Part shown: one piece after another, positions 1 to 41,525 of the stretch
Layout: each line of letters starts with the position of its first letter
How positions within the stretch are numbered: the first letter of the stretch is position 1
IMG/VR virus record: IMGVR_UViG_3300042731_010110
Coordinates: 1-41,525 of that record
Length of the DNA stretch: 41,525 bases
Source of the DNA: a virus
Reading direction: 5' to 3' (one strand)
Program-made: the position numbers and the translations under genes
The notes under the pieces: generated by a model
The model's database searches: none
Seen by the model: only the letters and a program-made list of their open reading frames with translations
Told to the model about the DNA's origin: nothing

Positions 1-56
1 AAATCGTTATAGCATAACAATTTAATATTTTCCGTAAAATGGTTTAAATCTATATA
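1..56. other. Left edge, no gene seen
   Basis: AT-rich sequence after the methyltransferase stop; no gene, repeat or clear terminator. Confidence 0.5.
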
Positions 57-851
57 CTATAACAAATTACATTGATTATATTTATTTTCTGGTTTTTTTT
101 GAAAAAGAGATAAATCATAATTGCAAAGTATTTTTTCTCTGGCTAACTTTCTGATATCTTTCATGATTTCAAACCCGTATGCGCGCCGGCCTAAATTTGC
201 GGCAGCTCTCAACGTTGTACAGCTGCCGGCCACAGGATCAATTACGACATCGTCGGGATCAGTAAATATTTCAATAAGTCTTTCTAAAAGAGGGACAGGT
301 TTTTGTGTCGGGTGAATTTTTGGAGTAAAATTATCAACGGGCCAATCCATACAATTTAAAACCATGTTTCCGTCGTTTCTAAATTTCGGCAGCTTGTCAC
401 GATATAAAACAAGAGCATATTCGCAGTTTCCAACAATTCGCATATTTGATTTCAGGACCTGCGCGGAAGTTTTTTTTCTGAAAACAAGATTTATATAATT
501 AGGAAATCCATGTTCTTTTGCGTAATTTATCAATTCAAATTGTTGCTGAAAACTACAAAAAACAATCATACATGGAGCATCGTTTTTTTCTTTTGGTTCT
601 TTCTTTAGCATTCGAGAACAGAAGAAAAAAAACTCTGGAATTTTAAATCTCATGTCAGTATTGAAAAAAGGTTTTTTTGCCAGCTCGCTTTCTCCATTCG
701 AATTATCGCCATTATTATACCATTTCGGATTACTGCCATAGGCATCGATTCCAATATTATAAGGGATATCGGCAATCAATAATTGCGCCTTCGGAATCCC
801 ATATTTTTTATAATTCTGAAAATGATCATCAAATAATTCAATTCTGTTCAT
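57..851 (-). CDS. DNA methyltransferase (adenine-N6 or cytosine-N4), beta-class order
   Basis: Modifies phage or host DNA using S-adenosylmethionine, probably as protection from restriction. The catalytic motif appears as DIPYN near residue 29 of the chosen start (a variant of DPPY), and the AdoMet-binding motif comes late as DPVAGSCTT near residue 205. Catalytic-then-AdoMet order is that of beta-class amino-methyltransferases. HPTQKPVPLLERLI, the usual helix before the AdoMet site, is also present. GSC replaces the common GSG. The start at 851 overlaps the stop of the upstream helicase gene (ATGA); an in-frame ATG at 887 is possible but lies inside that gene. It is the last gene of the long minus-strand early operon. 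The target base and sequence cannot be read from the protein. Confidence 0.85.
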   Translation of the reverse strand: MNRIELFDDHFQNYKKYGIPKAQLLIADIPYNIGIDAYGSNPKWYNNGDNSNGESELAKKPFFNTDMRFKIPEFFFFCSRMLKKEPKEKNDAPCMIVFCSFQQQFELINYAKEHGFPNYINLVFRKKTSAQVLKSNMRIVGNCEYALVLYRDKLPKFRNDGNMVLNCMDWPVDNFTPKIHPTQKPVPLLERLIEIFTDPDDVVIDPVAGSCTTLRAAANLGRRAYGFEIMKDIRKLAREKILCNYDLSLFQKKPENKYNQCNLL

Positions 852-2296
852 CTGTTTCTTATCCTCCGCCAAACTGTTTCCGTCCAATTATCATTGTAAC
901 CGATGGCTTTGGCGAGCCCCCTGGTCCTGTCCGAATTTCCGTATTTATACAAATTTGACATCATGGCCCGGTGACGATCTCTCGGGTCCATGGCCTGAAT
1001 CGTCATAGTCTGTTTGACGAGCGCGGAAATATCAACCGTTTCATCAGGAATAATTTCCCTCAATATCCCCTCAATTTCTTCCGGCGGTTTCCGGCCCTGG
1101 CTCCGGTCATAATCCGCTTTCAAATTATATCCGCAATCCGGGCAGATATGCGGTCGTCCCGGCCAGACCCCTGAGCATTTCGGGCAGACTGAGATTTCAG
1201 GCATTTTGATATTTTTTCCTCTTTGACTCCGTTTTTTTGCCAACAACGACCATTGCCGATCATCCAAAACGTGCCCGTGTTCATAGCTGCATCCAGCGTG
1301 ATCTAAAATTACGGAATATTTTTTCCCAGGGTAAATCCGGAGAGCGCGGCCGACCTGCTGCAGATAGATTGTTAATGATTTTGTCCGGCGTAATAAAATT
1401 GCTCCGGCGATGACAGGAACGTCAAATCCCTCGTTAATGACATCGCAGGAACAAAGGATCTGGACCTCTCCGGTTCTTAGACCGTCGACGGCATTATCCC
1501 GTTCCGTTCTTCCCATGTTTCCGGAAACCATGGCGGAACGAAAACCGGCCGCCTTAAATTTATTAACCATAAATTCACAATGATCAAGCGAAACACAGAA
1601 ACAGACAGCTGGCAGGCCGTTTAATTTTTCACGATAATTTTCAATCACATTCCCGACTACGACAGATTTTTTCCAGTATTTTTCCTGTTCTTTCTGGTCA
1701 TAATCACCTTTCGTAATTTTCATTTTTTTTGGTATGACATTTTGACCCCGAAACATCCTGGGGTATGATAGATAGCCGTTTTTGACGAGCCAGGAAATTG
1801 ACGGACCTAAAACAAGACAATCAAATATTTCAATCAGACCTTCCCCGGACAGCCGTTCCGGGGTGGCCGTGAATCCAATTCGTAGAGCATTCGGGAAATG
1901 TTCGATTGTTTTTTTCCAGCTTTCCGCCGTGGCGTGATGGCATTCATCGATTATAATCAAATCAGGCGGAACAATACTTTTCAACCGTCGGACGATCGTT
2001 CCGATCATGGCGACCTGAATCAATTCGTTCGTCATGGGTTCACCGGAGGAAATCTGCCCGGCCTGAACACCGAAAGAAAACAATTTGCTCATGGTCTGCT
2101 GCAGGATTTCCCGGCGGTGCGTGAGAATCAATACCCGTTTATTTTTGTTTACCGCTCCGGTTGCGATATGGGAAAAAATTATGGTTTTGCCGGACCCGGT
2201 GGGGGCCACAACGCAGGGGGATTTATATCCTTCCCGGAACTTTTTGACAACCTGAGCAATAATATTTTTTTGGTAGTCCCGGAGTTGGAAAGTCAT
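848..2296 (-). CDS. Superfamily 2 DEAD/DEAH helicase with C-terminal zinc ribbon
   Basis: ATP-driven helicase or translocase of the SSL2/type I restriction R-subunit-like group, probably used in phage replication or recombination. With the start at 2296, motif I (APTGSGKT) is near residues 31-38, motif II is DECHH near 117, motif III is FTATPERLSG, and motif VI is QQVGRALR. A four-cysteine zinc ribbon (CPKC and CPDC) lies near residue 375. An in-frame ATG exists at 2356, but 2296 overlaps the upstream methyltransferase stop in an ATGA arrangement and the protein then begins MTFQLRDYQ, typical of the family. It is coupled downstream to the methyltransferase at 851. Confidence 0.9.
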   Translation of the reverse strand: MTFQLRDYQKNIIAQVVKKFREGYKSPCVVAPTGSGKTIIFSHIATGAVNKNKRVLILTHRREILQQTMSKLFSFGVQAGQISSGEPMTNELIQVAMIGTIVRRLKSIVPPDLIIIDECHHATAESWKKTIEHFPNALRIGFTATPERLSGEGLIEIFDCLVLGPSISWLVKNGYLSYPRMFRGQNVIPKKMKITKGDYDQKEQEKYWKKSVVVGNVIENYREKLNGLPAVCFCVSLDHCEFMVNKFKAAGFRSAMVSGNMGRTERDNAVDGLRTGEVQILCSCDVINEGFDVPVIAGAILLRRTKSLTIYLQQVGRALRIYPGKKYSVILDHAGCSYEHGHVLDDRQWSLLAKKRSQRGKNIKMPEISVCPKCSGVWPGRPHICPDCGYNLKADYDRSQGRKPPEEIEGILREIIPDETVDISALVKQTMTIQAMDPRDRHRAMMSNLYKYGNSDRTRGLAKAIGYNDNWTETVWRRIRNR

Positions 2297-2880
2297 CCCC
2301 ATTGATCCGCCATTGCTTCCGCAATTCCGGAAAAAGTTCTGCTTCGTTCTTTCCATCGTTCAGCAGACGGCGGTAATTGGTACCATTTTGCACCGTTACT
2401 TTTCCCATCTTTTCCGATATATCTTTCTCCAATCCCAACTAATTTTGTTGGTTTTAACAAAGGCAAGTTTTTGAGTCATAAACAAGTTCTTTTTGATATT
2501 TCATGCCCGTGCTCGTATGGTTGTATTATTTGCGTATAAACAGGTAATTCTGCATATTTATGTGGCACAGGATTTTCTATGCAGATTTTTTTAATCTCCG
2601 ATTTTAAAAGCAGCATAAAAAAAGTTCTTGCATCTTCCATTTTTTGCCAACGGTTTTTATCTTTATGTAAATGCTGAACGCCAGAATTAGCAAGATATGT
2701 GCACGGCGGATGCGCTATCATCAAATCCCAACCATCATTTAATATTTTCAAAACATCGCCCTGAATATGCTGTCCTGGAATTTCAGTTGGAAGCAAATCG
2801 CAAGACCACGCGTCATGTCCTTTTTTTCTGAATGCTTCTCTGACGATTCCTGAAAATTCACAGGCAATCAAGACCTTCAT
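2293..2880 (-). CDS. Cytosine-type DNA methyltransferase, interrupted by an in-frame TGA
   Basis: Phage DNA cytosine methyltransferase-like protein that should be 195 residues. It starts MKVLIACEFSG at 2880, has the PPC catalytic motif (AHPPCTY) at residues 55-62 and IENP near 101-104. Codon 135 (2476-2478) is TGA where this family has tryptophan in a CLWLK block. The frame then continues intact through WKERSRTFSGIAEAMADQWG to a TGA at 2293 that overlaps the helicase ATG. The preserved downstream family motif shows the gap is a single stop, not decay. It could be a nonsense mutation, a sequence error, or UGA readthrough. Other genes here use TGA as a normal stop, so a changed genetic code is unlikely. 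If it terminates early, the product is 134 residues. Confidence 0.8.
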
Positions 2881-2884
2881 TTTT

Positions 2885-3832
2885 TTATTCCTTCCAATTC
2901 GGATTAAAGAAAAACATATTGTAAAAGTCTTTTTTGAATTCAACCGGTTCCTCTGGTAATCCAAAAGGTCCCCCTCTTACAAATCCATTCAAAGTTTCAC
3001 CGGTATAAGCCGATCGGCAGCCTCGGCAATATTTTAAGGGATCGCCAACTTGCAACCCTTCTATCAATATTTTTCTTTCGAGAGAGAAAAATGATTCCAT
3101 GGGATTATCAATATCCAGTTTTCCGATTCCTTCCGATATTGCTTTCCAGCGCATACAGCATGGCGCTATTGTAAGATCATGTTGGATTATTAAAAAATCG
3201 GAAAGATATTTGCAATCATATCGGGACACGAAAAATCCGTCTGAATCGTCAAACGCCTGAGAAATAGAGACCATTTTGACATAAGGAGTTTGAAAATGGA
3301 ATTTTATAAAATCAATACATTCTTCCCATTCAATATCCTTTTTTGTCAATTTTATGCAGATCGGAAAAGCTAAATTTCTTTCTTTTTTCAGTTTGCAAAT
3401 TATTCCCAATGTTCTGAATGGATCCCGGATATCCGTTCCCCTGATTTCCCGGTATGTTTTTTCTGTCGCTCCGTCGATAGATATGACAATAATATGATAA
3501 TTTATTTCCGGAATAATCAGATTTTCCCACCGGGCCGATATGGTTCCGTTTGTCGTCAGATTGATTTTATAGCCGTAAGCCGACGCCAAAATCAAATAAT
3601 CATTAAGATTTATTGTCATCATCGGTTCGGATAGAAACCATGGGCAGAGAACAGGAAGTTCTTGTCCGGCTTTTTTATATTCTTCAGCGATATTTTTGAT
3701 TATTGTTTCAAATGTTTCCAGATCAATAATTCCTTCTTTATTTTCATGATAACACTCTTTGCAATGGAGATTACAAATTCTGGATAATTCGATCATTAAC
3801 TGACGCGGATATTTTTTATTCTTTTCCTGCAT
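2885..3832 (-). CDS. Radical SAM enzyme with SPASM-like C-terminal cysteines
   Basis: Binds a [4Fe-4S] cluster and cleaves S-adenosylmethionine to start radical chemistry. The cluster motif is C20-NLH-C24-KE-C27 (CxxxCxxC), followed by TNGT and IVISIDGATEKTYREIRG, which are typical of MoaA/SPASM-type proteins. A second cysteine group (APCCMRW and YCRGC) near residues 225-275 resembles a SPASM auxiliary-cluster domain. Start 3832 has AGAGGTG eight bases upstream; a GTG at 3841 is less likely. It sits between the dimer glycosylase and the cytosine methyltransferase, so a role in DNA or nucleotide modification is tempting but only inferred. SPASM enzymes usually modify peptides, and no precursor peptide was recognised nearby. 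Confidence 0.85.
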   Translation of the reverse strand: MQEKNKKYPRQLMIELSRICNLHCKECYHENKEGIIDLETFETIIKNIAEEYKKAGQELPVLCPWFLSEPMMTINLNDYLILASAYGYKINLTTNGTISARWENLIIPEINYHIIVISIDGATEKTYREIRGTDIRDPFRTLGIICKLKKERNLAFPICIKLTKKDIEWEECIDFIKFHFQTPYVKMVSISQAFDDSDGFFVSRYDCKYLSDFLIIQHDLTIAPCCMRWKAISEGIGKLDIDNPMESFFSLERKILIEGLQVGDPLKYCRGCRSAYTGETLNGFVRGGPFGLPEEPVEFKKDFYNMFFFNPNWKE

Positions 3833-4146
3833 TTTTCGCACCTCTTTGACAAATCCTTAATTGATATATCACGATCAACGATCGCGGTCCTTTGAAATTC
3901 CGGAAGATAATCAAGATCCGGCTGCTGGTATGGGCTGTTATGTTTCATTCCTCGCCTGACCATTTCGGCAGCAAGCTCATCATGACGGGATTTCATGGCC
4001 GCCGGTTCGATTTGCACAACCGGATTTATACGACCGGAAATGCTGTGTCCGTTAACAAAATTATGCCGATGTTTATGGATTTCCCCGTGTTCTCCCAGGA
4101 GATGACGATCACATAATAGCGCCGGAGCAATCATCCACATCCTCAT
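3796..4146 (-). CDS. Pyrimidine dimer DNA glycosylase (T4 endonuclease V / DenV family)
   Basis: Repairs ultraviolet-induced pyrimidine dimers by glycosylase and AP-lyase action. The N-terminus (MRMWMIAPALLCDRHLLGEH) and the segment RHDELAAEMVRRGMKHNSP match phage and bacterial members of the Pyr_excise family. E22 in GEHGEIHK lines up with catalytic Glu23 of T4 DenV. The nucleophile in T4 is the amino group of Thr2; residue 2 here is Arg, as in many bacterial homologues that begin MRxW. At 116 residues it is shorter than T4 DenV (138). The start overlaps the upstream stop (ATGA), and the 3' end overlaps the radical SAM gene by 37 bases. Confidence 0.82.
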   Translation of the reverse strand: MRMWMIAPALLCDRHLLGEHGEIHKHRHNFVNGHSISGRINPVVQIEPAAMKSRHDELAAEMVRRGMKHNSPYQQPDLDYLPEFQRTAIVDRDISIKDLSKRCEKCRKRIKNIRVS

Positions 4147-4334
4147 TTTATTTTTCCATAAATTTTATTCAGACATGAAGATTGCCGGAAAGATAATGGT
4201 TTTTCTGAATTAACAAAACAGGAACAGGTATCGACAAAATGAATTTCCCAATCGTTTAATTTTATTTCTCCGGCATTAACCGCAGATTCTATAGTTTCTA
4301 TCTGAATTTTCCATTTTGGAATCAAATCTTTCAT
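4143..4334 (-). CDS. Small conserved-type phage protein, unknown function
   Basis: I do not recognise a function. The 63-residue product begins MKDLIPKWKIQIETIESAV and has a central W-x-I-x-F-V-D segment followed by a basic C-terminus (SCLNKIYGKIK). This pattern is common in small phage replication-region proteins. The start at 4334 shares ATGA with the stop of the nuclease gene, and its own stop overlaps the glycosylase start in the same way, so it is translationally coupled on both sides. An ATG five codons upstream (4349) lies inside the nuclease gene and is less likely. Confidence 0.65.
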   Translation of the reverse strand: MKDLIPKWKIQIETIESAVNAGEIKLNDWEIHFVDTCSCFVNSEKPLSFRQSSCLNKIYGKIK

Positions 4335-4729
4335 CGGATCTCTTCCCATTTTTTCAATTCATACCCTTTCTCATTTTCCGCCTCGATTGCTACATAGGCC
4401 AGAACGCCGAAATCGACCATGGAATCAAGGAACCGTTTTTGATCCGGTTTAATTTTATCGGATTTGGTTTTAATTTCAATGACACAAAAAAGAGAATATA
4501 TCGCACGACCGTGAAGGAAAAGAGCTATAATTTTTTCAAACCCGAACAAATCAGAAAATCCCTTAAACCGTTTTGACGGAGTCGGCCCGTACCAGATCGG
4601 ATGATCAGATCCGACCGGAACAGCCAGCCCGGAGGTCATTTGATATAATCGGCCACGGCCTTCCCGGGTCCAGTCGATCATAACTTTACGTTTTATTTCT
4701 TCGTGTTTTGATGCCATATCCATATCCAT
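4331..4729 (-). CDS. VRR-NUC-like nuclease (PD-(D/E)XK fold)
   Basis: Probable structure-specific or Holliday-junction-type nuclease of the VRR-NUC family, which phages often carry in replication operons. The active-site pattern is visible as FSDLFGF (Asp near residue 60), then VIEIKTKSDKIKPDQKRFLDSM near residue 85, giving D...E-x-K followed by the Q-x-x-F-L helix of the family. The length of 132 residues fits a single domain. Start choice is uncertain: three ATGs (4729, 4723, 4717) occur in the repeat MDMDMASK, none has a clear ribosome site, and all lie inside the 3' end of the upstream gene. Translation is probably coupled. Confidence 0.75.
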   Translation of the reverse strand: MDMDMASKHEEIKRKVMIDWTREGRGRLYQMTSGLAVPVGSDHPIWYGPTPSKRFKGFSDLFGFEKIIALFLHGRAIYSLFCVIEIKTKSDKIKPDQKRFLDSMVDFGVLAYVAIEAENEKGYELKKWEEIR

Positions 4730-5130
4730 ATAATTTTAAAAAAAGAAATTCTTTTTGTAGCCCATCGCAGAATATTGTATCTTTCCGTTTCCCAATGGAC
4801 AGAATAATCATCGAAAAAAAGTTCGGATATTTCTGAATCGCTTAAAATGGCCGTGTTTCCAAAATCAGTTAAAATAATCCAAAAATTCTGATTTTCAATC
4901 GGACAATTTTTTTCTCTAATTTTTTTTATTATGATAGAATTTCCAGTAATCTTTCCGTCCCTTGTTGCAAGTTGTTTTCCAACATAATTTTTCATCGTCG
5001 CTAACTCCTTTTCAACCGGATTAAATCCTTCCGCCCGCTGCCACAAATGTACAGCGCAAGCCAGTTCCATTTTTGTGATATTCCCGAGAAGAAATTCCTG
5101 CATTTTTTCTTTCAGTTCTGTGTAAGTCAT
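4693..5130 (-). CDS. Hypothetical protein
   Basis: No family recognised. The protein is about 145 residues with an N-terminal helical part (MTYTELKEKMQEFLLGN, ELACAVHLWQRAEG), a central basic stretch, and an aromatic C-terminus (FFKIIWIWIWHQNTKK) that overlaps the nuclease start. The ATG at 5130 shares ATGA with the stop of the upstream zinc-type gene, which favours it over the ATG four codons earlier at 5142. It belongs to the coupled chain of small early genes. Confidence 0.6.
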   Translation of the reverse strand: MTYTELKEKMQEFLLGNITKMELACAVHLWQRAEGFNPVEKELATMKNYVGKQLATRDGKITGNSIIIKKIREKNCPIENQNFWIILTDFGNTAILSDSEISELFFDDYSVHWETERYNILRWATKRISFFKIIWIWIWHQNTKK

Positions 5131-5303
5131 TTCAACACCCATCTGTTATAAACCGAGTTCTTCCGGGGTTTCTGTTTAATTTTTTTCCATCGGGGATCAA
5201 TGCAGGAAATAAATTCTCCGCATCTTTCACAGATTACATTACTCTGATATTTGAGAAACATACATTTTCCGCGATGTCCAAAAATCCGACAGAATAAATT
5301 CAT
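5127..5303 (-). CDS. Small zinc-binding protein, DUF1660-like
   Basis: A 58-residue protein starting MNLFCRIFGHRGKC and containing CERCG and a later Cys (FISCID). The LFCRIFGH start followed by a C-x-x-C knuckle is the pattern of DUF1660-type prophage proteins (MKLLCRLFGHKW...CxRCG). Zinc binding is inferred from the four cysteines and histidine; function is unknown. The start overlaps the preceding stop and the stop overlaps the next start, both as ATGA. Confidence 0.65.
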   Translation of the reverse strand: MNLFCRIFGHRGKCMFLKYQSNVICERCGEFISCIDPRWKKIKQKPRKNSVYNRWVLK

Positions 5304-5449
5304 CTTAAATCCCTTAATTTCTGTTTTATTTTTTCAATGTTTTTCAGGATGAAAACCTTATCCGATTCGGAGGTAAAAGGATGATGCAACCTCCGATTCT
5401 GTTTCTGCAATCGGATTTGAAGATTATGTTTTTTCTCGGAATTGTTCAT
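5300..5449 (-). CDS. Small basic helical protein, unknown
   Basis: A 49-residue, lysine- and arginine-rich product (MNNSEKKHNLQIRLQKQNRR ... NIEKIKQKLRDLR) predicted by eye to be mainly helical or coiled coil. The start shares ATGA with the stop of the alanine-repeat gene and the stop shares ATGA with the DUF1660-like gene. This coupling on both sides is the main evidence that it is real. Function unknown. Confidence 0.5.
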   Translation of the reverse strand: MNNSEKKHNLQIRLQKQNRRLHHPFTSESDKVFILKNIEKIKQKLRDLR

Positions 5450-6012
5450 GATTCCCTCTCCAAAATTCTGACAGCCTGACGGATTATTTTTCTTTCCAGT
5501 TTTAATTTTTCGGCATCGGCGACGACAAAGGCAGCATAGTCGGCGGCATAGGCAGCATAGTCGGCGGCATAGGCGGCATAGGCGGCATAGGCGGCATAGG
5601 CGGCATCGGCGGCATCGGCGGCATAGGCGGCGGCATAGGCGGCATAGGCGGCGGCGTAGGCGGCGGCGGCATAGGCGGCACGGGCGACGGCATAGGCATA
5701 GGCTGCGGTTTTGTCTGACGGATCAGTTAGCCATTTTTTCGCCGCTTCAATCGCGATCCGAGGCCGATTATCTTCAGGATATATTTTCTCAAAATTAGGC
5801 AAAACCTGTTCAGCTGAGAAAACGGAAATTTCGACAAGTTGTTCTTTTGTCATAAGATGAGTAAAAAGCCATCTCGACCAATCCGGCCGATAATCATTTA
5901 TTTTAAGCAGGATATTTTCCAGATTCGACATTCCTTTACAGTTTTCCAGTCCCCATTTCAAGCCATCTTGACGCGGCCTGAGTTTTTCAATTTCTTCTTT
6001 TGTGATTTTCAT
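5446..6012 (-). CDS. Alanine/tyrosine-repeat protein, Imm-5-like putative immunity protein
   Basis: A 188-residue protein. The N-terminal 50 residues (MKITKEEIEKLRPRQDG...NDYRPDW) precede a block reading DNRPRIAIEAAKKW, which matches the D-x-RPR-x-AIEAA-x-x-W pattern of putative Imm-5-like immunity proteins. It then has a long run of AAYAA/AADAA units (residues about 100-165) and ends RKIIRQAVRILERES. The family label is from memory, and immunity function is inference. Start 6012 has GGAGGG just upstream; ATGs further upstream run into the tRNA. A shorter paralogue at 17692-17991 keeps both ends but lacks the RPR block and the repeats. The stop overlaps the next gene. Confidence 0.7.
   Translation of the reverse strand: MKITKEEIEKLRPRQDGLKWGLENCKGMSNLENILLKINDYRPDWSRWLFTHLMTKEQLVEISVFSAEQVLPNFEKIYPEDNRPRIAIEAAKKWLTDPSDKTAAYAYAVARAAYAAAAYAAAYAAYAAAYAADAADAAYAAYAAYAAYAADYAAYAADYAAFVVADAEKLKLERKIIRQAVRILERES
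5520..5700 (-). repeat. Short tandem repeat coding for AAY/AAD units
   Basis: About 180 bases made of 9-base units close to GGCGGCATA on the plus strand, with variants GGCGGCATC and AGCATAGTC. All units are multiples of three and keep the Ala-Ala-Tyr/Asp reading frame. The region is much richer in GC than its surroundings. Such arrays change length by slippage, so copy number probably varies between isolates. Confidence 0.9.
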
Positions 6013-6031
6013 GCATCCCTCCATAAAAAAA

Positions 6032-6102
6032 TAGCGGGGGCCGGATTCGAACCGGCATACTCGGCTTATGAGACCGACAAGGAACCACTCCTTAACCCCA
6101 CA
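6032..6102 (-). tRNA. tRNA with CAT anticodon (Met or lysidine-type Ile)
   Basis: Folds by eye into a cloverleaf. The D-stem is AAGG/CCTT, the anticodon stem TCGGT/GCCGA with loop CTCATAA (anticodon CAT), and the T-arm GCCGG-TTCGAAT-CCGGC. The acceptor stem is TGTGGGG against CCCCGCT, which leaves pair 1-72 as a U-U mismatch. The three G-C pairs of initiator tRNA are absent from the anticodon stem, so elongator Met or AUA-reading Ile is more likely. CCA is not encoded. A second 5' segment (AGCGGGG near 6118) could also pair with the acceptor 3' side but would give an oversized D region. Confidence 0.8.
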
Positions 6103-6189
6103 ATGGGCGGGTCTTTCCCCGCTTGTCACCCTCCACTATTTACCGGCGGCTTTCGCCATTTGAGGCCGCGGACAGGTCAACGCCCCTCT
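6103..6189 (-). other. Structured spacer between the two tRNA-like genes
   Basis: No gene seen. On the minus strand it holds small G-C-rich hairpins, including GCGGG-GAAAGA-CCCGC next to the tRNA and GGC-GAAA-GCC in the middle. These may guide processing of a joint tRNA transcript or be remains of another tRNA; no T-loop is present. Confidence 0.35.
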
Positions 6190-6271
6190 TTGTGCTGACC
6201 GGATTTGAACCGATAACTCCGTGGATACTTTTTGTAATAAACACGGGTTTTCCCAATTAAACTACAGCACA
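6190..6271 (-). tRNA. tRNA-like gene with an 18-base anticodon loop; identity unclear
   Basis: The acceptor stem TGTGCTG/CAGCACA, D-arm GTTT-AATTGGGA-AAAC and T-arm ATCGG-TTCAAAT-CCGGT are all well formed. The anticodon stem CCGTG/CACGG is perfect, but it closes a loop of 18 bases (TTTATTACAAAAAGTATC) instead of 7. The 11 extra bases can form a small internal TAC/GTA pairing. No clear anticodon can be assigned. It may be a decayed tRNA, one with a tiny insertion, or a tRNA-like RNA with another job. Confidence 0.6.
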
Positions 6272-6420
6272 ATAAAAATAATAAATATCACCCAGACGGG
6301 AAGCCTATCAAGTTCCGGGATAAACGATGACAAATAAAAACTTCTGATAGGATATTCTCTCTGGTTCTCACCTTCGAGATTAACCTTTCTGTCTTTCGGC
6401 TTACGGACTTTAAAATTCAT
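6262..6420 (-). CDS. Possible small membrane protein
   Basis: A 52-residue reading frame, MNFKVRKPKDRKVN... ending VWVIFIIFIVL, with a basic start and a hydrophobic tail that could be a membrane anchor. Its last codons overlap the 5' end of the tRNA-like gene, and its ribosome site is weak (GGATAAAG, distant). It may be chance. The remaining stretch 6421-6540 shows no other gene. Confidence 0.3.
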   Translation of the reverse strand: MNFKVRKPKDRKVNLEGENQREYPIRSFYLSSFIPELDRLPVWVIFIIFIVL

Positions 6421-6540
6421 AAAACTTAATATCTTTATCCATCAGCCTTAAACCTTAAAAAATATAATTTGTCTCGGATTTACTACTGTCCGTTCACCAT
6501 TTTTCCGGTTTTTATCTCCGCATGTTGATATTTATTTCTT

Positions 6541-7071
6541 TTACTTCTCCTCTATTAAATCAGTCGTGGCGTTAACAATTTCTAACGCCGCATCAATCCG
6601 GAAAGGTTCAGACATTAAGTCTTCAATTTTTTTGTCACGTTCCTGCTGATCGTAATATTTCCGGATATTTGTTACCCGAATTTCGTCAGTTCCTTCCGCT
6701 TTGTAATTCTGGGGCTTCAAATTCTTATTGGTAAGGGCTGACCAGGCTTGAGACTCAAGCCGAGATAAATCTTTTCGGCGGTGTATCCATTCGGCAATTG
6801 TTTTTGTTACCGTTTTCCCGTCTTTTACTTCCACGGTAACAGCCGTTACAAGATTCGTTTTCTGAATGAGAATTCTTAACTTCTCAATCTCTTTAATAAT
6901 ATCAGAATGAGATTGTAACCATTCCGAAACCTGCCGAGTCTGTTTTTCTGCCGTACCATAAGCGGGTGTCTCGGCGTCAAGATCAGCGCAATACATTGCA
7001 ATTTTCCCACGGATATCTTCCGCTTTTCTTTGAAGATCCTTTGTTTTCTTCAAGGCCTCAATAATTTTCAT
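6541..7071 (-). CDS. Helical phage protein, DIP1984-like
   Basis: A 176-residue, mostly helical protein. The N-terminus (MKIIEALKKTKDLQRKAEDI), the central LRILIQKTNLVTAV and the C-terminal NATTDLIEEK follow the layout of DIP1984/septicolysin-like proteins (EAL-x-x-R-x-D-L-Q, I-x-x-TN, N-x-TT-D-L). The assignment is by pattern only and the biochemical role is unknown. ATG 7071 follows AAGGAG by six bases and lies about 24 bases downstream of the predicted transcription start of the promoter at 7102-7131, so it is the first gene of that unit. Confidence 0.6.
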   Translation of the reverse strand: MKIIEALKKTKDLQRKAEDIRGKIAMYCADLDAETPAYGTAEKQTRQVSEWLQSHSDIIKEIEKLRILIQKTNLVTAVTVEVKDGKTVTKTIAEWIHRRKDLSRLESQAWSALTNKNLKPQNYKAEGTDEIRVTNIRKYYDQQERDKKIEDLMSEPFRIDAALEIVNATTDLIEEK

Positions 7072-7101
7072 GACTTTCTCCTTAATCCTTAAGATTCTTT
7101 A

Positions 7102-7131
7102 ATTATATATTATTATATATAATCATGTCAA
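7102..7131 (-). promoter_or_regulatory. Sigma70-type promoter with palindromic operator
   Basis: On the minus strand TTGACA (7126-7131) and TATAAT (7102-7107) are 18 bases apart, both perfect consensus. The spacer and -10 form an AT-only inverted repeat with arms TTATATA/TATATAA. The same arrangement recurs at 18013-18042 and 38835-38864. It drives the gene at 7071 and probably the tRNAs and genes downstream. Confidence 0.85.
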
Positions 7132-7338
7132 CTATTTTTTACTCAATCCGCGGATATTTATCCGGTAATTTTTGGGGTCAAAATCAACAGAAATGTTCCG
7201 GGCAAATTCGTTATCGGCCATAAAAAGCGGCATATTGTCCTTCAAGCTTTTCAACTTTTCGTTAAAAAGCTTTACCGCCGATTCGGGGAAATTTAACATT
7301 TTTTTATATGCAAAAAGTTCTCCCTGAAGCACGGCCAC
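7132..7338 (-). CDS. Hypothetical protein
   Basis: Reading frame ending ...YRINIRGLSKK directly against the 7102-7131 promoter. A GTG start at 7338 gives 68 residues. An ATG at 7299 gives MLNFPESAVKLFNEKLKSL and 55 residues, with less overlap with the upstream gene that ends at 7293. No strong ribosome site marks either. The predicted fold is helix followed by strands (ISVDFDPKNYRINIRG). Unknown function. Confidence 0.5.
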   Translation of the reverse strand: MAVLQGELFAYKKMLNFPESAVKLFNEKLKSLKDNMPLFMADNEFARNISVDFDPKNYRINIRGLSKK

Positions 7339-7592
7339 ATTACGTGTTTTTCTTCCGTTTCGAGTTTTGTTTTAATTGATTCAATATTTCCCCGGATTGG
7401 CTGAATAAAGATGTCCTGAAACTCCGGATTTTCTATTGCCGATTTTACATTTTTCACCCGGTCAAAAAGCCGCAGTAATTCATCTTCGGCTTTTTCGTTT
7501 TTAGCCTGTTCGTAGGCCTGTTCTTCCGATTCGTTCAACGGCGGGACATTTTCTTCATTTTCGCCGTTGTAAATTTCCAGTTCGTTTGCCAT
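7293..7592 (-). CDS. Acidic hypothetical protein
   Basis: A 99-residue protein with a very acidic N-terminal half (ENEENVPPLNESEEQAYEQA) and a helical middle (LLRLFDRVKNVKSAI). ATG 7592 has AAGGAG about 14 bases upstream. No family recognised. It overlaps the next frame by up to 46 bases. Confidence 0.6.
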   Translation of the reverse strand: MANELEIYNGENEENVPPLNESEEQAYEQAKNEKAEDELLRLFDRVKNVKSAIENPEFQDIFIQPIRGNIESIKTKLETEEKHVMWPCFRENFLHIKKC

Positions 7593-7619
7593 AAATAACC
7601 TTTGCTCCTTTTTATTTTT

Positions 7620-7637
7620 AACGGGATAATACCCGTT
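7620..7637. promoter_or_regulatory. Perfect inverted repeat upstream of the acidic gene
   Basis: AACGGG-ATAATA-CCCGTT, six-base arms around a six-base loop, lying between the zinc-type gene stop and the next ribosome site. No T-run follows on either strand, so it is more likely an operator or a leader hairpin than a terminator. Confidence 0.4.
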
Positions 7638-7640
7638 ATT

Positions 7641-7796
7641 TCAATCCTTCGATTCGCTGCATTTTTTGCAGAGTGTTCGATCTTCATTTCCGAAAAAATG
7701 TAATCCGCATTTTTTGCAAAAATGAAAATAACGGAATTTGTCATTTCTGTAATTTCGTTCGTCAAATTTAGATTCTAAAATATCTGTTATTTTCAT
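7641..7796 (-). CDS. Small zinc-finger-like protein
   Basis: A 51-residue product, MKITDILESKFDERNYRNDK..., with two cysteine knuckles (FCKKCG and LCKKC) 20 residues apart, the pattern of a small zinc ribbon. The ATG at 7796 overlaps the preceding TGA (TGATG). The cysteine pattern and coupling make this frame the real one; a longer frame over 7535-7765 is its shadow. Function unknown; many phages encode such small treble-clef or ribbon proteins. Confidence 0.65.
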   Translation of the reverse strand: MKITDILESKFDERNYRNDKFRYFHFCKKCGLHFFGNEDRTLCKKCSESKD

Positions 7797-8098
7797 CACG
7801 CCACCGCCTTTCTATATTCCTGAAAATTCATCGGATACCAGTTTTGTTTAACGGCAATTTCTTGATATCTTTTCCAGCTTATCATCAAACCAAAAATATT
7901 ATTTTCCTGTTTTTCTTCGGAAAATAGATTGTCAACCCGGACAGAGCAGAAAATAATAAATGGCAAGAGAAGAAATCCGAGAATAAAAAATATGGCCATC
8001 CAGTCATAAAATGATAAATAATCTCGGAAGAAATCAACGGCCGCCCGGATCGGCGCTATCAATTTGTGCAGATGGATATTGTATAGTTCGTTTAACAT
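7796..8098 (-). CDS. Small membrane protein
   Basis: A 100-residue protein with one clear membrane segment (WMAIFFILGFLLLPFIIFCSV, residues about 33-53), preceded by a short amphipathic N-terminus and followed by a soluble tail (MISWKRYQEIAVKQNWYPM). The start ATGTTAA overlaps the stop of the gene upstream. No family recognised; inner-membrane location is inferred. Confidence 0.65.
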   Translation of the reverse strand: MLNELYNIHLHKLIAPIRAAVDFFRDYLSFYDWMAIFFILGFLLLPFIIFCSVRVDNLFSEEKQENNIFGLMISWKRYQEIAVKQNWYPMNFQEYRKAVA

Positions 8099-8274
8099 AT
8101 TTTTTTCTCCCTCAGTCTTTTAAGCATCAATAAATTTTTAATTGACGGAAAAAAACTCAATTTACAATATTGATACAAAGCCGGATCAATTTCAGCCATG
8201 GTTCTAGCTCCTGCTTTTATTCGGTCATTAAACTCTTTTCTTGATAATGGAACCGGTGGTGGTATTAAACCCAT
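8092..8274 (-). CDS. Hypothetical protein
   Basis: A 60-residue product starting MGLIPPPVPLSRKEFNDRIKAG and ending in a basic helix (LLMLKRLREKKIC). ATG 8274 has a strong GGAGGGGAG about six bases upstream, which decides the start over an in-frame ATG at 8325. It overlaps its neighbours at both ends. Function unknown. Confidence 0.65.
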   Translation of the reverse strand: MGLIPPPVPLSRKEFNDRIKAGARTMAEIDPALYQYCKLSFFPSIKNLLMLKRLREKKIC

Positions 8275-8680
8275 TTTCTTCTCCCCTCCTTTCATATTCC
8301 TGACAATTTTCAAATGTCCAGCCAAAACAACATTTTTTGAGTGATTTTATCCAGAATCTAAAATTTATTTTATTCATTTTTTTTTCGTCTATGCTTGTTA
8401 ATTGCCATTCTTCATACCATGAACTTCTGCCAATCCCATCTATATCTAAACAATACGATTTTATATCGTCACCGCCATAGGCGTGAGCATATGTATATTT
8501 TACTGTGGCGTTACAGTCCGACTCAAAATGTGACATAGCGCCTCCTAAATCTTTACAAATATGCACCCTGCTGCCGATTGGAAATTTCTGTCCTTTTGGT
8601 TCTGGATTGTTTTTTACATTTAACAATCCCTGTTTATATCTTCGTTTAGCGCTTTCTAATCTTTCCTTGTAACTCGACAT
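8228..8680 (-). CDS. Conserved-type phage protein with WYEE motif
   Basis: A 150-residue protein. Residues 33-95 (FPIGSRVHICKDLGGAMSHF ... SSWYEEWQL) look like a small beta-barrel domain found in many phage hypothetical proteins (G-x-x-V-x-I-x-x-D-L-G ... WYEE-x-QL). The C-terminal 50 residues are less typical, and the last 16 codons overlap the next gene. ATG 8680 follows the stop-proximal end of the upstream gene, and GGAGGG precedes it. Function unknown. Confidence 0.65.
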   Translation of the reverse strand: MSSYKERLESAKRRYKQGLLNVKNNPEPKGQKFPIGSRVHICKDLGGAMSHFESDCNATVKYTYAHAYGGDDIKSYCLDIDGIGRSSWYEEWQLTSIDEKKMNKINFRFWIKSLKKCCFGWTFENCQEYERRGEENGFNTTTGSIIKKRV

Positions 8681-8695
8681 TTTTTTCTCCCTCCA

Positions 8696-10951
8696 TCAAA
8701 ACGGAATTTCATCATCCGCATCTCGCGGCGTCTGATCAAAAAACTCATTATATATTTTTTTCCAGTCGAGTAAAATAACCTGTGTATTTTTTGTCAAAAA
8801 CATAATAGGGAATTTTCTGTTGTTCCCCTCCAAAAATGCCGGATGTCTCGCGAGAACCTCTTTATAGTCGTCAAAAGCGGTTTCCGACAGAATTTTTGAA
8901 ATTTCCTGGTGTTTGGCCGCGATAGCCAGGACCTCGATATCCTCTTCATTCACTTTTTTTGTTGTCCGTTTTATCCCTATCCGTTTCAAAATGTCTTCAT
9001 ATTTCAGTCCGCCGCCCAGGCTCCCGGATTCTTTTATCATCAACATTTCTGAAATGGTCAAAGACAATGACGGATCAATTTTCACAGAATAATCAAAAAT
9101 GTATGATAAAATTCTATCCTCATCTTCGACAGTCTTTTCCTCTCCGAGATCCATTATTGATTTTCTGACAAATTCATTTTCCTTGTCTTTCCCCTGCAGA
9201 AACGGTTTGTCGGAAATTATCATCCAGAATCCGGCAAACAGCGGGCCGTAGGTGTCGCCTGTTCTTTCCTCAAACCCGAGAGAAATTATAAAATCACGAG
9301 CCAGTTCACAATTTTGAATCAGTTCCGGGAGTCTGTCAAACATCATTTTTCTGAGACCGACCGCGGGTGGTATTGCCCCCATTTTCCCGACACTCTGTTT
9401 CAGGCGGATAATCACAATCCGGGAAGCGTTCGCGGCGTTTGAAAGATATGTCTCCGTAAACGCAAAACAGAACATCATTTTTGTACGGAAATGTATCACT
9501 TCCTGGCTTGGCGTTCCCTTAAGAATTTCATACCCGCCGTAGGCCGACCGGGCCAGACCGAGAACATTTTCAATCGTTGCGATATCAAATTTACTGTTTA
9601 TTCCGAATTCATCAATAATGACAGGCCGGCAATCCCGACCGGTTGCCTGCCGAATCGCGGCCTCTGTAGTTTTTCCCTCAGATTTGATTAAAAAGCTCCC
9701 GAGAAGCGGCTCTATGATATTTTCAATTAAAAAAGATTTTCCGGTTCCTTTTTTCGCTGTTATCCAGATATGGGGCCGTCTCGTCAAAATAGAGGCAAAC
9801 GGCGCCACGGCACACCATCCTACCAAAGCCACAAGCATATAATTTTTTTCAAAATTGAAGGTTTTAACGGCTTCGACGAATTGTTTTCTTTGTTCCCTGC
9901 CCCAGGGATTCCCTGTAATTTCAAAATGGAATCGTGACCGGCAGAAAACAAGAGGACCGTCATACTCAGTATAATCGATTGTTCCGTTTCCAAAAATTGT
10001 CAAATTTCTCCCCGTGTTGATGATTATTTTATCACCGTCACGGTGAGGTCCTACGCCCAGGATCGCGTCATTATCAAAAATTCCTTTTCTTATTGAGCAT
10101 TTTCTCAGCCATGTAATAGCGGCGGATTCATCAAGACAAACGCCGGATTTTGTCTCTCTTTCAAATCGAGAAAACCACCATCCCAAAGGTGCAATTTCCT
10201 GAATGTTATTTTTCAGCGCCACATTTCCACGGGAAATTTTAATCGGGATGTTCTGGTCTTTGGGAAGAAAATAATGATATTTTTCATCATAACCAAGAAA
10301 AGAAAATGGCCCGGCGTCTTTGATAGTTCCTGGCGGGTGTTTAATTTCCAGTATTTTTTCAAGGTCCGCGATTTCCAGCATATCCACGGTTTCCACATAG
10401 ACAAAAAATTCGTTTCCGTCTATGTCAAAATCGTCGATACTCTGGCCGTCTTTCCATTCCGGAAACGGCGGTATAATTTCTATTCCCGGAATGGCTCGCT
10501 TAATTTCCAGGGCCTTTTCATACCCTGGCTTGTCAGCATCCGGAAGATAATATCCATGGCGATATTTCAACAAACTCAAATCAGATTTTTCGGGAGTTGT
10601 CGCGAGAGTCGAAACAATTACCCCGGTTTTTTCTATATTCTGAGCCGTTTTGCACGTCGCGCATTTTTCACCTTCGACAAGAAGAAATTCCGCTTTTTCG
10701 TTCTGGAATAATTCGTCAGCTTTCAGCGGCGGGATCAAGATCCCGGGCGGCTGTTTCATTATCAATTTCCCGTCCGGGCCGGTGTAATAAGGGTATATTT
10801 GTTTTTTATTTTGCTTATCTTCATATCGGGCACGATAAAACAGAACAGATCCGTCTGGATTCCTGTACACCCAGATGCGTTTTAGTTCAAAATCTTTTAT
10901 CGTTTTTCGGAACCCGATTTTGTCAATGTCAACAGGAGACAATTCCCCCAT
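8696..10951 (-). CDS. TOPRIM primase-helicase, replication protein
   Basis: A 751-residue replication protein. The N-terminal 190 residues carry a TOPRIM-like domain: VEGEK near residue 96 (catalytic Glu), PDADKPG near 146 and SIDDF near 170. The centre has a P-loop ATPase of the DUF927/SF3-like type with Walker A KKGTGKS near residue 402 and Walker B PVIIDEFG near 442, followed by an R-rich sensor region (NAASRIVIIRL). TOPRIM plus ring helicase in one chain is the standard phage replicative primase-helicase plan. It is the second gene of the operon that starts at 11130. The start has AAAGAGAGG upstream. Confidence 0.85.
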   Translation of the reverse strand: MGELSPVDIDKIGFRKTIKDFELKRIWVYRNPDGSVLFYRARYEDKQNKKQIYPYYTGPDGKLIMKQPPGILIPPLKADELFQNEKAEFLLVEGEKCATCKTAQNIEKTGVIVSTLATTPEKSDLSLLKYRHGYYLPDADKPGYEKALEIKRAIPGIEIIPPFPEWKDGQSIDDFDIDGNEFFVYVETVDMLEIADLEKILEIKHPPGTIKDAGPFSFLGYDEKYHYFLPKDQNIPIKISRGNVALKNNIQEIAPLGWWFSRFERETKSGVCLDESAAITWLRKCSIRKGIFDNDAILGVGPHRDGDKIIINTGRNLTIFGNGTIDYTEYDGPLVFCRSRFHFEITGNPWGREQRKQFVEAVKTFNFEKNYMLVALVGWCAVAPFASILTRRPHIWITAKKGTGKSFLIENIIEPLLGSFLIKSEGKTTEAAIRQATGRDCRPVIIDEFGINSKFDIATIENVLGLARSAYGGYEILKGTPSQEVIHFRTKMMFCFAFTETYLSNAANASRIVIIRLKQSVGKMGAIPPAVGLRKMMFDRLPELIQNCELARDFIISLGFEERTGDTYGPLFAGFWMIISDKPFLQGKDKENEFVRKSIMDLGEEKTVEDEDRILSYIFDYSVKIDPSLSLTISEMLMIKESGSLGGGLKYEDILKRIGIKRTTKKVNEEDIEVLAIAAKHQEISKILSETAFDDYKEVLARHPAFLEGNNRKFPIMFLTKNTQVILLDWKKIYNEFFDQTPRDADDEIPF

Positions 10952-10971
10952 GGTTTAGCCTCTCTTTTTAT

Positions 10972-11130
10972 TTACAAAATAGGGGATTCGTTTTTTTCTT
11001 TATTTTTCTGATTTTCAGCTATCAACGCCTTTTCGACATAGGCCGTTAAGGTTGTATTATTTATAGCTGCAAAAACTTTTGCCTCCTTTTTTATCTCTTC
11101 ATCAATTTCAATAAACGTTTTTACCCTCAT
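10972..11130 (-). CDS. Ribbon-helix-helix (Arc/CopG-type) small regulator
   Basis: A 52-residue protein, MRVKTFIEIDEEIKKEAKVF... The N-terminal strand VKTFIEI followed by two helices (EEIKKEAKVFAAI, TLTAYVEKALIAEN) is the classic RHH layout; dimers bind DNA through the strand. ATG 11130 follows GGAGGG. As the first gene of the early operon, beside palindromic AT-rich promoters and iterons, it is a candidate autorepressor and global regulator (inference). Confidence 0.75.
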   Translation of the reverse strand: MRVKTFIEIDEEIKKEAKVFAAINNTTLTAYVEKALIAENQKNKEKNESPIL

Positions 11131-11153
11131 AAACCCTCCAAATTATTATAGTT

Positions 11154-11183
11154 ATAATAAGCAAATATATATTATAAAGTCAA
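11154..11183 (-). promoter_or_regulatory. Early operon promoter
   Basis: On the minus strand TTGACT (11178-11183) and TATTAT (11154-11159) are 18 bases apart. The predicted start lies near 11147, 17 bases before the ATG of the RHH gene. The surrounding 11131-11220 DNA is extremely AT-rich with no other gene. Confidence 0.7.
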
Positions 11184-11230
11184 TACCTTTTCAAAAATAA
11201 AATTAAAAATCTTGAACAAATATTTTTTCG

Positions 11231-11270
11231 TGTTCAGTGTTTGTTCAGTGTTTGTTCAGTGTTTGTTCAT
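11231..11270 (+). repeat. Tandem 11-bp iterons
   Basis: Four copies of TGTTCA start at 11231, 11242, 11253 and 11264, exactly 11 bases apart, within the unit TGTTCAGTGTT. One-helical-turn spacing places all copies on one DNA face, as in plasmid/phage origins or repressor arrays. AT-rich DNA flanks both sides. The remaining DNA up to 11427 contains no gene, one lone GTGAACA at 11329-11335 and long A/T runs. Confidence 0.85.
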
Positions 11271-11427
11271 ACATATAATAATAATAATTTTATATAATAT
11301 ATATAATTATATTATAATAAAGGAGAAAGTGAACAAATATTAAAAAAATATACCTATATAGGGGGTATGTAAAAAATGGTAAATTTACCTGAATTTTTAT
11401 TTTTCTGTAAAGGGGGCTATTAAATTC

Positions 11428-11534
11428 TGTTCAAGCTGTTCACTCGATGTTTTTTTTGATTTAACTGTATATACCATAAACAATTACGAGTGAACAAAAA
11501 AGTGAACAAACAGTGAACACCCTTGTTCACTCGA
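11428..11534. repeat. Mixed-orientation TGTTCAC/GTGAACA site cluster
   Basis: TGTTCA at 11428 and TGTTCACTCGA at 11437-11447 are followed by GTGAACA at 11490, 11502 and 11513, then TGTTCACTCGA at 11524-11534. The outer sites form an inverted pair (CGAGTGAACA against TGTTCACTCG). The last site ends seven bases before the -35 of the late promoter. Candidate origin, operator, or terminase recognition site. Confidence 0.8.
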
Positions 11535-11540
11535 ATTTTG

Positions 11541-11570
11541 TTGATTTTTTTATGGTTTATGATATATAAT
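11541..11570 (+). promoter_or_regulatory. Late promoter, probably giving a leaderless terminase mRNA
   Basis: TTGATT (11541-11546), an 18-base spacer, then TATAAT (11565-11570). The ATG of the small terminase follows after six T residues, just where transcription would start, and no ribosome site precedes it. The iteron at 11524-11534 sits directly upstream. Confidence 0.6.
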
Positions 11571-11576
11571 TTTTTT

Positions 11577-11957
11577 ATGCTTACAGAAAAAATGAAAATG
11601 TTTTGCCGGGAATATGTTAAAGATTTTAATGCATCGGAAGCGGCAATAAGGGCCGGATATAGTAAAAAAACGGCCAGAAATATTGGATCTGAAAACTTAA
11701 CAAAACCTGACATACAAAATTATATTGAAAAACTTAAAACAAAGCTCATAAATGACAAGAATAAAATTATATTTGAAAATATTCAGTTTTGGGAAGAGAT
11801 AAGGAAAAATAAAAAATCAAAAGATTCTGATAGAATTCGAGCCTCTGAAAATTTAGGTAAATATGCAAATATGTTTATAGAGAGAATCGCCATCGAATCA
11901 ATAGAAATCGGAAAACCTCCCTCTTTGGACGACGCAGAATTCCCGGATGAAGATTGA
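11577..11957 (+). CDS. terS: Terminase small subunit
   Basis: DNA-recognition subunit of the packaging motor. The N-terminal segment MLTEKMKMFCREYVKDFNAS, then AAIRAGYSKKTARNIGSENL, is the HTH of the Terminase_2 (PBSX/xtmA-like) family. The C-terminal part (IFENIQFWEEIRKNKKSKDS...RASENLGKYANMFIER) is the usual oligomerisation region. The length of 126 residues is typical. Start 11577 is chosen because homologues begin with (M)LT-x-K/Q; the longer frame from 11523 adds a non-family hydrophobic stretch. Its 3' end overlaps the large subunit by 11 bases. Confidence 0.88.
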   Translation: MLTEKMKMFCREYVKDFNASEAAIRAGYSKKTARNIGSENLTKPDIQNYIEKLKTKLINDKNKIIFENIQFWEEIRKNKKSKDSDRIRASENLGKYANMFIERIAIESIEIGKPPSLDDAEFPDED

Positions 11958-13185
11958 TTTCTCGACCCTTCCATTATGGGTCAATAAATCGTTTTATCCG
12001 CTTTGGTTTGACAGAAACAGATTTATTGTCAAAAAAGGCGGCGCTGGTTCAGGAAAATCTGTTGACTCTTTCCGGTGTGCTGCTTATCGGATGACCGCCG
12101 AGCCTGGTCATAATTATCTCATAGTCAGAAAATCGGCGAAATCAAACGGAACCTCAACCTATCCTCTCATGAAATCTTGTCTTTCAGATTGGAAACTCTG
12201 GCCGTTATATGACGAGATGAAAACGACCATGACATTGACAAATAAATACAATGGCAATCAAATGAAATTTCTCGGGTTGGATGATGTTGAAAAAATAAAA
12301 TCCATCACATTTGAAAACGGTCCGTTGACTGATATTATTATCGAGGAAGCGACAGAAATTACAGAACAAGATTTTAATCAACTCAATCTTCGTCTTCGTG
12401 GCCGGGCCAGACAGCCGTTTCAAATGACCATGATGTTTAATCCGGTCTCGGATACACACTGGATGAAATCCAGGTTTTTTGATAACCCTGGGGAAAAGAG
12501 AAAAAAAATCACGATACACGAATCAACATATCATGACAATCGATTTATTGACGAGGATTACAAAGAGGAACTTGAGGCTTTGAAATTTGAGGATCGCGTT
12601 TATTATGAAATTTACGCTTTGGGAAATTGGGGGTCCGTCGGAAATCTGGTTTTCAGAAATATTGAATATGCTCCGTGTCCGTACAGACCGGAAGATTTTG
12701 ACGAAATCCTGTGCGGTATGGATTTCGGATTTAATCACTATCATGCTATCGAGTTGATCGGTCTGAAAGATGGAGTCAAATATTCTTTCAACGAACTCTA
12801 TGTCAGAAAAATGACGAATGATCAGATTATTGAAGAAAACGAACGAATGGAGGTTCTTTCCCGATATCAACGATGTATAGCAGATTCAGCTGAACCGAAA
12901 TCAATTCTTGACTGGAATAATGCCGGGTATAATGTTGCCGGCGCAAAAAAGGGTCCGGATTCTGTCCGGCAGCATATTAACTGGCTCAACCGGGGAAAAT
13001 GGATTATTGACCCGGAACGATGTCCGGGGCTGACTTCCGAAACGAAATCGTACAAATGGAAAGAGGATAAAGACGGAAATGTTTTGGACGAACCGGTGAA
13101 ATTCAAAGACGATGCGATCGCGGCGTCACGGTATGCAATCGAAGAAAAAACGGAATATCATATCTCAATTCTGGATGTGATTTAA
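11947..13185 (+). CDS. terL: Terminase large subunit, PBSX-type (Terminase_3)
   Basis: ATPase and nuclease of the DNA-packaging motor. Walker A KKGGAGSGKS is near residues 29-38, Walker B TDIIIEEATE near 128-137, the coupling region near MMFNPVSDTHW at 160-170. The RNase H-like nuclease has acidic sites in CGMDFGF (near 256), CIADSAEP (near 311) and KDDAIAASRYA (near 387). The length of 412 residues is normal. It lies between terS and portal, the usual order. Confidence 0.95.
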   Translation: MKIDFSTLPLWVNKSFYPLWFDRNRFIVKKGGAGSGKSVDSFRCAAYRMTAEPGHNYLIVRKSAKSNGTSTYPLMKSCLSDWKLWPLYDEMKTTMTLTNKYNGNQMKFLGLDDVEKIKSITFENGPLTDIIIEEATEITEQDFNQLNLRLRGRARQPFQMTMMFNPVSDTHWMKSRFFDNPGEKRKKITIHESTYHDNRFIDEDYKEELEALKFEDRVYYEIYALGNWGSVGNLVFRNIEYAPCPYRPEDFDEILCGMDFGFNHYHAIELIGLKDGVKYSFNELYVRKMTNDQIIEENERMEVLSRYQRCIADSAEPKSILDWNNAGYNVAGAKKGPDSVRQHINWLNRGKWIIDPERCPGLTSETKSYKWKEDKDGNVLDEPVKFKDDAIAASRYAIEEKTEYHISILDVI

Positions 13186-13227
13186 TTGATTGACGGAAAG
13201 AGAAAAAAAATATAGTATGTGGAATAA

Positions 13228-15582
13228 ATGAGTAGACACCGCCATCCACGCCAGAAAACAAACAGCACAGTACAAAATAGACATGTGACAAACAGCCTGA
13301 CGGAGCTTGCCGGGCAGTTGGCATTTATAAACGGTGTAACCGGCGGATCCACGCTTTCTTCCTACGGAACCGCCGCATATTCCAATAATTATGCGCTTCT
13401 CACTCTTAATCGTATAATTCTCACATATATGTACACCGGGAATGGTCTGTTTCAAACGGCCATTCAACAGCCGATTCTTGACGCCATCGGAAAAGGTATT
13501 GAAATTGACTGCCCTGAAATATCCTCTGCAGACGTCGACGATGTTCTGGAAAAATGGGAGGATTTCGATCTCTGGACCACAATTCTTGATACGTGGACAT
13601 GGGTCCGGCTTTTTGGCGGAGGCGCGGTTCTTATCAACAGTAATCAGGACCCGGAACAACCGATTGATTTTGATAAATTCCATCGCCAACCGCTTGAATT
13701 CTATGATCTGGACCGATGGCAACTTGATGTCAATTTGTCATACATTAACGATAATGACGCATTTCAAAAAAATCCAGATCCGGACGCCCTGTTTTATGTT
13801 TACGGAAATCCTATTCACAATTCACGTTTTTTGATGGGCCGGGGGAAACGCGCCCCTCATTATGTTCGGCAACAGCTTCGCGGATGGGGAATGTCCGAAG
13901 GGGAACGGATGATCCGGGATTTGAATTTATATCTCAAAACCCAAGACGTCACTTACGAATTGCTCGATGAGGCAAAGGTTGATATTTATAAAATTAACGG
14001 GCTGGCTCAGAAAATGATGACGACTGGGGGGACCACGGCTATAACAACCCGTATTCAGACGGCAAATCAGATTAAGAATTATGTCAAGGCTCTTGTCCTG
14101 GACGCACAGGAAGAATACGAATCGAAATCAATGACATTCGGGGGTCTGGCCGAGGTCATGCAGGAAAACCGGATCGGTATCGCGGCGGCCCTCCGCATTC
14201 CTGAAAATAAACTTTTTGGCCAGTCGGCAACCGGATTCGCGTCCGGACAAGACACGCTCGAAGTTTATAACGCAATGGTCGAGGCCGAAGTCAGAAAACC
14301 GCTTAATCCGATTGTTCGTAATCTTCTCAAAGTCATGTTTTCTTATGCCCTTGGCTATGTTCCCTCTTTTTCTTTTTCCTGGCCTTCGCTTCGGGAGTTA
14401 ACGCCGGAGGTCGAACAGCAAGTTAAAGACGCGGAAGCTAATCGCCTTTTTAATTTTTATGATCGTGGCCTTATCGACTCCCGCGAAATTATGCAACAGT
14501 CTGAAAAGTCATCATTGATTGAGATTGAAACAAAAGCCGGGAAAGGATTGTTACCTCCCCAACCAGAAGCTCCGGAAAAACCGGACGATATGGGTTCTGG
14601 GATGATGTCAAATAAGGCTGAATTTGACGAATCGAAACACCCGAGGGATGAAGACGGAAAATTCGGAACTGGAGGGGGAGGATCTTCAAAAACAGAAAAG
14701 ACGGAAAAAGAAAAAGGCGCCAGCGAAGTAGATCAAAAATATAAAGATTTTAAAGATAAAAAATTGATCGGAGGTCAAAGATTAAAAGAGCTCGGCGCGG
14801 ACCGGATGACAGAAGACACGGATTATCTGATTTATGATCCCGCAAATCCTGAACTGTTTATCCATGGCGACGGAATTGATTATATTAACGCCGCCGCTCA
14901 TCCGTTTTACAAGGAATTATGGGAATTGGACCAAAAAACGGAAGAGTCTTCGCTCCGATCGATGTTTGAATTATCAGCATGGACATTTATTAACCATTGC
15001 GAAAACGGGTTCTGGGATAAAGCCGACACGAAAGAATACGACATTAAATTTCTTGCTCGAAAAATGAATGGAAATGTCAATTTTGATATCACGAAAAAGT
15101 ATGTTTCTCTCGGAGCAATCAAAGAGGTTGAAAAAATTGTTGATAGTGTTCGCGGGATTAAAAACAGCCGCAAACTCAGGAATACAATTTATACTCTGAA
15201 GAATTTTAAAGTCTTCAGAAAAAGAAAAAATTCAGTCGATCCAGGTTTTCATGTCGATGTTGAAAAAGAGACCGAAAAGAATAAGAATTATCGAAAAGTA
15301 ATTTATACCGGTCCGCATGCTCAGCTTGTTTTGATGTCGCTGAACCCAGGGGAAGAAATCGGAAGGGAAACTCATTCGAACCTTGATCAGTTTATTCGGT
15401 TTGAAGGTGGAACCGGTACCGCCATAATTTCAGGAAAAAAATATTCCGTGAAAGATGGAGATGCTGTTGTCATTCCCGCCGGATCTGAACATAACATTAT
15501 CGCAAAAACCGAATTAAAATTGTACGCGGTTTACACAGAAAAAGAGCATCCGGATAAATTGATAGAAAAAGAAAAAAAATGA
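13228..15582 (+). CDS. DUF1073-type portal protein fused to nucleotidyltransferase-like and cupin domains
   Basis: Residues about 20-450 are a DUF1073 phage portal (dodecameric ring through which DNA enters and leaves), with LFGGGAVLI and IGIAAALRIPENKLFGQSATG. A hinge, DESKHPRDEDGKFGTGG near 468, marks a junction commonly seen before extra domains in phage head proteins. Residues about 510-640 have IGGQRLKELGADRMTEDTD, fitting the G-G-x(n)-D-x-D pattern of nucleotidyltransferases of the MNT/AbiEii kind. Residues about 690-775 are a cupin barrel (GEEIGRETHSNLDQFIRFEGG, DGDAVVIPAGSEHN). At 784 residues it is about 300 longer than a plain portal. A free paralogue of the middle domain lies at 17222-17695. 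The catalytic role of either extra domain is inferred. Confidence 0.88.
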   Translation: MSRHRHPRQKTNSTVQNRHVTNSLTELAGQLAFINGVTGGSTLSSYGTAAYSNNYALLTLNRIILTYMYTGNGLFQTAIQQPILDAIGKGIEIDCPEISSADVDDVLEKWEDFDLWTTILDTWTWVRLFGGGAVLINSNQDPEQPIDFDKFHRQPLEFYDLDRWQLDVNLSYINDNDAFQKNPDPDALFYVYGNPIHNSRFLMGRGKRAPHYVRQQLRGWGMSEGERMIRDLNLYLKTQDVTYELLDEAKVDIYKINGLAQKMMTTGGTTAITTRIQTANQIKNYVKALVLDAQEEYESKSMTFGGLAEVMQENRIGIAAALRIPENKLFGQSATGFASGQDTLEVYNAMVEAEVRKPLNPIVRNLLKVMFSYALGYVPSFSFSWPSLRELTPEVEQQVKDAEANRLFNFYDRGLIDSREIMQQSEKSSLIEIETKAGKGLLPPQPEAPEKPDDMGSGMMSNKAEFDESKHPRDEDGKFGTGGGGSSKTEKTEKEKGASEVDQKYKDFKDKKLIGGQRLKELGADRMTEDTDYLIYDPANPELFIHGDGIDYINAAAHPFYKELWELDQKTEESSLRSMFELSAWTFINHCENGFWDKADTKEYDIKFLARKMNGNVNFDITKKYVSLGAIKEVEKIVDSVRGIKNSRKLRNTIYTLKNFKVFRKRKNSVDPGFHVDVEKETEKNKNYRKVIYTGPHAQLVLMSLNPGEEIGRETHSNLDQFIRFEGGTGTAIISGKKYSVKDGDAVVIPAGSEHNIIAKTELKLYAVYTEKEHPDKLIEKEKK

Positions 15583-16616
15583 CAATCCTGCATGAATCCG
15601 ACTGGAAGCCGGTAGAGGCCAATTTAACAGAATTTTTTCTGAAATATTATTTCCAACCTCTATTTGATATTCTTAAAAAACCGATTTATAATTCTTTCTG
15701 TAATTCCAATTCGGAAGTATTAAAAGCCATAAGATCCGGGAAAATCCGATATTCCCAAGGGACATTTTCTGGAGAATTTAACGCCAAGATTTCAAAAGAA
15801 CTGTCAAAATATTCAACGTTTGACCGCCCTTCAAAAACATGGAAAGGAATTCCGCCGGCGGAAGTTTCCGCCGCCGCAGTGGTAGCAAATGACAAAATGA
15901 TCCGTGTTTCCCGCGAAATGCTGTCTCAGATTTCCGTTATGTCCGATATTGTCAGAAAAGAAATTGAAAAATTTCAGCCGCAAATTGCCAGAACTATAAA
16001 TAGAATTAGCGACCGTATAGAATCAGATGTCAGAAATATTACTGTTCTTCCTGAAATTACCCTCGGACTCCGCGAAAAACTATACCGGGATTATACGCAT
16101 AATATGCGATTAAATATTGTCAATGAATTTAGCGAAGGACCACGGAAAGGAAACTGGAATGAGGAACAGGTTTCCAGACTCCGGGAAATGGTTGAAAGAA
16201 ATATTTTAAGAGGATCAAACCGAAAGGAACTGGAATCGGCAATTATGGCAGAGTTTGACACAAGCCGAAGAAAAGCCCGCTTTCTGGCCCGACAGGAAAC
16301 TCACATTCTTATGGCTGATTTGAGGGATTCCAGGTATTCCGATGCCGGAATAGAAATTTATCAATGGATCAATTCAAAGGATATCCGTGTCGTCGGAAAC
16401 CCCGCTGGAAAATATCCGCGTCCCACCGAAGGACACGGGAATCACTGGTTTATGGGCGGAAAGTTTTGTAAATTGTCAGATCCCACAGTTTACGCCGATA
16501 CTCTGGAAGATGCCAAGGCTGGAAACTGGAAAAGTAAACTTGCGGTCGGGGCCGGATCAGAACACCCTGGAAAAGAATATCTTTGCCGATGCAGGATGAA
16601 ACCGGTTATTGTATAG
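15579..16616 (+). CDS. Head morphogenesis protein, SPP1 gp7 / Mu F type
   Basis: Minor head protein that joins the portal and is often ejected with DNA. The C-terminal domain shows the family pattern: RRKARFLARQETHILMADLR near residue 225-245, YQWINSKDIRV, GNHWFMGGKF, and the closing HPGKEYLCRCRMKPVI. The N-terminal 200 residues are helical. The start overlaps the portal stop (ATGA). The length of 345 residues is typical. The family has been noted to carry toxin-like cargo in some phages; here the C-terminus ends with the core domain, and the cargo sits on the portal instead. Confidence 0.9.
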   Translation: MTILHESDWKPVEANLTEFFLKYYFQPLFDILKKPIYNSFCNSNSEVLKAIRSGKIRYSQGTFSGEFNAKISKELSKYSTFDRPSKTWKGIPPAEVSAAAVVANDKMIRVSREMLSQISVMSDIVRKEIEKFQPQIARTINRISDRIESDVRNITVLPEITLGLREKLYRDYTHNMRLNIVNEFSEGPRKGNWNEEQVSRLREMVERNILRGSNRKELESAIMAEFDTSRRKARFLARQETHILMADLRDSRYSDAGIEIYQWINSKDIRVVGNPAGKYPRPTEGHGNHWFMGGKFCKLSDPTVYADTLEDAKAGNWKSKLAVGAGSEHPGKEYLCRCRMKPVIV

Positions 16617-16618
16617 TT

Positions 16619-16957
16619 TTATGAATCCAAAGATGAAAATATTATTTCTTCATCCACAATCCTTTTTAATAATTTTTGGAAAATTTCAAGTTTTTCTTTA
16701 TGAAAATCAGCACTAAGATTGAATTTTATTTTCAATGATTTATAATCATACAATAAATTATTATAACAAAAAATCAAAAGTTCTTTTTCTTCAAAAGATA
16801 AAACTCTCTCCGCTTTCTCTCCGGCCCTGAATCCAGCAAGAAAACTTTTACAGATGTTATTGCCGCTGCCCTCATGTTCTGCAAAGTTATTCTCTTCTTC
16901 GTTACAGGCGATACGTTTATCATAATTCCTAAACGCCTTAAATTCTTTCTCAAACAT
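16619..16957 (-). CDS. Hypothetical moron protein
   Basis: A 112-residue helical protein (MFEKEFKAFRNYDKR ... LLKRIVDEEIIFSSLDS), with AFLAGFRAGEKAE-like small-residue turn in the middle and charged helices around it. ATG 16957 has a strong AAGGGAGG seven bases upstream. It is the last gene of the reversed cassette inserted between head genes. It ends two bases from the stop of the head-morphogenesis gene on the other strand, so the two transcripts converge. No family recognised. Confidence 0.65.
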   Translation of the reverse strand: MFEKEFKAFRNYDKRIACNEEENNFAEHEGSGNNICKSFLAGFRAGEKAERVLSFEEKELLIFCYNNLLYDYKSLKIKFNLSADFHKEKLEIFQKLLKRIVDEEIIFSSLDS

Positions 16958-16982
16958 TTAATCCTCCCTTTATTGTTTAGTT

Positions 16983-17051
16983 TTATTTATCATTTGTGAT
17001 AATGAACACCCCTAAAATTTCCATTTTATCCATATCAAATTTATCATTCAT
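16983..17051 (-). CDS. Possible 22-residue peptide
   Basis: A very short frame, MNDKFDMDKMEILGVFIITN..., whose ATG overlaps the stop of the gene upstream. Coupling is the only support. It may be chance. Confidence 0.2.
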   Translation of the reverse strand: MNDKFDMDKMEILGVFIITNDK

Positions 17052-17212
17052 CTTTCCATCCTTCTTTCCCACATTTCTTGAGCCAAGTCAATCCGGTGTT
17101 CCTCGTCCGGGAATTCTTCATTTTCCAGTTCTTTCAGAGTTTTCAGATCAGGAAACAGACGCCGTTTCCGCCTCAATTCCAGACATTCCAAAGTAAAATT
17201 ATTTTGGTTCAT
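17048..17212 (-). CDS. Small hypothetical protein
   Basis: A 54-residue charged protein (MNQNNFTLECLELRRKRRLF ... EEHRIDLAQEMWERRMER). ATG 17212 follows GAGGAATT. It is the third gene of the reversed cassette, eleven bases after the nucleotidyltransferase-like gene. Function unknown. Confidence 0.5.
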   Translation of the reverse strand: MNQNNFTLECLELRRKRRLFPDLKTLKELENEEFPDEEHRIDLAQEMWERRMER

Positions 17213-17221
17213 AATTCCTCT

Positions 17222-17695
17222 TTAAAAATACCGGATATTTTCCAGTATTTTTTCAACCTCTCTGGCCGCACCGACACTAACGTATTTTCTGGTTATATCA
17301 AAATTGACATTCCCCCCCATCTTGCGGGCCAGGAATTTAATATCAAATTCCTTCTCGTCCGCTCTTTCCCAGAACCCGTTTTCACAATGATTAACAAAAG
17401 TAAAGGCGCAAAGCTCAAAAAGAGCGCGGAGGGAAATATCTTCGGAATCGGCATCAAGGTTCCAAACTTCGGTATAAAACGGATGGGCCGCGGCATTGAC
17501 AATATCCATTCCCGGTTTCCGGATAAACAATTCCGGATTTTCAGGATCATAAATTAGATAATCAATATCGTCCGTGTATCGACTGGACCCCAGTTCTCGT
17601 AATTTTTGACCGCCGATTAGTTTTATAAATCCGACTGACGAATTATATTTATTGATTAAAATATTTAAAGCCTCAGTTTTTTCTGAGTTATTCAT
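17222..17695 (-). CDS. Free nucleotidyltransferase-like protein, paralogue of the portal C-terminal domain
   Basis: A 157-residue protein. From residue 24 it reads IGGQKLRELGSSRYTDDIDYLIYDPE, the G-G...R-x-T-x-D-x-D pattern of MNT/AbiEii-type nucleotidyltransferases. It then continues with INAAAHPFY-like, NHCENGFW and DIKFLARKM segments shared with portal residues 510-640. By eye 91 of 130 aligned positions are identical. The start at 17695 overlaps the stop of the short Imm-5-like gene (ATGA), so the two are translated as a pair. The substrate is unknown: transfer of a nucleotide to tRNA or protein (as toxins of this fold do), an inactive decoy, or a DNA-related role are all open. Confidence 0.75.
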   Translation of the reverse strand: MNNSEKTEALNILINKYNSSVGFIKLIGGQKLRELGSSRYTDDIDYLIYDPENPELFIRKPGMDIVNAAAHPFYTEVWNLDADSEDISLRALFELCAFTFVNHCENGFWERADEKEFDIKFLARKMGGNVNFDITRKYVSVGAAREVEKILENIRYF

Positions 17696-17991
17696 GAATC
17701 CCTCTCCAAAATTCTGACAGCGTGACGAATTATTTTTCTTTGGAATTTCAATCTTTCGGCATCGGTATAGGCGGCGGAATAAGTGGCTATATACGAAAGA
17801 AGGGCAATTTCGGAATATTGCTTTTCTGTCATAAGATGAGTAAAAAGCCATCTGGCCCAGTCTGGCCGATAATCATTTATTTTAAGCAGGATATTTTCCA
17901 GATTCGACATTCCTTTACAGTTTTCCAGTCCCCATTTCAAGCCATCTTGACGCGGCCTGAGTTTTTCAATTTCTTCTTTTGTGATTTTCAT
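17692..17991 (-). CDS. Short paralogue of the alanine-repeat Imm-5-like protein
   Basis: A 99-residue protein whose first 50 residues are nearly identical to the protein at 5446-6012 and whose last 17 (RKIIRHAVRILERDS) match its end. The central D-x-RPR block and the AAY repeats are missing; only a short stretch (IATYSAAYTDAERLKFQ) remains. The DNA over 17832-18003 is almost the same as over 5852-6023. The start at 17991 has GGAGGG and lies about 15 bases from the predicted transcription start; the ATG at 18003 would leave no leader. It is first in the reversed cassette and coupled to the nucleotidyltransferase-like gene. Confidence 0.7.
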   Translation of the reverse strand: MKITKEEIEKLRPRQDGLKWGLENCKGMSNLENILLKINDYRPDWARWLFTHLMTEKQYSEIALLSYIATYSAAYTDAERLKFQRKIIRHAVRILERDS

Positions 17992-18012
17992 GCATCCCTC
18001 CATTTCTTGTTA

Positions 18013-18042
18013 ATTATATATTATTATATATAATAATGTCAA
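18013..18042 (-). promoter_or_regulatory. Moron cassette promoter with palindromic operator
   Basis: On the minus strand TTGACA (18037-18042), 18-base spacer, TATAAT (18013-18018). It is the same sequence plan as at 7102-7131 and 38835-38864, including the TTATATA/TATATAA inverted repeat. It drives the reversed cassette 17991-16619. Confidence 0.85.
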
Positions 18043-18069
18043 CAGAAATTATCTGTTAAAACCGTAATA

Positions 18070-18098
18070 TTGACAAGTTTTTTTCTCTGTTATATTCT
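18070..18098 (+). promoter_or_regulatory. Possible head-operon promoter
   Basis: TTGACA (18070-18075) followed by a TATATTCT segment at 18091-18098 (spacing 15-17 bases), ending ten bases before the ATG at 18108. With the opposite promoter at 18013-18042 it forms a divergent pair. It would restart late transcription after the inserted cassette. Confidence 0.5.
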
Positions 18099-18107
18099 GG
18101 TTCTGAA

Positions 18108-19145
18108 ATGACTGTAAAAAATGCTGCCCCAAAACGATATCGAGCTTACTACATCGAGCCGGGATTAGCCGATTATTCCGATCTTGATCTGGGAATGGTT
18201 TTGATTCAGAAACCCGCTCTTGACAAAATGATGGATTCCTACATCGGAAAACCTGTATGGAATATGTCGCATCGTACAACCGATGAGGTCGAGGCGTTTG
18301 ATTTTGCGAATCAGGACCCGAAAGATTTGGCTGACGGAATTATTGCCGCTACCGGTTACGACCCCGAATCGGGATGGTATTGGCAAGATATTCTTGTATG
18401 GGATCAGGAAACCCAGGATACGATTGATCTGAAGGACCGAAATGGAAACCCGATCTATTCTGCATCCTGTGCCTACACGCCGACCAAAGAAATCGGCGGA
18501 GGGTCTTACCATGGCATTGAGTATCAGGCCGAGGTAATTGACGGACGAGGGGATCACCTCGCTATTGTTCCAAACCCACGTTACGAGGGAGCAAAAATTT
18601 ACGCAAATTCTAAAAAATCCAAGGAGGATTTTGAAGTGAAAATTACTCTTTTTAAGAAAAAAACGAATGAAGCCCCTCCCGAACCGGAAAAAAAAGAACC
18701 GGAAAAAGATGAAGAGGCTCTGGAAAATATGGACGGCGTTGTCGAGATGGAAAACGGAGAACAGGTTCCTCTGTCCGAGCTCGTGAAAATGTACAAAGAA
18801 AAAGGATCGTCTGAACCGGAAGGAACCGTCTACAACATGGACGACGAAGTCGATATTGACGGAGAACGGATGCCGATCCGGGAACTTGTAGCCCGGTGCG
18901 GATATAAATCCAATATGGAAAACGCTGATCCTCCCACAGATACACCTGCGGAGGAAGTTGTCGACGAATCAAAACAGGCGACGAACTCGAAAACTCAGAA
19001 ACCGAACGAGAATTTCAATAAAATCAAAAACGCCGCCGAAAAAGACGCCGCACCTATAAAACCTAATTTTGAGACAAAAGCCGAGCGGTTACAGCGCGGT
19101 CATGAGAGATATTCCATTCCCGGAAAAATCGGAGGTACAAAATAA
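18108..19145 (+). CDS. DUF2213 prohead protease/scaffold-type protein
   Basis: The N-terminal 170 residues match DUF2213 phage proteins (IYSASCAYTPTK, EVIDGRGDHLAIVPNPRYEGAKI), found upstream of the major capsid gene. These are regarded as capsid maturation proteins with protease-like and scaffold parts. From residue 180 the chain is charged and proline-rich, with acidic repeated segments (NMDGVVEMENGEQVPLSELV and NMDDEVDIDGERMPIRELV), as expected for an internal scaffold. The length of 345 residues is normal. No ribosome site precedes ATG 18108, so short-leader initiation is possible. Confidence 0.82.
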   Translation: MTVKNAAPKRYRAYYIEPGLADYSDLDLGMVLIQKPALDKMMDSYIGKPVWNMSHRTTDEVEAFDFANQDPKDLADGIIAATGYDPESGWYWQDILVWDQETQDTIDLKDRNGNPIYSASCAYTPTKEIGGGSYHGIEYQAEVIDGRGDHLAIVPNPRYEGAKIYANSKKSKEDFEVKITLFKKKTNEAPPEPEKKEPEKDEEALENMDGVVEMENGEQVPLSELVKMYKEKGSSEPEGTVYNMDDEVDIDGERMPIRELVARCGYKSNMENADPPTDTPAEEVVDESKQATNSKTQKPNENFNKIKNAAEKDAAPIKPNFETKAERLQRGHERYSIPGKIGGTK

Positions 19146-19612
19146 TGTCCCAGAACATGAATCAGTTTAAACAGACGGCTGCCGTCGGTGAAGTAGATCT
19201 TCAGACCAATCCGAACCCTAACATTTTTACTGTCAGGTTTTATGATGTTTCCGACACAGCATCGACAACTCTTGTTCCCGGAGAGGGAACAATTCTGGTT
19301 GACCTTGGCGCTTCCGATTTTGGTGGTGTCCCGATTGTCGACGAAAGAGCCGCGGATTCGGACGCGATATTCGGTATCAAAACATTCAGCACAAAGAAAA
19401 ACGATTCTGAATCTAATGATATCGTACAGGTTGCCGGGTCCGGTACTGTAATCTGGATGAACGCCGGAGCGGCTATTGCTCGCGGTGCTTCTGTTGCGTT
19501 GGTTCTCGCAACTCCCGGAAATGTTATCACAAGAACGACCGAGACAATAGCGGGAAAGGCTCTTGATAAGGCGACCGGAGAAAATCAGTTGATCCGGGTT
19601 CTTGTGGCGTGA
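19145..19612 (+). CDS. Capsid decoration-like protein (DUF2190-like)
   Basis: A 155-residue beta-rich, small-residue-rich protein lying between scaffold and capsid genes, the usual place for head decoration proteins. The C-terminal half (GAAIARGASVALVLATPGNV ... GKALDKATGENQLIRVLVA) has the turn pattern of DUF2190-type capsid-stabilising proteins. The start overlaps the upstream stop (TAATG) and follows GGAGG. The family is assigned by position and pattern. Confidence 0.65.
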   Translation: MSQNMNQFKQTAAVGEVDLQTNPNPNIFTVRFYDVSDTASTTLVPGEGTILVDLGASDFGGVPIVDERAADSDAIFGIKTFSTKKNDSESNDIVQVAGSGTVIWMNAGAAIARGASVALVLATPGNVITRTTETIAGKALDKATGENQLIRVLVA

Positions 19613-19625
19613 GGAGGAAAAGAAA

Positions 19626-20681
19626 ATGACTGAAAAAAAACTTGTAGGAAAAACACTCCTTAACGGGAAACTTGGGATGCCGGATTTTATCGGCGGTCGT
19701 CGGCTTTTGAATGCAAACGGAGATATCGACCCGTCCAGCTCTGGTTATCAGTATTTGATAACGACACTTTCTTATATCCGGGCAGAAGTCGTCAAACAGA
19801 TATTTTATGAAATATCTATTGAAGATTATGTCCCAATGGATGTTGGGGAAGCGGCATGGATGGAAGAAATCGTCCAGAATTTGCAGTACAATACCGGCGG
19901 ATCGTTTTACGACGGCGATATTAACACTCAGGAATATACCGGAAGATTGTCCAATGTCGGAGCCGGAATCAGTCCGATCCGTATGCCCGTTAAAACCTGG
20001 GGAAAGCGCACAGGCTGGACCATCATGGAAATTGCCATGGCCGCCGCCGCTAATAAATGGGATGTCGTTGAAGCAAAACTTGAAAGCCTGAAGAAAAACT
20101 GGGACCTCGGTATTCAGGAAACCGCTTTCCTCGGTCATCCCGACGGAACCTTGACCGGTCTTCTCAATGATTCCGAAGTCAACATCAACACGACCTTGAT
20201 CACGGAACAGGTTTCCGGTATGACCGGAGCAGAATTTCAGACGTTTGTTGCCGGTCTCTTGAATGCGTTTTATGATAACAGCAACAGCACTGTTCTTCCC
20301 GACACGTTTATCATGCCGACTGACGATTATCTCGGGATGGTTGCCGCGGCTTCTCCGGATTATCCCAACATCTCGAAATTGGAATATCTGTTGAATGCTC
20401 TGAAAAAAGCAACGGCAAACGAAAGTTTCAAAATTCTTCCGTTGACATATTCCCAGGCAGCTATCAATAATACTCTCCGGGGAATCAATAAGGATCGCTA
20501 TGTTCTTTATCGCCGTGATCCGAAAACTCTTTCGATGTCGATTCCTGTAGATTTCAACATGCTTCAGGCCCGATCCGTCGATGAAATCAACTGGGCTCAG
20601 GCTGCATACGGGCAGTATTCCGGAACTCTGGTTACAAGAAAACGCGAAGTCCTTTATCTCGATGAAACAGCCGGAAGCTGA
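19626..20681 (+). CDS. Major capsid protein (DUF2184-type)
   Basis: Main shell subunit with the HK97 fold. Recognisable parts are YIRAEVVKQIFYEI near residue 45, VGAGISPIRMPVKTWGKRTGWTI near 105-130, GHPDGTLTGLLND near 167-180, and MPTDDYLGMV. The length of 351 residues is typical of DUF2184 capsids. Start 19626 has AGGAGG nine bases upstream; the frame extends to 19602, but that start is inside the previous gene. It is followed by a terminator, so it ends the head transcript. Confidence 0.85.
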   Translation: MTEKKLVGKTLLNGKLGMPDFIGGRRLLNANGDIDPSSSGYQYLITTLSYIRAEVVKQIFYEISIEDYVPMDVGEAAWMEEIVQNLQYNTGGSFYDGDINTQEYTGRLSNVGAGISPIRMPVKTWGKRTGWTIMEIAMAAAANKWDVVEAKLESLKKNWDLGIQETAFLGHPDGTLTGLLNDSEVNINTTLITEQVSGMTGAEFQTFVAGLLNAFYDNSNSTVLPDTFIMPTDDYLGMVAAASPDYPNISKLEYLLNALKKATANESFKILPLTYSQAAINNTLRGINKDRYVLYRRDPKTLSMSIPVDFNMLQARSVDEINWAQAAYGQYSGTLVTRKREVLYLDETAGS

Positions 20682-20700
20682 AAAAAATTATAAAATAGCC

Positions 20701-20726
20701 AAAGCCCCCAAAATAGGGGGCCTTTT
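20701..20726 (+). terminator. Rho-independent terminator after the capsid gene
   Basis: Stem GCCCCC (20704-20709), loop AAAATA, stem GGGGGC (20716-20721), then CTTTT. It lies 20 bases after the capsid stop and probably lowers transcription of the connector genes relative to the head genes. Confidence 0.85.
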
Positions 20727-20776
20727 AATGTAATTATATATATAGTAATAAATTAACTGAAAATATAAAAAAATAT

Positions 20777-20911
20777 AAATCATTATGGGTAAATAAATTA
20801 CATTGAAACCATTCTGCATCGCGTTAAATACGGCAATCCCGTACAGATGGGCAGGGCAAAATGAATTAGCGCATTGTAGCGACGTTCCAATTTGTTACCA
20901 TATAATGATTT
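20777..20911. repeat. Imperfect 135-bp palindromic element, MITE-like or structured RNA
   Basis: The ends AAATCATTATGGGTAA (20777-20792) and TTACCATATAATGATTT (20895-20911) are inverted copies with small bulges. The similarity continues inward (ATTGAAAC...GCGTTAA against TTAGCGC...GTTCCAAT). The middle has a small hairpin TACGG-CAATC-CCGTA. No open frame is present. Its base composition is more balanced than the surrounding A/T runs. The remaining DNA to 21004 holds no gene. Confidence 0.6.
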
Positions 20912-21004
20912 ACGTTAATTGCAGGATGCAACCGATAAGATGATTTTCGGGACTTTCGTAAGTTGTTATATAGTAAGGATTTATGATTTTAAGGAAATCG
21001 GGAT

Positions 21005-21796
21005 ATGGGGGGTATTGATGCGGTATTGCCGTATTCAAATAAAGTTTTAATTCTCGGGAATGGAATCAGCCGGTTATTGTATGATGATTATATCAGAAAT
21101 TTCCCCGGTCCGGTTTGGGGATGCAATTATATTTATCTGGATTATGGAGAAATTATTGATATGGTTACAGGTCATCAGGATGTTCTTGTTCTGGCCGACA
21201 AATACAGAAAAGAAAAAAATCTGGAATATAAAATTATTTCAGGAAGCGCTCTGACAGGTAAAAACAAATATGAAGATTCTTTTCGGTGCGCTCTTATGTT
21301 TCTGAAGGATTCCGGAACTTCTCTTGTAGCCGAGGCGTTGACCAGAAAATATAAAGTTGAAGTTTGCGGTTTTGATATCGGCGGAAAAGATTGTTATTCG
21401 CCCGAACATCAAAAAATAAATAAACGAAATTGGGTCGAACGATGGAGAATTATTTTTCGTTCGTTCGGCCATGAAAACATTAAATTCATCGGTTACGATC
21501 ATAAGAAATATTTGTTATCTTCCAAAAGTACCGGGAAATATTCTGAAAAATATTTGCAAGGAAAACCTCATATTGAAGATCCTGAATATAAAAAAATCTT
21601 TAATGAAAAACTGAATTATAACAGAATTTGGGAAATGTCTGAAAAGGGGTATTTGTATAATAAGGGTCAAAGGACTTATGATATCGGATTTTGTGAATTA
21701 AAATCAGGTGAACGATTTTTAACATCCTATCCGTTGGCTAAACTTTGGGAATCCCGATATCCTGGGGAATTAGTTGCCGAAAAAATTGAAATGTGA
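21005..21796 (+). CDS. Rossmann/glycosyltransferase-like protein with a connector-associated C-terminal domain
   Basis: A 263-residue protein. Residues 12-60 (NKVLILGNGISRLLYDDYIR ... VWGCNYIYL, then VTGHQDVL) resemble the nucleotide-binding start of sialyltransferase-like or DUF115-like Rossmann proteins. Residues about 205-255 (GYLYNKGQRTYDIG ... SGERFLTSYPLAKLWESRYPGEL) are similar to the whole next gene product (MYNKGKRTWKFG...SGQKMEVPEEVAEKYAILYPREF). The two parts are joined by a lysine- and tyrosine-rich linker. Ribosome site AAGGA is ten bases before ATG 21005. Catalysis is not proven; it may glycosylate a virion protein or bind a nucleotide. Confidence 0.6.
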   Translation: MGGIDAVLPYSNKVLILGNGISRLLYDDYIRNFPGPVWGCNYIYLDYGEIIDMVTGHQDVLVLADKYRKEKNLEYKIISGSALTGKNKYEDSFRCALMFLKDSGTSLVAEALTRKYKVEVCGFDIGGKDCYSPEHQKINKRNWVERWRIIFRSFGHENIKFIGYDHKKYLLSSKSTGKYSEKYLQGKPHIEDPEYKKIFNEKLNYNRIWEMSEKGYLYNKGQRTYDIGFCELKSGERFLTSYPLAKLWESRYPGELVAEKIEM

Positions 21797-21823
21797 TATT
21801 GTCGAGAAAAGGAGATTATGATT

Positions 21824-22081
21824 ATGTCTAAAATGGTTACGATGTACAATAAAGGGAAAAGGACCTGGAAATTCGGGAACGGATTGTCCGATTTTCCTTC
21901 AGGACAGAAAATGGAAGTTCCCGAAGAGGTAGCAGAAAAATATGCTATTCTTTATCCCAGAGAATTCGAAATTATTAAAGCTCCTGAAGCCACCAATACC
22001 AATAAATATGAACCTGTTAAAACAGAGGAACCCAAAAAAGGAGCTGGCAGACCCAAAAAAGAGAAAAAAGACCCCGAATGA
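21824..22081 (+). CDS. Small connector-region protein
   Basis: An 85-residue protein with N-terminal domain VTMYNKGKRTWKFG...GQKMEVPEEVAEKYAILYPREFE and a basic C-terminal tail (KKGAGRPKKEKKDPE). The first domain is repeated at the C-terminus of the preceding protein. Two ATGs (21818, 21824) are in frame; 21824 is better spaced from AAAGGAG. Position between capsid and head-tail adaptor suggests a virion or assembly role; similar short proteins occur at this place in many myophages. Confidence 0.6.
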   Translation: MSKMVTMYNKGKRTWKFGNGLSDFPSGQKMEVPEEVAEKYAILYPREFEIIKAPEATNTNKYEPVKTEEPKKGAGRPKKEKKDPE

Positions 22082-22500
22082 GTTGTACGATAACGGCGGA
22101 CGAATTCAAAGATTATTTTGATCGCGGACAATTTACATACAGCGAAGTTTTACCGGATGTCCGGGACAAAGATATTGAATCCGCTATCGCCGAAGCTCTC
22201 GCAGTTTTTAACGGGGATCTTTATCCCGATTCAGACAAATGTAAACAGGCTCTTTATTATCTGACGGCTCATTTTCTTCAATCGGATATTGACGCCGCGG
22301 ATTCCGGAGGACAAGGACAATTTTTACAGAATTCCAGATCAGCGGACGGGATCTCCGAATCTGTCAATATTCCCGAATGGATTTTAAAAGGGGAACTGGC
22401 AATTTACGCTACAACATATTACGGGCTGAAATGGCTGTTATTGTCAAAACCGTACATGGACGGTGCGGTTTATTCTGTTCCGGGAGGGACTCAATTTTAA
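22078..22500 (+). CDS. Head-tail adaptor (DUF4054-type)
   Basis: A 140-residue protein with the four-helix layout of head-completion adaptors: ADEFKDYF, VRDKDIESAIAEALAVF, CKQALYYLTAHFLQSD, and SVNIPEWILKGELAIYATTYYGLKWLLL. TAHFL-x-x followed by a Gly/Ser-rich loop is typical of DUF4054. It overlaps its neighbours by 1-4 bases. The role is to bind below the portal and shape the connector. Confidence 0.75.
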   Translation: MSCTITADEFKDYFDRGQFTYSEVLPDVRDKDIESAIAEALAVFNGDLYPDSDKCKQALYYLTAHFLQSDIDAADSGGQGQFLQNSRSADGISESVNIPEWILKGELAIYATTYYGLKWLLLSKPYMDGAVYSVPGGTQF

Positions 22501-23039
22501 TGAGTCAAAACAAGTTTTCTTACAAAAAAGGAGACTGCACTGTTGAGGGAGATTTTACCCGGCTTAATAAACTTGTCGAGGAGCTCGGAAAAAAATATTA
22601 TGTTGATATCGGAATCCTCGGAGAAGAAACCTATTCAGACGGAAAAATAAATCTTGCCGGCATCGGGGCCGTTCAGGAATTTGGTAGTCGGGACAAACGG
22701 ACCCCGGAACGGTCCTTTATTCGCATGCCATTACAAACCGGACAAGAAGAAATTGAAAAACAGGTCGAAGTCAATTTTCAAAAAAATCTTGAAGATGGAA
22801 ATATCAAACAGATTTTTAAGGAAATCGGTATTGCCGGGGAAAACAGAATTCAGGATGCTTTTGATACTGGCGGGTTCGGTACTTGGCCGGAAAACGCACC
22901 CATAACAGTTCATGGCGGATGGATGTCCAGATACGGAAAATCATTTTTTGTTAAAGGGAAAGAATCCGAAACGCCGCTTGTTGATACCGGGGCCCTTGCT
23001 CAATCCATAACGTCAAAAGTCGGGAGTAATAAAAAATAA
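22500..23039 (+). CDS. Virion morphogenesis / tail completion protein (HK97 gp10 or Mu gpG-like)
   Basis: A 179-residue protein. VDIGILGEETY near residue 37, then GIGAVQEFGSRD and PERSFIRMPLQ near 60-80 is the usual pattern of this neck-protein family (A-x-x-x-E-F-G ... P-x-R-S-F-I/M-R). VDTGALAQSITSKV closes it. The start overlaps the adaptor stop (TAATG). Confidence 0.78.
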   Translation: MSQNKFSYKKGDCTVEGDFTRLNKLVEELGKKYYVDIGILGEETYSDGKINLAGIGAVQEFGSRDKRTPERSFIRMPLQTGQEEIEKQVEVNFQKNLEDGNIKQIFKEIGIAGENRIQDAFDTGGFGTWPENAPITVHGGWMSRYGKSFFVKGKESETPLVDTGALAQSITSKVGSNKK

Positions 23040-23386
23040 TGGCCGTTCCGAATCTTTCGCGATCGTTGCGCGGTTGGACAAAAAAAACTCAATGTTATAT
23101 CGTGACAAAATCTATTGTTAATCATCAAGTTAATTCGGTTTTTTCATCTTCAATTATTCTTGATATAAATGTTCAACCGGTTCCGCCTCAAAGAGTTGAC
23201 AAAAAACCAGAAGGGCAAAGGGCTTGGAAATGGTGGAGCATCATAATTAAGAGTAAAGATTTTTATCTCAAGAGGGATGATGTTATTGTTATTGATTATG
23301 TCAGATATCGGATTATGAATACGTCAGATTGGAGACGATCAGGATTTTCAAAATATGAGGCGATAGAAGATTATGTCGACGCCTGA
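23039..23386 (+). CDS. Probable neck / head-closure protein
   Basis: A 115-residue beta-rich protein (IILDINVQPVPPQRVDKKPE, IIKSKDFYLKRDDVIVIDYVRYRIMNTSDW) in the slot between the gp10-like protein and the tail terminator. The segment D-x-I-x-x-D-x-x-x-Y-R-I is a common head-closure pattern. Assignment rests on position and shape. Confidence 0.6.
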   Translation: MAVPNLSRSLRGWTKKTQCYIVTKSIVNHQVNSVFSSSIILDINVQPVPPQRVDKKPEGQRAWKWWSIIIKSKDFYLKRDDVIVIDYVRYRIMNTSDWRRSGFSKYEAIEDYVDA

Positions 23387-23867
23387 TTTATTGATGGCTG
23401 ATATTATTTCTCATTGTCTTGATATTCCAGAGGAAAGAGTTGTCTTATATTCGCAGAATTTTGATTTACCATCAGATAATGATTTATTTTGTATTATTGT
23501 AGGAGGAACAAATTTTGTTTTATCTTCTGTGACAAATTTTGATCCGGATACAAATGAAGAAATTCAGACAGCCACAATTTTTAGAAATTTAAATATTGAA
23601 TTGTACAGCAAGAATGATGATGCGAAAAATAAAACTCATGAAATTGCCATGGCAATCGGGTCATATTACGGACAGAGGGTCCAAGAAGATAATCACATTG
23701 CGATTTGGAGAAATGGGCAAATACTTGACTTGACCTATATTGAGGGATCGTCCTCCTTGCATAGATTCCGCGTTCCTGTTATTATTTCGTATGTTGAGAC
23801 AAAAAGAACACCGGCGGATTATTTTGAACATTTTCCGAGTCCTGAAACAGAAATTGAAGGGAGGTAA
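23373..23867 (+). CDS. Tail terminator-like neck protein (LIC_12616-type)
   Basis: A 164-residue protein that precedes the sheath gene. VVLYSQNFDLPSDNDLFCII, FRNLNIELYSKNDDAKNKTHEIAMAIGSYYGQ and FRVPVIISYVETKR follow the strand/helix/strand plan of neck terminator proteins of the LIC_12616 (gp12-like) group common in DUF3383-sheath phages. It would cap the tail tube and sheath. The start overlaps the previous gene by 14 bases. Confidence 0.7.
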   Translation: MSTPDLLMADIISHCLDIPEERVVLYSQNFDLPSDNDLFCIIVGGTNFVLSSVTNFDPDTNEEIQTATIFRNLNIELYSKNDDAKNKTHEIAMAIGSYYGQRVQEDNHIAIWRNGQILDLTYIEGSSSLHRFRVPVIISYVETKRTPADYFEHFPSPETEIEGR

Positions 23868-23874
23868 TTGATAA

Positions 23875-25353
23875 ATGGGAAAATTGGATATAAGCAATGT
23901 CATAACAGTAACATTGCTTCAGGCTTTGCGGGGTCTATCAAATGTCAATACCTCCGCGCTGGCCATAATTACAGATGATGTACCGATACCGGGCGATTAC
24001 GGTACCGCCGGAATATATCGGGACCCGATCGGAGTCGGTGAAGATTTTGGAACTGATTCCGACACCTATAATTTATCCGTTTCAATTTTTGGCCAGAAAC
24101 CGAATATTCTGACTGGCGGCGGATATTTGGTTATTATTCCCCGTCTTGCTTCGGCGGCCGCGCAACCGGCCGTTTTATCCGGGACAAAATATGTGGATCT
24201 TACGGCTCTTACAGCGGAGGATTATTATATCAATGTTGATATTGACGGGGGCGGAGCCGCGGATATTCTTATCGGAGAAATTGACAGAACAAATCTTGAA
24301 AGTATTCAAACCTCTTTGAACAGTTACGATATCACCGCGGCCGGGCTTCAGTTTATTTTGACTGGAGATATTTCGGCGGCAAAGGTGGAATTAAGAACAG
24401 TAGATTCCGGAGCATCGAAAAGTATTGAAATCGGTGAGGCGGGAACCGGAACGGATATCGCCTCACTGTTGGGGCTCCCTGTTGACCTTGAAGTTACCGG
24501 GGCCGCTACCGGAACCGAACGGGTCAAAGATTGTATTCTCAGAACCTCCGGCGCCGTTGAATATTTCGGTATTGTTTTAAATGAAAAACTGGCCGATGCT
24601 GTACTTCTTGAAACTGCCGCTCTGGTTCAGACTCTTGACAAGATTATGATTGTCGGGTCGAGTTTGACCGCCGACATTGCCGGAATTTTCACAACTTTAA
24701 AAGATTCCGGTTATACTCATACCCGTTGTGTTTTATACACAATTTCGGCGGCAACCGCTTTGACTTTTGCGGCGGCATACGCCGGAAGGGCATTCAGTGT
24801 TAATTTTTCCGGGGCGAATACCGCACAGACAATGCATCTTAAAGATATTGTCGGATTTGTGGCCGATTCTGGATTGTCACAGACATTATTAACAGCCGCG
24901 AAAAATGCCGGAGTGGATATTTATCCGGATTTCGGAGTTCCGAAAACTTTTATTTCCGGTGAGAATATGTATTTTGACCAGATTTATTCCCGATTGGCGT
25001 TAAAACTTTTCTTGCAGGTCGCCGGTTTTAATTATCTGGCCCAGACAAACACAAAAATTCCTCAAACAGAAGAGGGTATGAATGGTTTGAAAGGCGCTTA
25101 CCGTCGAATAATGGATCAGTTTGTAGGTAACGGGACGTTTTCTCCCGGAACGTGGCTTGGTTCAACCCGGTTCGGAAACCCCGAAGATCATGATCGAAAT
25201 ATTCAGGATTTCGGATATTTTATTTATTCTCTTCCGATCAGCCAGCAGTCACAGGCCGTCCGGGATATCAGAAAGGCGCCGCTTGTTCAGATCGCGGCAA
25301 AAGACGCCGGGGCTATTCATAGTTCCGATGTCGTTGTTTTGGTGGAGGCGTAA
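23875..25353 (+). CDS. Contractile tail sheath protein (DUF3383-type)
   Basis: A 492-residue sheath subunit, the evidence for a contractile tail. The N-terminus (ISNVITVTLLQALRGLSNVNTSALAIITDD), the Ala/Gly-rich centre with LKDIVGFVADSGLSQ, and the C-terminal core (IPQTEEGMNGLKGAYRRIMDQFVGNGTFSPG, then FGYFIYSLPISQQSQAVRDIR...APLVQIAAKDAGAIH) match DUF3383. GGGAGG precedes ATG 23875. Followed four bases later by the tube gene, as in all such modules. Confidence 0.92.
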   Translation: MGKLDISNVITVTLLQALRGLSNVNTSALAIITDDVPIPGDYGTAGIYRDPIGVGEDFGTDSDTYNLSVSIFGQKPNILTGGGYLVIIPRLASAAAQPAVLSGTKYVDLTALTAEDYYINVDIDGGGAADILIGEIDRTNLESIQTSLNSYDITAAGLQFILTGDISAAKVELRTVDSGASKSIEIGEAGTGTDIASLLGLPVDLEVTGAATGTERVKDCILRTSGAVEYFGIVLNEKLADAVLLETAALVQTLDKIMIVGSSLTADIAGIFTTLKDSGYTHTRCVLYTISAATALTFAAAYAGRAFSVNFSGANTAQTMHLKDIVGFVADSGLSQTLLTAAKNAGVDIYPDFGVPKTFISGENMYFDQIYSRLALKLFLQVAGFNYLAQTNTKIPQTEEGMNGLKGAYRRIMDQFVGNGTFSPGTWLGSTRFGNPEDHDRNIQDFGYFIYSLPISQQSQAVRDIRKAPLVQIAAKDAGAIHSSDVVVLVEA

Positions 25354-25356
25354 AAT

Positions 25357-25812
25357 ATGGGAAGCGTAAGTTTAACCGGAAGCGATACCATAAAATTAAA
25401 ATCTCGTATCATGACAGGATTTGCAGACGGAGATATCGGGGTTTTGGAATTTTCCGATGATATTGTAGGGGTAAAAAAAGGAAAAAACGGAAATACACTC
25501 TATGCACTTAATGAGTCCGGTTCATCTTCCAATTTAACATTAAAATTTGTTCTTGGATGTGCCGATGATAAATTTCTTAATTCTGAAATAGCGGCTTTTA
25601 GAAACGATCCCGCTTCTTATATTCTCATGGACGGTGAGGTTATTAAAAGGGTGGGGGATGGAGCCGGAAATATAACAAATGTTATTTATTTCTTTAATGG
25701 TGCAATTGTAAAAAAAATACCAGGAGTAAAATCAAATATTGAAGGAGATACCGACCAAGCAACAGCAGTTTATAATATTGCTATACCGAACACAAACAGA
25801 GGTTTAACATAA
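25357..25812 (+). CDS. Tail tube protein
   Basis: A 151-residue beta-rich protein next to the sheath gene: VSLTGSDTIKLKSRIMTGFADGDI, VGVKKGKNGNTLYALNESG, and a C-terminal VYNIAIPNTNR. Length, position and strand pattern fit the DUF3277-like tubes paired with DUF3383 sheaths. It polymerises into the rigid inner tube. Confidence 0.8.
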   Translation: MGSVSLTGSDTIKLKSRIMTGFADGDIGVLEFSDDIVGVKKGKNGNTLYALNESGSSSNLTLKFVLGCADDKFLNSEIAAFRNDPASYILMDGEVIKRVGDGAGNITNVIYFFNGAIVKKIPGVKSNIEGDTDQATAVYNIAIPNTNRGLT

Positions 25813-25813
25813 T

Positions 25814-26254
25814 ATGGAATTACCGTTTAAAAATCTTAAACCCGGAAAATCTGAAAAGAAGATGGACAAATCACTTCTGGAAATCACATTGGCGTCTTTT
25901 GAATCGGCCATGGATTTGCAAGACGCAATTGTTGGCGCTTTGCGTGGAAACGGGATGAATGTCGATTTATCAGAAAATGCCGCTATTGAAAATATGGAAA
26001 TCGGAGGGTTTCTTGATGCGGCTCTTTCGGTTATCGGAGATAAGAGGGTCCGGTCGGCTCTTTTTGATTGTTCTCGATCTGCCATTTATGACAAAAAACA
26101 GATTGATCTTGACTTTTTTGAAAACAATCGGGAATTGTATTATCCGATTATGGTTGAAATTCTTAAGGCGAACATCGGCCCTTTCGTCAGCGGGCTGATT
26201 TCATCGTTATCGGCAGCCGGGGTGAACTTGGAAAACTTCCAGAAACAAAAATAA
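25814..26254 (+). CDS. Tail assembly chaperone, short form
   Basis: A 146-residue helical protein between tube and tape measure, the place of the lambda G/GT-type chaperone. It ends ...NLENFQKQK at TAA 26252-26254. A run of five A residues (26247-26251) directly before the stop allows a -1 slip into the next frame, which has no start codon of its own (next entry). The protein binds the tape measure during tail assembly and is not in the virion in known systems. Confidence 0.75.
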   Translation: MELPFKNLKPGKSEKKMDKSLLEITLASFESAMDLQDAIVGALRGNGMNVDLSENAAIENMEIGGFLDAALSVIGDKRVRSALFDCSRSAIYDKKQIDLDFFENNRELYYPIMVEILKANIGPFVSGLISSLSAAGVNLENFQKQK

Positions 26255-26430
26255 CGGCGCCGTTAAAATTATCTATTGCTTTGAAATTGGCCCGGTCAGG
26301 GTATTGGAATGGGAGAATTGAAGAAATTATGAATGCAAGGGTAGACCATGTTTTATCAGTTCTCGAATACGAAATCTTTATTGATGATTACGAACGGGTT
26401 TATACGGAACTAAATAAACCCAAGAAATAA
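26251..26430 (+). CDS. Tail assembly chaperone extension, reached by -1 frameshift
   Basis: An open frame (TAPLKLSIALKLARSGYWNG ... VYTELNKPKK) that begins in the overlap with the short chaperone. Between its upstream stop near 26164 and the first internal ATG at 26329 there is no ATG, GTG or TTG. Shifting back one base at the A-run 26247-26251 gives ...KQKITAPLKLSIALK..., one product of about 204 residues ending at 26430. A palindrome TAACGGCGCCGTTA sits at the stop codon. This matches the conserved G/GT frameshift scheme in tailed phages. Confidence 0.72.
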   Translation: MTAPLKLSIALKLARSGYWNGRIEEIMNARVDHVLSVLEYEIFIDDYERVYTELNKPKK

Positions 26431-26445
26431 CCGAGGGAGGCGAGA

Positions 26446-27888
26446 TTGAATATAGCGCAGTTATTTGCCCGAATCGGAATCAAAACAGACGAAGGAAAAT
26501 TAAAATCATTTAATTCTGCTCTCAATACCGCAAAAATCGGCATGGTCGCCTCCGTGGGGATCGCCGCCGGATTTGCCGTTGCTTTAAAAAAAATTACGGA
26601 TCAGGCTTTTGATGCTGCCTCCGCATTGAAATTATTTGAATATGAAACCGGCGCTTCCGCTCAACAAATGCAATTATGGCAACAAATCGGAAAACAGGTC
26701 AATGTTTCAGCAGAATCCATCACAGCCGGAATAAAATCAATCACGGACAATCAGGCTAAATTAAGACTTGGCATGGGTGATATTTCTGGTTATCAACTTC
26801 TCGGCATTGATCCTATGTCGGACCCGTTTACAATTCTGGAAAATTTGAGAAAAAAAACAGAAGGTCTGAATCAAAATATGAAAAAACAGGTCCTTTCTCA
26901 AATGGGTCTGTCTTCTGATTTTATCCGTATTCTTGATCTGACAAACGACGAATTTGACCGTCTGGCATCCAATACATTTATTTTGTCACCGCAAGCCATT
27001 GCCTCCATGGACCGGGCGCGTGGCTCAATGCAGGCCGTCGGAAATATGATCCGGTGGCTCAAAGGAATGCTTGCCGCAGAATTGGCCCCACAGATTGAAG
27101 ACGTGACAAAAAAAATAATTTTGTGGGTAAAACAGAATCAGGACGGAATAATTAAAACGGTCAAAGACGCGGCATACTGGATAATGAAATTTGGAACCGC
27201 TATTTTCAGGGCCGGGCAGTTTGTCAATGAAATTGTCAATAATACGATCGGATGGAAAAACGCGGTCATAGGATTGATTTCAATATTTATTATTCTCAAT
27301 ACTGTTTTGGCCTCCTCTCCGATAGGATTGATTATTGCCGGAATTGTTTTGCTTGTTGCGGTCCTTGAAGATTTGTACGTTTATTCCAAAGGAGGAAAAT
27401 CTCTTTTTGGGGTCATGATGGAACAGTTTCCGGAACTTGAAAAAGGATTATTAAAATTTGTTGAAACTATTTCTCAGGCTTATGAATCTATAGCCGGATT
27501 TAATACAAATCTTAAAGTTGACGATGACGTTTACGCCGGATGGTATAAATTTTTTCAAATGTTTTTTGCAGGATTTCAATTGATGAAAGATTTTTTCAAT
27601 TTTTTACTTCTCTTAATGTTCGACCCCAAAAATTTTGATTGGAAAGATATCAAAGATTATTTTAATGAGAATTTCTTAAAAAAACATGTTGAAGAAGGAG
27701 TCAAATGGAAACCAAAAAGTGAAGCGCAAAGAAGAGAAGTTTTGCAAATGCAAAGGTCTCAAAAAATACAAATGAATATCAACATTGATGTTACGGGAGA
27801 TAAAGCGGATAAAATTCTCGCTAAAGTCGGAAGGGTTGTTGAAAAATCCGTAGAGAAGGCCCAAGCGCACATAAGGCAATGGGAATGA
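26446..27888 (+). CDS. Tail tape measure protein
   Basis: Sets tail length and is threaded through the tube. At 480 residues it is short, implying a short tail. It has an N-terminal Gly/Ala hydrophobic part, a long helical region, and a membrane-like pair (IGLISIFIILNTVLASSPIGLIIAGIVLL split near residue 278-306) followed by DLYVYSKGGKS, a hallmark of tape measures. It starts with TTG at 26446, nine bases after GGGAGG; no ATG nearby fits. The C-terminal IQMNINIDVTG segment is typical. Confidence 0.88.
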   Translation: MNIAQLFARIGIKTDEGKLKSFNSALNTAKIGMVASVGIAAGFAVALKKITDQAFDAASALKLFEYETGASAQQMQLWQQIGKQVNVSAESITAGIKSITDNQAKLRLGMGDISGYQLLGIDPMSDPFTILENLRKKTEGLNQNMKKQVLSQMGLSSDFIRILDLTNDEFDRLASNTFILSPQAIASMDRARGSMQAVGNMIRWLKGMLAAELAPQIEDVTKKIILWVKQNQDGIIKTVKDAAYWIMKFGTAIFRAGQFVNEIVNNTIGWKNAVIGLISIFIILNTVLASSPIGLIIAGIVLLVAVLEDLYVYSKGGKSLFGVMMEQFPELEKGLLKFVETISQAYESIAGFNTNLKVDDDVYAGWYKFFQMFFAGFQLMKDFFNFLLLLMFDPKNFDWKDIKDYFNENFLKKHVEEGVKWKPKSEAQRREVLQMQRSQKIQMNINIDVTGDKADKILAKVGRVVEKSVEKAQAHIRQWE

Positions 27889-28688
27889 GTATAAATACCA
27901 TTGCACAGAAAACAAATCAGGGAATAACAAACTCACGGGAATTTATTGATAATAAAGTCGATTCTATTCTTTCGCCAAAAGGAGCCGAGGGAATTTCCGG
28001 ATGGATTTTTGATATAAATCAAAGAGAAAATCTGTCCATGGAAGCCGATATCACGGATCATGTCATAGAATCAGGTTCTTTTATTTCCGATCATATTGTC
28101 AGGAAACCTGTTGTCATAACTCTGTCCGGATTTAAAGGCGAATTACTGTTTGAAAAACCTCACGGTGTGGCCGGAGCTCTTCAAGAATTAAGCAATAAAC
28201 TCGAAGTTGTTGACGCATATCTTGGCGATTATACTCCCGGTATGGTCCAAAAAATACAAGGCGCAGTTTCAAAATCTCAGGAAGTTGCCAGTCAAATAAA
28301 CAATACTCTGGACAAGGTTCAGAACGTTGTCGGATTTTTTGAGGGTGACGATTTTAGAAGAACTAAACAACAAATTGCTTACGCGGAATTATACGCGCTT
28401 TATTACAGCACTACAGTTTTGACCGTTCAAACTCCATGGAAATATTTTGACTCAATGCTGATTCAGTCTCTTTCTTTTTCTCAGGATGAGGAGACCGATC
28501 AATGGTCTGAAATTACTGTGACGTTAAAAGAAGTGAAGTTTTCAAATGTAAAAGTTACTGAATTCAATGAGGATTTAATTCCAGTTCGATCTGATGTCCA
28601 GTCGGCTGAGGCCCAAGATAACGGTATAGTTTCTGGAAAAACAGGCGAATTAATCAGTTCACTATTTACCATAGTTGTGGGAGAATAA
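27885..28688 (+). CDS. Baseplate hub-proximal (Dit-like) tail protein
   Basis: A 267-residue protein downstream of the tape measure. ISGWIFDINQRENLSMEADITDH and ISDHIVRKPVVITLSGFKGEL form a beta-sandwich pattern (H-x-V-x-x-P-x-x-I-T-L-S-G) seen in Dit-like phage tail proteins. A helical insertion follows, then SEITVTLKEVKFSNVKV. ATG 27885 shares ATGA with the tape-measure stop; 27879 is an in-frame alternative. Confidence 0.68.
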   Translation: MSINTIAQKTNQGITNSREFIDNKVDSILSPKGAEGISGWIFDINQRENLSMEADITDHVIESGSFISDHIVRKPVVITLSGFKGELLFEKPHGVAGALQELSNKLEVVDAYLGDYTPGMVQKIQGAVSKSQEVASQINNTLDKVQNVVGFFEGDDFRRTKQQIAYAELYALYYSTTVLTVQTPWKYFDSMLIQSLSFSQDEETDQWSEITVTLKEVKFSNVKVTEFNEDLIPVRSDVQSAEAQDNGIVSGKTGELISSLFTIVVGE

Positions 28689-28691
28689 TAA

Positions 28692-29036
28692 ATGATTCAA
28701 ATCACCGGATTAACAACATCACCATATCAAACTTTTAGAATCAATATTTCTTCCGGTTTGGTCAAATTTACAGCCCGGTTCCTTCCCACCTCTCAAATCT
28801 GGTTAATTGATATTGAGTATAAAACCTTTACCGTCTATGGCCTCAGATTGTGCAACAATATCAATATGCTTCATAAATTCAGAAAAATTATTCCTTTTGG
28901 GTTGGCCGTGACGGTTTCCGACGGGACGGAACCGTTTCTTATAAATGATCTTGAATCGGAACGAGTAATATTATATGTTTTATCTCAATCAGAAGTTGAA
29001 GAAATTGAAGCGATATTCCAAGAGGAAAACAGTTGA
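28692..29036 (+). CDS. Baseplate plug protein (DUF6983-type)
   Basis: A 114-residue protein with the plug-family pattern: ITGLTTSPYQTFRINI, then FLPTSQIWLIDIEYKTFTVYGLRLCNNINML and IPFGLAVTVSDGTEPFLINDLESERVILYVL. These sit between the Dit-like and hub genes in contractile phages and are thought to fill the tube tip. The 3' end overlaps the next gene. Confidence 0.78.
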   Translation: MIQITGLTTSPYQTFRINISSGLVKFTARFLPTSQIWLIDIEYKTFTVYGLRLCNNINMLHKFRKIIPFGLAVTVSDGTEPFLINDLESERVILYVLSQSEVEEIEAIFQEENS

Positions 29037-29884
29037 AACAGAAATTCGGTCGTACATATGAAATTCAGATTAAAAATCCTCAAGGTGAGTTAATTACCAT
29101 AAAACCGCCGTTTTCTATCCATTTTGATTTGACAAGAAATACTCTTGCGTCAACAAATAGTTGCACACTCATAATATACAATCTGGCCGAAAAAACAAGA
29201 AACCGGATTTTTAAAGATCGATATACTACTTTTGAATATTGGCAAATGATAATCAGGGCCGGTTACGGTCGGTTATGCACTGTTTTCCAGGGAAATATCT
29301 ATGAATCAAAAAGTTGGAAAGAAGGGACGGAATGGATAACTCATATTGATGCTTATGATGGAATGTACGCGATTCAAAACGGTCATGTTGCCATGTCCGT
29401 TTCTGCCGGAACTCAAAAAACGGAAGTTCTTAACGGAATTATCGGAAGTTTTCCGGGAATAATTAAAGGGTTTATTGGCTCGCCCGGGCAGGGAACTACG
29501 GAACGGGCGCAAGCTATTTTGGGACCATCCGTTGAAGTCATGGCGGAACAAGTCGATAGTCAATATTTTTTTGACAACGAAACCATAAATATTCTTTCCG
29601 ATGACGAGGTTATTTCCGGTCCGGTTTTGGTTCTGGATTCGAATCAATTATTTTCAACCCCGAAAATCAGGGAAACGTTTTTTGATTGTGATACTCTGTT
29701 TTTCCCGGAGGCCCGGGTCGGATTGATTACGGAAATTCACAGCAGGGAAAGAAAATTTGACGGTCAATATAAGACCCTGGGATTTTCTCATTCTGTTGAC
29801 ATTTTGAGTTCTTCGGGAGGAGAAGCCCGGACGTCATGGCAGTTATACAAAGGGGAAGCCGCCTTGCAGGAGGTGCCATCATGA
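29033..29884 (+). CDS. Baseplate hub protein
   Basis: A 283-residue hub-type protein (gp27/gpD-like in role). IHFDLTRNTLASTNSCTLIIYNLAEKTRN near residue 27-55 and IIRAGYGRLCTVFQGNIYESKS are the usual start of such hubs; ARVGLITEIHSRERKFDGQYKTLGFSHSVD ends the core. The start is TTG at 29033, overlapping the previous TGA and preceded by AGAGGAAAAC. Confidence 0.75.
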   Translation: MKQKFGRTYEIQIKNPQGELITIKPPFSIHFDLTRNTLASTNSCTLIIYNLAEKTRNRIFKDRYTTFEYWQMIIRAGYGRLCTVFQGNIYESKSWKEGTEWITHIDAYDGMYAIQNGHVAMSVSAGTQKTEVLNGIIGSFPGIIKGFIGSPGQGTTERAQAILGPSVEVMAEQVDSQYFFDNETINILSDDEVISGPVLVLDSNQLFSTPKIRETFFDCDTLFFPEARVGLITEIHSRERKFDGQYKTLGFSHSVDILSSSGGEARTSWQLYKGEAALQEVPS

Positions 29885-30507
29885 ATAATAATCTTCCTCT
29901 CATGCCGCCCGATCTTAACAATCTTCTTTCCGATGATTTTAAGAATAATATTTTTGCATCGATAAACTGTTGTGAAATCGGAAAAATTGAATCGGTCAAT
30001 TATGACGAACAGACCGTATCTATTCAGATACAGGTCAAGCGACGGACTCCCGACGGGATTATCAGTTATCCGGTTTTGGGAGACTGTCCGTTTTTTGTTC
30101 TGCAGGGCGGCGGAGCTTACATTGATATGCCGATCTCAAAAGGGGATTACTGTATAGTCCTGTTTAATGATCGGAATATTGATACCTGGTGGAGTACGGC
30201 AAACGTTGCGGAACCTCCAACAAAACGAAAACATAGTTTATCCGACGGAATCGCTATTGTCGGAATAAATCCAAAACCGCGGGCGCTTGATTTTGACGGA
30301 ACACAGGTTCGTATTTTAGGAAAATCAGGTCCGGGGGCGGAACAACCAGCGGCAAGAAAAGAAGATGAAATAACAATTACGGCTGTAACTGATCCGGCTT
30401 TTTTCTCTTGGATGTCGGCGGTAGCATCGGCGGCCGGCGGTCCGTCTCCACCTTCCAGCATAACCGGGAAAATTTCGAGCGGATCCACGGGGGTAAAAAT
30501 CGGATGA
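29881..30507 (+). CDS. Baseplate spike protein, gpV/Gp138-type N-terminal domain
   Basis: A 208-residue protein. IGKIESVNYDEQTVSIQIQV near residue 37 and GDCPFFVLQGGGAYIDMPISKGDYCIVLFNDRNIDTWW form the OB-fold of Gp138/gpV spike proteins. The C-terminal Gly/Ser-rich part would form the short needle. ATG 29881 has a perfect AGGAGGTG and overlaps the hub stop (ATGA). Confidence 0.82.
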   Translation: MNNNLPLMPPDLNNLLSDDFKNNIFASINCCEIGKIESVNYDEQTVSIQIQVKRRTPDGIISYPVLGDCPFFVLQGGGAYIDMPISKGDYCIVLFNDRNIDTWWSTANVAEPPTKRKHSLSDGIAIVGINPKPRALDFDGTQVRILGKSGPGAEQPAARKEDEITITAVTDPAFFSWMSAVASAAGGPSPPSSITGKISSGSTGVKIG

Positions 30508-30851
30508 TTATAAGAGGATTGGACAGTAACGACGATTGGACCTTCGGACGCGGAATTCAGAATTATCTCCGAAACCTTGACGCTGTTTTACTCAATATTA
30601 AGACTCGTTTGAAATCATGGAAATACGATTGTTTTTTTGCTCCGGCCGAGGGGGTTGACTGGAATAATTATCTTGATATCGGAACAAAAAGTTTTCTTGA
30701 CGCGGACATAAAGCGTGTTATTTTGCAGTCGGAAGGTGTTTTGAAAGTAACCGGATATGAAAGTACGATTGATAGAGATTCTCGCGCGTTATCCGTGCAG
30801 TGTACAATCAATACAATTTATGGTAATATCGATTTTAATGAGGTTTTATAA
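30504..30851 (+). CDS. Baseplate wedge protein, gpW/gp25-like
   Basis: A 115-residue protein between spike and J-like genes, the fixed place of gp25/gpW. WTFGRGIQNYLRNLDAVLLNIKTRLKSWKYDCFF resembles the helix and strand of gp25-type wedges, although the classic EPR motif is not seen. The C-terminus (VLKVTGYESTIDRDSRALSVQCTI) is a beta sheet. ATG 30504 shares ATGA with the spike stop. Confidence 0.7.
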   Translation: MIIRGLDSNDDWTFGRGIQNYLRNLDAVLLNIKTRLKSWKYDCFFAPAEGVDWNNYLDIGTKSFLDADIKRVILQSEGVLKVTGYESTIDRDSRALSVQCTINTIYGNIDFNEVL

Positions 30852-32035
30852 TGCCCGATGTTTTTGACAGAAACGGACTACAGACAAAAACACTCACGGA
30901 ATTACGGGAAGAAAATATTGAAGGTCTTGAAGATATTTACGGTTCTGACATCAACGTCGATCAGAATTCCCCGGACGGACAACAGGTAAATTTATACTGT
31001 CAGGGCGGAGTTGATATCCGAGAAGTTCTTTCAAATATTAACGCCGGGTTTGATCCGGATCAGGCGGAAGGGCGGGTCCTTGATCAGCGTGTCGCTCTGA
31101 TTGGAATAACCAGAAACGGCGGCACATTTTCCACGACGCCGGTTTCTCTGACTGTAGACCGGGCCCTCAATCTTGTCGGCCTTGATGATGATTCCGAAGA
31201 AATTAACCCGGCAATTGAAAATTTATATACGATCAAAGATGATGCCGGAAATGAGTTTTATCTTCTTGATTCTGTTTCTATAGTCAGTCCCGGAACAGAT
31301 TCCTATTCTTTCAGGGCTGCCGATTTGGGGGCCGTCTTAATTACTCCGAATACAATTACAACTCCCGTTACCGTTATCGCCGGTGTGACCGATATCAATA
31401 ATCCGTCCGGAGCATCGAATATCGGAGTTGATGAAGAAACTGACGCTCATTTGAGAACCAGATTTAAGATTTCCCGCGCCATCTCGTCTGTCGGTTATCT
31501 TGATTCTTTGAATGCCGCTCTCAATAATCTGAATAATGTTGTAACGGCAATAGTTCTTGAAAATTACGGATCTGCTGAATCCGGAGGAATTCCGGGACAT
31601 ACGATATGGTGCATTGTTGAGGGAGGAGACGATACGGAAATCGCCGCCGTAATTTATGCTAAAAAATCAATGGGTTGCGGAATGAAGGGAGATGAAGAGG
31701 TCGAAATTGAACGTCCCGACGGAACTATTTTCACAGCAAAATTTGACCGCCCGATTGATGAAGATTTGTATATTCAATTTTCAATGGCTCTTCCCGGAGG
31801 AACTATTAATACAGATTATATCAAAGAACAGATTGTTGAAAATATAATTTGGGGTACTGGAAACTCTGCTGTAGGATCAACAATTACTTCCTATGTTCAG
31901 AGTTTAAATTCAAAATATCAGATAACGGAAATGGAAGTGTCTTTGAACGGTTCCGACTGGTATGAAGTCGTTGACCCGACCGATAGTCAGCATCGATTGA
32001 TTAACGATACGGCAAGGATAACAATATCGACATGA
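30851..32035 (+). CDS. Baseplate J-like wedge protein
   Basis: A 394-residue gpJ/gp47-family protein. RVLDQRVALIGITRNGGTFS near residue 75-95, VSIVSPGTDSYSFRAADLGAV, ITTPVTVIAGVTDINNPSGASNIGVDEETDAHLRTRFKIS near 170-215 and VTAIVLENYGSAESGGIPGHTIWCIVEGG are the standard parts. It builds the wedge that triggers sheath contraction. It overlaps both neighbours. Confidence 0.9.
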   Translation: MPDVFDRNGLQTKTLTELREENIEGLEDIYGSDINVDQNSPDGQQVNLYCQGGVDIREVLSNINAGFDPDQAEGRVLDQRVALIGITRNGGTFSTTPVSLTVDRALNLVGLDDDSEEINPAIENLYTIKDDAGNEFYLLDSVSIVSPGTDSYSFRAADLGAVLITPNTITTPVTVIAGVTDINNPSGASNIGVDEETDAHLRTRFKISRAISSVGYLDSLNAALNNLNNVVTAIVLENYGSAESGGIPGHTIWCIVEGGDDTEIAAVIYAKKSMGCGMKGDEEVEIERPDGTIFTAKFDRPIDEDLYIQFSMALPGGTINTDYIKEQIVENIIWGTGNSAVGSTITSYVQSLNSKYQITEMEVSLNGSDWYEVVDPTDSQHRLINDTARITIST

Positions 32036-33423
32036 ATTCTGAATTATTGGATTATTACGTCAATCTTCTCATTTTGCAATATAAAACAAAAGAAAAGGCT
32101 CAAGGCCATATCAGGGAATTATTGAATCTTGTCATGATTTATGATCTGGCGATCCAAGTCAGAGACGGATATAACATTGAAACGGCAATCGGTCACCAGC
32201 TTGATATTTTGGGAAAATATTCTAATGTCGATCGAAGTTTATTTGATGGAATTATATGGTCAGAACAAGATACTCTTGACGGACCTGTGAGAAGTTTCGC
32301 TTTTGGAAATGGAATTTTTGTTGCCGGAACCTCAACGGGAAATTCAATCTGGACTTCTGTTGATGGGATAAGATGGACAGAGCGGCAGACGCTTGATGGA
32401 AATATTTTATCTTTGGTTTATGGAAATGAATTATATGTCGCCGGAACGACAAATAATTCTATTTGGACCTCCACGGATGGGATAATCTGGACACTGGTAC
32501 AAACTCTTGATGGAAATATTTTATCTTTGGTTTATGGAAATGAATTATATGTCGCCGGAACGACAAATAATTCTATTTGGACCTCCACGGATGGGATAAT
32601 CTGGACACTGGTACAAACTCTTGATGGCGACGTTCAGGTTTTAATTTATGAAAATAATCTTTTTGTTGCCGGCATTTCAGTTGTAGGAAATTCAATCTGG
32701 ACCTCTCCGGACGGGATAATCTGGACTGAGCAGCAGACCCTTGATGGAGCGGTTCGTTCTTTAACCTACGGAAATAATTTGTATATTGCCGGAACTGATA
32801 ATGATACTATTTGGACCTCCACGGATGGGATAATCTGGACACTGGTACAAACTCTTGATGGAAATATTTTATCTTTAATTTCTGAAAATCAATTATTTAT
32901 TGCCGGAACTTCAAATAGCACTTTATGGACTTCTATTGACGGGATTAACTGGACAGAGGTTCAGACTTTTGACGGAAATATTTACTGTTTGTCTTTTGGA
33001 AATAATGTTTATATAGCCGGTACCGGAGGGAATTCAATATGGATAATTCCTGAAGAAGAAAATATGTTCAGAACAATAATCAAATTATTGATTTTTCTCA
33101 ATAATTCAAATGGGTCAAATAAGGATATTGACGATTTTATTTTTTCATTCTTCGGAAATGACGATTTTATCTTTAACGATCGTTTAAATATGTCTATCAT
33201 GTTTATTTTTCAGGAAAATCTTGAACAACTTTTTACGATTGCAAAAAATGCCAATTTAATTCCGAAACCAATGGGGGTCGGATTATCAATCGCATTTGTA
33301 CCGGATATAACAAAAATATTTTGTTATGTTCCTTATGGACAGGAAACGCCGGATTTTGGCGTTGGGTTTTCATTATACGGCGAAGAAGCCGAAGGGAGTT
33401 TTTTGAAATATGGCATCGTCTGA
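32032..33423 (+). CDS. DUF2612-type baseplate tip protein with an inserted seven-bladed propeller
   Basis: The first 75 residues (LLILQYKTKEKAQGHIRELL ... ETAIGHQLDILGKYSNVDRS) and the last 125 (FRTIIKLLIFLNNSNGSNKDI ... IPKPMGVGLSIAF, then FGVGFSLYGEEAEG) are the two halves of a DUF2612 phage protein. Between them are seven repeats of about 38 residues, each with a W-T-x-x-Q-T-L-D-G start, a YGN-x-L-YVAGT strand pair and an IWTS-x-DG end. TS-x-DG-x-x-W resembles Asp-box/BNR blades. Seven copies fit a closed beta-propeller. This insertion is probably a receptor- or glycan-binding head carried on the baseplate (inference). The length of 463 residues is about twice that of plain DUF2612 proteins. 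Confidence 0.8.
   Translation: MNSELLDYYVNLLILQYKTKEKAQGHIRELLNLVMIYDLAIQVRDGYNIETAIGHQLDILGKYSNVDRSLFDGIIWSEQDTLDGPVRSFAFGNGIFVAGTSTGNSIWTSVDGIRWTERQTLDGNILSLVYGNELYVAGTTNNSIWTSTDGIIWTLVQTLDGNILSLVYGNELYVAGTTNNSIWTSTDGIIWTLVQTLDGDVQVLIYENNLFVAGISVVGNSIWTSPDGIIWTEQQTLDGAVRSLTYGNNLYIAGTDNDTIWTSTDGIIWTLVQTLDGNILSLISENQLFIAGTSNSTLWTSIDGINWTEVQTFDGNIYCLSFGNNVYIAGTGGNSIWIIPEEENMFRTIIKLLIFLNNSNGSNKDIDDFIFSFFGNDDFIFNDRLNMSIMFIFQENLEQLFTIAKNANLIPKPMGVGLSIAFVPDITKIFCYVPYGQETPDFGVGFSLYGEEAEGSFLKYGIV
32392..32619 (+). repeat. Two identical 114-bp propeller units in tandem
   Basis: Bases 32392-32505 and 32506-32619 are identical and encode one 38-residue blade each. Part of the same sequence recurs near 32811-32876. 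The exact copy shows recent duplication or gene conversion inside the propeller. Confidence 0.92.
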
Positions 33424-34753
33424 AATAACGAGAAAAGAGCAGATAGTTTTTGGAGAGACCGGGGCATCAACAGAATTCGGTCAATTTGGTTCCGATGCGG
33501 AAGGCGCTCCCGCAACTTCAAAAGATTTGGACGTAATTCAATCTTTGGATTCTTTTGATCGTGGATGGTATGACGCGACAATAGAGGGCTCAGAACCTCC
33601 GAGGCTGGAAGACAGGAACGGTCTTGATTATGTCATTTTTCAGCAGTTGGCATATTTATTACAAAAGGGAATTCCTGAATGGATCAACTCGGCAACTGAA
33701 CGATACTATGCCAATAAATCTGTAGTTACAAGATCCGGATTGGTCTATATCGCTATTCTCGGTGATGATTCATCGAATATCAATGTACAAAAAGACCCGG
33801 CTACTGAATCGACATGGTGGAGAAATATTCCTGGAACTGTAGCCGAATTTGTTACTGGACAAAGCGGGACATCCGGTGGATCGTTAATGCAACAGTTGGG
33901 GGATCAGATCCGGCAAAGTGGTTTGATTGTTCCTAAACTGGTTGGAAGTTCTTATGGTCATACCATTCTGCAAGAAGGATTATCAGGAACATTGAGTGTA
34001 ACGTCTGGTGACTGGATAGTTGTTGCAAAAAGAGAAGCTGGTACAAGCTCTGTCCTTGATATGATGTTACAATTTGTTGGAAGTACAAACACTTTTGGAT
34101 TCGGCCATTTTTTTGTTACAGGAAGACAGCTTCCCGGCTCCTCAATTTTCGATTGGGTATTTACACCTGGAGCACTATCAATTGCTGGACCTCAATTTAC
34201 TGGTCGATGCATGATCGTTGGATCAAATGACGCCACCGATCGTGGAAATTATTTATTGATGGAGATGAAAAACACTACAACTCTTGTTTTAAAAACTTTA
34301 GGGATTTTTAATAGTTATATTGGATTAACATGGGAAATTGTTGATCCGTTCATTTGGAATGGTACAACCCTCCCCGACGGATCATCCTACGCCACATACG
34401 GTCAGGCGTCAGATGACTGGTGGAGATTCGGGGCCGGTGAGACGGAGATTTGGAGTGGAAATCAGGTTGTTACAGCCGGAAATAGTTATAATTGGACATC
34501 ACCTATTTTTACTGGATTTAGTAATCAAATGTTTCAAGCATATATTATATATTTTACAGATTATTTTTTGTTTATTTGTAAACCAAAAACAAATAGTTTA
34601 AGCAACTATACTTATTTATTAAGAGGTCAACCATCCAGTAATTCTTATATTCAAGGTGCTGTCTACTTAGATGCTTCTTCCGATGATTTCTATCTTTTTA
34701 ACGGTCATTCAGTTTCGGTGAGTGTAACACGTATTGTAGGAGTTAATTATTAA
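33410..34753 (+). CDS. Tail fibre or tail-tip adhesin
   Basis: A 447-residue protein at the end of the late operon. The N-terminus (TRKEQIVFGETGASTEFGQF ... SLDSFDRGWYDATI) resembles the baseplate-attachment part of phage fibres. A short helical part (LAYLLQKGIPEWINSATERYYANKSVVTRSGLVYIAI) precedes a beta-rich C-terminal half with repeated G-N-S-Y/W strands. From about 34040 the sequence is more AT-rich and W/F/G-rich, as in receptor-binding domains. It overlaps the tip gene by 14 bases. No chaperone or chitinase domain recognised. Confidence 0.72.
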   Translation: MASSEITRKEQIVFGETGASTEFGQFGSDAEGAPATSKDLDVIQSLDSFDRGWYDATIEGSEPPRLEDRNGLDYVIFQQLAYLLQKGIPEWINSATERYYANKSVVTRSGLVYIAILGDDSSNINVQKDPATESTWWRNIPGTVAEFVTGQSGTSGGSLMQQLGDQIRQSGLIVPKLVGSSYGHTILQEGLSGTLSVTSGDWIVVAKREAGTSSVLDMMLQFVGSTNTFGFGHFFVTGRQLPGSSIFDWVFTPGALSIAGPQFTGRCMIVGSNDATDRGNYLLMEMKNTTTLVLKTLGIFNSYIGLTWEIVDPFIWNGTTLPDGSSYATYGQASDDWWRFGAGETEIWSGNQVVTAGNSYNWTSPIFTGFSNQMFQAYIIYFTDYFLFICKPKTNSLSNYTYLLRGQPSSNSYIQGAVYLDASSDDFYLFNGHSVSVSVTRIVGVNY

Positions 34754-35190
34754 AAATTAAATCGCAAATAAATCTCCTCATACATCCGATTAAACCCCAT
34801 AATTGGGTCTTTTTGTATATAAGCATTGACAGGATGTGAACAATAATGTCTGAATCCTATTTCAACAAACCGGTATCTGAATCCGGTCCAGACGGAAAAG
34901 TCTATGTTTGTTGGCATAAAAGATCGTTCTTTTTTTTGATCAAAAAAATATGTCTTAACCTGGCCGCCGAAAAACATCCATGGAAACGGTTTTATCTCTA
35001 TGTTCAGAGCGGAATAAAATATCCATGTTTTCCTGAGATTGTCTGGGGCGTATCCATCGGAATCCCATTCACTCCCAAACGGACTCCCACCCACTTCCAA
35101 AAACCCGTCTACATAATCCCGCTTCTCAGTCTCCTGACTGTATAATACAGATCCGATAAAAACCATCAAAACCAAAAATAATTTCTTCAT
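34750..35190 (-). CDS. Exported moron protein, small outer-membrane barrel type
   Basis: A 146-residue protein starting MKKLFLVLMVFIGSVLYSQE, a clear signal peptide with likely cleavage near residue 18. The mature part has alternating aromatic strands (WIFYSALNIEIKPFPWMFFGGQ, FSVWTGFRYRFVEIGFRHYC, EEIYLRFNF), and it ends in a phenylalanine, the usual C-terminal signature of outer-membrane barrels. ATG 35190 has AAGGAGG seven bases upstream. It stands alone on the minus strand between fibre and tail genes with its own strong promoter, so it is probably expressed from the prophage. Superinfection exclusion or surface change are possible roles (inference). Confidence 0.7.
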   Translation of the reverse strand: MKKLFLVLMVFIGSVLYSQETEKRDYVDGFLEVGGSPFGSEWDSDGYAPDNLRKTWIFYSALNIEIKPFPWMFFGGQVKTYFFDQKKERSFMPTNIDFSVWTGFRYRFVEIGFRHYCSHPVNAYIQKDPIMGFNRMYEEIYLRFNF

Positions 35191-35215
35191 AACATCCTCC
35201 TTATCCTCTATTATA

Positions 35216-35244
35216 ATTATACGGTATTCCCGTATAATAGTCAA
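35216..35244 (-). promoter_or_regulatory. Strong promoter overlapped by a perfect palindrome
   Basis: On the minus strand TTGACT (35239-35244), 17-base spacer, TATAAT (35216-35221). ATTATACGG (35216-35224) and CCGTATAAT (35230-35238) are perfect inverted arms around five bases and cover spacer and -10, so a dimeric repressor probably acts here. It drives the exported moron. Confidence 0.85.
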
Positions 35245-35286
35245 GCCCTATTTTTTATGATATAATAAAGAAAGGAGAAAAATTCA

Positions 35287-35760
35287 ATGCATCCCAATAT
35301 AATTTATTACATTCAAAACCGCCCCGACGGCGTCGGCCTTAATGCCAGTTCATCCCCTCAGCCCGGGTATATTCCTGTTTTCTGGATGGATCAAGAAGAT
35401 AATCCGGAAATGGATATTCCCAAAGATATTATTAAAATCTCAAGGGAAGATTATATTGATTTTTGTCAGAATATTGGAGAATTTATTCATGACGGAAAAA
35501 CAATCCGGCGCGCCACGGATAAAGAAAAAGCAGCCGCCAAGGCAGAACGGAAACGCATGGAGGAAGAAAGACGGAATGAACCGGAGACTATACGGATGGA
35601 ACGTCTTTCCGAGTTCAAATTATTTGACAAATATAATTATCTTCAAAAGGATTTAACCGACGATCAGATAAGCGAATTTGAAGACTGGCGGGAAGCATGG
35701 AAGGATGCTCCGGAAACAAAAATCCGGCCAGAGCGGCCGGAGTGGTTCAGGGAGAATTAA
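35287..35760 (+). CDS. Tail fibre assembly-like phage protein
   Basis: A 157-residue protein: beta-rich start (MHPNIIYYIQNRPDGVGLNA ... PVFWMD), a charged helix (KEKAAAKAERKRMEEERRNE) and a C-terminal QKDLTDDQISEFEDWREAWKD followed by RPERPEWF. The end matches the pattern of proteins that follow fibre genes (L-T-x-x-Q-x-x-E-x-x-x-W-R-x-A-W-x-D). A role in fibre assembly or as fibre tip cap is inferred. AAAGGAG is nine bases before the ATG, and a TATAAT near 35260 may give a separate promoter. Confidence 0.6.
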   Translation: MHPNIIYYIQNRPDGVGLNASSSPQPGYIPVFWMDQEDNPEMDIPKDIIKISREDYIDFCQNIGEFIHDGKTIRRATDKEKAAAKAERKRMEEERRNEPETIRMERLSEFKLFDKYNYLQKDLTDDQISEFEDWREAWKDAPETKIRPERPEWFREN

Positions 35761-35869
35761 AACAGGTTTTCATTAACAAAACAAACCCGAAGATTCCGCC
35801 CAGGAAAATTATTATTTTAAATATTGATATAACCAATCGCGCTAAAAATTCAATATGTTCGTCTTTCAT
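35747..35869 (-). CDS. Possible 40-residue membrane protein
   Basis: MKDEHIEFLARLVISIFKII... with a continuous hydrophobic segment (IIIFLGGIFGFVLLM) and a short polar end. ATG 35869 follows AAGGGGG by five bases. Its 3' end overlaps the plus-strand gene by 14 bases. The rest of 35761-35946 shows no other gene. Confidence 0.45.
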   Translation of the reverse strand: MKDEHIEFLARLVISIFKIIIFLGGIFGFVLLMKTCFNSP

Positions 35870-35946
35870 CTTTCCCCCTTGTCAAAAAACATTTTTTTGT
35901 GTATATTTAAAAAAGACATGCAGTTCCTCCATGTTTATTCCCTCTG

Positions 35947-35977
35947 CCCGTTGGTTTTGCCGGCCAGCGGGTTTTTT
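35947..35977 (+). terminator. Rho-independent terminator of the late region
   Basis: CCCGTTGG (35947-35954) pairs with CCAGCGGG (35964-35971), one G-U pair, loop of nine bases, then six T residues. It ends plus-strand transcription after the fibre-assembly gene and meets the convergent RHH-like gene. Confidence 0.8.
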
Positions 35978-36185
35978 ATTTCTTCAATATTTTCTCAATC
36001 TCTTCCAGAACAATTTTCCGGATCATTTCTTCATCCTGAGACAATTTTTTACCGGCCCGGCTTTCTGCCCGGTTCAGCCATTCGTCGAACGCTTTTTTTC
36101 CATAGTGCCCGAGATGTTTTTTATTATCAATAAATTCCTGTGCCCGGTTCCACTCGGAATCGGATATCTCAAATTGTATACGCAT
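35976..36185 (-). CDS. Small ribbon-helix-helix-like protein
   Basis: A 69-residue protein. MRIQFEISDSEWNRAQEFID has the strand-then-helix start of RHH proteins and is followed by two further helices rich in Lys/Glu (KKAFDEWLNRAESR, SQDEEMIRKIVLEEIEKILKK). DNA binding is likely but not shown. The ATG follows GGGGG. It may act on the G/C-rich inverted repeat in 36186-36305. Confidence 0.55.
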   Translation of the reverse strand: MRIQFEISDSEWNRAQEFIDNKKHLGHYGKKAFDEWLNRAESRAGKKLSQDEEMIRKIVLEEIEKILKK

Positions 36186-36305
36186 AAAACCCCCAAAAAC
36201 GGGCCGAGAATCGCTTAAATATTATTCAAACGATTCCAGATGCCCGATAGTTCTATAAAACTCTGTGACGTTAACGGACGGTAACGACCGTTACGATCCT
36301 GATTA
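36186..36305. promoter_or_regulatory. Intergenic region with a GTAACG/CGTTAC inverted repeat
   Basis: Between two minus-strand genes. GTAACG-AC-CGTTAC lies near 36281-36294, preceded by GACGTTAACGGAC. The close palindromes suggest an operator. No gene seen. Confidence 0.4.
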
Positions 36306-37388
36306 TTAAAATATGTCCAATTCCGTATTTTCTTCGGATTCCGGCTCCGGGGCCTGTTTTTCTGGTTCAGGTTCCTGAATTTCTTCATCGACAAGTTTTT
36401 CAGATTCGGAAACTCCGCCCAGAATTATATCGGCCCTGTCCTCGATATTGTCAGGAAGAGGTTCCGGTTCTGGAGGAACAGAATAAAACTCTGCTTCGAT
36501 GTCCGACGGATCATCCGTGTCTTTTGTAAATCCGTCCAGTCTGGCTCGTTCCTCAATCATCTTCATGTTGACTCCATGTTCTGTTCGATTTTTCATTTCG
36601 ATCATGGCCAGTTCCCGCATAGCCTGATACGTTTCTCCATCAAATACGATATTCACAACAGAAACATTCCCGTGGTCCTGTGTCGATTTTTTCAGGAATT
36701 GAAGCTTGAGCGGCAACCCGACAAGAACCCCGTTCGTTATGGTTTTCAGGAATTCGAGAGAAGAAAGAATATTGCTGATCGTATTCCAAGAATGAGTTCT
36801 GAATCGTAGAACCCCTCCGATTTCCGGGATGTCAGAAAGAATACAAGATAGAATTCCTGATGGTTTGCACCGCGTCACCCCTTTCGAATCTGGCTGCATC
36901 ATGGGGCATGAATCGGGATCACAAATTATAAATCGAGTATCTCCGGCTTTTACTTCCTGGTTTTTTGATTTTTCATATCTTGTTTTCATTTTGTGATCGG
37001 GAGAACCCGAAAATATTTGATCCATGATTGTAAAATATGTGGGTTTTCCGGACTGCTGAAACGTCATTTCGGCGATTTCTCCGTCACCTCTGCAGAGACA
37101 TTTTGATCCGGCGTAATAGGCAAAGGACGTGTAAAAATTCAGATCGATGTCGTCAAACAATAATCTGATTTTTATTTCCTTCGGTTCCGGGCCGAGAAGT
37201 TTCATTATCCGATCGTCAATCAGATAATTTCCGTCCGGTCCTTTTTCTGTTTTTGTGACGACAAAATGGTCATATCGGATTGGAACCTGAAATTTCGTTC
37301 CTGATTTTGATATTTTTGTTTCACCTTTCCCTCCTATCTTAATTTTTCCCATTTCGGCGAGCCGTCTGTTTATTCCTTTTTTAATCAC
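36306..37388 (-). CDS. phiC31 gp3-like protein (recombination directionality factor / metal-binding family)
   Basis: A 360-residue protein starting with GTG at 37388, seven bases after AGGAGG; homologues begin IKKGINRRLAEMGKIKIGGKG. The pattern KFQVPIRYDHFVVT, a cysteine group (CLCRGDGE, CDPDSCPMM ... CKPSGILSC) and GVLRFRTHSWNTISNILSSL ... LPLKLQF is that of large phage proteins annotated as hydrolase/metal-binding or recombination directionality factors after phiC31 gp3. The last 80 residues are Pro/Glu-rich and disordered. It is last in the operon with YqaJ exonuclease, where an annealing protein normally sits. Function is uncertain between integrase control and recombination partner. Confidence 0.65.
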   Translation of the reverse strand: MIKKGINRRLAEMGKIKIGGKGETKISKSGTKFQVPIRYDHFVVTKTEKGPDGNYLIDDRIMKLLGPEPKEIKIRLLFDDIDLNFYTSFAYYAGSKCLCRGDGEIAEMTFQQSGKPTYFTIMDQIFSGSPDHKMKTRYEKSKNQEVKAGDTRFIICDPDSCPMMQPDSKGVTRCKPSGILSCILSDIPEIGGVLRFRTHSWNTISNILSSLEFLKTITNGVLVGLPLKLQFLKKSTQDHGNVSVVNIVFDGETYQAMRELAMIEMKNRTEHGVNMKMIEERARLDGFTKDTDDPSDIEAEFYSVPPEPEPLPDNIEDRADIILGGVSESEKLVDEEIQEPEPEKQAPEPESEENTELDIF

Positions 37389-37402
37389 TGTTTCCCTCCT
37401 GT

Positions 37403-37537
37403 TTATTTTTGTAATCCCCATGGATTCGGTTGACGTAATTTTTTTCTTTTTTCGATTGATTTTAAAAATAAAAACTTAAAAAGAGCAGGCCATTTTATTT
37501 TAACCTCAAGCTCTGTTGTAATTTTACCAATTTCCAT
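37403..37537 (-). CDS. Small basic protein
   Basis: A 44-residue product (MEIGKITTELEVKIKWPALF ... RKKLRQPNPWGLQK) filling the gap between exonuclease and gp3-like genes. AGGATGG precedes the ATG. Basic and hydrophobic; unknown. Confidence 0.5.
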   Translation of the reverse strand: MEIGKITTELEVKIKWPALFKFLFLKSIEKRKKLRQPNPWGLQK

Positions 37538-37550
37538 TTATCCATCCTGT

Positions 37551-38588
37551 TTATATATTCTTAATATCGAGTTTTCGATATTCTTTCCCAATCTTAATCA
37601 ACCCGGCCGATTCAACCGCCGAGAATAATTCCTTATTTTTTCTTAATTCCTTGACGCTGATTGTTTCTCGTCCCGGAATTTCGGAAGCAGACGCCAGAGT
37701 GATTCCTTCCGGAGTCTGCAGATATTGATTTCCGCCGAGATAGAGGCCCAGGGCGTTTTTTATATCGTCTTTCTTTTTCCCGATATCTTTTTCCTTTTCC
37801 AATAATTTCGCGTATTCCTGAAGCATTGATCGGCATTTAAATTCATCATCTCCGGAAACAACCGTTTTGGTATCCGGTTTAAAATTAGGGAAAAGCCGGA
37901 CAACATCATCCCATGTTTCCGGTTTCGGCGATTCGTCTTGATCGACAAGATCAAGCATTCGTTCTGCGAGAGTCAAAAGCGCGTTACAAGTTTTTTTACT
38001 ATAATCAATCGGACCGTATAGACGCCAATCGTAACCGCCGATCAAGACGGCGACGTAGGAAACAGAGATTCCGTAACAAAACATTTCCCACTGTTCCTGC
38101 AGATACACAGACAGAGGAATTCCGGAAGAGGAAAAATCCTCAGGATCATATCCTTTATTTTTGTCTTTCTTTCTCGATCCGGCCGCAAACTCACCGGTAT
38201 TTTTTGCCTGAATGATAATCGGGAAATCGCCGGACAGATCCAAAAGGTCCGCATGTGCGCAAAGACGATTTCCGGCCATGGCCTCGGTCCAGGAATGCAA
38301 ATCATTAAATTTTTCTTTTCCGTCGAGCCGGGAATAAATAAAGCCGTTAGCAAAATTTTCTCCGTAGACTTTCCGGACATATTCGCCCAGGATCATGGGT
38401 TCCTGTTTGTGTCCCCATGCGGTCCGGTTGTTTCCCTGAAATGGCTCAGTTCTTCCGGTCAGTTCTTCCCAGAGTTGCAGCGGTGTTTTATACGGATTTA
38501 TTCCGGAAATCGTCGCCATGTCGGACGCCCCGATATATTTTCGACCTTTTGAAAAATTGCGGTCGGTCATGTATGTAAAATTATTCAT
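37551..38588 (-). CDS. YqaJ-type viral recombinase exonuclease
   Basis: A lambda-exo-like 5'-3' exonuclease for phage recombination. YIGASDMATISGINPYKTPLQLWEELTG at residues 18-45, RTAWGHKQEPMILGEY (catalytic Glu region), AHADLLDLSGDFPIIIQAKNTG (D...E/Q-x-K site; Gln stands where Glu is usual) and YLQEQWEMFCYG form the family fold. A C-terminal 100 residues of helix (LLEKEKDIGKKKDDIKNALG) is the usual YqaJ-associated end. ATG 38588 overlaps the HTH gene stop (ATGA). Confidence 0.88.
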   Translation of the reverse strand: MNNFTYMTDRNFSKGRKYIGASDMATISGINPYKTPLQLWEELTGRTEPFQGNNRTAWGHKQEPMILGEYVRKVYGENFANGFIYSRLDGKEKFNDLHSWTEAMAGNRLCAHADLLDLSGDFPIIIQAKNTGEFAAGSRKKDKNKGYDPEDFSSSGIPLSVYLQEQWEMFCYGISVSYVAVLIGGYDWRLYGPIDYSKKTCNALLTLAERMLDLVDQDESPKPETWDDVVRLFPNFKPDTKTVVSGDDEFKCRSMLQEYAKLLEKEKDIGKKKDDIKNALGLYLGGNQYLQTPEGITLASASEIPGRETISVKELRKNKELFSAVESAGLIKIGKEYRKLDIKNI

Positions 38589-38806
38589 CTTGTTATCCTC
38601 TGCGGCGGAGGGTCCGGAATATCCGGGCCGGTTTTTACAAAAGCGATTTCATTTTCTTTGCAGAATTTTATTAAATCTTTTTCATTTATTTTAAGGGAAG
38701 GCCGAATATAATCATTTTTTTCGGCTTTCAATAGTCCTTCTGATATCCATTTTCTCACCGTCTGTTCGGTGCGCCCGGTCAGTTCTGAAACTTCTTTTAC
38801 TGTCAT
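38585..38806 (-). CDS. MerR/excisionase-type HTH protein
   Basis: A 73-residue protein. MTVKEVSELTGRTEQTVRKW is a helix-turn-helix of the MerR/HTH_17 kind (V-x-E-V-S-x-x-T-G ... T-V-R-x-W-I), followed by ISEGLLKAEK. The tail is proline-rich (DIPDPPPQ). First gene of the recombination operon, just downstream of the palindromic promoter, with GGAGG before the ATG. It could be a regulator or an excisionase. Confidence 0.75.
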   Translation of the reverse strand: MTVKEVSELTGRTEQTVRKWISEGLLKAEKNDYIRPSLKINEKDLIKFCKENEIAFVKTGPDIPDPPPQRITR

Positions 38807-38834
38807 TTATTTCCACCTCCATTTCAGTCCGTCA

Positions 38835-38864
38835 ATTATATATTATTATATATAATTATGTCAA
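38835..38864 (-). promoter_or_regulatory. Recombination operon promoter with palindromic operator
   Basis: On the minus strand TTGACA (38859-38864), 18-base spacer, TATAAT (38835-38840). Third copy of the promoter/operator found at 7102-7131 and 18013-18042. Confidence 0.85.
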
Positions 38865-38867
38865 TAG

Positions 38868-38896
38868 TTGATTTGATTTTTTTTTCGTGGTATTAT
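38868..38896 (+). promoter_or_regulatory. Lysis operon promoter
   Basis: TTGATT (38868-38873), 17-base spacer, TATTAT (38891-38896), 28 bases before ATG 38925. It starts four bases from the opposite promoter, so the two compete or share a regulator. Confidence 0.6.
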
Positions 38897-38924
38897 CAAA
38901 AAAATCGGGAGGGCTTGGCTTATA

Positions 38925-39248
38925 ATGGACATTGCGACAATTATCAGTATCGGGACATTATTGACGATGTTGACCGGCTTTATTCTTTTCTATCAGAAAC
39001 AGCGGACACAATTAAAAGATCGGATGAAAGACGAGTACGAAAAAGGGGTACAGCGTGGAAAAGATGAGGCTGAAATGGCAGCAATAAAAAAATCTTTAGA
39101 TGCGAGTCATGATAAACATCGGAAAACAGTAATTGACATGGAAGAAATTGTTAAAAGATTGACAGAACTCGAAGCCCAAAATTCTATGATGTGTGAAACG
39201 CTAAAAAGAATTGAATCAAAAATTGATAACCGGGATGACGGAAAATGA
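38925..39248 (+). CDS. Membrane-anchored coiled-coil protein, holin/XhlA-like
   Basis: A 107-residue protein with an N-terminal membrane segment (IATIISIGTLLTMLTGFILFY, residues 3-23) and a charged coiled coil (EEIVKRLTELEAQNSMMCETLKRIESKI). This plan is that of haemolysin XhlA-type or holin-accessory proteins at the start of lysis cassettes. Position before the peptidase supports it. GGGAGGG lies 13 bases before the ATG. Confidence 0.65.
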   Translation: MDIATIISIGTLLTMLTGFILFYQKQRTQLKDRMKDEYEKGVQRGKDEAEMAAIKKSLDASHDKHRKTVIDMEEIVKRLTELEAQNSMMCETLKRIESKIDNRDDGK

Positions 39249-39853
39249 ATACATTGAAACGGCAAGATTATTACAGCCAGAATAATAATCGGTTCCGGCC
39301 TTTGGGGGCCTGCAATTGGACGTCTGTCGTTATGGCAGCCTGTCAATCCGGGATAAAAGAGGCAGAACTTTTATCCCGAGTCGCGCACTGGAATAAAATT
39401 AACGGGTGGAAATATTCGCAGCCAGAAGATTCCGGAATGGCGTTTACTCAAGCAGATAAATACCGGGATATTGCGCGAGGGAGTTTTCCTCAATCGGACA
39501 AATACCCGGAACAATCCTGGAACGCCCTGAAATCAGCGTTTAATGACTGGATAGGGGAAGATTTGGCTTTTATTCTTTGGGATCAGACCGAGGAAGAAAT
39601 TCTTGATAAGCTGGCGGCAGGGTTCGGCGCTGTTGTCTGTGGCGATTTTCCGACAACCAAAGGGCATTTTGTTAATGTAGGCGGGATCAATTTTGATACT
39701 GTTACAATTAACGACCCGCATGGAAACCCGTTGGACGGCTATAAAACAACCGACGGGTATAATATTCATATTCCAATCGAAATGTTTAGAACGATAATTC
39801 ATGGCCCAGGGCCAGGGCGATACCGCGTATTGTATGTGAGGCCGAGAGAATGA
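39245..39853 (+). CDS. C39-like cysteine peptidase, probable endolysin
   Basis: A 202-residue protein between membrane-protein genes of the lysis cassette. GACNWTSVVMAAC near residue 21 supplies the Cys nucleophile in the P/G-x-C-x-x-T/A setting of papain-like C39_2 peptidases; GHFVNVGGINFDTVTINDPHGN near 140-160 supplies His and Asp. ICEWDQTEEEILDKLAAGFGAVV-type helix lies between them. It would cleave peptidoglycan cross-bridges. No signal peptide, so it depends on a holin. The start overlaps the previous gene (ATGA). Confidence 0.75.
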   Translation: MNTLKRQDYYSQNNNRFRPLGACNWTSVVMAACQSGIKEAELLSRVAHWNKINGWKYSQPEDSGMAFTQADKYRDIARGSFPQSDKYPEQSWNALKSAFNDWIGEDLAFILWDQTEEEILDKLAAGFGAVVCGDFPTTKGHFVNVGGINFDTVTINDPHGNPLDGYKTTDGYNIHIPIEMFRTIIHGPGPGRYRVLYVRPRE

Positions 39854-40080
39854 AAATTTCCGGCAGAAAAATGTTTGTTTTCGTTTTACTTACCGTTTTG
39901 TTTTCCGCCGCGGTCGTTGTTTTTCTCATTTTTTCCGGGATGGAAAATAAATCAGGGGTTCTGATTGCCTGGTTCACGGCGGAAACGACCTTGGCCGGGT
40001 TTGTTGTCGGGGCCAATATGCTCGAGAAAAATAAAAGAATTCAGACGGGATCTTATCAGGACCCCACGGAGGGAAAATGA
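39850..40080 (+). CDS. Holin-like protein with two membrane segments
   Basis: A 76-residue protein with hydrophobic segments at residues 8-29 (MFVFVLLTVLFSAAVVVFLIF) and 37-55 (VLIAWFTAETTLAGFVVGA) and a charged C-terminus (MLEKNKRIQTG). Size and topology fit class II holins. The start shares ATGA with the endolysin stop. Confidence 0.72.
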   Translation: MKISGRKMFVFVLLTVLFSAAVVVFLIFSGMENKSGVLIAWFTAETTLAGFVVGANMLEKNKRIQTGSYQDPTEGK

Positions 40081-40433
40081 ATGGGAAAAGTAAGGCTGTT
40101 TTTATTCTTTCTGGCGTTATCGTTTTGCTTATCGCCGGATTGTTTTTGTCAATGCGTGCCTGTTTCCGATCTAATTCCGATTTATCAGAAATACGAGACA
40201 TTAACCGAGGACTTGAGCTTATCAATATTGACCTTGTCGAGCGAGAACGAACAACAAAAATTTTATATCAAGAGCTTGGAAAACTCCAAATTGAAGCAAG
40301 CGGAATTACTACTGACCTTGCAGAATCAGAGCAACGAGAAGGACAAGAAATTACAACAGCAAGCGGAATTATTGAAGAGTTCAGATCAAACAATAAAGAA
40401 TTTAAATCTCTCATTGAAAAAGGAAAAAACTAA
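40077..40433 (+). CDS. i-spanin-like protein
   Basis: A 118-residue protein with one N-terminal membrane segment (AVFILSGVIVLLIAGLFLSM, residues 7-26) and a long periplasmic helical part with coiled-coil heptads (ERERTTKILYQELGKLQIEASGI ... EFRSNNKEFKSLIEKGKN). It overlaps the holin stop (ATGA) and is overlapped over its whole length by the next frame, whose ATG is four bases downstream. Role would be joining inner to outer membrane in the last lysis step. Confidence 0.62.
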   Translation: MNGKSKAVFILSGVIVLLIAGLFLSMRACFRSNSDLSEIRDINRGLELINIDLVERERTTKILYQELGKLQIEASGITTDLAESEQREGQEITTASGIIEEFRSNNKEFKSLIEKGKN

Positions 40434-40524
40434 AAGTTGGTTTATAGGGTTTGGAATTGGGCTCTCAGCCGCGTTTGTTATTGCCGCGGGTTCTTCAGCC
40501 GCGGTTTATTTTTTGGCAAAATAA
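40081..40524 (+). CDS. Spanin-like protein in the +1 frame: signal/lipobox region, coiled coil, C-terminal membrane segment
   Basis: A 147-residue protein: signal-like start (LFLFFLALSFCLSPDCFCQC) rich in cysteine with possible lipidation near residues 16-25, a coiled-coil middle (SENEQQKFYIKSLENSKLKQAELL) and a C-terminal membrane segment (WFIGFGIGLSAAFVIAAGSSA). N-terminal lipid anchor plus C-terminal membrane segment is the plan of one-piece spanins (u-spanins, as in phage T1). It overlaps the i-spanin frame completely and continues 91 bases further. Both frames have sensible proteins; one may be dominant. Confidence 0.62.
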   Translation: MGKVRLFLFFLALSFCLSPDCFCQCVPVSDLIPIYQKYETLTEDLSLSILTLSSENEQQKFYIKSLENSKLKQAELLLTLQNQSNEKDKKLQQQAELLKSSDQTIKNLNLSLKKEKTKSWFIGFGIGLSAAFVIAAGSSAAVYFLAK

Positions 40525-40526
40525 GA

Positions 40527-40546
40527 GCCCGGTTTTTACACCGGGC
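40527..40546. terminator. Stem-loop after the lysis cassette
   Basis: GCCCGG (40527-40532), eight-base loop, CCGGGC (40541-40546), three bases after the spanin stop. A clear T-run is missing on the plus strand, while on the minus strand it is followed by TCTTATTTT, so it may end both converging transcripts. Confidence 0.5.
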
Positions 40547-40586
40547 AAAGATAAGGGGGATAAGATATTATAAAGGGCAACGCCCA

Positions 40587-40817
40587 TTATAGTCCGTATA
40601 TTTTTTGTAGTGTTTTCGCTCGATCAAATGCGGTAATTCTTTTTCCTCCGAGAGTAAACACCGGTTCAATCAGAATATTTCCGATTCCGCCGCCTTCAAA
40701 ATTTTCAGGATCAGTGATTTTCATGCCGGTTATTTTTTCAACCTCGGCGATCGATCCGGCGTATCGTTTTGTGTGATCCGGATATAAAATCCTGAAAAAC
40801 ATTGGTTTCTTTTTCAT
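40587..40817 (-). CDS. Hypothetical protein
   Basis: A 76-residue protein (MKKKPMFFRILYPDHTKRYA ... RAKTLQKIYGL) with a Gly-rich middle (FEGGGIGNILIEP). ATG 40817 shares ATGA with the upstream stop. Convergent with the lysis cassette. Unknown function. Confidence 0.55.
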   Translation of the reverse strand: MKKKPMFFRILYPDHTKRYAGSIAEVEKITGMKITDPENFEGGGIGNILIEPVFTLGGKRITAFDRAKTLQKIYGL

Positions 40818-40990
40818 GCCATCCGCCTTCCTTTTTCGACCATTTCAGATCTTACGTTTTTAACATGTTTTCCATCTTTCGATGTCAATACAAGATCGCC
40901 GTGGTTGTTAACGATCCGGGTTCTCCATTTTGTTTGCAGTTCTCGCCTCGTGTAGTACCAATTCTCAATTTTATACTTTTCAACCAGCAT
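40814..40990 (-). CDS. Small basic protein
   Basis: A 58-residue protein (MLVEKYKIENWYYTRRELQT ... GDLVLTSKDGKHVKNVRSE), basic and beta-rich. AAGGAGG lies seven bases before ATG 40990. Its stop overlaps the next start (ATGA). Unknown function. Confidence 0.55.
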   Translation of the reverse strand: MLVEKYKIENWYYTRRELQTKWRTRIVNNHGDLVLTSKDGKHVKNVRSEMVEKGRRMA

Positions 40991-40991
40991 C

Positions 40992-41200
40992 TCAATTCCT
41001 CCTTAAAACACCCCCGGCCAGAAAATCTACTCGACCGGGGGACCGTAGCAGGTTACGCAGCAGAATCCTCACGCCGTCTTTTCGGTTTCCGGGCCGGGGG
41101 AAATACTTAATCTCTTCTGTTATATTGTCGGGAAAAAATCCTTTGCAGTGTTCCAATTTCCAACAGCGTCAAATTCACTTCTCATTTTGTTGATAGTCAT
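40992..41200 (-). CDS. Small gene needing a -1 frameshift at T TTT TTC
   Basis: ATG 41200 follows GGAGG. The zero frame gives only 26 residues (MTINKMRSEFDAVGNWNTAK-DFFPTI, stop at 41120). At the minus-strand heptamer T-TTT-TTC (41132-41138) a -1 slip continues as FFPDNITEEIKYFPRPGNRK... to a stop at 40992, which ends just before the next ATG. The joined product is about 69 residues. Programmed frameshift, a real one-base deletion, or a homopolymer sequencing error cannot be told apart here. Confidence 0.45.
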
Positions 41201-41259
41201 ACTATCCTCCAGGGTTAAGGTTCCTCAACCATAATTCCGGCATAATCCAGCCGCCCGGC

Positions 41260-41279
41260 CCCTCTTCCGAAGAAGAGGG
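41260..41279. terminator. Perfect hairpin, possible terminator or processing site
   Basis: CCCTCTTC-CGAA-GAAGAGGG, eight-base stem with a tetraloop, in the 41201-41294 gap after the partial gene. No T-run follows on either strand. No gene in this gap. Confidence 0.45.
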
Positions 41280-41294
41280 CTGGGGTAGTAAAGA

Positions 41295-41525
41295 TTAAAG
41301 TTTGTTGTAATCAAATCGGGGGAAAATCCAGTATTCGTTATCGTCTTCATCAACATCTTTTACGGCAAAAACGGGTACATATATTAAAGAATAAGGGTCG
41401 ATCCAATAAGCATTACCACCGGGATGGCAACCAGGTTTTTTTATTCTAAGTTCCCCGACTTCTTCTGAAAGACATTCAAAATCATAATCCGAAGGATTAT
41501 AAAGTTTAACCCAACAGTCCCCAAA
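41295..41525 (-). CDS. Partial hypothetical protein at the window edge
   Basis: The C-terminal 76 residues of a minus-strand protein whose start lies beyond the window: FGDCWVKLYNPSDYDFECLS ... KDVDEDDNEYWIFPRFDYNKL. Acidic and aromatic, with GCHPGGNAYWIDPYS in the middle. No family recognised. Confidence 0.55.
   Translation of the reverse strand, partial: FGDCWVKLYNPSDYDFECLSEEVGELRIKKPGCHPGGNAYWIDPYSLIYVPVFAVKDVDEDDNEYWIFPRFDYNKL

Follow-up and report, generated by a model that had tools for sequence, protein, structure and literature searches.

What is a complete propeller domain doing in the middle of a phage baseplate protein, and whose place has it taken? These questions are raised by an open reading frame (ORF) at 32032-33423 of the window, the whole 41,525-nucleotide stretch analysed here, whose source is an uncultured contractile-tailed phage represented by a single 41.5-kb IMG/VR virus record. 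An earlier note on this DNA had described the product as a baseplate tip protein interrupted by a propeller with freshly duplicated blades, had regarded the propeller as a good candidate for receptor binding, and had proposed that shuffling of its blades would change host range.

Identity of the gene and its neighbourhood

The product of the ORF is a subunit of the baseplate wedge of the gp7 class, the equivalent of T4 gp7. It matched Pfam DUF2612 (PF11041) in two stretches (E=2.9e-16, 60.4 bits against a cut-off of 23.5) and phrog_587 at 1.9e-24, while a search of the PDB returned weak matches that were the wedge proteins XM1 gp17 and phi92 gp146. Separate profiles of the N-terminal and C-terminal parts of the wedge protein, built in this analysis from relatives, flanked the repeats, scoring 92.6 bits before and 111.9 bits after them with a gap of 272 aa between. 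The gene lies between those for a Baseplate_J wedge protein and a tail fibre (Table 1). The insertion into a DUF2612 protein was thereby confirmed as a clean one by Pfam, phrog and alignments, and the label of baseplate tip protein has to be replaced by that of a wedge protein of the XM1 gp17 class. We regard the anatomy of a domain replacement in this ORF as practically certain. The window protein retrieved zero matches when used as a query against genome contigs.

Table 1. Coordinates of the wedge gene, its insert and the adjoining genes in the window
Feature	Position (nt)	Strand	Basis or remark
Baseplate_J wedge protein, expected DUF2612 partner	30851..32035	+	PF04865 4.4e-9, phrog_6 5.7e-31
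DUF2612 baseplate wedge protein (gp7 / XM1 gp17 class) with propeller insert, 463 aa	32032..33423	+	PF11041, phrog_587
N-terminal wedge core, aa 1-73, conserved as far as R68	32032..32250	+	two alignments; predicted helices 3-13, 21-46
Predicted seven-bladed Asp-box propeller, aa 74-342	32251..33057	+	AlphaFold2; Foldseek, VIA-align
Blade repeat 1; first strand (IIWSEQ) expected to close blade 7	32251..32367	+	repeat analysis, AlphaFold2 model
Blade repeat 2	32368..32481	+	
Tandem tract, 122-nt exact run, offset 114 (32392-32513 = 32506-32627)	32392..32627	+	
Blade repeat 3	32482..32595	+	
Blade repeat 4, 40 aa	32596..32715	+	
Blade repeat 5	32716..32829	+	
70-nt tract, offset 348, identical to 32459-32528	32807..32876	+	
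Blade repeat 6	32830..32943	+	
Blade repeat 7, without Asp box	32944..33057	+	
C-terminal wedge core, aa 343-463	33058..33423	+	alignment and C-terminal profile
Putative C-terminal fibre-docking motif IFCYVPYGQETPDFGVGFSLYGEEAEGSFLKYGIV, aa 429-463, retained	33316..33420	+	likeness to relatives; XM1 gp17 201-242 equivalent
Tail fibre: family N-terminal anchor and non-propeller head	33410..34753	+	phrog_20878

Predicted fold of the insert

AlphaFold2, run on the insert alone with an alignment of 33 relatives from viral contigs, predicted a closed toroid of 28 strands (7 x 4) with a pLDDT of 95.7 and a pTM of 0.92, and Foldseek and VIA-align matched this model end to end with seven-bladed propellers over 265-270 residues at a Z of about 31. 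The closed seven-bladed propeller proposed from the letters was therefore upheld by structure prediction. In the model the chain enters through the outer strand of a blade and stops after strand 3 of the final blade, which is the usual closure, and by this strand topology both ends of the propeller would exit on the Asp-box face. When the full-length protein was predicted with a DUF2612 alignment, the propeller was poorly modelled (pLDDT 40-60, mean 60). MAFFT alignments mixing wedge and propeller rows were misaligned and were discarded. The insert scored 25.6 bits against Pfam DUF6242, under the gathering cut-off of 29, and was not assigned to that family. The same seven-bladed Asp-box fold is found in Ycf48 / PSII_BNR (profile match to Ycf48 1.5e-6, Foldseek match 5oj3), a photosystem assembly factor whose function is unrelated to that of the window propeller.

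Repeats and history of the blades

The ORF is split by seven repeats of 38-40 aa each (aa 74-342, nt 32251-33057). Seven Asp-box-like repeats had been claimed, and the number of repeats stands, but the Asp boxes themselves (S-x-D-G-x-x-W, between strands 3 and 4) number six, spaced 38-40 aa apart. Repeat 7 terminates in IWIIPEE and has no Asp box because the chain ends on strand 3 of that blade.

The identity of two blades over 114 bases was found to understate the case, as the exact run common to the neighbouring blades 2 and 3 extends over 122 nt. The 2/3, 3/4 and 5/6 blade junctions are also connected by shorter stretches of perfect identity, of 70 nt (offset 348) and of 55 nt (offset 234). 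Unaffected blade pairs use the same codon at only 62% of their aa-identical positions, a rate at which some 40 consecutive identical codons would arise by chance with a probability of ~4e-9; the run between blades 2 and 3 thus marks a recent event, and the recent duplication or conversion suggested before is supported. The blades of the propeller insert have been homogenised recently. Since exactly seven blades were present in 48 of the 73 blade clusters of complete relatives, conversion at a fixed number of blades appears more probable than their gain and loss. An exact 42-mer search found no near strain with a different number of blades, and the variation between blades showed no clear confinement to one face of the propeller.

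The insert occupies the fibre-attachment loop

In the alignments, R68 and R347 of the window protein correspond to R68 and R122 of gp17 of Vibrio phage XM1 (PDB 7kh1). In XM1 gp17 the loop 80-106 binds one set of six spikes and the C-terminus 201-242 binds the other (PMC10457771), and in gp45 of Pseudomonas phage E217 residues 76-123 form the fibre attachment loop (PMC10329688). As judged from these alignments, the insert takes the place of exactly the loop that bears spikes or fibres in the solved relatives XM1 and E217. XM1 gp17 resembles the window protein in its DUF2612/phrog_587 core, both halves of which align, in the C-terminal docking region, which is kept, and in gene order (J, DUF2612, fibre or spike), but it carries a spike-binding loop of 27 aa where the window protein has a propeller of 270 aa. 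E217 gp45 is likewise a wedge (triplex) protein with the fibre-attachment loop, but without a domain insert.

Among 172 distinct DUF2612 proteins, the loop measured 40-59 aa in 139 and 13 aa or less in 24; it was about 50 aa in L007, which is among the closest relatives of the window (J protein 64% identical). The loop is dispensable, as these 24 proteins do without it. A large insert within the loop was found only in the window and in L021, and a propeller insert only in the window (1/172), the rarity being a rough figure as the survey was biased toward proteins near the chosen queries. Either part, the receptor-binding propeller or the fibre-docking wedge protein, has been described before, and their combination is rare. 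Conservation gives no argument for function here, since the case is a single one among the 172 proteins.

Several other DUF2612 proteins were found to carry extra sequence. The product of L021:6152-8032, in which DUF2612 was the sole Pfam match, has an unrelated insert of ~380 aa in the same loop, splitting the docking motif of the loop. The inserts of L168:2901-3881 and L173:3012-3944 lie in the N-terminal helical hairpin and not in the loop, and that of L168 matched tail tube and sheath families (phrog_10909, phrog_2839). A survey of prophages added one protein, that of L343:2029-3717 (G330), which is proteobacterial and probably from a prophage; here an insert of ~280 aa lies in the C-terminal half, again not in the loop.

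A duplicated docking peptide and its loop copy

Relatives carry a short docking peptide twice per wedge protein, in the loop and at the C-terminus. This was tested on 51 representatives of <60% identity with 2000 permutations, in which the loop of a protein scored 59 against its own C-terminus and permuted pairs scored 33 (maximum 40.4 in the 2000 permutations); the likeness exceeded that of shuffles in 45 of the 51. In XM1 gp17 the copies are FFGFSENPLAKGFTSLENP in the loop and TFGFSNNPGSKSFGSLNNP at the C-terminus, and this duplication fits the two sets of spikes seen by cryo-EM. The C-terminal motif of the window protein aligned locally with the C-terminus of L007 at a score of 114, and the insert scored 22 against the protein's own C-terminus, which is shuffle level, so that a docking motif of the loop kind is absent from it. 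The window wedge protein has thus very probably lost its loop dock.

The adjoining fibre resembles, over its first ~130 aa, the fibre of L007 (50% identity) and the propeller-headed fibre of L121 (38%). As the C-terminal dock and the fibre anchor are kept and the loop copy is gone, six fibres are predicted rather than twelve. A different arrangement was seen in L050:3492-4214, a DUF2612 protein with an 85-aa loop containing two docking-like motifs but with none at the C-terminus, which gives the impression of a relocated dock.

Propellers in related and known systems

Asp-box propellers of the window type occur at no fewer than 432 loci in viral contigs. In L121 and L155 an Asp-box propeller of the seven-blade type belongs to the same baseplate module, and the wedge protein has no loop. 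The fibre gene directly downstream encodes the anchor seen in the window fibre and, behind it, this propeller, which forms the C-terminal head of the fibre there, whereas in the window it lies inside the wedge protein. The propeller protein of Limnohabitans phage DC31 was considered as another wedge-adjacent fibre and was rejected, its upstream gene not being DUF2612 and its start being without the anchor. In L032:9853-11811 an Asp-box propeller is inserted into another tail protein, a siphophage Gp37-like one (PF14594), which parallels the situation in the window. Viral contigs also held tandem arrays of adjacent genes, most of which encode a short N-terminal domain and a seven-bladed propeller (L273, L282, L297, L301, L305 and L329). 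Giant viral proteins in L266, L267, L274, L298, L304 and L321 have between 28 and 44 Asp-box blades, in some of them a multiple of seven.

Propellers at the baseplate periphery have been proposed to bind receptor in phi11 Gp45 (five-bladed) and PhiKZ gp131C (seven-bladed, PDB 4GBF) (PMC4901313), but these are a trimeric receptor-binding protein or a C-terminal domain of another protein and not insertions in DUF2612. The giant "baseplate wedge initiator" proteins of cyanophages (S-SSM7 E3SL21, DSL-LC03) hold an Asp-box propeller inside, as the window protein does; they are thousands of residues long, unlike its 463 aa, and are likened to it by annotation and propeller only. In GP075 of Pseudomonas phage K8, a DUF2612 protein, host range was extended either by the change T239A in the C-terminal motif, for which a gain of LPS-core binding is reported, or by a 7-aa tandem duplication at 113/114, in the loop (PMC9887876). 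K8 is an independent case of this wedge protein turning receptor-binding. These host-range mutations map to the same loop and C-terminus as the insert site and docking motif of the window protein, although the duplication in K8 covers 7 aa with no domain insert and the blades of the window are of 38 aa.

Proposed role and alternative explanations

A wedge would be composed of two J proteins and one DUF2612 protein, with six wedges per tail, and each copy of the docking peptide in relatives would hold one trimeric fibre or spike. With the whole loop swapped for a closed propeller, we infer that six propellers would encircle the baseplate at the positions from which one set of fibres would otherwise hang, and that the single fibre gene would supply six fibres docked at the wedge C-terminus. 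If both junctions lie on the Asp-box face, the opposite face of the propeller should point outward. The propeller would then serve as a host-surface adhesin fused to the wedge, through which receptor contact could lead to sheath contraction without a fibre. On balance we favour, with moderate confidence, a fused adhesin that stands in for a set of six docked fibres. That the propeller binds a receptor is plausible, and this gains support from the fibre-loop position, the propeller-headed fibres of L121 and L155 and the K8 mutants. Counting against the adhesin is that a monomer fused to the wedge differs from the usual trimeric receptor-binding fibre.

The propeller might instead be a protein-protein adaptor, by which the wedge offers a platform to another virion protein such as a fibre, a cap or the neighbouring wedge. 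Propellers are common scaffolds in general, and in XM1 and E217 the loop that is missing here serves for attachment; moreover, T4 gp7 has 1032 aa against 242 aa in XM1 gp17, the two being orthologs according to the XM1 paper (PMC10457771). However, a single ORF of the window was recognised as fibre-like, and its anchor is that of relatives whose fibres dock on the peptide motif; the same type of propeller serves as a fibre head in L121 and L155, and we consider an adaptor unlikely. A passive insertion, in which a compact domain whose ends lie side by side came to be tolerated in a permissive loop and the homogenisation is owed to slippage only, is quite improbable. This would agree with a loop missing in 24 of the 172 proteins, with an insert seen once and with the exact tandem tract, but nothing of the loop is left in the intact ORF, the core residues of the repeats are kept while synonymous codons diverge, and every copy of the wedge protein has 270 residues more to carry.

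Sialidases and other glycosidases are found among Asp-box propellers, and the insert could act as a sialidase-like enzyme or depolymerase on envelope polysaccharide; against this, a Pfam search of the ORF gave no match to a glycosidase family, and the blades are near-identical in the manner of WD40 or Ycf48 proteins, with none standing out as catalytic. We judge such activity very improbable. We give as little credence to the insert or its exact repeat being an artefact of metagenome assembly. In favour of it, exact tandem repeats are prone to mis-assembly, the structure comes from one virus record, and an exact 42-mer search recovered the junction nowhere else. Against it, the reading frame is uninterrupted, the ends of the insert coincide exactly with the loop boundaries, seven is the usual number of blades, and short-read assembly tends to collapse repeats and not to create them.

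The presence of a propeller exactly in place of the fibre-docking loop, read as a fused adhesin, suggests that fibres may not be the sole link between receptor contact and the contractile machine. The duplicated docking peptide offers a sequence rule, by which the number of motif copies in a wedge protein would predict six or twelve fibres. We put forward only tentatively, and with some doubt, that the fibre loop of the gp7 class is a plug-in site where a docked fibre can be swapped for a fused adhesin, be it the propeller of the window or the unrelated domain of L021, with blade conversion varying the head. Were this true, tailed phages could build mixed baseplates of six fused heads and six fibres.

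Other features of the window

Among the subset of window ORFs scanned with Pfam, no reverse transcriptase was found. The portal protein (Phage_portal_3, 13228-15582) carries an unexpected C-terminal Cupin_2 fusion at aa 702-768. An exact direct repeat of 140 nt occurs at 5885-6024 and 17864-18003, where it spans the starts of two minus-strand paralogues, one at 5446-6129 (Imm5-like, PF21805) and a shorter one at 17692-18003, which are the product of a recent gene duplication. The longer paralogue contains an Ala/Tyr-rich low-complexity tract made of GGCGGCATA repeats.
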